Shown in pieces: positions 1 through 37,950 of a stretch of DNA of 37,950 nt. Origin of the DNA: a virus. The notes beneath the pieces are model-generated. The model was not told the DNA's origin. It worked only from the letters and a program-made list of their open reading frames with translations, and did not search any database. The translations under genes were made by a program, and so were the position numbers. The stretch spans positions 1 to 37,950 of IMG/VR virus record IMGVR_UViG_3300025201_000015; one strand, written 5' to 3'. Every line of letters begins with the position of its first letter. The first letter of the stretch is position 1.

Positions 1-201
1 TCACTCTCCATCCCGCGCCCCATCCAGCGCATTGGCCCCGGCGTTCCAGTACCGTCGCATATCCGACGCCCCGACATGGCCGCAGCGCCGACACTTGCAG
101 CGCCGCAGGATTTCGTCCCGCGTCATGGCGTGGCTCTCCGGCGGCGCGGCGATGTCGTTCTCGAAGCCGCAGGCGGCGCACTGGAAATAGAGGATGAGCA
201 T
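1..201 (-). CDS. Small zinc-ribbon protein
   Basis: A 66-aa protein with two cysteine pairs: CAAC near residues 8-11, then a CKCRRC cluster near residues 36-41. This spacing is typical of a small zinc ribbon, so zinc binding and possibly nucleic-acid binding are expected; that is family-style inference, not a named hit. It is the last gene of the leftward operon, 46 bp beyond the small membrane gene, and its TGA is at the very edge of the window. Small zinc-ribbon genes are common at the ends of phage late operons (Mu Com is one example), but no specific homology to Com is evident. Confidence 0.6.
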   Translation of the reverse strand: MLILYFQCAACGFENDIAAPPESHAMTRDEILRRCKCRRCGHVGASDMRRYWNAGANALDGARDGE

Positions 202-247
202 AGTGCGCAGATAGTGCCGCGGGACGGCGAGGCCAATGGGTCCCGCG

Positions 248-514
248 CTACCTCTGCCCCTGCCGATTACGTCTTACGATAATCAAACCCAGGCCCACCG
301 CCAGAATGGCCTTGGACACCACGATAGGCCATTCCACCGGTACGCCCAGATTGCGCGCCAGCAGCGTAAACAGCGTGCTCAGTCCCAAGAGCGAGAACGC
401 CGCGGCGATAGCCCGCCCCGGCGGCTTCACCCGTGAATACTGATGTGCCAGCCACCAGCAAGACAGCACCATTGCCACGCTCGTGAGGTTGTTCGCGATC
501 AGCAGCCAATTCAT
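248..514 (-). CDS. Small membrane protein, possible holin component
   Basis: An 88-aa protein made almost entirely of hydrophobic segments, with roughly three membrane spans (about residues 4-23, 33-53 and 62-80) and a short basic C-terminus rich in Arg and Gln. It overlaps the previous gene by 4 bp (ATGA), so translation is probably coupled. Position downstream of the amidase and beside two other membrane proteins suggests a role in lysis as a holin or antiholin. I do not recognise the exact family; the lysis role is inferred from size, topology and neighbours. Confidence 0.55.
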   Translation of the reverse strand: MNWLLIANNLTSVAMVLSCWWLAHQYSRVKPPGRAIAAAFSLLGLSTLFTLLARNLGVPVEWPIVVSKAILAVGLGLIIVRRNRQGQR

Positions 515-828
515 TCCCGAGGATCCTTCAAGACGAGTTTGCGCACGCCACGGACGGCGGCGATCCCGCCCTCACCCATGACGAAACCGGCAGCGAGATA
601 GGCCCAGGTGCCTGCGTCCGTCAGCCGGTCCATCAGGTGCCCCACCAGGCCGCCGAGGAAAATCGCACTGAGCGCGCCGGCAAAGCCTTCGGCCAGACGT
701 CGCCGCCACGACGACTGCGGCGCGAAGACCGCTCGCACGTAGGCCCCAGCCGCGCCACTGAGACACAACGCGCTGATTTGTTCGGGTGCTGATGCGAGGA
801 TTTGCCGCATCCAGTCCAAAGCCGTCAT
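511..828 (-). CDS. Putative phage holin
   Basis: A 105-aa membrane protein with about three hydrophobic stretches (residues 17-33, 47-66 and 74-92) separated by short charged loops (APQSSWRRRLAEG; MDRLTD) and ending in a basic-acidic tail (KLVLKDPRE). The size, spans and charged C-terminus fit small phage holins, which let endolysin reach the peptidoglycan. It lies between the LLH-like holin candidate and another small membrane gene. Which of the three neighbours forms the lethal hole cannot be told from sequence. Confidence 0.55.
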   Translation of the reverse strand: MTALDWMRQILASAPEQISALCLSGAAGAYVRAVFAPQSSWRRRLAEGFAGALSAIFLGGLVGHLMDRLTDAGTWAYLAAGFVMGEGGIAAVRGVRKLVLKDPRE

Positions 829-897
829 TGCAGAATCGTTCCCGTCGCTCGAATTGTGTTTTCAGCCATGCGAGTTTCCATCTTATCGTGTGGTCAG

Positions 898-930
898 GCA
901 CCGGGTGCGGGCGGCAACCCTGCCCGGTGC
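898..930. other. Hairpin in lysis-cassette intergenic gap
   Basis: GCACCGGG at 898-905 pairs perfectly with CCCGGTGC at 923-930 around a 17-nt loop. It lies in the 118-bp gap between two lysis genes, with no T-run on either side, so it is not a clear intrinsic terminator. It could stabilise or process the late transcript. Confidence 0.35.
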
Positions 931-946
931 CGCAGGTTGGGCGCTA

Positions 947-1354
947 TTACAGCACCGGCTCGTCAGGGCGGCGCGGCATTGTTGTCGCATCGCCGATCTG
1001 CAGTCGGGCCATCTGCCCCTCAATCACGCTGACGAGCCCCGGTGTGCTGGCCTTGATCTTCTTCACACTGTCGCCAGCCCCCGCCCCCAGGACGTGGTTC
1101 AAAGCCTCTCGCACCATCTCGGTGCGTTGATCTGCGGTCGTGTCCGAGAGGGTCAGGTTGTGCTTTGCGAGGTAGCTGAGGATTTTAGTGGCGGCGGCGC
1201 GTTTGATCTTTGCCTCGCTGGCTTCGGAGACTTCGATGCCGGTTTTGCGTTCGAAGACGGTGATCGCCCAGCCAATTGCTGCCATGATCGCCAGCTCGAG
1301 GGCAACCGTAAGCGGTCCCGCCATCTCGGCGAGGATTTCGGTGATGATGTTCAT
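947..1354 (-). CDS. LLH-type holin-like membrane protein
   Basis: A 135-aa protein with one N-terminal membrane span (about residues 12-34), followed by a soluble helical region of about 100 residues. One N-terminal anchor and a long helical tail is the layout of phage holins of the LL-H type, although family membership is not certain from the sequence alone. It follows the amidase gene by 70 bp; the start has GGGAGGATCC nearby as a ribosome-binding site. A role in lysis is supported mainly by this neighbourhood. Confidence 0.55.
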   Translation of the reverse strand: MNIITEILAEMAGPLTVALELAIMAAIGWAITVFERKTGIEVSEASEAKIKRAAATKILSYLAKHNLTLSDTTADQRTEMVREALNHVLGAGAGDSVKKIKASTPGLVSVIEGQMARLQIGDATTMPRRPDEPVL

Positions 1355-1423
1355 GGGAGGATCCTTTCAGGAAGCGGCAGACCGCCGCGAGAAACAGCGC
1401 CAGGCGCCAATCAGTGACGGGGA

Positions 1424-2248
1424 TCATGCGACGGCCAGATCGGTCCAGTCGCGGTCGATGACGTCGAAACCGGGGCAGAGCTTGGCCGCGACCTCGCGGT
1501 GGCCGAGGAGCCGCTTGAACTGCGTCTGCTGGCCAAACTCGGCGATGCTTTCGCGCGCTGCCGCCAGCTGCTCGGGGTAGTAGAGCTGCTCGGGGCGATA
1601 GGTCCGGTCGATCGTCTTGCGTTCGATCATCAGCACGTGCTTGACGCCGCGGTTGTGACCGATGGCGCCCGCGCCGTAGCGCTCAAGCGGGCGGGCTGCG
1701 ATCCGCTCACCATCCGGGCAGATGATCTCGTGATAGCCGATCATAGACCAGCCGCGCCCGCCCTGGCTCTTCGGAGCGGTGTGCATGCGGTGAACCGCGG
1801 CAACGATCTCCGCGTTGCTCTTGTCGACGTGCCAGTCGCCCGGCAGGGCGCCGCAGTGGAGCATGAAGGTGTCGATCACCGTGCCGGCCGAGCCTTGGCG
1901 CAGAACGCGGTCGTGGGCGACCGGCAGCTCTGGCTTGTCAGGTTCCAGCACCTTGGTCGGATCGGCCACGCTCGCCGCCGGGGCGCCGTCATTGTCGATG
2001 ACCTCGCCAAGGGCATGTTTCTCCATGGCGTCGAAGCCACCCTCAGCAGGGCCTGAGAGATAGCCCAGACCGATCAGGCCCCGGCGCAGCGTGACCAGCG
2101 CCCATTCCGAGCTCTTGACCGGCCCCTGCCAGTAGAGACCGTCGGCGGCGCGAGCGGTGTTGCGGCCATACCAGCCGTCGATCTGGCCAGGATCGTAGCC
2201 GAGGGACCGAAGCCCCAGCTGCAGGTATCGGATTGCGGGGTGCATCAT
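1424..2248 (-). CDS. Endolysin: N-acetylmuramoyl-L-alanine amidase with N-terminal peptidoglycan-binding domain
   Basis: A 274-aa endolysin. Residues 1-75 look like a peptidoglycan-binding domain (LGLRSLGYDPGQIDGWYGRN). Residues 120-270 form an Amidase_2 (T7 lysozyme-like) domain. Probable zinc ligands are His131, His250 (LGHREV) and Cys258 (CPGFD), with Tyr172 and Lys256 in the positions of the T7 catalytic Tyr and Lys. It should cut the amide bond between N-acetylmuramic acid and L-alanine at the end of infection. There is no signal peptide, so it needs the neighbouring holins for release. GGGAG precedes the ATG. A hairpin with seven T residues sits directly upstream, which is odd for a late lysis gene. 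Confidence 0.9.
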   Translation of the reverse strand: MMHPAIRYLQLGLRSLGYDPGQIDGWYGRNTARAADGLYWQGPVKSSEWALVTLRRGLIGLGYLSGPAEGGFDAMEKHALGEVIDNDGAPAASVADPTKVLEPDKPELPVAHDRVLRQGSAGTVIDTFMLHCGALPGDWHVDKSNAEIVAAVHRMHTAPKSQGGRGWSMIGYHEIICPDGERIAARPLERYGAGAIGHNRGVKHVLMIERKTIDRTYRPEQLYYPEQLAAARESIAEFGQQTQFKRLLGHREVAAKLCPGFDVIDRDWTDLAVA

Positions 2249-2262
2249 TAGTGGTCTCCCAT

Positions 2263-2286
2263 AAAAAAAGCCCGCGCGTGGCGGGC
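2263..2286 (-). terminator. Rho-independent terminator just upstream of the amidase
   Basis: Read leftward, GCCCGC and GCGGGC pair around a 5-nt loop and are followed by seven T residues (2263-2269), a textbook intrinsic terminator. It ends only 14 bp before the amidase start codon, so it would stop leftward transcripts from the tail genes before the lysis cassette unless antiterminated. On the plus strand there is no downstream T-run. Confidence 0.75.
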
Positions 2287-2347
2287 GGGTGATCAGTGGA
2301 TCAGGGCTTTGGTTCAGTGCGGGCTACTGCAGGGCGACCTCGCGCAC

Positions 2348-2379
2348 TTGACAGAAGCCATGGCGGCTGCAAGTACCGA
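2348..2379 (+). promoter_or_regulatory. Candidate promoter for the O-antigen gene
   Basis: A perfect -35 hexamer TTGACA lies at 2348-2353. The matching -10 is weak: AAGTAC at 17-bp spacing, or TACCGA at 20-bp. It stands 50 bp upstream of the plus-strand O-antigen gene, which runs against all its neighbours and therefore needs its own promoter. Confidence 0.4.
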
Positions 2380-2403
2380 TGCATTCGGGCCGAGGTTTTT
2401 TTC

Positions 2404-3690
2404 ATGCTGCCATATCGCATTGCGTTTTTCTTCGCCGTGATTGCCGCCTACGCTGTCGGGAGCTCCAGCACGCCCGACGCTATCGGAATTCCAGAGGTCA
2501 TCATTGCGGGTTGCCTCGTCGGTATGATCGGCGTGACTGGCGGCCTGTCCGCCCTCATTCCTCAGCGCTCAGACACGATATTCATTGCCGCATCCCGCGC
2601 AGCCCTCGCCTACCTGATCGCGGTGCCGCTCATGGCTGGCGCGATTCGAGGCAGCAGCACCGGGGCAATCATCCGCGACGTGATTCCCCTGCTCTACATG
2701 TTCCTGTTTTTGTTCATGGCCCGAGCTATCCGTCGCGATCCCACGCGCTGGCTTTCGCTTGCAGCGCATGGCCTCCTGTTCATCGGTGTCTGCTTTTCAG
2801 TGCGCTTCTACATGCTGCCGAATACTGATTTCCTGCAAATCGGGCGTCAGGTGCAATTCGGTGATATGCGATATTTCCCGCAAGACCCTGCCGTGACCTT
2901 CGCCAGCGTTTTCGGGATGCTTGAGGCGTTTCGGGCATTCGAGCGCCGCCGCTATTTTGCCGGGGTGATTTATGCGGCTGCGGCCTTTGTCGCCTTCGCG
3001 GCCCTCGCGGGAATGATGGTCCGAGCGGCGATCCTGCTAACGTTGCTGGTGCTGGTTGCCCGCGTTGCCGTCATGCGCGCGAGCGGAGCGCTCGGGTTTA
3101 TTGTCAAGGGCGCGGCGCTGTCCGTTGTTGCCTATGCGATTATCTCTGCACTGCCCGTCCTGTCTCTCGTCGCCGCGAAATTCGAGGCAGTGGGGACCAA
3201 TTCGAAAACCGAAGAAATGACCGTGCTCTGGGAGTGGTCGGGCGCGTCCTTTGCAAATCTCGTCTTCGGCACCGGCTGGGGCGGGGAGTTCGAAACGCCC
3301 ACCTATCTGGAGCCGGTGCGATACGTGCACAACCTGCCGGGATACCTGCTGCTCAAGGCCGGACTCGTCGGCGGTCTGTTTGGCCTGCTGATTGTCTTTC
3401 GGGCCTTCCTCGTCCCGCTCGTGATGTGGCCCGCCAGCACATTCGGGCGCGGCGCGGAGGATATGCGCGCCGCTGTCCTTGGCGCAGGGCTGGCAACATT
3501 TTCGTCGGCGCTGTTTCTGCAACCGACGTTCAAGTCCCTCTCTTTTGGCCTGATCCTGCTCGCCGTTATTCTGGCAAGCAGGAAGGAGCGGAGGCTAAGC
3601 CACTCGGACAGCTTTGAGCGTGAGGTCCTTGGAGCCACCGCCGTTGTTGGTGATCGTGAAGGCAAGGCCGCTGCTGCCCGCAGTTACTGA
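2404..3690 (+). CDS. O-antigen polymerase/ligase-like membrane protein (moron)
   Basis: A 428-aa polytopic membrane protein with about ten to twelve hydrophobic spans and a large loop near residues 265-300. The VHNLPGYLLLKAGLVGG segment (about residues 300-317) resembles the HN-plus-glycine region of Wzy/WaaL O-antigen polymerases and ligases. It probably alters how surface polysaccharide is polymerised or attached. The start at 2404 is supported by GAGG 8 bp upstream; an in-frame ATG at 2296 has no comparable site and would add an unrelated 36-aa extension. It is antisense to every neighbour, and its last 96 bp overlap the end of the tailspike gene on the other strand. Its AT content is locally higher than that of neighbours. 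Wzy or WaaL type cannot be decided here. Confidence 0.8.
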   Translation: MLPYRIAFFFAVIAAYAVGSSSTPDAIGIPEVIIAGCLVGMIGVTGGLSALIPQRSDTIFIAASRAALAYLIAVPLMAGAIRGSSTGAIIRDVIPLLYMFLFLFMARAIRRDPTRWLSLAAHGLLFIGVCFSVRFYMLPNTDFLQIGRQVQFGDMRYFPQDPAVTFASVFGMLEAFRAFERRRYFAGVIYAAAAFVAFAALAGMMVRAAILLTLLVLVARVAVMRASGALGFIVKGAALSVVAYAIISALPVLSLVAAKFEAVGTNSKTEEMTVLWEWSGASFANLVFGTGWGGEFETPTYLEPVRYVHNLPGYLLLKAGLVGGLFGLLIVFRAFLVPLVMWPASTFGRGAEDMRAAVLGAGLATFSSALFLQPTFKSLSFGLILLAVILASRKERRLSHSDSFEREVLGATAVVGDREGKAAAARSY

Positions 3691-5640
3691 CGTGCTGCTA
3701 TGCGTCGTCAGCGCCAGCGCGCTGTTGCTGCCGACGACGACGACACCAGTCCAATACTGCTGGTCCGTGCGGATGAACGTGCCCTGATCGACCGTGACGA
3801 GATAAACCCCGTCATCCGTGAAGGTGTAAAGCGTCTCGGTCGCCGCCGCCGCCACCGTGACCGCAGAGCCAGTGACAGACTTGTAAAGCGCCGCCGTCGC
3901 ATTGCCGGTAATGTCTGCGTCGTCTTCGACCGTCAGCGCCTTGGCGGCAAGAGGTGCCGCTGCCGCTTGGCGGTAGCGTTCAGTCACCGCAACATCCTGG
4001 TCGGTCAGCAGGATTGTATCAACCTCAACGGTGCCCGTGCTGCCGCCGGTCGTCTGGAACACGAAATACGGATCGGAGCCATTCGAGGCCGCGTGGAAAT
4101 AGCTGTATTGCCAGTCACTGTCCGTCGCGCTGTTGTGGTCCCGCGAATATGCGTGTGATGCGCCGCCAAGTGTCAGGCGGTTATCACCCGCCGTCGAGCG
4201 CCATTTGATGAAGCCCGAAATATACCCGGCCCCGACCAGCCTCATACCGCTGCGCTGCGTCGAGGCAGTGAAAGCGATTTCGACGTTGCTTGAGCCGTTG
4301 ATCGACTTGGCTCCATGCGCGCCGGTCGGGGAATAGCTCAGGTCGTCAGTTGCAGCGGTGGTCGTGCAGTCCGGGTCCGCAAACACGTTGGTATACGGCC
4401 CGACCTCCGGCATCCCTTGGCCGTGATAGTCAGTGATTTCCACGCCGCCGCTGTCGGTCGCCGTGATGTTGGGGCGGATACCACGCCACTTTTCAGCCGA
4501 CGCCTTGTCAACGTTGAATTTCGTGGCCGACTTGAATAGCGTGCCTTGAACAGAGATCGACGTATCGACCAGCGTAAGCGCGGGGACGTCGTATGCCTCC
4601 CAATAGCCGCCGATGAGCGAGATTGACGCGCAGGTGTCAAAGCGCATCCCCTGGTTCTGGACCTGACAGCCTGCAAACGTGATCCCGTCCGAGAACTTCA
4701 CATCGACCGAGTGCCCGACGCCCGGAAGGGTCGGGTCGTAGTGATAGAACGTGCAATTTGTAAACGCGATGGCATTCGCGTCCTCGCCGGATGCCGGGAT
4801 ATTCCGGAAGCCGGTCTTGTTGTCCCGAAACACGCAATCCGTGAACTGCGACCAGTAGAACGCCTGATCGACGTCAATGGCGATGTCGGAATCACCGAAC
4901 CACACGCGCTCGAACGACGCGAAGTAGCTCGCGGAGGTCATGGTGATCATTGTCGCGCCGGTGGATTTGAGACGCATGTCGCTCAGGGTCACGTAATCAT
5001 CGACCGCCGCGTTCAGGTCCATGATCGTGCTGCCGCCGCCGTCGAGGATCGTGCGCCGCTTGCCCGCGCCCCGCCACGTCAGGGCGCTGCTAACCGACTT
5101 GCCAGAGAGCGAGACCGTGCCAGCGCCGAAGCCGTCAAGAGCGTACAACTTCACCCCGCCCAATGTGACCAGGTCGTGATCGGTTGCGCCGGATGGCGCG
5201 ACCTCGAAGCGGCGACCGACGGCTTCGATAATGTCGCCATCCGCGACGGAGTAGACACTGCCAGAGGTGTAGGTCAGCAGCGCATCGCCGGCCATGTCGG
5301 TGACCGCCTCGAAGCGCCGCGCCAGCGCCATGAGCGCACTGTCCATCTGCGTCTGCGTCGGGACAGTCGCAAGCTCGGTGGCGCTACCGCCATCATTGAG
5401 ATAGGCCGCAAGCTGGTTTGACGCCGCGACCATGAACGTATCGCCGTTGGACGTGTCAGCGAGGCCCGCAGCCGTTGATTGGTAAACGGTCCCGGTGCCG
5501 ATAGCCCCAGCCAGCGCCGTGGTATCGATGCTGTCTTGGAGGGCATCGAATCCCGCCTGCACGGCCTGCTCAAGCGTGCTTTTGGTCGTGGTCTTGGGAT
5601 CGCTGCCCGTCGTGGTCAGCGAGAAAGTAGGTGCAGCCAT
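3595..5640 (-). CDS. Tailspike / tail fibre with beta-helix-like region
   Basis: A 681-aa receptor-binding protein. Residues 1-110 probably attach it to the tail. Residues about 170-400 show the repeated short strands of a parallel beta-helix, such as FTDCVFRDN, FTNCTFYHY and FAGCQVQNQ, typical of tailspikes that bind or cut surface polysaccharide. Residues about 430-555 look like a beta-sandwich carbohydrate-binding module, and residues 580-681 form a Ser/Thr/Val-rich C-terminal domain. No catalytic residues can be assigned. It follows the J-like tail protein by 15 bp. Its 3-prime end overlaps the O-antigen gene on the opposite strand, which fits a link between receptor recognition and receptor change. 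Confidence 0.75.
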   Translation of the reverse strand: MAAPTFSLTTTGSDPKTTTKSTLEQAVQAGFDALQDSIDTTALAGAIGTGTVYQSTAAGLADTSNGDTFMVAASNQLAAYLNDGGSATELATVPTQTQMDSALMALARRFEAVTDMAGDALLTYTSGSVYSVADGDIIEAVGRRFEVAPSGATDHDLVTLGGVKLYALDGFGAGTVSLSGKSVSSALTWRGAGKRRTILDGGGSTIMDLNAAVDDYVTLSDMRLKSTGATMITMTSASYFASFERVWFGDSDIAIDVDQAFYWSQFTDCVFRDNKTGFRNIPASGEDANAIAFTNCTFYHYDPTLPGVGHSVDVKFSDGITFAGCQVQNQGMRFDTCASISLIGGYWEAYDVPALTLVDTSISVQGTLFKSATKFNVDKASAEKWRGIRPNITATDSGGVEITDYHGQGMPEVGPYTNVFADPDCTTTAATDDLSYSPTGAHGAKSINGSSNVEIAFTASTQRSGMRLVGAGYISGFIKWRSTAGDNRLTLGGASHAYSRDHNSATDSDWQYSYFHAASNGSDPYFVFQTTGGSTGTVEVDTILLTDQDVAVTERYRQAAAAPLAAKALTVEDDADITGNATAALYKSVTGSAVTVAAAATETLYTFTDDGVYLVTVDQGTFIRTDQQYWTGVVVVGSNSALALTTHSSTSVTAGSSGLAFTITNNGGGSKDLTLKAVRVA

Positions 5641-5655
5641 CTTGCTACCTCGATT

Positions 5656-8292
5656 TTATGTGACTGTGAGAGAGCCGAGGGACGTTGCGGTCCCGTTCGT
5701 TCCGGTGGTGGAATAGGGCACGATCCAGAAGTCCGCCGTGCCGAGCGGGATGTCGTCAGAATCGACCTTGTGGATCACCAGCAAATCGACGCTGAGGGCC
5801 TTGTCGGTCGCCGCGTAGATGCCCGCGTCAGTGACGCCAGCAGGGGCAACGAGGTCTTGCCGGGTCATGCCGGTGCTGCCGAGATTGTCGCCGCTGACGG
5901 TGGTGGAGCCGATCAGTTGCACATGCCCGGTGCTTGCGCCGTCCGTCGCTGCGACGGTGGTGCTAAAGCGGTACGTGTCGCCTGCGGTAAGCTCAGCGAT
6001 GGTCTGCGTGATCGTGCCCTCAAGGCCGGGGTTGGGGTGCTGCGCTTGGCTGCTGGCAACGACCCATGCGCCTGTCATCGTATGCGAGCCGCTGGCGTCA
6101 AAGCCGCCATCCGAATACAGGTTCCCCGGTGCCGGGTCGCCAAACTCGATGGAATGCGCGGTGTTCTTCGCGCAAGGCATGTCGTCGCCCACCTGCGTTG
6201 CAGACGAGAACGGCTGGCCGGTCGCCGCGCGATAAAGCCGCACGCCCTCGAAATAGTCGCTGTCGGGCGATGTGAAATCTACCGTCACCGTCCCCGTGCC
6301 GCTGCCTGCGACTGCGGATGTGCCGGAGACCTCAAGCCCCGCCACGATGCCCAGGGCATAGCTATAGAGCCCCGCAGAGGTCGGTCCATTGGCAGCCACG
6401 CGCATGTCGTAGGGATCATCAAAGACCACCGGTCCGAATGATCCGACCATACGCCCCGAGCCGTTGACGTTCTCCGGGTAGAGGATCAGGCGATTGACGT
6501 AATCGCTGTCAGCCGCCTCCTTCCACTCGACGTCATAGCTGTCGACCACGTAATCGGTGATGTGGTCGAAGCCGAACTCGATCATCGTCACGAAGGCGCC
6601 GCCGGTATCGACCTCGACGGTGGTCGCCGTCAGGTTGGTCACCGTGCCGAGCGCCACGCCTTCCGCCGAAAGATCGGCCGTCAGGATCTCCTGTTCGTCG
6701 GTGGCCGGGTCCCAGTCGTAGATCGTGCTGCCATACTCGTTGAGCTCGACCTCGACCCGCAACGCCACCTTGCCGTTCTCATCGTCCTGCAGCCAGACCG
6801 AGGGGTTGACCCGAGCGGCCCGCCACTCGCCGTTCAGCCGCGTGAAAGGCGAGGGGCAGTTCCCGGTCACCGTGGACCCCGGTTTGAGCTTGATCGCCGA
6901 AGGCGGCAGGACGCAGCTCAAGGTCTTCTGCAGGCCGCGCCGCTTGGCTTCCATCGCGGTCAGGCGTTGGGCCTGTGTCCCCGAGGGAACCAAGGGCAGA
7001 TCGAAGGCCTCGATATCGTCTGTGTTGGGCGATCCGTTCGGCACCAGATAGGGCGCCAGCGCGGCCTTCTCGAAGTAGCGCTCCTCCGAGGTCCAGGTCC
7101 CGACCAGCGCATAGGGCACCTCCCGCCGGCTGCCGTAGCGCTGCAGGTCGATGTCGGCATCGGTCAACACCGAGTCCATGGTGTAGACCGGCGCCTGATA
7201 TGCGCCCGGCACGTAGCTCAACTGACCCTGAGTGATACAGAGTTCACCGCCGCCGGCCTGCGCCAAGGGTTCGAGCAGGTCGAGCAGTTCCCCCTTGGTC
7301 CAGTCAACCACCCCGCCGACGCGATACCGGTCCTCGTAGACATCCGAGCCCGCGTCCTGCGTCTCGTAATATTTCAGCACTTGTTCGTCGGCCAGGGTCA
7401 CCCCGTCGATGAAGCCGTCGAGATCGAGGTAGTCATCGTCATAGACCCTGACCGGGTTTTGCCTGGCGGCATCCAAGAGACAGCGCGCCTGATTTGCCGA
7501 ATAGGTCCAGGTATCGGGATCGTCCTTGTCCTGCGTGACGTCGGTCGGATCCCAGACATAGGACCAGTCCATCGTCAGCTTGAACTGCGGCGGGACGCTC
7601 GGCCAGCGGGTGTGACGGTGGCTTTCCGAGCCGGCATTGCAACGGACCCAGAGAACGGTGCAGCCCTGCCAGCCATCGGTTGCCTGCACGTACTGAGGGA
7701 TCTCCGTCAGAAACCGATCCGGCGGGCTGGTCTCGTCGCCGAGCGACAGCCAGGCCACGCAGAGATCATTGTTCGGACCCCAGTTGAATTTCTCGGCCTT
7801 GATGTGCTGCCCGTCAGAGGTCCAGTCGAACAGGTCGCTGCTGTCACCGGGGGTCGGATTGACCACCGGGTTGCCGGTCGCCCTCGACACGAACTCAGCT
7901 GTCCGATCATCCAGCGTGATCGACAGGTTCGTGCCAGCCGAGGGCCGCGAATTGAACAGGATCGCGCCATAGAGCGTCCAGCGATCGACTCGCCAGAACA
8001 GCGGCGTCCCGGTGACTTCCGTGTGGCCGTAGACAAAGCGCTTCGCGGGCGTCGACGTGGGCTGCGAGAGGTCGCGCTTGATGTCGGCCTGCTCGGGTTT
8101 GACAGGCTTGTTGAGCGCCTGCGACAGCAGCAGCCCGGCGCCCAGCTGGATCGCCGCCTGCGTCAGGGCCGAGAGGCTGCCCCACCACCCGGCCACCGCG
8201 GACAGGGCGCCGAGAATGACACCTGCCTCGGCCGGTGCCGGTGCGAAGGTCACGCAGGCCGCCAGAGCGGTGGTCAGCAGCAGTTTACGCAT
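5656..8292 (-). CDS. J-like tail tip / host-specificity protein
   Basis: An 878-aa tail protein. Its size, position after the three small tail-tip genes and sequence style (TSTPAKRFVYGHTEVTGTPLFW near residues 78-100) match the central tail-tip protein of lambda-like siphophages. That protein closes the tail and contacts the host. Residues about 560-620 look fibronectin-III-like (VTNLTATTVEVDTGG), and the C-terminal third (about 650-878) is beta-rich. Unusually, residues 1-24 read as a Sec signal peptide ending AEAG, followed by a second hydrophobic stretch to about residue 62; these are more likely packing or membrane-insertion segments of the tail tip. Overlaps the DUF6950 gene by 8 bp. Confidence 0.75.
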   Translation of the reverse strand: MRKLLLTTALAACVTFAPAPAEAGVILGALSAVAGWWGSLSALTQAAIQLGAGLLLSQALNKPVKPEQADIKRDLSQPTSTPAKRFVYGHTEVTGTPLFWRVDRWTLYGAILFNSRPSAGTNLSITLDDRTAEFVSRATGNPVVNPTPGDSSDLFDWTSDGQHIKAEKFNWGPNNDLCVAWLSLGDETSPPDRFLTEIPQYVQATDGWQGCTVLWVRCNAGSESHRHTRWPSVPPQFKLTMDWSYVWDPTDVTQDKDDPDTWTYSANQARCLLDAARQNPVRVYDDDYLDLDGFIDGVTLADEQVLKYYETQDAGSDVYEDRYRVGGVVDWTKGELLDLLEPLAQAGGGELCITQGQLSYVPGAYQAPVYTMDSVLTDADIDLQRYGSRREVPYALVGTWTSEERYFEKAALAPYLVPNGSPNTDDIEAFDLPLVPSGTQAQRLTAMEAKRRGLQKTLSCVLPPSAIKLKPGSTVTGNCPSPFTRLNGEWRAARVNPSVWLQDDENGKVALRVEVELNEYGSTIYDWDPATDEQEILTADLSAEGVALGTVTNLTATTVEVDTGGAFVTMIEFGFDHITDYVVDSYDVEWKEAADSDYVNRLILYPENVNGSGRMVGSFGPVVFDDPYDMRVAANGPTSAGLYSYALGIVAGLEVSGTSAVAGSGTGTVTVDFTSPDSDYFEGVRLYRAATGQPFSSATQVGDDMPCAKNTAHSIEFGDPAPGNLYSDGGFDASGSHTMTGAWVVASSQAQHPNPGLEGTITQTIAELTAGDTYRFSTTVAATDGASTGHVQLIGSTTVSGDNLGSTGMTRQDLVAPAGVTDAGIYAATDKALSVDLLVIHKVDSDDIPLGTADFWIVPYSTTGTNGTATSLGSLTVT

Positions 8293-8683
8293 TCCAGCAG
8301 CTCTCCGAATTGATGCGTGTGAGGATCAGGCCCCTGCGGGCCTTGGCGGCCCAGAGGCCCGGTTCGATGCAGAGCGCGAGAACGCGCCAGCGAGGACAGA
8401 TGATGCCGAGGGCGCCGGGCCGCTCTCCCGCCGATATGAGGCCGGCAGCGCGCGCCTGGGACTGCCACATGGGCGTGAAGCCGCCCCGCGCCCGGATCAG
8501 TGCCAGCGCGCTCCTGCGGTCGTGGTACTGGCCGCGCAGCCCCACCATCAGGTCAAGGCCGGTCAGCGCTTCGAAGGCGGCACAGGCGGTCACGCTGCAG
8601 TCGCTTGCGCCCTCCCAGCCGAAACGCCCCGCCATCGCCTCCGCCGCCGCCTCGAAGGCCGCGTCAGGGGTTATTCCGGCCAC
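8285..8683 (-). CDS. DUF6950 (NlpC/P60-like) tail protein
   Basis: A 132-aa protein with the pattern of the DUF6950 family: FGWEGASDCSVTACAAFEALTG (about residues 21-42), a short GLRGQYHDRRSALALIRARGG block, and a C-terminal part with CPRWRVLALC. Members sit just before the J-like protein in siphophages and resemble NlpC/P60 cysteine peptidases. The Cys in DCS is the candidate nucleophile, and a role in cutting peptidoglycan or assembling the tail tip is inferred. It overlaps both neighbours by 8 to 13 bp. Confidence 0.7.
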   Translation of the reverse strand: MAGITPDAAFEAAAEAMAGRFGWEGASDCSVTACAAFEALTGLDLMVGLRGQYHDRRSALALIRARGGFTPMWQSQARAAGLISAGERPGALGIICPRWRVLALCIEPGLWAAKARRGLILTRINSESCWNA

Positions 8684-9252
8684 CTCAGCCGCCCGGCTTC
8701 GCGCTCGGAATTGACCAGCAGTCGACCACCCGTATCGCCCGGGTAGGCCGCGCTCTGGTCCTCGTGGCTGTGGCTCGCCGAGAAGGTGGACCGCTGCGAC
8801 GGCCCGGAGATCAGCGGCAGCTGCACCCCCCGCGAGTATCCCAGCGCCATGAACTCGGTGACATCGCGCGCCCCGTTGATCACCCCGGAAAAGATCCGGA
8901 ACGGCTCGCCGATCAGCGTGTTGCCGTCGCGCTCGGTCACCACCCCAAAATAGAAGGTGGCCTCGGCCCCCCGGCCATCGGTCTCGAGATAGGTGTCGAG
9001 ATCATCCCCGAGGCCCAGAAGCGCAAAGGACGCCTCCTGCGCGGCCATGCCGAACTCGTCAGAGGGCAACCGGATGTCGGAGACATTACCGATCCCGGTC
9101 CAGCTCTGGCTGTTCCAGCTGATCGTGCCCCGGTTGCCGTGGGCGTAGATCGGATCGCCCGGCCAGTCGATGAAGTACATCACCACCGGGTTGAAGCCGG
9201 CCGGGTCGCAGATCTCGGCGTAGGTGTCCGGGTGGATATCCCGCTCTACCAC
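8671..9252 (-). CDS. Tail tip protein (minor tail protein)
   Basis: A 193-aa beta-rich protein between the upstream tail protein and the DUF6950 gene. Motifs such as VVMYFIDWPGDPIYAHGNRGTI and FGVVTERDGNTLIGEPFRIFSG resemble the small tail-tip proteins (lambda gpL-like position, DUF2163-like in other alphaproteobacterial phages). It likely forms part of the ring that links the tail tube to the J-like protein. The order tape measure, two small tip proteins, DUF6950, J-like supports the role. The exact family is not certain. Confidence 0.6.
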   Translation of the reverse strand: MVERDIHPDTYAEICDPAGFNPVVMYFIDWPGDPIYAHGNRGTISWNSQSWTGIGNVSDIRLPSDEFGMAAQEASFALLGLGDDLDTYLETDGRGAEATFYFGVVTERDGNTLIGEPFRIFSGVINGARDVTEFMALGYSRGVQLPLISGPSQRSTFSASHSHEDQSAAYPGDTGGRLLVNSEREAGRLRWPE

Positions 9253-10016
9253 GGATCGACCTCGACGAAGCCGCCAACCTCATCGGCGAAAACCTCGCGG
9301 AAAGACCACTTGTATGACCAGCCTCCAGAGACCGGCTGCACCGCGCGGGGAAGCTCACCGACCGGGAGAAAGACGCCTGTGTCGCGCGTCCCGATATTTA
9401 CGCGGGCGGAGGTGTAGGATTGCGTCAGCTCATCGCCGAAAATTCGGATGTCTGCCGCGCCATCGCCATCCGTGATGGCCTCGGTCATGACCATCACGGT
9501 TTCTCCAGTGACGTCATCCACGTCGGCAAAGAGGGTCAGGAACTGGCCTGGCAAAGCGATCCGCGTATTGGCAGGCGCACCAGTGATCGAGACGACATCA
9601 AATCCGTCGGCGTCCGTACCGGTGGTGCCCCAGATCAGCCTTCCGGTGTACCAGTAGAGGTCTGTGCCACCCGCCGTCCAATCCAGATCAATTTCATCAT
9701 CGGTCCAAGTCAGCCGGGTCGATCTCGCCTGATCCGCGATGGCATTTTGATGCACGAAGTAATTGACAGGGTAACTTTGCAGACGCACCGCATGCCGCCC
9801 CGCCAGCAACCGCTTCAGCACCTCCATGTAGCCGGCACCATCCTGCCCCGTACCGAGACCAGGCACCACCAGAGTGGCCAGCCGCCGCGATCGGCCGGCC
9901 GCAGATCGGAACACGGCCCCGGTAATGGCAGAGCGACTCTCCTGCACCGGATCGTCGCGCGTCCATTCGGCACCAACGACGTCGACGGGTGGCCAGTTAT
10001 AGACGTTGATGCTCAT
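9246..10016 (-). CDS. Tail protein following the tape measure
   Basis: A 256-aa protein, first gene after the tape measure (overlap 4 bp), the position of the distal tail protein in many siphophages. It has a hydrophilic, beta-rich composition with repeated Trp/Thr/Asp-rich strands (LTWTDDEIDLDWTAGGTDLYWY near residues 103-124) and no membrane segment. It probably forms the distal tail hub. I do not recognise a precise family; the role is inferred from gene order. Confidence 0.6.
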   Translation of the reverse strand: MSINVYNWPPVDVVGAEWTRDDPVQESRSAITGAVFRSAAGRSRRLATLVVPGLGTGQDGAGYMEVLKRLLAGRHAVRLQSYPVNYFVHQNAIADQARSTRLTWTDDEIDLDWTAGGTDLYWYTGRLIWGTTGTDADGFDVVSITGAPANTRIALPGQFLTLFADVDDVTGETVMVMTEAITDGDGAADIRIFGDELTQSYTSARVNIGTRDTGVFLPVGELPRAVQPVSGGWSYKWSFREVFADEVGGFVEVDPW

Positions 10017-12172
10017 CGAATTGGCACCTCGCCCGCCCGCTTGTATGTGGCTCCCACCGACGCCTTGACGATGCCAGGCGTGGCCCGGCGAACCTCGCTC
10101 TTGGCAGATTGCGCACTGACGCGCTCGATCTTGGCATCGAGATTGCCGTTGTCGTCAAAGAAGACCCGCACGTTCGTCTCACCCCCTGCCATCGCCCGGT
10201 TGGGGATGATCCGCGCCGGGCCCACGACAGGCTCTGGACCCGCTTCACCCGCGATGCCCCACTGACCTGCGCCCAGAACGCCGCCATCGGCGAAGAACCC
10301 CTTGAACGCGCCAAAGAGCCCGCTGAGCAAGCCGCCGCCGCTTCCGCCGCCAGTAAAGAGCCCGGAGATCAGTTGCTTGATGCCGCTGGAAATCAGGTCC
10401 TGCGCGATTTGCTGGAAGACACCGCGCAGCGCCTCTCCCATGTTGCGCCCCTGGACGATCGCGCCCGCCAGTGCACCGGAGATGCTGTCAATCGCCTGGG
10501 TGACCTTCTGGAACACCGGCGACTTCGTTTCCTTGTCGAAGGCTCCCGTGACCTGCGCAGCCGCTTCCTCGGCAGCGGACACCGCGGCACCAACATTGCC
10601 CGAGATGCCCACTGCGGCACCGGCCATCAGCTCATGACCGATCTCGGCGAAGACCCGGGAAGGCGACTTGACACCGAACACGCCCTTGGTGGCGTCAATC
10701 AGACCGGTCATCTTGGCCATCACGTCGGCCTTGAAGGTTTCCCACCGCTCGGCGATGCCTGCCTTGATGCCCTCGATGAGCTGGGTGCCGATCTCCTTCG
10801 CCTTCTCCAGAGCCTGCGCCGCTACATCCTTGATCGCCACCCAGAGCTTCGACCCGAGATCGGCAATCACCGCAGGGATCTCGAACAACATCGACCGGAT
10901 GCCGGCCGCGATCGACTTCATCACCGCCATGCCGGCTGAGACGAACTCAGGCAGCATCGTCTTGATCGCCTGGACCGCAAAACCGAGGTTCTGGGAGATC
11001 ATCTCGCCAAGGGTGGAAAAGACCGTCTTGATGCTTTCCAGGGCTCCGGCAAGATCACCGTTAAACAGCGCCGTGATGGCGTTGATGGTCTCGGTCACCA
11101 CCGTCTTGATCTGGCCGAACCGCTCGGTGGCCAATGTCTTCAGACCGTCCCAGGCCTGGCCGAGCAGATTCGCCGCATCGGCCAGGATCGGAAAGCGGGA
11201 CTTGAGCGTGTCCCAGTTCGCCACGACATAGGCCGCAGCCCCCGCCAGCGCAGAAAATCCCAGCACCACCAACCCCACCGGAGAGGCCAGCGCGGCAAGC
11301 CCGGTCGCGATAAAGCCCAACGCGATCGCGAGCGGCCCGATCGCCGCCGCCACCGTCGCCGCAGCGGCGGCAAAGCGCTGCTGCTGCGGGGTGAGCTGGC
11401 TGAACCAGGCACCCATGTCGGCGATGGCTTCCGCGACCCGTTTCAGTGTGGGCGCCAGCGCGACGGCAAGCTGGTTGCCGAGACCCTTGACCACCAGGCC
11501 AATGGCGCTCAGCGCATCGTTGGCCTCTTCGATCTGGTCGGCCTCGATTTCGGTGACCGCCAGCCCGAACCGTTCGATCTCGGCATTCGCCGCTGCGATG
11601 GTCGCGGGATCGAGGCGCGCCGCCACCAGCCCCGCCCGGTCGCCGAAGATGGTGGCAGCCACTGCCGCCTGTTCGGCCACCGGGATGTTCTCGGCGATGG
11701 CCGTGTTGATCGCGGAGATGCGCTCATCGAGATTCATCTCGGACAGGGTCTCAGCCGACAGCCCGAGGCGCGCCAGCGACTTGGCCGCGGGGCCCGCGCC
11801 GGTGGCCGCCTGGCTCAACCGCTTGGTCAGCTGCCGACCGATCTGCTCAAGCTCGCCGGTCGAGACGCCCGCCCGGTCGGCCGCACGGGCCAGAACCTGC
11901 ATCGACTTGGTCGAGGTCCCGAGCGACTGCGCCATCTTGGATTGCGCGTCGATCGTTTGCATCGAAGACCGCAACGCTGCCCCGCCCATCGCCACGATCG
12001 GCAGGGTCGCGCGGGTGGTCATCTTCTTGCCCACCGACTGCATCTTGGCAGCCGCGCGCGAGAGCGACCGCTGCAGCCCGCTCATCGAAGCCTGAGCCCG
12101 CTTCGCCCCCTTTTCGAATGCCGCGCTGTCGAGCGACAGCAGGGCGCGCAGGGCGCCGATCTCAATTGCCAT
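10013..12172 (-). CDS. Tail tape measure protein
   Basis: A 719-aa protein starting with the common tape-measure opening (RALLSLDSAAFEKGAKRAQASMSGLQ, about residues 8-33). Long Ala-rich helices follow, then a hydrophobic block near residues 270-320 (IGPLAIALGFIATGLAALASP) and a Gly-rich C-terminal segment (GGGSGGGLLSGLFGAFKGFF near residues 620-640). It sets tail length: at about 0.15 nm per residue, 719 residues predict a tail near 108 nm. It overlaps the frameshifted chaperone gene by 11 bp, as in lambda. Confidence 0.9.
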   Translation of the reverse strand: MAIEIGALRALLSLDSAAFEKGAKRAQASMSGLQRSLSRAAAKMQSVGKKMTTRATLPIVAMGGAALRSSMQTIDAQSKMAQSLGTSTKSMQVLARAADRAGVSTGELEQIGRQLTKRLSQAATGAGPAAKSLARLGLSAETLSEMNLDERISAINTAIAENIPVAEQAAVAATIFGDRAGLVAARLDPATIAAANAEIERFGLAVTEIEADQIEEANDALSAIGLVVKGLGNQLAVALAPTLKRVAEAIADMGAWFSQLTPQQQRFAAAAATVAAAIGPLAIALGFIATGLAALASPVGLVVLGFSALAGAAAYVVANWDTLKSRFPILADAANLLGQAWDGLKTLATERFGQIKTVVTETINAITALFNGDLAGALESIKTVFSTLGEMISQNLGFAVQAIKTMLPEFVSAGMAVMKSIAAGIRSMLFEIPAVIADLGSKLWVAIKDVAAQALEKAKEIGTQLIEGIKAGIAERWETFKADVMAKMTGLIDATKGVFGVKSPSRVFAEIGHELMAGAAVGISGNVGAAVSAAEEAAAQVTGAFDKETKSPVFQKVTQAIDSISGALAGAIVQGRNMGEALRGVFQQIAQDLISSGIKQLISGLFTGGGSGGGLLSGLFGAFKGFFADGGVLGAGQWGIAGEAGPEPVVGPARIIPNRAMAGGETNVRVFFDDNGNLDAKIERVSAQSAKSEVRRATPGIVKASVGATYKRAGEVPIR

Positions 12173-12796
12173 TGGCCGTCCTCGCTGCCATTGCCTTCAT
12201 CCAGGCCCGCACATAGGCGCGGTCCGCCTCCCCGCCCCGCGCTGAACCCGCCTCGGCAACACCGGGATCATCGGGCATGTCGTTCGGATCGTGATAGGCG
12301 TAACGGGTGTATTGCGCGTTGAGCCAGGCCAGCCGCGCATCGCGCCGCATCGCCGCGCCGATAATGATCGTGGCCTCGCGCAGGGTGACCCGCGCGAAGG
12401 CCTCAGGGTCCTGACCCGCCAGGACCCACTCGCCCAGCCGGGCAGACCAGTCTATTTTTTCCGGCCTGCCCGCGGGCGGTTTTTTGCCGCGCTTCCGGGC
12501 TCTGCCTTTGCTTCGGGAAAAGCCTTTTCAGCGGCCTCACCGATGGCATCGCCGGCGGCTTCGAGACCGATCTCGTCGATCAGCGCCGCCGCATCAGCGT
12601 CCGACGCGCCGGCGCCGTCATCCATCATTTCAGCAAGGATGCGTACCAGCACCGAAACCCGGGGGTTGCCTTCCAGACCCGAGAAAATCTCCTGCAGGGA
12701 CTGATCGAAGCGATCCTCGAGCGCCATCATTGCGCGGGTGGTCAGACGAAGACGCTGGCCACCCGCGCCGGCTTTGAGTTCCACCGAACTGATCAT
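12162..12796 (-). CDS. Tail assembly chaperone, long form made by -1 frameshift (G-T type)
   Basis: The 114-aa chaperone ORF ends CGG AAA AAA TAG. Slipping back one base on the A run continues ATA GAC TGG and stays open for 97 further codons to the stop at 12162, giving a fusion of about 211 aa (sequence shown directly; the frameshift is inferred). The second part has only a late internal ATG at 12350 with no clear ribosome-binding site, as expected if it is normally reached by frameshifting. Position directly before the tape measure matches lambda G/GT, where the extension recruits tail tube protein to the tape measure. Confidence 0.7.
12452..12463 (-). other. Programmed frameshift site (CGG AAA AAA TAG)
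   Basis: Six A residues on the minus strand (12455-12460) directly followed by the stop codon TAG. A lysine tRNA on AAA can re-pair one base back with a perfect match, after which the ribosome reads ATA instead of the stop. Confidence 0.65.
12452..12796 (-). CDS. Tail assembly chaperone, short form (G type)
   Basis: A 114-aa acidic helical protein (RLTTRAMMALEDRF near residues 16-29; long Ala/Glu/Asp stretch 60-95) ending in a basic tail (KNRPRAGRKK). It overlaps the tail tube gene by 4 bp and precedes the tape measure, the position of tail assembly chaperones that coat the tape measure during tail building. The A6 run immediately before its TAG is the probable slippery site for the longer form. 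Confidence 0.75.
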   Translation of the reverse strand: MISSVELKAGAGGQRLRLTTRAMMALEDRFDQSLQEIFSGLEGNPRVSVLVRILAEMMDDGAGASDADAAALIDEIGLEAAGDAIGEAAEKAFPEAKAEPGSAAKNRPRAGRKK

Positions 12797-13236
12797 GCCG
12801 CGGCGGTCCCCTTGGTGAAGGTCACGCCACCGCTGGTGCGTACCACAAGGTTGAGGGCGATGATGTCACCGACCGAGTTGGTCTCGAGTTGGGGCGTGAC
12901 ATAGCCTGTGAAGGCAAAGACGTCGCCAGAGCTCTGACCGCTTTCGAGCGGCATCGTGGTCTGGAAATAGACGAGCGTGCCGTTGGTCTTGTAGCCATTG
13001 GCCGTCTCGTATGCGTCGCTGGAATAGCCGCAGGGGATGGTGATCTCGCCGGCATCCTTCAGGCCCGGAATGTACTCACGATAGCCATTCGGGCTTTCCA
13101 GGTGGGTGGCCTCCTGGAACTCGACCTGGTCCTCGGGCACGGCGATGGCCTTGCACTCGGGAATGTCGGCCCAGGTCGAGCCGTCGGTGCCCCATTCGCT
13201 GGTGGCCCCGTAGACAATACGCTGGTTTGTCGCCAT
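12793..13236 (-). CDS. Major tail tube protein
   Basis: A 147-aa beta-rich protein (VYGATSEWGTDGSTWADIP near residues 8-26; FTGYVTPQLETNSVGDIIALNLVVRTSGG near 108-136) with the size and pattern of siphophage tail tube proteins, which stack as hexamer rings round the tape measure. It lies between the tail completion genes and the chaperones, as expected. Its ATG follows AAAAGGAG 8 bp upstream, a strong ribosome-binding site in keeping with a highly made structural protein. Confidence 0.8.
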   Translation of the reverse strand: MATNQRIVYGATSEWGTDGSTWADIPECKAIAVPEDQVEFQEATHLESPNGYREYIPGLKDAGEITIPCGYSSDAYETANGYKTNGTLVYFQTTMPLESGQSSGDVFAFTGYVTPQLETNSVGDIIALNLVVRTSGGVTFTKGTAAA

Positions 13237-13284
13237 GGCGATTACTCCTTTTCAGCGATTTCGGTAAGCCGGGTGCCCCGGCAG

Positions 13285-13638
13285 TCAGTCCCGATGGGTG
13301 ATCGAGAAGGTCAGCGAGACGCGCTGCAACAGCTCCGCGTCCCGGTCGTTCGTGTCGCGCACGGCCTCAAGAAAGGCGCCCTGGATGGTGCCACCCTGGT
13401 AGCCTTCGAGAGCCTCGCGAATGTCATCGGCAGCGCCCCCGGCTTGGGAAGCTGTGCGCCCGTAGCAGTCGATCTGCACCCGGCTTTGCATCAGCCCGGT
13501 GCCTTCGAGGTGCATGTCGCGGATGCCGGAGACCCGGAAGAGCGCGGCCCTGGGCAAGCCGTCATCGTCGCCCAGTGTCCCCCAGGTCACCGGGAAGCTC
13601 ACCGAGGCCTGCAACAGGGTGATGATCTCCGCTCTCAT
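13285..13638 (-). CDS. Tail completion protein (DUF3168, gp17-like)
   Basis: A 117-aa protein. Pattern: N-terminal MRAEIITLLQAS, then FRVSGIRDMHLEGTGLMQSRVQIDCYGRTASQA (about residues 34-66) and a C-terminal strand VSLTFSITHRD. Tail completion proteins of the DUF3168 family open with a helix, have a central strand set leading to an RVQID-type strand, and end with a similar strand. It would cap the tail at the head-proximal end. It overlaps the next upstream gene by 4 bp. Confidence 0.7.
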   Translation of the reverse strand: MRAEIITLLQASVSFPVTWGTLGDDDGLPRAALFRVSGIRDMHLEGTGLMQSRVQIDCYGRTASQAGGAADDIREALEGYQGGTIQGAFLEAVRDTNDRDAELLQRVSLTFSITHRD

Positions 13639-13874
13639 TCCGCTTTCACCAAGCGATAGCCGTGCGCATCTGCTGCGGCTTCAAGCGTGGTCAAGTCCAG
13701 CAAGGGATGGGCCAGGACATCCACAACCTGAGTCATCACCGAAATCTCGGCGACCACTACAGCATTGGGCTCCATCCTCAGGTTCAGAGACGTGACGCCC
13801 TCAATGGGCTCGCCGGTTTCAGTCGTGATCGCCACGCCCGAACTCATGATGCTCTCGCCTTTGATCCGGATCAT
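13635..13874 (-). CDS. Small head-tail region protein, unknown
   Basis: A 79-aa protein of beta-rich character (VAITTETGEPIEGVTSLNLRME near residues 13-34). An internal Met at residue 10 (MSSGVAITT) could be the true start. It sits between the gp10-like and DUF3168 genes, overlapping the latter by 4 bp. I do not recognise the family; a role in the head-tail joint is suggested only by neighbours. Confidence 0.55.
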   Translation of the reverse strand: MIRIKGESIMSSGVAITTETGEPIEGVTSLNLRMEPNAVVVAEISVMTQVVDVLAHPLLDLTTLEAAADAHGYRLVKAE

Positions 13875-13877
13875 GCC

Positions 13878-14348
13878 TTACCCCTTGGCTGCTTTCTTGG
13901 CGCGCCGCGCCATGGTTTTCTCGATCTCATCCCAGAGCCGCTGCCCGAGGCTTTCGAGCATCTGGCCCTTTCGCGCATCCCACGCGGGCTGCAGCATTGG
14001 CGTCGGCGAAACCGCCCCGACGTATTTGCCGGACTTGTGGGCGCGCGGCCCGGTCCCGAACTCGATAAGGTGCGCTTCCGGCGTGCCACCACGGCCGCCG
14101 GGCGCACCGACGAACATGTTGACGATCGAACGCCCCTTGGCGGGTTGCGGCTGGCTGCGCGAGAGGCTCGACGTGATCCGGAACACGTCGTCAGCGCCGC
14201 CCGGCCAGAACACGTTTGCCAAGTCGGCCACCGGCTGCAGCTCCTTCTTCAGAGCACGCCGCGCCACCCCCTTCGCCGTTCCGGCGGGGATCTGCGCCAG
14301 GGCCTTTTCGATCTCTCGCAGCCCGGTTACCTTCATCGTCACAGACAT
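13878..14348 (-). CDS. HK97 gp10-like head-tail joining protein
   Basis: A 156-aa protein with the HK97-gp10 pattern: N-terminal VTGLREIEKALAQIP (about residues 7-21), RALKKELQPVADLA, and the conserved FGTGPRAHKSGK and PMLQPAWDARKGQML blocks (about residues 97-133), ending in a basic tail. Gp10 proteins join the tail to the head connector. The start at 14348 (or the inner Met5) lies 14 bp from the start of a plus-strand gene, so here the leftward operon is interrupted by a gene facing the other way. Confidence 0.8.
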   Translation of the reverse strand: MSVTMKVTGLREIEKALAQIPAGTAKGVARRALKKELQPVADLANVFWPGGADDVFRITSSLSRSQPQPAKGRSIVNMFVGAPGGRGGTPEAHLIEFGTGPRAHKSGKYVGAVSPTPMLQPAWDARKGQMLESLGQRLWDEIEKTMARRAKKAAKG

Positions 14349-14362
14349 TTCAGGAGCCCCAT

Positions 14363-14686
14363 TTGCGACATCTTGCTTTCCTTGCAGTCCTGGCCACGCC
14401 GGTCGCTGCCGACTATTCGGACCACCCGCTGGTCGAGCTTTTCACCGTCGCCCCTTGCACCGAGGCAATCGCCACGATCGACCAAGACGTCGGAGCCGCC
14501 GGAGACTTCAAGGCGGTTGGCCTCGCGATCGGCCGTCAAGGCGCCGCTTGGGGCACCGTGCTCGGCTTCGATACCGCGCTTGGCGGTCTGCAGGGCGATG
14601 AAGAAACCACGCTGATCCGCCTTCGCAAGGCCTGCGCCGAATCTCCGGAAACCCCGGCGGCGGACTTGCTGATGTCCTTTAACTGA
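14363..14686 (+). CDS. Small exported protein on the opposite strand (moron)
   Basis: A 107-aa protein read from a TTG start at 14363, 6 bp after a clean AGGAG (14352-14356). Residues 1-16 (MRHLAFLAVLATPVAA) form a Sec signal peptide with a cleavage site ending in Ala-x-Ala-like VAA, leaving a mature protein of about 91 aa with two Cys (APC and KAC) that could form a disulfide. It probably acts in the periplasm. It runs against the head-tail operon and overlaps the neighbouring connector stop by 8 bp. Family not recognised; small exported phage proteins in such positions are often superinfection-exclusion factors, which is inference. The mature part is hydrophilic and lacks a lipobox. Confidence 0.65.
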   Translation: MRHLAFLAVLATPVAADYSDHPLVELFTVAPCTEAIATIDQDVGAAGDFKAVGLAIGRQGAAWGTVLGFDTALGGLQGDEETTLIRLRKACAESPETPAADLLMSFN

Positions 14687-15065
14687 CCACCGGCCCCTCG
14701 ACCGTGAGCCAGACGTTGCCGCGATCGGTGATCGCGTCGACGTTGGTGATGTTGTACCGCGTACCTGGCAAGCTGTCGGCTCCCTCGCCCGAGGGCCAGC
14801 CACGGCGAACGTCTCGCATCCGGTAGCCTGTCGTGATCGCGCGCGCCGCTTCGCATTGACGGATGCGGATCTTGAATACCTGCCGCCCGGCATTCCGCGC
14901 GGCCTGCACCACCTCGTCGCCCTTCTGGAAGATGAACTCTGCCATGGCGAGGTGCGCCTCGGAGTACGCCGTCACCGGCTCGCCGAGATCGTTGCGCGTC
15001 ACCGTCGGTTCATCAAAGGCCACCTTTTGCGCCAGTGCCGCCGCACCCGAGCCGCGCGCTCTCAC
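14679..15065 (-). CDS. Head closure protein (head-tail adaptor)
   Basis: A 128-aa protein with the shape of phage head closure proteins of the SPP1 gp16/HK97 gp9 type: FDEPTVTRNDLGEPVTAYSEAHLAMAEFI (about residues 17-45) and a C-terminal RYNITNVDAITDRGNVWLTVEG (about 102-123). These close the connector after DNA packaging. It overlaps its upstream neighbour by 4 bp, and the next leftward gene (gp10-like) lies beyond the inserted plus-strand gene. Confidence 0.75.
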   Translation of the reverse strand: MRARGSGAAALAQKVAFDEPTVTRNDLGEPVTAYSEAHLAMAEFIFQKGDEVVQAARNAGRQVFKIRIRQCEAARAITTGYRMRDVRRGWPSGEGADSLPGTRYNITNVDAITDRGNVWLTVEGPVVS

Positions 15066-15658
15066 AACATCCTCCGGTAGCGGGCCAGCAGCGCCGAGAT
15101 CGTCAACGGCACTTCGCTCATTCCGCCAGCAACGACCGCAGGGCGGTTGTCAAACCAATGGCCGGCCAGCATGATCATCGCGGTGCGCAGCCCCTTGGGA
15201 ACGGCCCCGGCCGTCGCGCCGCCGCCGGTCATCGTGATGGTCACCGGGTAGAGCTCCGTGCCCAGCTCCGGCAGGGTCACCCCGTCGGCCCAGGTCAGCT
15301 CAGGCCGTGCCGATCCGGCACCGAGATCGCCCAAGCCCTCGAGGTCATAGGCATCGGCGGACAGCGCCTGACTGTCGCCCGCGGTATCCGTGTAGCTGAT
15401 CGAGACCGCGCTCAGCGGCTCAAGTGGCAACGCCAGCCCGCCAGTTGGCCAGGACGCAAGCTCGAGCGTCCAGACCTGCTCGCAGATCACCCGGCCGAGG
15501 ATCCCCGAGGGACCGTCGAGAAACTCGGTCACCGCGCCGATCAGCATCGCGATCAGGTTATCGCGCTCGGTGTCGTCGCCGAGGATCGACAGGTATGCCT
15601 TCACTTCGGCCGTCGTGATCGCCTCGATCTCCGGCTCGGTGACCCGTGTCAGACGCAT
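15062..15658 (-). CDS. Head-tail connector protein (gp6-like)
   Basis: A 198-aa protein. The N-terminal helices (EAITTAEVKAYLSILGDDTERDNLIAMLIGAVTEFLD, about residues 12-48) and C-terminal helix pair (LRTAMIMLAGHWFDNRPAV near 161-179) are the classic pattern of HK97 gp6-like adaptor proteins that sit under the portal. A beta-rich middle section separates them. Overlaps the head closure gene by 4 bp. Confidence 0.8.
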   Translation of the reverse strand: MRLTRVTEPEIEAITTAEVKAYLSILGDDTERDNLIAMLIGAVTEFLDGPSGILGRVICEQVWTLELASWPTGGLALPLEPLSAVSISYTDTAGDSQALSADAYDLEGLGDLGAGSARPELTWADGVTLPELGTELYPVTITMTGGGATAGAVPKGLRTAMIMLAGHWFDNRPAVVAGGMSEVPLTISALLARYRRML

Positions 15659-15659
15659 G

Positions 15660-16043
15660 TCAGGCGTTCACCTCGGCGCTGGCCTGCATCAACGACCAGA
15701 CGGCATCTCGCTCGGCAGCCGTCACTGGCTCACGCTGCATTCCCGCGGGAATGCCTTCGAGCATCAGTGCATTGATGGCATCGACTTCGGGCTTGCCCGA
15801 CTGGGTGAAGTCATCTTCGCCCAGCTCGGCGATGACAGCCGCGATGACTTCCTTGCGCTCGCTCAGTTCAAGCACTTGGTCCGTTTCGTCCTCGGGCGCC
15901 GGGGCTTGATCCTCGATCGGCACAGCGTCGGGATCGACGGCGAAGCCTTGCGCGATCAGCGCGTCAGCCTCGGCCTTCGCAAAACCAGCCCGCTCACCGG
16001 GCTGGTACATGCGATAGGTCTTCAGGAAGCGGACCACCTTCAT
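15660..16043 (-). CDS. Capsid-region protein, unknown
   Basis: A 127-aa protein starting VVRFLKTYRMYQPGERAGFAKAEADALIAQGFA (residues 3-35), a block seen in many small phage proteins next to the capsid genes, followed by an acidic, low-complexity stretch (EDQAPAPEDETDQ) and a helical tail. It overlaps the next upstream gene by 4 bp. Function is not established; it could be a head-assembly accessory. Confidence 0.6.
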   Translation of the reverse strand: MKVVRFLKTYRMYQPGERAGFAKAEADALIAQGFAVDPDAVPIEDQAPAPEDETDQVLELSERKEVIAAVIAELGEDDFTQSGKPEVDAINALMLEGIPAGMQREPVTAAERDAVWSLMQASAEVNA

Positions 16044-16492
16044 TGCGGCAGGCGATCCATGCCGCCGCAGACGACGACAGCTGCCAGAGCCGCCGTATCG
16101 GTGCCCGACGCGCTGAGATCGGGCGTCAGGTCGGCGCGCACGTAGCGCCCTGCCGCCAGGAGGTTCAGGTCGATCTCCGCGATCCCGGCTTCGGTCGAGC
16201 CGCCGGTGTCGCCGGTGGCCAGCACCACAGTGCCGGTCTTCAGGACGGTGGCGTCGGACAGGTCCGATTCCGCACCGCTCTCGACCGAATAGGTCAGAGA
16301 CAGCGTCTCGTCTTCGGCGAGGGTGGCGGTATAGCTCACCGCCAGCACGCCGCTTGTCGGCGAACCGATCGAGAGCCGGTCGAAGATCGTGCCGGTCACC
16401 TCGGTTGCATCGCCGGAGCCCCCGGCGGTGGCGGCGATATTTGCGCCGACGCGCATCACCTTGATCACATCGCCGATATTGCGAATGTCCAT
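16040..16492 (-). CDS. Putative capsid decoration/cement protein
   Basis: A 150-aa beta-strand-rich protein in the position of a decoration protein, directly after the major capsid gene. Strands such as IFDRLSIGSP, VLAVSYTATLAEDETLSLTYSVESG and AGRYVRADLTPDLSASG resemble small beta-sandwich cement proteins of the Bbp16 type that bind capsid surfaces. Identification is based on fold pattern and position. A GC-rich hairpin separates it from the capsid gene. Confidence 0.55.
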   Translation of the reverse strand: MDIRNIGDVIKVMRVGANIAATAGGSGDATEVTGTIFDRLSIGSPTSGVLAVSYTATLAEDETLSLTYSVESGAESDLSDATVLKTGTVVLATGDTGGSTEAGIAEIDLNLLAAGRYVRADLTPDLSASGTDTAALAAVVVCGGMDRLPQ

Positions 16493-16509
16493 GTCGTTTC
16501 TCCTCAGGG

Positions 16510-16536
16510 AAAGGCGGCGGGCCCCGCGGCCCGCCG
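16510..16536 (-). terminator. Terminator-like hairpin after the capsid gene
   Basis: GGCGGGCC and GGCCCGCC pair perfectly round a 4-nt loop (16516-16535, extended by one more pair). Read leftward it is followed by CCTTTCCC. The short T-run makes it a weak terminator; it may damp expression downstream of the capsid gene. Confidence 0.45.
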
Positions 16537-16555
16537 GGTCAGGTCAATGCGCGGA

Positions 16556-17860
16556 TCAGGCGCCCCAGGTGACGCCGGTCAGCCAGGCGGCGGCGGCGAG
16601 GTGACGCAGGCCGAGATCGTGCTGCATGATCAGGCGCAGCAGCGTCTCGTCGCGCGAGAACGCGGCCTGCATGGTGCCGGACGAATCCTTGTAGGCCGCC
16701 TGGCTCGACATCGCGATCTCGATGCCCATGTGCTCGCCGACGATGACGTGGCTCGGATGGACCAGGCCGATCTCCGACTCGGTGCCGCCGCCCAGGTTGT
16801 CCGGGATCTCGGTCGACTGATGCACCGGCTTCTTGCGCAGCCTGCCGTCCGACATTTCGGGATAGACCTTGTTGCCGTTGCCGTCGCGCAGGTTGGTCAG
16901 AAACATCGCCGAGCGCGGCGACATCACCCAATGCGCCCCCGAGTAGTCCAGGTTGGCATTGCCGAGTGCCAGCTCGAGGCGCCCGAGGTCGTTGTCGACT
17001 TTCTGCACGTCGGGCGAGGCCGTCATGGTCAGGATGTGGGTGCTCTCGAAAGAGGTGCCCACCGCCTGGTAGCGAAGACCCTTCGGCGCGTACTCTGTAC
17101 CGACGCCCCGGAGAAAGAACCGGTCCTCGATTTGGGCCGCATCCTCAACAGCATCGTCCCGCACCAGCCGGTCGACCGCAGTGGACGCAGCCCGCAGCAG
17201 ATCGTTCGACATCGGGATGATGCCGCGCAGCTTCTTGGCCGAAAGGCGAACCTGCCCGAAGGTCACGCCGGTCGCCGGCGCATCGGTCTGTTCGCCGCCA
17301 TACTCGAAGGTGGCTCCGCTGGCGCGACGGTTCATGGTCAAGTTGCCATTGGGCATCGGCACGATGCGCGGGCCCATCGCCGTCACCACGGCCTTGGGGC
17401 GCAGCAGCTCGATCACCTCTTCCGAGACATCCTCGGGGATCAGGAAACCGCCCTCGGGACCGGTGCCCGCCGACTGGTTGGCGAAGAGACCGCTGTCGCC
17501 GTTGGCCTCGGCGATCTGCTGCGCCACGTAGGGGATGCCCCCGGCCGCGGCGATAGTACGTGCCATGCGCGCGAAGCGCAGGCCCTTCTCCGCAGGCTGG
17601 GCAGGTGCGCCCCCGGCGGCCGGCTGGGCACCGGGCAGTGCCGGCGTCGGCATGGCGGCCGCGGCGCGACGGCGTTCAAGGTCTTCGAGACGGCCGATCT
17701 CGGCCGCGACCTGGTCATCCTGCGCCTTGAGGTCATCGTATTTGGCCTGGGCCTCTTCGGTCCAGTCACCGTCCTCGCCCTCGGCATCAGCCGAAACCAG
17801 CGCCTGCATATCGGCCAGAAGCGCCTCGCGGCGGGCCTTCAATTCAAGGATCTTGTCCAT
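16556..17860 (-). CDS. Major capsid protein, HK97 fold
   Basis: A 434-aa HK97-type major capsid protein. Residues 1-70 form a coiled coil (ELKARREALLADMQALVSADAEGE..DQVAAEIGRLEDLERRR), the scaffold-like delta domain removed by the prohead protease. Then come GPEGGFLIPEDVSEEVIELLRP (about residues 135-156), the E-loop and P-domain regions, and LRGIIPMSNDLLRAAS (about 212-227). The order protease, capsid, decoration protein, connectors supports it. AAGGA sits about 10 bp before the ATG. Confidence 0.92.
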   Translation of the reverse strand: MDKILELKARREALLADMQALVSADAEGEDGDWTEEAQAKYDDLKAQDDQVAAEIGRLEDLERRRAAAAMPTPALPGAQPAAGGAPAQPAEKGLRFARMARTIAAAGGIPYVAQQIAEANGDSGLFANQSAGTGPEGGFLIPEDVSEEVIELLRPKAVVTAMGPRIVPMPNGNLTMNRRASGATFEYGGEQTDAPATGVTFGQVRLSAKKLRGIIPMSNDLLRAASTAVDRLVRDDAVEDAAQIEDRFFLRGVGTEYAPKGLRYQAVGTSFESTHILTMTASPDVQKVDNDLGRLELALGNANLDYSGAHWVMSPRSAMFLTNLRDGNGNKVYPEMSDGRLRKKPVHQSTEIPDNLGGGTESEIGLVHPSHVIVGEHMGIEIAMSSQAAYKDSSGTMQAAFSRDETLLRLIMQHDLGLRHLAAAAWLTGVTWGA

Positions 17861-17862
17861 CC

Positions 17863-18810
17863 TCAGTTCCTTTCTGCGGCCCGACGCCGCGTTTCGAGAT
17901 CGGCAGAGGCGCGTGCGCGCCCTCCTGCCCGTGTTGCCCGGGTCTGTCCGGGATGCTTTGACAGCTCGCCTTCGAGCGTGCCGATACGGTTCGCCATCCC
18001 CGCCTCTATGGCGGCAGCGGCGGTCTTCATTGCGCCCTGGCCGAAGTCAGCCCGGACGCGCGTCGCGCTGACGCCACGTCCCGCTGCCACGTCGGCGACA
18101 AAGACGGCTTCAATGGCGTCGAGTTCTTCCTGAATGGCGGCCCGGCCCTCTTCGGTCGCGGGGTCCGGCCGCTTCATCGGCGCGCCGGAGCTGACCACCT
18201 CGTAGGCCCGGCGCCCGTTGGAATCGGGACCTTCTTGCCGCGACATCGAGGCCACGACCCCGATCGAGCCGACGCGCGCCGAGCGGTCGAGAACGATCTC
18301 GCCCGCCTGACTTGCCAGCCAATAGGCCGCCGAGGCGCCCATGCCGGTGACAAAGGCAGTGATCGGCTTAGGCGCAGCGCGCAGCGCCTCAGCCGCCTCG
18401 CCCAGCCCCGAGACCACGCCGCCTGGGCTGTCGACCAGCATCACGACGCGCTCGACATCATCGTTTGCCCAAGCCACGCGCATGTCGTGCATGATGGTGG
18501 ACAGTGCCGTGCCGCCGGTCGACGCGCCGACCATCGAAGCGCGCGGAAAGATCGTGCCCACCACCGGGATCACCGCCGTCGCGCCCCGCAGCGTCGAGAC
18601 CTGCGCGCCTTCGAGACGCCGGCCCACCGCTGCCACCGCGGCGCGCGAGGCGGCCATCATCGCCTCGTGCCCATCGGCCGAGACCTTGGCCAGAACGTCA
18701 TCATCGAGCGCCCGGGCGGCGATGGCCTCGATCGCATCGAGGTACTCCGGCACGATGGCCCAGGGCTGGGCGCGGATTGCCGCGACCAGGGCGGAAAGAT
18801 CAGGTTTCAT
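17863..18810 (-). CDS. S49-family prohead protease
   Basis: A 315-aa S49/SppA-like serine peptidase that would mature the procapsid by cutting the capsid delta domain. VVMLVDSPGGVVSGL (about residues 122-136) and VTGMGASAAYWLAS (about 154-167) are the family core; Ser160 is the likely nucleophile. VGSIGVVASM follows at 180-189. The start at 18810 is chosen because GGAGG stands 9 bp upstream and it overlaps the portal stop by 11 bp; an upstream in-frame Met at 18891 would add 27 residues from inside the portal gene. A predicted C-terminal basic tail may bind scaffold. Confidence 0.85.
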   Translation of the reverse strand: MKPDLSALVAAIRAQPWAIVPEYLDAIEAIAARALDDDVLAKVSADGHEAMMAASRAAVAAVGRRLEGAQVSTLRGATAVIPVVGTIFPRASMVGASTGGTALSTIMHDMRVAWANDDVERVVMLVDSPGGVVSGLGEAAEALRAAPKPITAFVTGMGASAAYWLASQAGEIVLDRSARVGSIGVVASMSRQEGPDSNGRRAYEVVSSGAPMKRPDPATEEGRAAIQEELDAIEAVFVADVAAGRGVSATRVRADFGQGAMKTAAAAIEAGMANRIGTLEGELSKHPGQTRATRAGGRARASADLETRRRAAERN

Positions 18811-20071
18811 CGTCGGTGTCCTCCGGTTGATCGCCGCGCGGCGCGCCCGCGATTTCCATGTTGCTGGGGCGCCAGTAGGCCTCGCCGGCATCGCCAGGCA
18901 CGTTCGGCAGGTTTTCCTTGGCGCGCAGCTCGTTGCCGTTGACCATGCCCATCTGACGCTGCTGCCAGTAGGCTTCCATCCGGCTCTTCAGATCGCTCTT
19001 CACCAGGGCGTCGGTCAGGTGCTCGTAATAGTGGCCTGTGCGGGCGAAGGCCTTGGTGAGCGCCTGCGCCACCCGCGCGTAATGCGGCCCGAGGTGGTAG
19101 ATCACGAACTCGAGGCTCTGCTGTTCGATGTTCGTGAAGGTCGCGCGCGAAAGATCGAAGATCAGGTGCGGCGGCACCCCCCAGATGCGCGCGAGGTCGA
19201 CCACCTGGAACTGCCGGGTCTCGATGAACTGGCTCGACTTCATGTCATGCGTCAGGAAAGCCGCCTTCAGGTCCTGATCGAGCACCGCAACGCGGCTCCC
19301 GTCGTTGCCGGAGTAGAGCCGCTCCCAGTCGGTGCGGATCCGGGTCTTGTCCTCGGTTCCGACCTTCTGCGCGGTGGTCAGTACCGTCGAAGGCCGGCCC
19401 CCCTTTGACCAGAAACTCGCCGCGTGCTCGCTGGTGGCGATGGTCGATCCCAAGGCATCGCGGGCATAGCGGATCGGGTTGAGGCCGTTAACGCCGTCCC
19501 GGCTGAAGCCAGGGATATGGAGGATGTCCCGTGCCGGGAACCGCTCATGCGTGCCGTCCGGCAGGGTGGCGTCATAGAACAGCGTCTTGCCGTCCAGCCG
19601 GTCGAAATGCTCGACCACGGTGACGCTGCCCGGCGTGAGCCTGGTCAAGGCCCGCTCCCGCCCGGCCGGGCCGCGGCTGATGTAGGCCGAGAAGCTGCCC
19701 GAAAGCATCAGGTCCGCCATTACCAGTTCGAAGAAGGCAAAAGGCGTCTGATGCGAGTTCGGAGCCGTCCTGAACAGCTGGCCCTCGGCACGGTGATCCG
19801 CATTTTCGCGACCCGAGGCTGCCCGCTCGTAATAGTGCACCGGCGTCATCGCGAAGACCCCGGTGAGGATCCGCAGCGCCTGAAGCGTTGCCGGGATCGA
19901 CAGCGCGGTGCGCTCGCTGACCGCCACCCCGGCGCGCGACGACACACCCGAGGTCACGAAGCCGTTCGACCACTGGCTCGCGCTCTCGACGTTGCTGCCC
20001 GCCGAGGCTGTGACCGGCGGTTCGGCACGCGTCATCGGCGCGGCGGCGCGGCCGCTGCGGAAAAGGTCCAT
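18800..20071 (-). CDS. Portal protein, HK97 type
   Basis: A 423-aa HK97-family portal protein, the ring through which DNA enters and leaves the head. Blocks RTALSIPATLQALRILTGVFAMTPVHYYER (about residues 53-82), FPARDILHIPGFSRDG (about 176-191) and IWGVPPHLIFDLSRATFTNIEQQ (about 303-325) are conserved in the family. The start MDLFRSGR at 20071 is preferred; an in-frame ATG at 20119 would run into the terminase gene. The C-terminal tail (RGDQPEDTDDET) is acidic, as usual. Confidence 0.9.
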   Translation of the reverse strand: MDLFRSGRAAAPMTRAEPPVTASAGSNVESASQWSNGFVTSGVSSRAGVAVSERTALSIPATLQALRILTGVFAMTPVHYYERAASGRENADHRAEGQLFRTAPNSHQTPFAFFELVMADLMLSGSFSAYISRGPAGRERALTRLTPGSVTVVEHFDRLDGKTLFYDATLPDGTHERFPARDILHIPGFSRDGVNGLNPIRYARDALGSTIATSEHAASFWSKGGRPSTVLTTAQKVGTEDKTRIRTDWERLYSGNDGSRVAVLDQDLKAAFLTHDMKSSQFIETRQFQVVDLARIWGVPPHLIFDLSRATFTNIEQQSLEFVIYHLGPHYARVAQALTKAFARTGHYYEHLTDALVKSDLKSRMEAYWQQRQMGMVNGNELRAKENLPNVPGDAGEAYWRPSNMEIAGAPRGDQPEDTDDET

Positions 20072-20084
20072 CAATCCCAAGGTC

Positions 20085-21785
20085 TCACATCCCCGTGTAT
20101 TCGAATGCCTTGGCGCCACCCGCGACCGGGTTCCAGCTCATCAGCATCACGGCATTGAACAGCGCCATCAGCGGATCGATCTTGGCCGATCCGCTCTTGG
20201 CCTTTGTCACCAGCACGGCATTGCCGCGCGTCTCAGTCTTCGCGTTGCCCACACACCAGCGCATGATCCGCTGATCGCAGTGCTGCAGCGTCCGGTTCTT
20301 CAGCTTCACCGGCGTGCCCTTGATCGCCGCGTTCAGCTTGTAGCCTTGGCTGATCGCCCGGATGTCCTCGATGTCGAACTCCGCCTCGATCAGCGCGTCG
20401 ACGATCGAGGCCACGCCCTCGGGGTCCATCCCGATCCCGTCTTCGTCAGGCAGCAGCCCGGCGTCTTCCAGCTCCCGGCAGATCGCCACGATTTCCGGAT
20501 GTGCCTCGGCGTCGAGGTTATCGACAAGCGTCAGGTCACCGGCATCGACCAGCTCCTGCAGCTCGGTTGCGATTCCCGGGCGCAGTTTCAGGACGCCCTT
20601 GTCTGCCCAGGCCTTGCCCCAGTGCAGCCAGTTCTTCGTATCGGCATGTCGGCCCAGGACCGCCAGCCCCAAAAGGTCATCGAGGCCGCCGCCATCGAGG
20701 CCGACGACGCAGACGTCCGAGACCGCCTTGATCTCGGCCAGCGTCATGTCCGGGCGGGCCGCCCTGCCCCAGTGATCGGCCCCGATCCAGCGCTCCGAGT
20801 GCAGCCCCAGCCCGATCTCGATATTGAGATGCTGGCTCATCCAGATTTGCTCGGCCTCGGGGCTGACCGCGCCGTTGTTCACATAGTCGTCTTCCAGCCG
20901 CTGCCGGCTGATCGACCGGCCCAGGTTCGGCAGCACCAGCGGCCAGTTATCCTTGTTGCGCCAGTAGCGCTCCTGCTTCTGCAGCTTCTCCGGGAACTCG
21001 TAGAGCACCGGCAGCATGATCGGGCTGTTGCCCGCCTTGCCGTCCCGGATCGCCCGGGCCTTCTGGATCTCCGCCTTCCAGATCCCCGCCGGTTCCTTGT
21101 CCGACTGCGTCGTGATCATCAGCAGCTGGCCGCCGGTCATCGTGATCCCGCCGCCCCTGATCTGCTGCATGACCTGCTGGGCGCCGTTCTTCTTCCCCAG
21201 CTCGTGCAGCTCGTCGATGATCGTCATGATCGGGATTTCCCCGGTAACGATCGAGGTGTCGAAGGTCTTCACCTCGAGCTCGGTGCCGGTCTTGTACCGC
21301 GTGATGGTCTTCACGTGGTCCTGGATGCGAAACACCTTCTGCAGCCGCTCATCCAGCCGGATCATCCCCTGCGCCTGGTCGAACAGGCGGTTCGAGATGT
21401 TCTGCGACGGGCCGATTAGCAGCATCTGCCCGTTCGGCGTGTCGATCATGTAAAGCGCAGTCAGCGCCAGGCCGGCCGCGTAGGTCGTTTTCGACGACTT
21501 CTTCGGAACCATGGTCAGGCATTCCCAGACCAGCCGCTCCCTTGTCGCCGGGTCCTCGCTGGCGAGGAAGGCGATCAGCACGTCGCGAAACCAATCGCCG
21601 CAGGCCTCGCTCATTGGCGGGTTGCCGGCCACGTCCGGAAGTCGAAGCCGGTTGAAGAACGCCAGCGCCTTCTTGGCCTTGGCCTCATTGACCGGCACAT
21701 CGGCCATCGGCGTCTCGCGCCGCTTGAGCCTGTCCCACCAGTCCGGGCAGGCAAACCGCGGCAAAACCTCAGTGCACTCGGCCAT
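20085..21785 (-). CDS. Terminase large subunit
   Basis: A 566-aa DNA-packaging motor of the Terminase_1 (HK97 gp2-like) family. The Walker A-like P-loop is VPKKSSKT near residues 93-100, Walker B is IMTIIDELHE (about 186-195, Asp191/Glu192) and the coupling motif is LLMITTQSD. The C-terminal RNase H-like nuclease has VGLDGGGLDDL (about 376-386) and KIDPLMALFNAVM. ATPase and nuclease parts both look intact. It overlaps the small subunit by 17 bp and is followed by the portal after 13 bp. Confidence 0.93.
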   Translation of the reverse strand: MAECTEVLPRFACPDWWDRLKRRETPMADVPVNEAKAKKALAFFNRLRLPDVAGNPPMSEACGDWFRDVLIAFLASEDPATRERLVWECLTMVPKKSSKTTYAAGLALTALYMIDTPNGQMLLIGPSQNISNRLFDQAQGMIRLDERLQKVFRIQDHVKTITRYKTGTELEVKTFDTSIVTGEIPIMTIIDELHELGKKNGAQQVMQQIRGGGITMTGGQLLMITTQSDKEPAGIWKAEIQKARAIRDGKAGNSPIMLPVLYEFPEKLQKQERYWRNKDNWPLVLPNLGRSISRQRLEDDYVNNGAVSPEAEQIWMSQHLNIEIGLGLHSERWIGADHWGRAARPDMTLAEIKAVSDVCVVGLDGGGLDDLLGLAVLGRHADTKNWLHWGKAWADKGVLKLRPGIATELQELVDAGDLTLVDNLDAEAHPEIVAICRELEDAGLLPDEDGIGMDPEGVASIVDALIEAEFDIEDIRAISQGYKLNAAIKGTPVKLKNRTLQHCDQRIMRWCVGNAKTETRGNAVLVTKAKSGSAKIDPLMALFNAVMLMSWNPVAGGAKAFEYTGM

Positions 21786-22251
21786 CGGCTTCCTGCATCA
21801 ACTCCCGTTCGAGATCGTCATCGGCCTCATGGCCCATCAGCTCGCGCTGGCGCTTGACGCCCTGCGATTTCTCGCGCGGCGCATCGGCGCCGACCTCACG
21901 CTCGATGAGGTCGCGCTCCGCCTTTTCGATCAGTGGCTCCAGCGCCCGCATTGCCGAGACGTTGCCCTTGTCGGCTTCCTTGTCGAGCCGCAGGATGTTG
22001 CGCGCCCGCATTTCCGCGATCGCCATTTCCCGCGCCAGCCGCGCGTTGATCTTGCCGCTCTGAAAATAATGCTTCCGCAGGGTCGGCACGCTGATGCCCA
22101 ACTCGCGAGCGATCTGCTGGTTCTTCATTCCGGCCACCAGCAAGGCCCTGATCTTACGCGCATTTTCGACAGTCGGGATATGTCCCGTCCGCCCCGGCTC
22201 CCCGCGCCCGTCCGGGATCGGATCGCCCAGCAGGTCAAACTTCCGATCCAC
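21769..22251 (-). CDS. Terminase small subunit
   Basis: A 160-aa DNA-binding protein with a helix-turn-helix near residues 30-60 (RALLVAGMKNQQIARELGISVPTLRKHY), then a long helical, charged tail. It would recognise the packaging site and guide the large subunit. The start is GTG at 22251, with GGAG about 11 bp upstream across a T-rich spacer. It overlaps the large subunit by 17 bp. Confidence 0.8.
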   Translation of the reverse strand: MDRKFDLLGDPIPDGRGEPGRTGHIPTVENARKIRALLVAGMKNQQIARELGISVPTLRKHYFQSGKINARLAREMAIAEMRARNILRLDKEADKGNVSAMRALEPLIEKAERDLIEREVGADAPREKSQGVKRQRELMGHEADDDLERELMQEADGRVH

Positions 22252-22311
22252 CAGAAAAAAATCTCCAAATGGGGGAGCTGCCGGTTTCCGTTGTTGGCGG
22301 GTTGCAGGGAT

Positions 22312-22671
22312 TTACCCCCCCCACCCCCGGCGCTCCTGTTTCTGTTTGTCGCTGTCGTGGCATGCCTTGCAAAGGCACTGCAGGTTGTCGCGGTCCCAGA
22401 ACTTCGCCGGGTCACCGCGATGCGGGTCGATGTGGTCCGCCACCAGCTTCGACGTGTCGGCCTCGATACGGCCACAGCCGGGCCGCTCGCAGGTGAAGTC
22501 GGCGGCCGTGAGAACATCCCACCGCAGCCTGCGCCACCGCGCGAGGTAGTACCAGTTATGCCAGGGCGATCGCTGACCCTCAGCCTTGACCGGCTCCCGC
22601 CGCTCAGCTCTCAGCCGCGAGACCGGCTTGCCGATCCGCGCCACGTTGCCACGTCCAGCCAGTCGGCCCAT
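22312..22671 (-). CDS. HNH endonuclease
   Basis: A 119-aa HNH nuclease: a zinc pair CERPGC (about residues 61-66) and CLCKACH (about 97-103) frame the catalytic core VADHIDPHRGDPAKFWDRDN (about 76-95). In many HK97-like phages an HNH protein next to the terminase genes works with the terminase in cos cleavage. The start ATG at 22671 is chosen for its AGGA 4 to 8 bp upstream; upstream in-frame sequence to 22824 is non-coding and includes a hairpin. The gene lies 60 bp upstream of the small terminase start, so cos may be nearby. Confidence 0.8.
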   Translation of the reverse strand: MGRLAGRGNVARIGKPVSRLRAERREPVKAEGQRSPWHNWYYLARWRRLRWDVLTAADFTCERPGCGRIEADTSKLVADHIDPHRGDPAKFWDRDNLQCLCKACHDSDKQKQERRGWGG

Positions 22672-22773
22672 CGTTCCTGCCCTTGCTTCACCACTGGTCG
22701 GGGGACCGATCCACCCCCGACCCCGGCCCGCGTCATCCCTCGGGATGTCTGCTCGCGCAGGCCGGAACGCAAA

Positions 22774-22806
22774 GCGCCCGGCGGTGGGGTCTCCACGGCC
22801 GGGCGC
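22774..22806. terminator. Long hairpin between early genes and HNH gene
   Basis: GCGCCCGGCGGTGG (22774-22787) pairs with CCACGGCCGGGCGC (22793-22806) with one mismatch around a 5-nt loop. Read leftward it is followed by TTTGCG. It sits at the join of the replication and packaging blocks and probably reduces read-through, but the short T-run leaves this open. Confidence 0.45.
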
Positions 22807-22848
22807 ATTTCGGTTCGCAGGCACTATGTCAACGGGGGGCAGATTTCG

Positions 22849-23517
22849 TCAACTGTTTTTTTGACGACGCGGCGCCCAGGGCGTCCGCTCAGGCATGACA
22901 TCGGTAACCTCATGCGAGGTCAAGTTGCTGTAAATATTGAAGGTCTCACGCAACTCCCAGAGCGCATCCCACCAGCGCAAATAATCGCGCCGGGCGCTCG
23001 CGATCTCCCAGGCAGCAGGCCGAATGACCACCGGGCAGCACATCACCTTGTCACGAACGATCACGCCCTTGCGGTTGCGACGAGGCTGCGGTGGCCAGCC
23101 TTCGGCCCCCAGCTGCCCCGCGTCGATCGTGCCGGCACGAACGCCGTGCTGGTTGGTGTGGGTCACCTCGGGGCGCACCGACGGCGTGGCATCCTGCATC
23201 CAGTCCGGCACCCGTCCGACGCGCGCCAGGTCAGCGATCCAGAGCGCCATCCGCAGCCCGCCACGCGCATCAGGCAGATGTGCCAGAGCATCGGCCACCA
23301 ACTCGGCATCGTGGTGCGGCAGCGAATGCCCGCCGCCGTCAACGCGCCCAACCTCGAGCTGCGCCATGACGTAGCCGGTGCCCGAGAGCGTCTTCCGCCC
23401 GCCGATCTCGATGCGCGCGCATTCCGCCCGGAAGGCCCATTGCACCAGATCCCAGATCGCGATCGGCTTGCGCACCCGCGTCACGCCGGCCTCTGCCGTC
23501 ACACGCACCGCCATCAT
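22849..23517 (-). CDS. Unknown early protein
   Basis: A 222-aa protein with motif IAIWDLVQWAFRAECARIEIGG (about residues 19-40), mixed helix and strand content and a basic C-terminus. The start at 23517 is set by the ATGA overlap with the upstream stop; the in-frame upstream extension to 23883 is out-of-frame shadow of its neighbour. No clear catalytic motif. It follows the putative replication gene, so a role in early DNA events is possible. Confidence 0.55.
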   Translation of the reverse strand: MMAVRVTAEAGVTRVRKPIAIWDLVQWAFRAECARIEIGGRKTLSGTGYVMAQLEVGRVDGGGHSLPHHDAELVADALAHLPDARGGLRMALWIADLARVGRVPDWMQDATPSVRPEVTHTNQHGVRAGTIDAGQLGAEGWPPQPRRNRKGVIVRDKVMCCPVVIRPAAWEIASARRDYLRWWDALWELRETFNIYSNLTSHEVTDVMPERTPWAPRRQKNS

Positions 23518-24104
23518 GCCGCACCCGCCTGCCGGCCGTCGCCGATCAGCGCCTCGGCCCGCTCGGTGAGTTGCTGGTACCACGCGACGAACTGGGCATC
23601 GTCGGGATAGGCCCGGCCCCGCGCCACGCGCTCCCGCGCCTCGACATCGCGGCGGGCCAGATTGGCGGCTTCCTGTGCCACGTCGCGCCGGTCCTTCGGC
23701 GTGTACGGCGGGCGGATGTTGCGCTCGATGAAGCGCATGGTGGCGACCAGCGTGCCCTCTTCCCGAGCCTTCGGCCCTTCGATCGATGCGAACCAGCTGG
23801 CGCATTCCGGCCAGGTCTCGATCGGGCGTGGCCGTGCCGCCTGGGCGAAGAACACCACCGTGGCGCGCGGCGGCCAGAAACAACGCTTGGCCCCGTCGCC
23901 ATGGGCCGAGAGGCAGGCGCGCAGCCGCTTGAGCTCTTCGTCGCCGAGATAGCCCAGCCAGTCGGCCATCCAGTCGAGGTAGCTGCGTTGCTTCTTCTCG
24001 TCGGTGCCCTTCGGAAAGCGAAAGCCCATGCCGCCGTATCCGCTCGCCAGCGGATCGATCAACAAGCGGCGCACCCGGCCGCGTTTCGTCTCGACGTCAG
24101 TCAT
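23514..24104 (-). CDS. Candidate replication partner, unknown family
   Basis: A 196-aa helical, basic/acidic protein (RQRSYLDWMADWLGYLGDEELKRLRACL near residues 39-66; KDRRDVAQEAANLARRDVEARERVARG near 137-163). Start at 24104 chosen: GAGGA is about 9 bp upstream and the gene overlaps the initiator by 8 bp; an ATG at 24119 has no such site. In lambda the gene after O is P, the helicase loader. The position here matches but no loader motif (such as a Walker A) is visible, so that role is inference from order only. Confidence 0.5.
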   Translation of the reverse strand: MTDVETKRGRVRRLLIDPLASGYGGMGFRFPKGTDEKKQRSYLDWMADWLGYLGDEELKRLRACLSAHGDGAKRCFWPPRATVVFFAQAARPRPIETWPECASWFASIEGPKAREEGTLVATMRFIERNIRPPYTPKDRRDVAQEAANLARRDVEARERVARGRAYPDDAQFVAWYQQLTERAEALIGDGRQAGAA

Positions 24105-24831
24105 CTGCACGATCCTCATTCTCAGCCTGTGACCAGCCCGCCTCGATCACCTCCGCATCGGTCAGCATCCCGGCGGCGAGGATGTGATCTCGGACCCAGG
24201 GCTGCGCATCGAGCAGCTCGTCCCGACGGCCGCCACGAAAGGCGGCGACAGCGCGCTCGGCGCTTCGGTGGACCAACGGATTTTCGGAGAGCTTCCCGCG
24301 CGTATGCGCGCTCGCGCGCGTGTCTGCGCGCGCTATGGTTTTTCCATGGTTTATATCATTATTATAGGCAGTTGCAGTTTTGCTACCTTTTGGTTGCAAA
24401 TCTGCTACCTTTTGCGAGGCCGAAAGGGTCGCAGTTTTGCTACCTTTTGAGGGTGCATTTTTGCTACCTTTTAGGGGGATGATTTCGGCCCGGGTCAGGA
24501 AGCCATAGCCCCGCGAAACGCCCCGGCCGCACCCGCCTTCGGTCACGATCCAGCCGGCCTGATAGAGCTGCCCGACTGCCCGGCGCACCGAGTGTTTGGA
24601 CGTGCCGAGCACGTTCCCGATCTCCTCATAGGAAGGATCACAGCGCAGGGTGTCGCGGTTTACGAAGTCCAACACCAGCGCATGCGCGACCATGCGCGCG
24701 GTCATCGTAAGGCTGGTGTCACGCCGCACGCTTTCGAGCCACCCCCATTTCAGGCGGCGCCACGTGGCGGGATCACCGATAAGCCGCGGCCCGTCGTCTT
24801 TCTGCACTGCAATAACCTGCTCTGGCCGCAT
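24097..24831 (-). CDS. Replication initiator, lambda O-like layout
   Basis: A 244-aa protein with an N-terminal winged-helix region (about residues 40-110; YEEIGNVLGTSKHSVRRAVGQLYQAGWIV), the region that should bind origin DNA. The middle (about 120-170) is polar and low in structure and is encoded by the iteron repeats and AT-rich stretch. The C-terminal part (about 190-244) is helical and acidic and may bind a helicase loader. It is preceded by AGGAG and overlaps the next gene by 8 bp. The initiator call rests on the domain type and on the iterons inside the gene. Confidence 0.7.
   Translation of the reverse strand: MRPEQVIAVQKDDGPRLIGDPATWRRLKWGWLESVRRDTSLTMTARMVAHALVLDFVNRDTLRCDPSYEEIGNVLGTSKHSVRRAVGQLYQAGWIVTEGGCGRGVSRGYGFLTRAEIIPLKGSKNAPSKGSKTATLSASQKVADLQPKGSKTATAYNNDINHGKTIARADTRASAHTRGKLSENPLVHRSAERAVAAFRGGRRDELLDAQPWVRDHILAAGMLTDAEVIEAGWSQAENEDRADD
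24334..24366. other. AT-rich region beside the iterons
   Basis: A 33-bp stretch about 79% A+T in a GC-rich genome (17 bases at 24350-24366 with a single C), 8 bp from the iteron block and on the side 3-prime to it in the initiator reading direction. This is the order in lambda ori: iterons, then the DNA-unwinding region. Confidence 0.6.
24374..24473 (-). repeat. Four iterons inside the initiator gene (candidate origin)
   Basis: Four copies of CAAAAGGTAGCAAAANTGC (minus strand), with cores at 24378-24391, 24400-24413, 24435-24448 and 24459-24472; the second is the least exact (TGCAGAT in place of TGCAAAA). Three copies encode KGSK in one reading frame, but the copy at 24400 lies in another frame (QKVAD), so the repeat is conserved as DNA, not as protein. 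Confidence 0.75.
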
Positions 24832-24935
24832 GAAGCCGCCTCTCCTGATGCCTGTTTCGCGCGCGTGTGATCACGTCGCGCGGATGTGTGCCGGGTGCAT
24901 TGCCGGCGGACCTGCCTCGACCCGCGGAACCGGGC

Positions 24936-25076
24936 TCAGGGCGGCGCGCGCGGGGCCTGCGACGCCAACCAATCGGCCAGCACCGTTAGTTCCCAGGGCG
25001 CAAGCGTGATCGAGACGCCGGCCGCCCCCAGCCGTCTTGCCTTGGCCTCGAAGAGGAGGAGCGCACAGGGCGTCAT
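24936..25076 (-). CDS. Very small early protein
   Basis: A 46-aa protein starting MTPCALLLFEAKARRLGAAG. Its ATG overlaps the stop of the upstream gene (ATGA at 25073-25076). The middle is hydrophobic (ITLAPWELTVLADWLA). Function is unknown; the coupled start and coding-like composition support it as real. Confidence 0.5.
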   Translation of the reverse strand: MTPCALLLFEAKARRLGAAGVSITLAPWELTVLADWLASQAPRAPP

Positions 25077-25318
25077 GGGCTGGCCTCCTCGGGTGCGTCG
25101 TCCCAGGGCGGGTGCCGCGCCTCGCTGTCGCGCCGGCGACGGCACATCTGGACGCGGTCGACGCCCGCCAACCGCGCCGCCGCGGCCCTGTTGCCGCCAG
25201 CCAATGCCAGCGCGTCGGCGTCATAGAGCGCATTGAAGAGCGCGCGGGCGTCCCGTAGGCGCAGATCGGCATTGGCACAACGGCGCGCAAGTTTCTGGAT
25301 CTCGGTCAGGTTCGACAT
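25073..25318 (-). CDS. Small HTH-like early protein
   Basis: An 81-aa protein with a helix-turn-helix-like segment near residues 40-65 (ALALAGGNRAAAARLAGVDRVQMCRRR), similar to short Fis-type HTH tails. It may bind DNA. The start at 25318 has AGGA 7 bp upstream; a longer in-frame opening at 25411 would enter the methyltransferase gene. It overlaps its downstream gene by 4 bp. Confidence 0.55.
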   Translation of the reverse strand: MSNLTEIQKLARRCANADLRLRDARALFNALYDADALALAGGNRAAAARLAGVDRVQMCRRRRDSEARHPPWDDAPEEASP

Positions 25319-25331
25319 GAATTGTCCTTTG

Positions 25332-26015
25332 TCAAAACAGAGCACCTTGCCGGCCGTCAGGCCCATCTCGAAACAGCCGTCGCAGAACTGTCTCGCCCTG
25401 CCAGTCCGCATCCCAGACCAGCCAGCCGTTGCGCTGCGGAGGCGATCCGCCGCCTCGGAAGTCGATTTTCCAGCAGCAGACGTAGGCCCGGCTCACAGGA
25501 AAGCGGGCATGCAGATCGTCCATGCCGTTGATGCGCGCAGCGATCCAATCCCAGTTGAGCAGCATCGCGGCATAGCGGACGCCGAGGTCCTCGATATGCC
25601 GCAGCCACCGGCCATGGCCATCGCGGGCGCTGACCTCGCAATAGGGCGGATTGGTGATCAGGATGTCTGCCGGCGGCGCGGCGAAGTCGTAAAAGCTCTG
25701 CAAGCGCACCCCGGACCAACCACGGTCAACCAGATCGGAGCCGATGACTTCGAACCCGTGGCGGGCCAGTTCGTCAGCCATGTGACCGCCGCCGACTGCA
25801 GGCTCCCAGACCGGACCACCGATTTCACGCAACCGCGCGCCTTCTGCTGCGAGGAAAGCGGACGTGGCCTCAGGCGGCGTTGGGTCATAGTCCAGTGGAT
25901 CCCGTGCCTCTGAGGGCTTCACCTGGTCCGGGAAGTCGCCGAGCAGCTTCTGCGCCGGGTGGCGGCGACGTGGCTTCGTGGCGCGGAACAGTGCCTTTGT
26001 CGACGCAGCACTCAT
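25332..26015 (-). CDS. DNA adenine-N6-type methyltransferase
   Basis: A 227-aa SAM-dependent methyltransferase. Motif I is VWEPAVGGGHMADEL (about residues 69-83; Glu-Pro-Ala-x-Gly-x-Gly type), followed by EVIGSDLVDRGW, and the catalytic motif IV NPPY is at about 122-125. NPPY is typical of N6-adenine (or N4-cytosine) DNA methyltransferases. There is no endonuclease partner next to it, so it looks like an orphan enzyme that could protect phage DNA from host restriction. ATGA overlap with its upstream gene indicates coupled translation. Confidence 0.8.
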   Translation of the reverse strand: MSAASTKALFRATKPRRRHPAQKLLGDFPDQVKPSEARDPLDYDPTPPEATSAFLAAEGARLREIGGPVWEPAVGGGHMADELARHGFEVIGSDLVDRGWSGVRLQSFYDFAAPPADILITNPPYCEVSARDGHGRWLRHIEDLGVRYAAMLLNWDWIAARINGMDDLHARFPVSRAYVCCWKIDFRGGGSPPQRNGWLVWDADWQGETVLRRLFRDGPDGRQGALF

Positions 26016-26260
26016 GCCGCCGCCCTCCGGTCGATCTGCGCCACCACACGCGCCGCGCGCTCCCAGGCTGCCACGTCGCCGAGATACAGGTCACCGGTGC
26101 GACTGCAGTCCGCCAGGAACCGATAGAACCTCAACCGCTCCGGAATGTCGTCGAACCTGAAGGCCTCGACCCTCCCGCGCCCGGCCATGGTCACCCGGCG
26201 GATGGCGGGGCGCAGGGTGACGGTGAACGCGCCCACACGATGCGTGATGACGCCGCTCAT
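26012..26260 (-). CDS. Unknown early protein
   Basis: An 82-aa basic protein (VGAFTVTLRPAIRRVTMAGRGRVEAFRF near residues 8-35; helical second half). GGAGGG stands just upstream of the start, and it overlaps the previous gene by 4 bp. Not recognised. The beta-strand start with Arg-rich loop would suit a small nucleic-acid-binding protein, but this is weak. Confidence 0.5.
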   Translation of the reverse strand: MSGVITHRVGAFTVTLRPAIRRVTMAGRGRVEAFRFDDIPERLRFYRFLADCSRTGDLYLGDVAAWERAARVVAQIDRRAAA

Positions 26261-26580
26261 GCCGCCCTCCGATCCTGCTGCGGGCGATCGATTCGCCAAT
26301 AGCGGCGCATGTCGAAGGCGTCATCTGCGGCCCGCGCCGCAACCTGCTGGCGCACCACGTCAGGGTCAAAGCCCGCCCAGGTGCAGACGATCTCGAAATC
26401 AACCGTCCCGATCCAGACGCGCGCCGCGGCGGCGTCATCGGCATGCGCAGCGAGATAGGCCAGCCGGTTGGCGCCACCCAAAGCGAGCTTCAGCTGCTCA
26501 CCCAGCACCGCCCGCCAGAGGCGGCGCAGCGCCAGGCGATGGCCCACCGGCTCGGTGATCGAGGTGTCCCACGCGCTCAT
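26257..26580 (-). CDS. Unknown early protein
   Basis: A 107-aa helical protein (RLALRRLWRAVLGEQLKLALGG near residues 15-36; WIGTVDFEIVCTWAGFDPDVVRQQ near 54-77). The segment ending in FDPDVVRQQ is common in small phage proteins next to primase or recombination genes, but I do not know its function. The start at 26580 is chosen because the in-frame sequence upstream includes a terminator-like hairpin. It overlaps the next gene by 4 bp. Confidence 0.5.
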   Translation of the reverse strand: MSAWDTSITEPVGHRLALRRLWRAVLGEQLKLALGGANRLAYLAAHADDAAAARVWIGTVDFEIVCTWAGFDPDVVRQQVAARAADDAFDMRRYWRIDRPQQDRRAA

Positions 26581-26600
26581 GCGACACCCCCGGACATGGG

Positions 26601-26631
26601 AAAAGCCCCGCCGCCCCGAAGGGCAGCGGGG
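26601..26631 (-). terminator. Terminator-like hairpin with TTCG loop
   Basis: Read leftward, CCCCGCTGCCC pairs with GGGCGGCGGGG (one wobble) around TTCG, followed by CTTTT. A second perfect 9-bp inverted repeat (GGGCGCGGC/GCCGCGCCC, 26637-26663) precedes it. It lies in the only sizeable gap (139 bp) in this run of genes and may hold back transcription into the rest of the lytic arm unless antiterminated. Confidence 0.55.
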
Positions 26632-26719
26632 AAGTCGGGCGCGGCGACGAACTTGCCGCGCCCGTGGCGGCCGCGGGCAGTAATCGCCGACCGACAGGGA
26701 AAGAGGGATGCACCTGCGG

Positions 26720-26959
26720 TCATGTGACGTCACCGATGCCGAATTTCGCGAGCAGAGCGAGGAAGTCGCGGCTGGCCTCGGCCCGCACCACGCCACCTTC
26801 GAGATGCATGTCGAGCAGGCGGCGCTCGTCGACCAGGTGGTCGAAATCCGCCTCGAAGGCCGCGCGCCGGGCTTGCGGCCAATCGCGCACCGCAGCGCAA
26901 ACCACCTTGACCATCGCCACCAGGTCGGAATTGTCGCACCTCAGCTGAAGGATGCTCAT
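26720..26959 (-). CDS. Unknown early protein
   Basis: A 79-aa protein, mostly helical (MVKVVCAAVRDWPQARRAAFEADFDHLVDERRLLD near residues 17-50). The start at 26959 is set by ATGA overlap with the previous stop. It is the last gene before the hairpin pair at 26601-26663. Function is not recognised. Confidence 0.5.
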   Translation of the reverse strand: MSILQLRCDNSDLVAMVKVVCAAVRDWPQARRAAFEADFDHLVDERRLLDMHLEGGVVRAEASRDFLALLAKFGIGDVT

Positions 26960-27372
26960 ACCGTCACCCCGCCATAAGGCACGCCGAGCTGCGGCTCCCA
27001 GACCTCGCGCAGGCGGCGCACGTAGGCCGCGCCGCAATCCTCGCCATCGGTCTGGCCGGGCGCGTCATAGAAGCGGCGCGCGAGATCATCGGTGAGCAGA
27101 AAGCCATGCGCAATGAACGTTTGCCAGACCCGCCAATAGGCCGCGCGGCGCCGGAACTGCCAGGAGCGAGGCCGCTCAAGCCGGCAGGTCCAGTCGAACG
27201 GGTTTTCAAGCGTGTCGCAGAGATCGAAATAGAGCCGCGTGAAGACCACGTCATAGGCCTCTTCAAGCGCCCAATCCGCGTGTTCATCCGCGCCGGATGT
27301 CGCTGCGGACAAACCTGCGGAGAAAAGTCCGGACAAAAGTCCGCCGGGAAATCCGGTGCCTGCCGCCCTCAT
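26956..27372 (-). CDS. Unknown early protein
   Basis: A 138-aa protein with aromatic-rich core (DVVFTRLYFDLCDTLENPFDWTCRLERPRSWQFRRRAAYWRVW, about residues 41-83) and Gly-rich N-terminus. ATGA overlap at both ends shows it is part of a tightly coupled set. I do not recognise the family. Trp and Arg clusters suggest a compact nucleic-acid or protein-binding fold, but this is guesswork. Confidence 0.55.
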   Translation of the reverse strand: MRAAGTGFPGGLLSGLFSAGLSAATSGADEHADWALEEAYDVVFTRLYFDLCDTLENPFDWTCRLERPRSWQFRRRAAYWRVWQTFIAHGFLLTDDLARRFYDAPGQTDGEDCGAAYVRRLREVWEPQLGVPYGGVTV

Positions 27373-27734
27373 GCCGCTTCATCCCCAACCAACATGTCCC
27401 AGGCCTCGCGACCGTGCTGGCGCAGCGCCATGGCGACATGTGCGCCGCGCGCGCCGGTCTCACCCTCGAACCACTTGCGCGCCGTGCGCTCGCAGACGCC
27501 GAAGGCGCTCTGGATCGAGGCATAATCGCGGAAATGCGCCCGGATGTAGCGTTGCCACCTGTCAGGGAACTCGCGCGCCTCGCGGTGCGGATCGAGCGCC
27601 CCGCCCCGGGTGAGGATCTCGGCATGAGCGGCATGCGGAAAGTCGGGCAAAGCTCCGCTCGCCTGGACCTGCGGCGCCGGTCCATCCTGCTGGGGCAGGC
27701 CACCATTCACGTAGATCACGACAGGAGCTTTCAT
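27369..27734 (-). CDS. Possible DNA-binding protein
   Basis: A 121-aa protein with a helix-turn-helix-like segment near residues 75-105 (YIRAHFRDYASIQSAFGVCERTARKWFEG). GGAGG sits 8 bp before the ATG at 27734. In-frame upstream sequence to 27932 is shadow of the small membrane gene and Cro. It overlaps neighbours by 4 bp on both sides. It may be a lytic regulator, in keeping with its place just after cro. Confidence 0.6.
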   Translation of the reverse strand: MKAPVVIYVNGGLPQQDGPAPQVQASGALPDFPHAAHAEILTRGGALDPHREAREFPDRWQRYIRAHFRDYASIQSAFGVCERTARKWFEGETGARGAHVAMALRQHGREAWDMLVGDEAA

Positions 27735-27865
27735 GCCCCATCCTCCTCTGAAACAACTGGTGCCGGCGCATCGCCTAAGGCAGCTTCGACCAGGCCGATC
27801 CCGGCAACAGCCAGGACGAACAGCACGGTCAGAGATGCCAGGAGGAGAATGCCGGAGACGATCAT
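27731..27865 (-). CDS. 44-aa single-span membrane protein
   Basis: A 44-aa protein (starts MIVSGILLLASLTVLFVLAV) with one clear membrane span (about residues 3-25) and a short acidic tail (VVSEEDGA). Both ends fit: its ATG overlaps the Cro stop (ATGA at 27862-27865) and its TGA overlaps the next ATG (27731-27734). A small early membrane protein right after cro could act on the host envelope or as an exclusion factor; this is inference from position. Confidence 0.65.
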   Translation of the reverse strand: MIVSGILLLASLTVLFVLAVAGIGLVEAALGDAPAPVVSEEDGA

Positions 27866-28113
27866 GCGGCGTCCTCGCTTGGCGCATGAAGCTCAACGAG
27901 CAGTTCGGCGCTGACCGGAAATTCTCTGGCACGCGCGGCCAATAGGAGTGGGTGATGATACTTGGCCGGAATACACCCTTTTTCCGCCCATTTATGGACT
28001 TGATGCACCGTCACGCTGAGACGAGGAGACGATGCATTGAGGTCTGCAGCGAGTGCGGCTCGTGTCGGCCACAGGTTCACCAAGGCCTTAATCGTGGGGA
28101 TCAACTGGCTCAT
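27862..28113 (-). CDS. Cro-like repressor
   Basis: An 83-aa HTH protein (LIPTIKALVNLWPTRAALAADLNA near residues 4-27; VHQVHKWAEKGCIPAKYHHPLLLAA near 35-59), the size of Cro-type lytic-choice regulators. It is divergent from the CI-like gene and should repress it. The start at 28113 is preferred over an in-frame ATG at 28149, which lies upstream of the promoter and inside operators. With the -10 near 28120-28126, the transcript would begin at or within a few bases of the ATG, so it is likely leaderless. Confidence 0.75.
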   Translation of the reverse strand: MSQLIPTIKALVNLWPTRAALAADLNASSPRLSVTVHQVHKWAEKGCIPAKYHHPLLLAARAREFPVSAELLVELHAPSEDAA

Positions 28114-28119
28114 GGAATA

Positions 28120-28149
28120 CCAATAATCGACGTTTCTTCGATGTGTCAA
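28120..28149 (-). promoter_or_regulatory. cro promoter with operator in the spacer
   Basis: Leftward -35 TTGACA (28144-28149, perfect), then the 17-bp operator O1 (28126-28142), then TATTGG at 18-bp spacing (28120-28125). Repressor bound to O1 would cover the polymerase site directly. Its predicted start point is about 28113, the first base of the Cro start codon. Confidence 0.65.
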
Positions 28150-28183
28150 CGCTCGACAAAACTTCGATAGACGTTTTTTCGAT
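28126..28183. promoter_or_regulatory. Operators O1-O3 between cro and cI
   Basis: Three 17-bp partial palindromes with half-site ATCGA/TCGAT: O1 28126-28142 (ATCGACGTTTCTTCGAT), O2 28152-28168 (CTCGACAAAACTTCGAT), O3 28167-28183 (ATAGACGTTTTTTCGAT). O2 and O3 overlap by 2 bp. O3 overlaps a candidate -35 (TAGACG) for the cI promoter, which suggests self-control. Confidence 0.75.
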
Positions 28184-28224
28184 TCTGGCGCTCTAACGAA
28201 GGCTCAGATGCAGAAGGAGGCCCA

Positions 28225-28512
28225 ATGGAAGACCACACACCTTTCCACCCGCAGGCTGTTGGCCGCAGGCTCCAAGCTCTTCGTGAACACCGCGGTAAGA
28301 CCCGCGCCGATTTTGCAGCCTCTGTGGGCATCGACGCGACGAGTTACGGCAGGATCGAGAAGGGCTTGAAACCGTTAAAAGCCGAGATGGCTTACAGAAT
28401 TTCCGAGCGGTGGGGCGTCACGATGGACTTCCTCTACCGGGGTCGATTGACGGAACTTCCGGAGGCTTTGGCCAACAAGCTCATCCATGCCCGGACCAGC
28501 GGCCAAGAATAG
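28225..28512 (+). CDS. CI-like repressor, XRE family
   Basis: A 95-aa repressor with a typical XRE helix-turn-helix at about residues 15-50 (LQALREHRGKTRADFAASVGIDATSYGRIEKG). AAGGAGG stands just before the ATG. It lacks the LexA-like cleavage domain of lambda CI, so induction by RecA self-cleavage is not expected; another trigger is likely. It is flanked on both sides by copies of the same operator, which suggests that it controls both arms. Confidence 0.8.
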   Translation: MEDHTPFHPQAVGRRLQALREHRGKTRADFAASVGIDATSYGRIEKGLKPLKAEMAYRISERWGVTMDFLYRGRLTELPEALANKLIHARTSGQE

Positions 28513-28645
28513 GCGGTATCAACTGGCACCTGGAAAAGTCTCGCAATCAGAAACAAAAACCGCTCTTCCGGGTCATAACGCATCGTAAAAAGTCCTATTC
28601 AGGCCCCCACCGGTCTTTTTCAGCACTTTACTTGGGCCACCGTCA

Positions 28646-28699
28646 ATCGACGTTTCTTCGATTTTTTAACTTGACCATCGACGTTTTGTCGATCTACCA
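28646..28699 (+). promoter_or_regulatory. Operators O4, O5 and rightward promoter
   Basis: O4 (28646-28662) is identical to O1; O5 (28677-28693) is ATCGACGTTTTGTCGAT. TTGACC (28671-28676) then exactly the 17-bp O5 then CTACCA (28694-28699) forms a promoter with the operator as its spacer, the same layout as the cro promoter. It should drive the plus-strand operon beginning at 28728. The rest of the 215-bp gap from 28513 shows no gene or other feature. Confidence 0.6.
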
Positions 28700-28727
28700 A
28701 TGACCCCATCATCCGATGGAGGTCACC

Positions 28728-28994
28728 ATGCACCACGCTCCCCACCTCACCGCCGCCTATCAGGTGGTCGCGAACCCCGATCTGCGCACACCGCTCTCGG
28801 TGCGCCAGACCGCCTGGGAGACCCTCATGGCCGCCAAGGGCCATCGCTGCGACTTCACCCGCCGGGCAACAGGCCCCGCCACCGTCGCCATCCTCGACGC
28901 CGCCCGCCGCACCCGCCTTTCGGCCCGGATCGCCGCGCATTGCGCGGCCCAGGGCTACCCCTACGGCGGCCCCTTCGGCGGTGACGCCGCATGA
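28728..28994 (+). CDS. First gene of the rightward operon, unknown
   Basis: An 88-aa helical protein (AYQVVANPDLRTPLSVRQTAWETLMAAKGHRC near residues 10-41; RRTRLSARIAAHCAAQG near 60-76). The start MHHAP at 28728 has GGAGG 6 bp upstream; an earlier in-frame ATG (28716) has the same site inside its codons and is less likely. It overlaps the next gene by 4 bp. Not recognised. Confidence 0.6.
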   Translation: MHHAPHLTAAYQVVANPDLRTPLSVRQTAWETLMAAKGHRCDFTRRATGPATVAILDAARRTRLSARIAAHCAAQGYPYGGPFGGDAA

Positions 28995-29230
28995 GCGTGA
29001 CGCCCAACCTTATTGCAGATCGCGACACCGAGTGCCGCGTTATGGCGCTCCTGCAGTGTACTCACGCGATGATCATGGAGACAGATCGCCTCGCAAGCCT
29101 GATCGCTGAACTGATCGGCGTCGAACCCTCCGACGATGCAATCACCGAAGCCGTCTACAACGCGCAAAGCCCGCACGAAGCCGTCATGTTTCTCAACGGT
29201 TCTCTGCCACACGCGGGGAACTCGCAATGA
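28991..29230 (+). CDS. Unknown small protein
   Basis: A 79-aa helical protein (MALLQCTHAMIMETDRLASLIAELIGVEPSDDAITEAV near residues 18-55). ATGA overlaps on both sides. No motif recognised. Confidence 0.55.
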   Translation: MSVTPNLIADRDTECRVMALLQCTHAMIMETDRLASLIAELIGVEPSDDAITEAVYNAQSPHEAVMFLNGSLPHAGNSQ

Positions 29231-29481
29231 GCACCCCGAGCAACCTGCCCCAGCGCGCCGGCATCCTGTGCAACGATGACCAGTTCCGCGCGTTCGCCGC
29301 CACCCGCTGCGGCCTGCCCGGGCATCAGTTCGGGGCCGAGGCGACGGCGGTCTATCTTCGCCAGGTCTGCCAAATCCGCTCGCGCCGGGAGCTGGCCGAG
29401 AACCACGCCGCGCAGGAGCGTTTCGAGCGCCTGCGCACCGAATTCGACGCCTGGCGCGGCCGCATTGCGGCGCAGCGGTAG
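29227..29481 (+). CDS. Unknown small protein
   Basis: An 84-aa helical, charged protein (AVYLRQVCQIRSRRELAENHAAQERFERLRTEFDAWRGR near residues 41-79), likely a coiled coil. It overlaps the preceding gene by 4 bp and its TAG is 23 bp before the next start. Function is not recognised. Confidence 0.55.
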   Translation: MSTPSNLPQRAGILCNDDQFRAFAATRCGLPGHQFGAEATAVYLRQVCQIRSRRELAENHAAQERFERLRTEFDAWRGRIAAQR

Positions 29482-29504
29482 GCGTGCAGCAAGGAGCAGC
29501 CGCC

Positions 29505-29696
29505 ATGTCGAAGATCGACACCAAGGACTTCGGATTGATGACCCACGCGGACAGCCCGAAATCGAAGGACAACCGCCATCGCAGCAAATGGCGCATTCGC
29601 TTCGACACCGGCGTGGAGATGCTGGTGCCCGGGCCAATGATGGATGTCATGACCTTTCATCTGGAAGAGAGCGACCCAAAGCCGCCGCAGAGCTAA
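29505..29696 (+). CDS. Unknown small protein
   Basis: A 63-aa protein (KIDTKDFGLMTHADSPKSKDNRHRSKWRIRFDTGVEML near residues 3-40), basic in the middle. The start MSKIDT at 29505 is preferred, with AAGGAG about 8 bp upstream. Not recognised. Confidence 0.55.
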   Translation: MSKIDTKDFGLMTHADSPKSKDNRHRSKWRIRFDTGVEMLVPGPMMDVMTFHLEESDPKPPQS

Positions 29697-29741
29697 GAGG
29701 AGCTTTTACATGGCCGATCTGCCCCATTTGCCCGCTTCTGG

Positions 29742-29924
29742 ATGGTCTGCCGCAAGCCGACCGGCCCGGGTGCCAAGACCGAACCGCGTCAGCGCTACTC
29801 GAGCTTCGAGGATGCCATGGCCGCCGCGCGCAAGCTCGCCAGCGAGCATGACGCCCAGTTCCACATCCTCGAAACGGTCGCCACCGCGCGACCCGGCGAG
29901 GCCAGCGAAAGGACCCTGTTGTGA
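29742..29924 (+). CDS. Unknown small protein with probable 5-prime frameshift
   Basis: A 60-aa protein starting MVCRKPTGPGAKTEPRQRYS and continuing with a regular helix (FEDAMAAARKLASEHDAQFHILE). The ATG at 29742 has no ribosome-binding site, but a well-placed one (GAGGAG) precedes an ATG at 29710 in another frame. Adding one T to the TTT run at 29727-29729 would join the two into a coherent protein reading MADLPHFARFWMVCRKP at its start, so a one-base deletion (real or sequencing) is suspected. The stop overlaps the next GTG start (GTGA). Confidence 0.5.
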   Translation: MVCRKPTGPGAKTEPRQRYSSFEDAMAAARKLASEHDAQFHILETVATARPGEASERTLL

Positions 29925-30232
29925 GCCCTGATAACTTGCATTCCATGGTGGCCCCCGCCACCGACCAGCTGGCCGCGCAGCAGGTGTTTCTGCGCGCCGC
30001 GCTGGCCCGCCACGTCTCTGCCCGGATCGAGGAGATCGCGGCAGAGGACGGCCTCAGCCCGCCCGCCGCCGGCCTCACGCTCTGCGAACGGCTCGAGGCC
30101 ATGGGGCTGGCCTATGTCGCCACCCGCGGCCCATCTCTCACCCTGGCCATGCACGGCCTCGAGGTCCGGGCCCAGACCCGCGCTCGCGCGCTCGAGACCT
30201 GGGCGGCCGAGGTCCAGGCGGTGACACCATGA
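29921..30232 (+). CDS. Unknown small protein, GTG start
   Basis: A 103-aa helical protein, starting at a GTG that overlaps the previous stop. RHVSARIEEIAAEDGLSPPAAGLTLCERLEAMGL (about residues 30-63) is followed by a conserved-looking strand (YVATRGPSLTLAMHGLEV). It may be an RNA- or protein-binding small protein; not recognised. Confidence 0.55.
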   Translation: MSPDNLHSMVAPATDQLAAQQVFLRAALARHVSARIEEIAAEDGLSPPAAGLTLCERLEAMGLAYVATRGPSLTLAMHGLEVRAQTRARALETWAAEVQAVTP

Positions 30233-30567
30233 GCCCGATGACGCGCACCAACACACCGGCCCCCGCGCAGTCTTGCCGGCGTCCGGCCCCGCCCTGCGCC
30301 CCTCCCGCGCCGGGCGGGGCCACAGACGAGATCGAGGATGACGGGTTCATCACCGTCCATCCCCCGCTGCCGCGCCCGAGGGCCGATTTCACCGCCCGCC
30401 GTCTGGCCGCCGCCCGCGCCGCCCTGGCTGCGCCGAGCGACCACAACGACGCCGTGCTTTACGAGGCCTGCTGGATCGTCGGCGCCTACAGCATGGATCC
30501 GCCCGAGATCGCCGACGCCGCCGCCCTGGCCGCGCGGCTGGCCCGCCAGATGGAGGCCGCGGCGTGA
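30229..30567 (+). CDS. Unknown Pro-rich protein
   Basis: A 112-aa protein whose first 30 residues are rich in Pro and Ala, followed by FITVHPPLPRPRADFTARRLAAARAALA and a helical C-terminus. It overlaps the preceding gene by 4 bp and the methyltransferase GTG by 4 bp, so it belongs to the same translation-coupled set. Not recognised. Confidence 0.5.
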   Translation: MSPMTRTNTPAPAQSCRRPAPPCAPPAPGGATDEIEDDGFITVHPPLPRPRADFTARRLAAARAALAAPSDHNDAVLYEACWIVGAYSMDPPEIADAAALAARLARQMEAAA

Positions 30568-32591
30568 GTGCGCCGCTGATCATCGATAGCTTTGCCGGCG
30601 GCGGCGGAGCCAGCACCGGCATCGAGCTGGCGCTGGGCCGCAGCCCGGACATCGCCATCAACCACTCCGCCGCAGCGCTGGCCCTGCATGAGGCAAACCA
30701 TCCCGAGACGTTGCACCTCGACAGCAACATCTGGGACGTCGACCCCCGCACCGTGACGTCCGGCAAACCTGTCGCTCTGCTTTGGGCCAGCCCCGACTGC
30801 AAGCATTTCTCCAAGGCTAAGGGCGGTGCCGTCCGCGACCGCAACATCCGAGACCTCGCCTGGGTCGTGGTCAAATGGGCCGAGGACGTGAAGCCCGATG
30901 TGATCATCATGGAGAACGTCGAGGAATTCGTGACATGGGGCCCGATTTGCGAGGAAGGCAAGCCCATCAAGGAATTCGCGGGCGTCACCTATGAGGCCTG
31001 GCTGAAACGCCTGAAATCGGCCGGATACAAGGTCCAGTCACGCGAGTTGCGCGCCTGCGACTATGGCGCACCGACGATCCGCAAGCGCTGGTTCCTGATC
31101 GCGCGCCGTGACGGCCTGCCGATCACCTGGCCGAAGCCGACCCACGGCAACCCGAAGTCCAAGGCTGTGAAGCGAGGCAAGCTGCAGCCGTGGCGTACCG
31201 CCGCCGAATGCATCGACTGGTCGATCCCCTGCCCGTCGATCTTTGACACGTCCGACGTCATCAAGGCGAAGCACGGGTTGCGGGCGATCCGGCCACTGGC
31301 AAAGAACACGCTGGCCCGCGTGGCCCGCGGCATGAAGCGCTATGTGCTGGAGGCAGACCAGCCGTTTCTGGTCAACCTCACCCACGGCGCGCGCACCGAA
31401 AGCGCCGCTGAACCGTTCCGCACCATCACCGGGGCCAACCGAGGCGAAAAGGCGGCGGTCTGCCCGAGCCTCATGTCGCTCAAGGGCACCGCCCGCCGCG
31501 CCAGTGCCGCCACCGCACCGCACCCGACCGTGTTGGCCGGCGGCGGGCATTCGGCGCTGGTTGCCGCTAGCCTGACCCGATTCAATACCGGCGCGACAGG
31601 CCAGGACGCCCGCGATCCACTGGCGACGATCACCGCGAATAGCTGGATCAAGAAACCCGGCGGCTGCGCGCCGCTCGGCATTGTCGCGCCCTTCCTCGCA
31701 ACCATGCGCAACAGCCAGAAGCCATGGCAGGGAGCAGGTGAGCCAACCCACACGATCACCGCCGGTGGCGCGGGCCTGTCCCTCTGCGCCCCAGTCCTCA
31801 CCTACGCCCAGCACGGCGGTGCCAACCGTCCCGCGACCGCACCGCACCACACCATCTGCGCCAACCAGAAAGACCAGAACAGCCTGATGGCCGCGACCAT
31901 GATCCACGTCGGAAACGGCGAACGGGCGGGCCAGCAGCCCCGCGCCCTCGACATCGCCGCGCCTCTGAATACCGTCGTCGCGGGCGGCGTGAAGCAATAC
32001 CCCGTGGCGGCGTTCCTTGCCCAGCAGAACGGCGGGCCGAGAATGGAGTCGCACGCCGGCCACGATCCGCGCGAGCCGCTCAGCACCGTTGCCGCGACGG
32101 GCAGCCACCAGACACCTGTCGCCGCCTTCTTTGCCAAGTACTACGGCACCGGCGACGGCGCCCGCACTTCGGACCCGTTCCACACGATCACCGTGAAGGA
32201 TCGCTTTGCCCACACCCAGGCAGAGCTCAGCGCCCCACCGTTCGCAGCCGAGCATCACGCCCGGGCGCGCGAGGTGGCCGAGTTCCTGCGCGAGCATGAC
32301 GCGTGGGATGGCGGCGAGTACGTGACGCTGACCATCGACGGCCAGACCTTCGTGGTGGTCGACATCGGCCTTCGGATGCTGACCCCGCGCGAACTATTCA
32401 ACGCCCAGGGCTTTCCACCCGATTACGTCATCGACGGCATCTGGACCGAGAGCGCCGGCGAATGGGCTTTCGAGCCCTTCACCAAGAACGTGCAAGTGAG
32501 CTGCTGCGGGAATTCCGTCTGCCCGCCGATCGCCGAGGCGCTGGTGCGAGCAAATGCGCCAGCATCCCTTGCCCGTGAAGCCGCTGCCTAA
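30564..32591 (+). CDS. Cytosine-C5 DNA methyltransferase with repetitive target-recognition region
   Basis: A 675-aa C5-cytosine methyltransferase, GTG start. Motif I is DSFAGGGGASTG (about residues 8-19), motif IV has the nucleophile Cys79 in ASPDCKHFSKAKGG, motif VI is ENVEEF (117-122), and RMLTPRELFNAQGFP plus GNSVCPPIA close the fold near the C-terminus. Between them lies an unusually long variable region (about 280-545) made of seven to eight degenerate units with core APx-TIxA, such as DPLATITANS, EPTHTITAGG, APLNTVVAGG and EPLSTVAATG. No restriction partner is adjacent. It probably methylates phage DNA at several sites. Length is nearly twice that of a single-specificity enzyme. Confidence 0.88.
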   Translation: MSAPLIIDSFAGGGGASTGIELALGRSPDIAINHSAAALALHEANHPETLHLDSNIWDVDPRTVTSGKPVALLWASPDCKHFSKAKGGAVRDRNIRDLAWVVVKWAEDVKPDVIIMENVEEFVTWGPICEEGKPIKEFAGVTYEAWLKRLKSAGYKVQSRELRACDYGAPTIRKRWFLIARRDGLPITWPKPTHGNPKSKAVKRGKLQPWRTAAECIDWSIPCPSIFDTSDVIKAKHGLRAIRPLAKNTLARVARGMKRYVLEADQPFLVNLTHGARTESAAEPFRTITGANRGEKAAVCPSLMSLKGTARRASAATAPHPTVLAGGGHSALVAASLTRFNTGATGQDARDPLATITANSWIKKPGGCAPLGIVAPFLATMRNSQKPWQGAGEPTHTITAGGAGLSLCAPVLTYAQHGGANRPATAPHHTICANQKDQNSLMAATMIHVGNGERAGQQPRALDIAAPLNTVVAGGVKQYPVAAFLAQQNGGPRMESHAGHDPREPLSTVAATGSHQTPVAAFFAKYYGTGDGARTSDPFHTITVKDRFAHTQAELSAPPFAAEHHARAREVAEFLREHDAWDGGEYVTLTIDGQTFVVVDIGLRMLTPRELFNAQGFPPDYVIDGIWTESAGEWAFEPFTKNVQVSCCGNSVCPPIAEALVRANAPASLAREAAA

Positions 32592-32620
32592 CCCCGCCCA
32601 ACCATGAAAGGACCCTTGAC

Positions 32621-33040
32621 GTGATGACCCAACAGAAACCGCCAGAGACCGGCCTCCCGGAACAGCATGATCCCTACAAGCTCCGGTCCCTGGAACAGAT
32701 CCTCGCCCTCTTCGACGGCGGCGACTTCATGACCGAGGTGATGGACGGCCACCGCAAGCTGCAGATCGAGCTGCTGGAGCATGCCGCCGAACATGGCTCG
32801 AAAGGCTGCGACGGCACCATGACGATCAAGATCGGCTACGCCCTGGGCAAGTCCGGCGACGTGTCGATGTCGGCCAAGGCCGAGTTCAAGGGCCCGAAGA
32901 AACCGCCGTCGAGCGCCGCGGCCTATATCACCGACCGGGGCGAGCTGACGCTCTACTCGCCCTTCCTCGCCCGCATGCACCAGCCGGTGCGCGATGCCAC
33001 CCCGCATGACCCGGACACCGGCGAAGTGCGCGACGTCTAA
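32621..33040 (+). CDS. Unknown protein before DUF2303
   Basis: A 139-aa protein (GTG at 32621, or ATG at 32624; AAAGGA upstream). FDGGDFMTEVMDGHRKLQIELLEHAAEHGSKG (about residues 31-62) then KIGYALGKSGDVSMSAKAEFKGPKKPPSSAAAYITDRGELTLY (about 70-112). It pairs with the DUF2303 gene 24 bp downstream, as similar genes do in other phages. Not recognised further. Confidence 0.55.
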   Translation: MMTQQKPPETGLPEQHDPYKLRSLEQILALFDGGDFMTEVMDGHRKLQIELLEHAAEHGSKGCDGTMTIKIGYALGKSGDVSMSAKAEFKGPKKPPSSAAAYITDRGELTLYSPFLARMHQPVRDATPHDPDTGEVRDV

Positions 33041-33064
33041 CCCCTGACACAAGAGGATCGAGCA

Positions 33065-34057
33065 ATGTCAGACACCCCCACCATCCCCGCCGGCGAGAAC
33101 CCGGCCGAAACCATGCGCAAGGCAATGGAAGCCTTGGGCAAGACCGAACACATCGAGTTCGCGCCGGACCAGACCCAGACCCTGCCGCTCTTCGTGTCCG
33201 TACCGCAGGGCCGCAGGATCGAGGACCTCGGACCCAAGATCCGAGAGGCCGCTGCCTTCGTGAAACCGTTCCACCGCAAGGGCACGGCCCGGCTCGAAAC
33301 ACTGGTGAGCCTGATCGACTGGGCAAACCGGTTCAAGGGCAGCAGCTCGACCCTCTTCGCCAATCCCGACATGACCGCGCCCTCGCTGACATGCATCGCC
33401 GACTACCATGCCGAGGGCGCGCCGAAGATCGACGGTGAGTTCGGTGACGACAGCGCCCGGCACTGCCATCACCGCGGCGTCTACAAGTTCCCGCTCTCCG
33501 ACGAATGGAAGGCCTGGATGACCGTCTCCGGCAAGCCGCTCGAGAAAGACGAGATGGGCGAGTTCATCGAGGCCAACGCCAAGGACGTGATGGACCCGAC
33601 CCCCGGCATCATCGACGGCCAGGAAAGCGATGCGCTGCAGCCCTGGGAAAACCGCTTGATCCGCACCGCGCGGCAGATCGAGGGCCGGTTCGGCCAGCTG
33701 CATCAGCTGCTGACCATGTCCAAGCGCTTCCAGGTCTATGAGACCAGCGACCTCAAGGTCACCACCAACCGCGACAGCGGCGAGGCCGAGATCCAGTTCC
33801 TGAACGAACACAAGGACGCCGACGGCAAGCCGCTGAACATCCCGAACCTGATCATCATCACGATCCCGGTGTTCCGCGGCGGTGCGCCCTACCGCATGCC
33901 GGTGCGCTTCCGCTACCGCAAGAGCGGCGCCAGCGTGAAGTTCATCCTGACCGTCTACAATCCCGAGAAGGCCTTCGAGGCCGCCTTCGAGGAAGCGGCC
34001 GTCGAGGCCCAGCAAAAGACCGACCTGCCGCTGTTCTACGGCGCGCCGGAAAGCTGA
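33065..34057 (+). CDS. DUF2303 (YfdQ-like) protein
   Basis: A 330-aa protein of the DUF2303/YfdQ family: PLFVSVPQGRRIEDLGP (about residues 41-57), RKGTARLETLVSLIDWANRFKG, SLTCIADYHAEGAPKIDGEFGDDSARHCHHRGVYKFPLSDEW (about 106-147) and IITIPVFRGGAPYRMPVRFRYR (about 262-283). Members occur in many temperate phages near recombination or methylase genes; function is not known. GAGGA stands 8 bp before the ATG. Intact. Confidence 0.8.
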   Translation: MSDTPTIPAGENPAETMRKAMEALGKTEHIEFAPDQTQTLPLFVSVPQGRRIEDLGPKIREAAAFVKPFHRKGTARLETLVSLIDWANRFKGSSSTLFANPDMTAPSLTCIADYHAEGAPKIDGEFGDDSARHCHHRGVYKFPLSDEWKAWMTVSGKPLEKDEMGEFIEANAKDVMDPTPGIIDGQESDALQPWENRLIRTARQIEGRFGQLHQLLTMSKRFQVYETSDLKVTTNRDSGEAEIQFLNEHKDADGKPLNIPNLIIITIPVFRGGAPYRMPVRFRYRKSGASVKFILTVYNPEKAFEAAFEEAAVEAQQKTDLPLFYGAPES

Positions 34058-34206
34058 GTTCAGGCCCTCATCTCAACGCCCCGCCGGTCAGCAACATGGG
34101 CCCCTGCGCAGCCGGCGTCACAACATGGACCCTCTGGTCGAAAGCCCCGGTATCCCGCAGCCCTGGGCAAGCTACGGGACCACACCCCACCTCGGAAAGA
34201 ACCCTT

Positions 34207-34398
34207 ATGCCGAACCCGATCATGAAATTCTTCGAATACGCTCACCTGCCCGCGCACCTCCAAGCGGTCAGCAAGCCCTTCGGTGACATGGCCGCACAGC
34301 TGAACGATCAGCTTCCCGATGGGCCTGAAAAGAGCGCCGGCCTACGCAAGCTGCTCGAAGCGAAGGACTGCATGGTCCGCGCGGCCTTGGCCAGCTGA
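34207..34398 (+). CDS. Acb2/Tad1-type cyclic-nucleotide sponge
   Basis: A 63-aa protein starting MPNPIMKFFEYAHLPAHLQA, then PFGDMAAQLNDQLPDGPEKSAGLRKLLEAKDCMVRA: FEYxHLPxHLQAVSxPF in helix 1 and LPxGPEKSAxLRKLLEAKD in helix 2, the hairpin of the Acb2/Tad1 family. Such proteins bind cyclic di/trinucleotides or Thoeris signals and block CBASS/Thoeris defence. The start at 34207 has GGAAAG upstream. A longer in-frame opening at 34096 lacks coding character. Confidence 0.7.
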   Translation: MPNPIMKFFEYAHLPAHLQAVSKPFGDMAAQLNDQLPDGPEKSAGLRKLLEAKDCMVRAALAS

Positions 34399-34414
34399 TC
34401 CCGGAGGCGCACCG

Positions 34415-34720
34415 ATGAGCCCTTTGACCGAACCGCTGCGCGATGCCCGCCGCGTCCCGCGCCCTCTCGACGAGTGGCACGAAGATGACGGCGACGTGCT
34501 CTGGTGGTGCTGGGACGGCAACGGATGGCTGGGCGAATCGCCCTACGTTGGTTCGCCTCTCGACCTCGGCCACACCGTCGAATGCCATACGCACCGGGAG
34601 ACCGGCGAGAACCCCGCCGCCCGCTTCGATGTTGGCGGCTGGCCCGGCTACCACACCCACTGGACGCCGCTTCCCGCGTGGCCCTACCCGCCAGATCAAC
34701 CTGGAGACGCCAATGGCTGA
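34415..34720 (+). CDS. DUF551-like protein
   Basis: A 101-aa Trp-rich protein (PLDEWHEDDGDVLWWCWDGNGWLGESPYV, about residues 17-45; WPGYHTHWTPLPAWP near 81-95). Start at 34415, with GGAGG 7 bp upstream. WTPLP-type endings are typical of DUF551-like phage proteins of unknown function. It overlaps the DUF5131 gene by 8 bp. Confidence 0.6.
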   Translation: MSPLTEPLRDARRVPRPLDEWHEDDGDVLWWCWDGNGWLGESPYVGSPLDLGHTVECHTHRETGENPAARFDVGGWPGYHTHWTPLPAWPYPPDQPGDANG

Positions 34721-35771
34721 ACAGACCAAAATCGAATGGACGGACGCGACGTGGAATCCGATCACCGGCTGCACTCTGGTCGATGATGGGTGCCGCAACT
34801 GCTATGCCGCCGAGCTGGCCGCGACCCGCCTCAAGACCCACCCCAGCCGCGCCGGGCTGGCCCGGAAGAATGCCTCCGGCGTTGCCAAGTTCACCGGCGA
34901 GGTCAGGTTCAATGACCAATGGCTGGCGCAGCCTCTGGGCTGGAGGAAGCCGCGCATGGTCTTCGTTTGCGCCCATGGCGACCTGTTTCACGAGAGCGTT
35001 CCGGATCAGTGGATCGACCAGGTGTTCGCCGTCATGGCGCTGTCGCCCCAGCACACGTTTCAGGTGCTGACCAAACGCCCCGATCGGGCGCGGGAGTATC
35101 TCTCACACCTTCAAGCGCGGATTTACTGGAATGACATCGCAGTGAAGGCCCGCGCGGCTGGTATAACCCTCTTGGGCGACATGTCGTATCTCAGGCAACA
35201 TGAGCTTGGTCCCCTCCCCAACGTCTGGCTTGGCACCAGCATCAGCGATCAGGCCAGCGCCGATGCGCGGATCCCCGAGCTGCTTGCCACCCCGGCGGCG
35301 GTGCGCTTCCTCAGCGCCGAGCCGCTGCTGGGGCCAGTGGACTTGGAGCCGTATGTTAGCCCCGCATGGTCCGCCGACGACGCCGAGTGGCCGAAACTCG
35401 GAAACCTCGACTGGATCATCGTCGGCGGCGAGTCCGGCCGCAACGCCCGGCCCATGCACCCGGACTGGGCGCGCTCGCTGAGGGATCAGTGCCAGCAAGC
35501 GAGCGTGGCGTTCTTCTTCAAACAGGCCGGCGCCTGGACTGCCTGGGAGTTCGCCAGCCCACCCTATCTGCGCAACGCCTTCACGGGCGAAGAGCAGGAT
35601 CGTCACGCGCTTCTGCCGGACCGCGAGACCTTCGACTGCGGCCGTGATTGGGATGACGGGTTGGAATTCGTGCCTGAGAGCAGCCATGCGGTTTTCCAGC
35701 GCATCGGCAAGAAAGCCGCCGGTCGCCTGCTGGATGGCCGAGAATGGAGCGAGGTGCCGGGATGCCTATGA
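34713..35771 (+). CDS. DUF5131 / phage Gp37-Gp68 family protein
   Basis: A 352-aa protein of the Gp37/Gp68 (DUF5131) family. It opens IEWTDATWNPITGCTLVDDGCRNCYAAELAATR (about residues 7-39); three Cys in C-x6-C-x2-C form a likely metal site. Then FVCAHGDLFHESVP (about 85-98), LTKRPDRAREYL, and GGESGRNARPMHPDWARSLRDQCQQASVAFFFKQ (about 236-269). The fold pattern is barrel-like and the Cys cluster is reminiscent of radical-SAM proteins although the spacing differs. Its role in phages is not known. Complete. Confidence 0.8.
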   Translation: MAEQTKIEWTDATWNPITGCTLVDDGCRNCYAAELAATRLKTHPSRAGLARKNASGVAKFTGEVRFNDQWLAQPLGWRKPRMVFVCAHGDLFHESVPDQWIDQVFAVMALSPQHTFQVLTKRPDRAREYLSHLQARIYWNDIAVKARAAGITLLGDMSYLRQHELGPLPNVWLGTSISDQASADARIPELLATPAAVRFLSAEPLLGPVDLEPYVSPAWSADDAEWPKLGNLDWIIVGGESGRNARPMHPDWARSLRDQCQQASVAFFFKQAGAWTAWEFASPPYLRNAFTGEEQDRHALLPDRETFDCGRDWDDGLEFVPESSHAVFQRIGKKAAGRLLDGREWSEVPGCL

Positions 35772-36199
35772 TCCTGAAACAGGGCGCGACCCGGAAAACA
35801 TCCCCGTTGATGCGCGCCACGCCTAAAGACCGCAAGCGCCTGATCGCGCGTGAACGCAAGCTTCGGCGAACTGGGGACTGGGGCACATGGGAACGACTCG
35901 AGAACCCGTATCGGTTTCAGCCGGGTTGGCTTGGCGAAGTTGACCACGTGCGCAAGAACCAGGTGTTCTCGGTCTTGGTGCGCGATGTTGGCACCGCGAT
36001 CCACCTGGGCATCTCCAGCCTCACCGGTGACCGTCCAACCTTCCACGAGATGCAACGCATCAAGAATGACCTGGCGGGTGAGAACGCCACCGGCGTCGAG
36101 GTCTACCCCCCGGCCGGTGAATTGGTTGACGAAGCCGAGATGTTTCATTTGTGGATCATCTTCGGCGGCCTGCCGTTCTCGCTATACCGCGGACACTGA
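35762..36199 (+). CDS. DUF7694-like protein
   Basis: A 145-aa protein (ERLENPYRFQPGWLGEVDHVRKNQVFSVLVRD near residues 44-75; AIHLGISSLTGDRPTFHEMQRIKNDLAG near 79-106; VEVYPPAGELVDEAEMFHLWIIF). This is the DUF7694 pattern, common in alphaproteobacterial phages. Start 35762 chosen for GAGG about 10 bp upstream; ATG at 35768 is possible. Overlaps the DUF5131 stop. Confidence 0.65.
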   Translation: MPMILKQGATRKTSPLMRATPKDRKRLIARERKLRRTGDWGTWERLENPYRFQPGWLGEVDHVRKNQVFSVLVRDVGTAIHLGISSLTGDRPTFHEMQRIKNDLAGENATGVEVYPPAGELVDEAEMFHLWIIFGGLPFSLYRGH

Positions 36200-36202
36200 C
36201 CC

Positions 36203-36712
36203 ATGCCGGACGCCACCCTCCACCTGCACCCTCCCGCCTTCCCCCGCACTTTCGAGCCGTTCAACTGTGTCCATGAGCCAGCTATGCAAATCTGCGACGC
36301 ATCGATCCGCTGGAAGCCGAACGGCGGTGGCCATATCGAGGTACCGCACGCACGTTGCCTCGCATGTGGCGCACCAGTTAAAAAGACCAAGCCCGGCAAC
36401 ATCTTCGTCGACATCGCCTGTCTCCTGAAGGTCGAGGTTTTTCAGATCGGCGCGATCCGCGCCCGGCTGAACGCCATGCAGGACATCTACCTTCGCCGCG
36501 CCGAAATCCTCTTTGGTCCGGACGGATGGCTGGGTGACGAAAGCTGGCGAGGCCTGGCCGAGATCATCGACCCCAACCTGACAATGCGTGTAGAGCACGC
36601 CGGCGCACATGGGGACGGCACACGCTTCCTCCGGCTGGGCGTAGACGAGGAATACTGGCCCGATCCGGAAACGATGGCCGCCGCACAGCTTGACCTGTTC
36701 GGAGCGACCTGA
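36203..36712 (+). CDS. Unknown protein with Cys pair
   Basis: A 169-aa protein with ARCLACGAPVKK (about residues 50-61) that may bind metal, and helical segments RARLNAMQDIYLRRAEILFGPDGWLGDESWRGLAEIIDP. Starts 3 bp after the DUF7694 stop. Not recognised. Confidence 0.55.
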   Translation: MPDATLHLHPPAFPRTFEPFNCVHEPAMQICDASIRWKPNGGGHIEVPHARCLACGAPVKKTKPGNIFVDIACLLKVEVFQIGAIRARLNAMQDIYLRRAEILFGPDGWLGDESWRGLAEIIDPNLTMRVEHAGAHGDGTRFLRLGVDEEYWPDPETMAAAQLDLFGAT

Positions 36713-36715
36713 CCC

Positions 36716-37000
36716 ATGTCCGTCGCCGTGACACGCTTACTGAAACCCGCCGAGGCCGCCGAAGTGCTGGGGGTCTGTGAAAAGACCTTGCAGCAATGCC
36801 GCGCGCGCGGGTTAAGGTACGTGACAGTCACGCGCGGCGCGATCCGCTATCGGGCGGACGATCTGGAAGCTTACATCGAGGCTCAGACATGCCGTTCAGA
36901 ACCGCCAAAACCAAAATCTGGCAATATGACATCCAGGTCCGGGGTCGTCGACTTCGCGGAAGCACTGGCACAGACGACTACGAGGAAGCGAAGGCAATAG
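36716..37000 (+). CDS. Excisionase-like HTH protein
   Basis: A 94-aa protein with a MerR/AlpA-type winged helix (LLKPAEAAEVLGVCEKTLQQCRARGLRYVTVTRGAIRYRADDLEAYIEA, about residues 8-56), as in phage excisionases and AlpA-like regulators. It lies directly upstream of the integrase, overlapping it by 112 bp out of frame. It should help prophage excision and could also control int. Confidence 0.75.
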   Translation: MSVAVTRLLKPAEAAEVLGVCEKTLQQCRARGLRYVTVTRGAIRYRADDLEAYIEAQTCRSEPPKPKSGNMTSRSGVVDFAEALAQTTTRKRRQ

Positions 37001-37950
37001 AGGCCGAGGTCAGGGCCCGGGCCAAGACCAGCCAGCCCGACCGCGCCGCCTGTACGCTCTCGCAAGCCTTCGGCACCTATCACGTCGACATCTGCCAGCA
37101 CCAGCCCAGCGGCGCCACCAGCGCCTCGCAGGCCAAGGCCATCCTGAAGCACATCCCGGGCCAGACACGCCTCGACGAACTCACCAATGCCGACCTGATG
37201 AAGATGGTGAACCAGATGCGCGCGAGCTGCTCGAACGCGACGGTGAACCGCCGCTTGCAGTACATGGGTCGCGCATGCCGGCACATGGTGAAGTTCTACG
37301 GTGCCGAGCTTGGCGATCTCAACTTCAAGGCGCCGGAGGTCAGAGAGGCTCAGGAGCGCATCAGGGAACTGTCGCAGGACGAACAGCGGCGCCTCTTCGA
37401 GAAGCTGCCAACCGACCTGCATGCACCGGTCACATTCTGCCTGATGACCGGCTGCCGGATCAGCACCATGGCAGGCCTGCTTTGGAGCGACATCGGCGAC
37501 AACGAGATCATCTTCCGGCTCAAGGGCGGCACGACGATGACCTTTCCGATCAGCCGGGAGATGCGGGCATTCCTGTCAGCCCTGCCGAAGTCCAACGTGA
37601 TCGAGGCCCGTCGCTATGTCTTCACCAGGATCGACAAGCAGACGATGGAACGGACGCGCATTGTGCCGAAGGGCGGCGTCTTCAACGCGGAATTCCGCGA
37701 GGCCGTGGCGGAAGCGAGGATCCCCGATTTCCGGTTCCACGATCTGCGACACACCTTTGCGACTCGCATGCTGCGCCAGACCCGAAACCTCAAGTTGGTG
37801 TCGCAGCTGCTGGGTCACAAGGACATCACCACGACCGCGCGATACGCTCATGTCCTGGTCGATGACATGCGTGCCGCGCTGGATGAATTCAGCCCGGTTT
37901 CGGGCGGCGACCCCCAGAATTTCCCCCAGAGCATCACCCTAAGTAATTGA
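36889..37950 (+). CDS. int: Tyrosine recombinase integrase
   Basis: A 353-aa phage integrase. N-terminal strands (IWQYDIQVRGRRLRGSTGT) form an arm-binding domain; a core-binding helical domain covers about residues 55-145; the catalytic domain has Arg190 (MTGCRISTMAGL), Lys212 (LKGGT), His284/Arg287 (FHDLRHTFATRM), His310 (LLGHKDITTT) and Tyr319 (ARYAHV). All catalytic residues are present. GAGG stands about 8 bp upstream of the start, inside the excisionase gene; an in-frame ATG at 36796 lies deeper in that gene and is not used. The stop is the last codon of the window, so any attachment site lies beyond it. Confidence 0.92.
   Translation: MPFRTAKTKIWQYDIQVRGRRLRGSTGTDDYEEAKAIEAEVRARAKTSQPDRAACTLSQAFGTYHVDICQHQPSGATSASQAKAILKHIPGQTRLDELTNADLMKMVNQMRASCSNATVNRRLQYMGRACRHMVKFYGAELGDLNFKAPEVREAQERIRELSQDEQRRLFEKLPTDLHAPVTFCLMTGCRISTMAGLLWSDIGDNEIIFRLKGGTTMTFPISREMRAFLSALPKSNVIEARRYVFTRIDKQTMERTRIVPKGGVFNAEFREAVAEARIPDFRFHDLRHTFATRMLRQTRNLKLVSQLLGHKDITTTARYAHVLVDDMRAALDEFSPVSGGDPQNFPQSITLSN

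Follow-up and report, generated by a model that had tools for sequence, protein, structure and literature searches.

A putative Wzy/WaaL-superfamily gene lying antisense between the tailspike and endolysin genes of a temperate phage of the Rhodobacterales group

The DNA analysed here (the window) is the entire IMG/VR record IMGVR_UViG_3300025201_000015, of 37,950 nt. Both of its ends fall at gene stops, the second being that of the integrase gene, and from this the record appears to be a trimmed provirus. The virus is a temperate phage of marine-type alphaproteobacterial bacteria of the Rhodobacterales group. Its kin are Rhodobacter phage RcapNL, Paracoccus phage Pthi1 and Mesorhizobium phage MseS-P1, and its terminase shares 87% identity with metagenomic contigs and 75–80% with prophages of Sagittula, Roseovarius, Salipiger and Pseudooceanicola. 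The open reading frame (ORF) studied, 2404-3690(+), starts with ATG and is flanked by a tailspike-like gene at 3595-5640(-) and an endolysin gene at 1424-2248(-). The features of the locus are as follows:

1424..2248, minus strand: endolysin, an amidase with a peptidoglycan-binding domain (PHROG amidase/endolysin, Pfam PG_binding_1)
2263..2286, minus strand: intrinsic terminator GCCCGC-CACGC-GCGGGC-T7, a perfect GC hairpin with seven T, between the 5' side of the ORF and the endolysin gene
2348..2353, plus strand: TTGACA, a -35 hexamer without a recognisable -10 (sequence, promoter scan)
2392..2395, plus strand: Shine-Dalgarno-like GAGG, 8 nt from the ATG (sequence)
2404..3690, plus strand: gene (moron) for a Wzy/WaaL-superfamily-like polytopic membrane protein of 428 aa (codon model, Wzy_C profile)
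3205..3207, plus strand: Lys, codon 268, where the GN1 arginine stands (profile alignment)
3268..3282, plus strand: GTGWG, codons 289-293, a GxG element aligned with Wzy_C GvGlgs (profile alignment)
3328..3372, plus strand: HN-LPGYLLLKA-G-LV-G, codons 309-323, a GN2/WaaL-type motif with the proposed catalytic His309 (motif match)
3595..3690, both strands: tail-to-tail overlap of 96 bp between the ORF and the tailspike gene (ORF coordinates)
3595..5640, minus strand: tailspike-like protein of 681 aa, with an N-terminus common to a near relative, a middle rich in beta-strands and a part resembling a sugar-binding module (low-confidence model)
36796..37950, plus strand: tyrosine integrase, marking a temperate phage

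The initial annotation had placed a plus-strand gene between endolysin and tailspike, overlapping the tailspike end by 96 bp, and these coordinates proved exact. Under a codon model derived from 16 phage genes, the ORF scored +109 bits in its own frame and all five other frames were negative, so it was confirmed as a real coding gene. The coding signal is even across about 1190 nt, without stops or frameshifts, and an open run of this length arose in only 3 of 2000 Markov sequences of equal composition. The in-frame stretch 5' of the ATG (2296-2403) scored -0.36 bits per codon and is non-coding; therefore, 2404 is the correct start, and a longer GTG start at 2296 was ruled out. In the 96-bp overlap, the codon signal sits in the tailspike frame (+0.19 vs about 0), so the last 32 residues of the ORF look like read-through into the tailspike gene. 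The GC3 of the ORF, 0.71, is below that of nearly all phage genes. The product is polytopic as first described, with ten hydrophobic segments counted on a longer, 464-aa reading of the ORF, and its loops, judged by eye, may fit the Wzy pattern of about 10-12 transmembrane segments with two large periplasmic loops.

The neighbouring gene at 3595-5640(-) may fairly be read as a tailspike. Its low-confidence structural model has short regular strands at residues 157-377 and a jelly-roll-like part at 463-545. The best PDB matches of this model, all weak, were phage tailspikes and capsule depolymerases, and against a viral library the matches were phage pectate-lyase-like proteins. Sequence searches of the PDB and of a phage collection gave no match, and the N-terminus is shared with the tailspike of the relative L146 (29% identity over 174 aa).

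Standard libraries did not place the product of the ORF. No Pfam family was found at E ≤ 1, the cut-off of PF04932 (Wzy_C) was not reached, as is also the case for several Rhodobacterales Wzy_C candidates, and searches of NCBIfam, PHROG and PDB gave no match. Relatives were likewise absent among phages, plasmids, viral contigs, genome contigs and the 45 host genomes of related prophages. Screening 397 genomes of one family gave no relative and four weak matches, and the two of these that ranked highest in tblastn were discarded as unrelated frames. Modelling from the single sequence reached an AlphaFold pLDDT of 48, and Foldseek found no PDB match below E 1 with a model too poor for comparison.

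A Wzy_C profile was then built from 30 strong Rhizobiales Wzy_C proteins, run without the HMMER composition correction and judged against shuffles. The ORF scored 49.4 bits, a value reached by none of 1000 hydropathy-preserving local shuffles (21.8 ± 4.9 bits, maximum 43.8), and the reversed ORF gave 27.5 bits. Two proven phage polymerases, taken as positive controls, scored 55.0 bits (epsilon15 Wzy-beta) and 24.3 bits (D3 Wzy-beta); relative to shuffles, z was 5.9 for the ORF, 4.6 for D3 and 9.4 for epsilon15. The negative controls P22 GtrC and D3 acetylase scored 11.2 and 19.6 bits, respectively. None of 16 other long polytopic open frames exceeded 33.5 bits, and one spurious-looking frame had a high z, yet only 27 bits. 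The protein of the relative L218, with a weak Pfam Wzy_C match, scored 79.4 bits. With that correction switched on, a smaller profile of 13 proteins (12 weak Rhodobacterales hits and L218) scored the ORF no higher than its shuffles, so that the profile evidence is good but not decisive.

The catalytic motifs were examined next to the profile alignment. In inverting Wzy and WaaL-type enzymes, the GN2 motif HNX9GX(2-4)G is C-terminal, from about residue 250 onward (PMC12502699). The ORF contains HNX9GX2G at His309, as in type-B (inverting) Wzy, at the place of the essential His300 of D3 Wzy-beta (PMC4815439). By chance, HNX9GX2-4G past residue 250 appeared in 9 global and 749 local shuffles out of 50,000 of each kind. 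The GN1 pattern RX(11-24)GXG upstream of GN2 was not found; a K-for-R version (K268) stands at that place, and the sole arginine match to the pattern falls after GN2. Equivalents of D3 Wzy-beta Arg254, Arg270 and Arg272 are missing, while that of the histidine is present (H309). Residues 226-305 hold no arginine, only the lysines K235, K259 and K268. Since the R270K mutant of D3 Wzy-beta fails to complement (PMC4815439), K268 is the main biochemical doubt. Overall, the profile score against shuffles and controls, together with the GN2 motif, supports the Wzy/WaaL-like identity initially proposed, whereas the silence of the standard libraries and the replacement of the loop arginine by lysine weigh against it.

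To compare the position of the gene, about 60 related phages and prophages (labelled L) were read downstream of their terminase genes. As the scan took in antisense or polytopic genes only, the counts are minimum values. In a set of 34 genomes starting at the terminase, no antisense genes of at least 250 aa were found in the first 16 kb, except in the rearranged L151; they then appear at the tail-lysis end, where some of those past about 20 kb may belong to host DNA. Across all relatives, the genes at this end encode acyltransferases (L202, L213, L220), an O-antigen acetylase (L219), the Wzy_C protein of L218, a GtrC-like glucosyltransferase with RgpF (L168), a GT61 protein (L211), a DXD glycosyltransferase (L223), a polysialyltransferase (L155) and methyltransferases (MseS-P1, L165, L173). 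Given so many antisense glycan-modifying genes, the tail-lysis region of related alphaproteobacterial prophages appears from gene content to be a slot for surface-glycan modifiers. A lysis gene was recognised on its far side in the window, L211, L219, L220, L223 and MseS-P1, and weakly in L202 and L173; it was not identified for L200, L213, L216, L218, L155 and L168, whose slots likely adjoin lysis genes too. L145 and L146, the closest relatives in which the slot is readable, carry no copy of the ORF, and the junction nucleotides showed no similarity to four near relatives. A survey of Rhodobacteraceae prophages mentions rhamnose-synthesis genes and, as far as selected terms of that source show, no such slot (PMC8224337).

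Some slots hold further genes. L200:11746-13143(+) and L216:9275-10669(-) encode antisense polytopic proteins of 465 and 464 aa without a convincing Pfam or PHROG family, which look like membrane glycosyltransferases. In prophages of the Brucella group, large late-strand methyltransferase/glycosyltransferase genes come right after the tail genes (L216:6154-9051(+), L213:6375-9675(+)), and are followed by differing antisense membrane genes, an acyltransferase in L213 and the 464-aa protein in L216.

The layout of a tailspike, an antisense Wzy-beta and lysis genes is already known from Salmonella and Pseudomonas phages and is little described for the group of the window. The temperate siphovirus D3 has the order tail orf27(+), iap(-), acetylase(+), wzy-beta(-), endolysin(+), with an antisense polytopic Wzy_C-type gene between a tail gene and the endolysin as in the window, and its Wzy-beta is the proven maker of the beta-linked O-antigen (PMC4815439). 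The D3 protein has its HN motif in the last large loop on the periplasmic side, and that of the ORF product probably lies there too. Unlike D3, the window belongs to an alphaproteobacterial host group, its locus showed no iap or acetylase partner (no small ORF nearby was convincingly Iap-like), and its protein has Lys for the catalytic-loop Arg and no detectable identity beyond the motif region. In epsilon15, the order is tailspike(+), O-antigen ligase-family gene(-), iap(-), holin/endolysin(+); the antisense gene (392 aa, ten transmembrane segments) is directly convergent with the tailspike, as here, and both products have the same VHNL-x8-G-x2-G motif. However, a terminator parts tailspike from polymerase in epsilon15, where the window has the 96-bp overlap and no Iap. 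In P22, the tailspike(+) faces gtrCBA(-), again convergent receptor-modifying genes beside a tailspike. In BTP1, gtrC is likewise convergent with the tailspike gene, and its product blocks superinfection (PMC4413052). These gtrABC and gtrC genes serve glucosylation/acetylation and not polymerisation, and the P22 site lies between tailspike and attP, not before the lysis genes. The Wzy_C protein VG_p25 of the Variovorax phage VarioGold also has ten transmembrane segments (PMC9658991); it is 31% identical to the D3 protein, a match that the ORF product lacks.

The D3/epsilon15 layout and the slot of glycan modifiers, with P22 and BTP1, lend good support by analogy to the initial proposal that the gene alters the glycan recognised by the adjacent tailspike. 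The ORF is thus probably a lysogenic-conversion gene for an inner-membrane glycosyltransferase of the Wzy/WaaL superfamily. We infer that this enzyme acts in the lysogen, on the periplasmic side of the membrane, upon host sugar units carried by undecaprenyl diphosphate; it would be an inverting, Wzy-beta-like polymerase, a ligase being less likely. The surface polysaccharide recognised by the tailspike would thereby be altered in linkage or length. The host of the prophage would stop adsorbing this phage and related ones, and released progeny would not be trapped on lysogenic cells. The arrangement itself is known; the novelty lies in this member and its lineage, and in the pattern of slots across alphaproteobacterial prophages. 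On this reading, lysogenic conversion of the D3/epsilon15 type by an antisense glycan polymerase would extend to temperate Rhodobacterales phages. In related prophages of Rhodobacterales and Rhizobiales, the comparison marks the junction between tailspike and lysis genes as a recurrent landing site for acetylases, GtrC-like, Wzy_C, GT61 and polysialyltransferase genes, and so as a place to seek receptor-masking genes, including those unrecognised by family libraries, in hosts whose glycans are hardly studied.

The product might instead be a polytopic glycan modifier of another GT-C kind, GtrC-like or other, with the same receptor role and different chemistry, the Wzy-like motif being a loose resemblance among membrane glycosyltransferases. 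The missing GN1 arginine is in line with this, as are the antisense polytopic slot genes elsewhere, which are GtrC-like (L168), acyltransferases or without family (L200, L216). Nevertheless, the Wzy_C profile gave those slot proteins no more than 26 bits, compared with 49.4 bits for the ORF, which also has the GN2 motif and the GxG element at the Wzy_C places, so that another GT-C chemistry is considered unlikely.

Regarding expression, the ORF has the ribosome-binding site attributed to it, and its own promoter is only half supported: the -35 hexamer TTGACA (one of 6 on the plus strand in the 37,950 b) is present, but the hexamer 17 nt 3' of it, AAGTAC, has 2/6 matches to a -10, and a promoter scan of the 2348-2353 region found nothing. 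No terminator was found between tailspike and ORF. Since the first one on the late strand, at 2286-2263, lies beyond the ORF, a late transcript of the tailspike gene would run through the entire ORF, and transcription of the late genes, if it occurs, should yield antisense RNA. The shut-off of the gene by this RNA during lysis, also put forward at first, is a speculation that the geometry allows. An arrangement that is chiefly regulatory, in which late antisense RNA silences the ORF at lysis or the ORF transcript damps a leaky tailspike in the lysogen, would agree with the convergent overlap and the long late RNA, and also with BTP1, whose tailspike shortens the O-antigen of the lysogen once gtrC is deleted (PMC4413052). 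It seems doubtful, since the overlap may be mere read-through of the last 32 codons, the convergent layout, a result of the orientation of insertion, is frequent at loci of this type, and no promoter was recognised for the ORF. Equally improbable is the stronger version, in which the tailspike-lysis junction is a dedicated, fast-exchanged slot where late tailspike transcription silences the receptor-masking enzyme and the enzyme transcript damps the tailspike in the lysogen, making spike and modifier mutually exclusive.

Least likely is a decayed or inactive polymerase, or a host-derived EPS/Wzy relic drifting without function: the lysine in place of the arginine essential in D3 Wzy-beta (PMC4815439), the low GC3, the orphan status and the absence from the slot of the two nearest readable relatives would fit, but the coding signal is uniform and uninterrupted, with start and SD-like site intact.

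Two minor observations were made. The window carries a DUF5131 protein (34443-35771(+)) with a DUF2303 protein (33065-34057(+)) and a C5-cytosine methylase (30564-32591(+)) nearby, and RcapNL carries the same three gene kinds. In addition, terminator-like hairpins GCCCGCC-N4/5-GGCGGGC followed by TTTT(T)(C)AT lie directly 5' of the ribosome-binding site and start codon of tail-lysis-end genes, at 2263-2286(-) in the window, before holin and amidase in L002 (Pthi1), four times in L205 and three times in L210, as possible markers of cassette borders or points of exchange.
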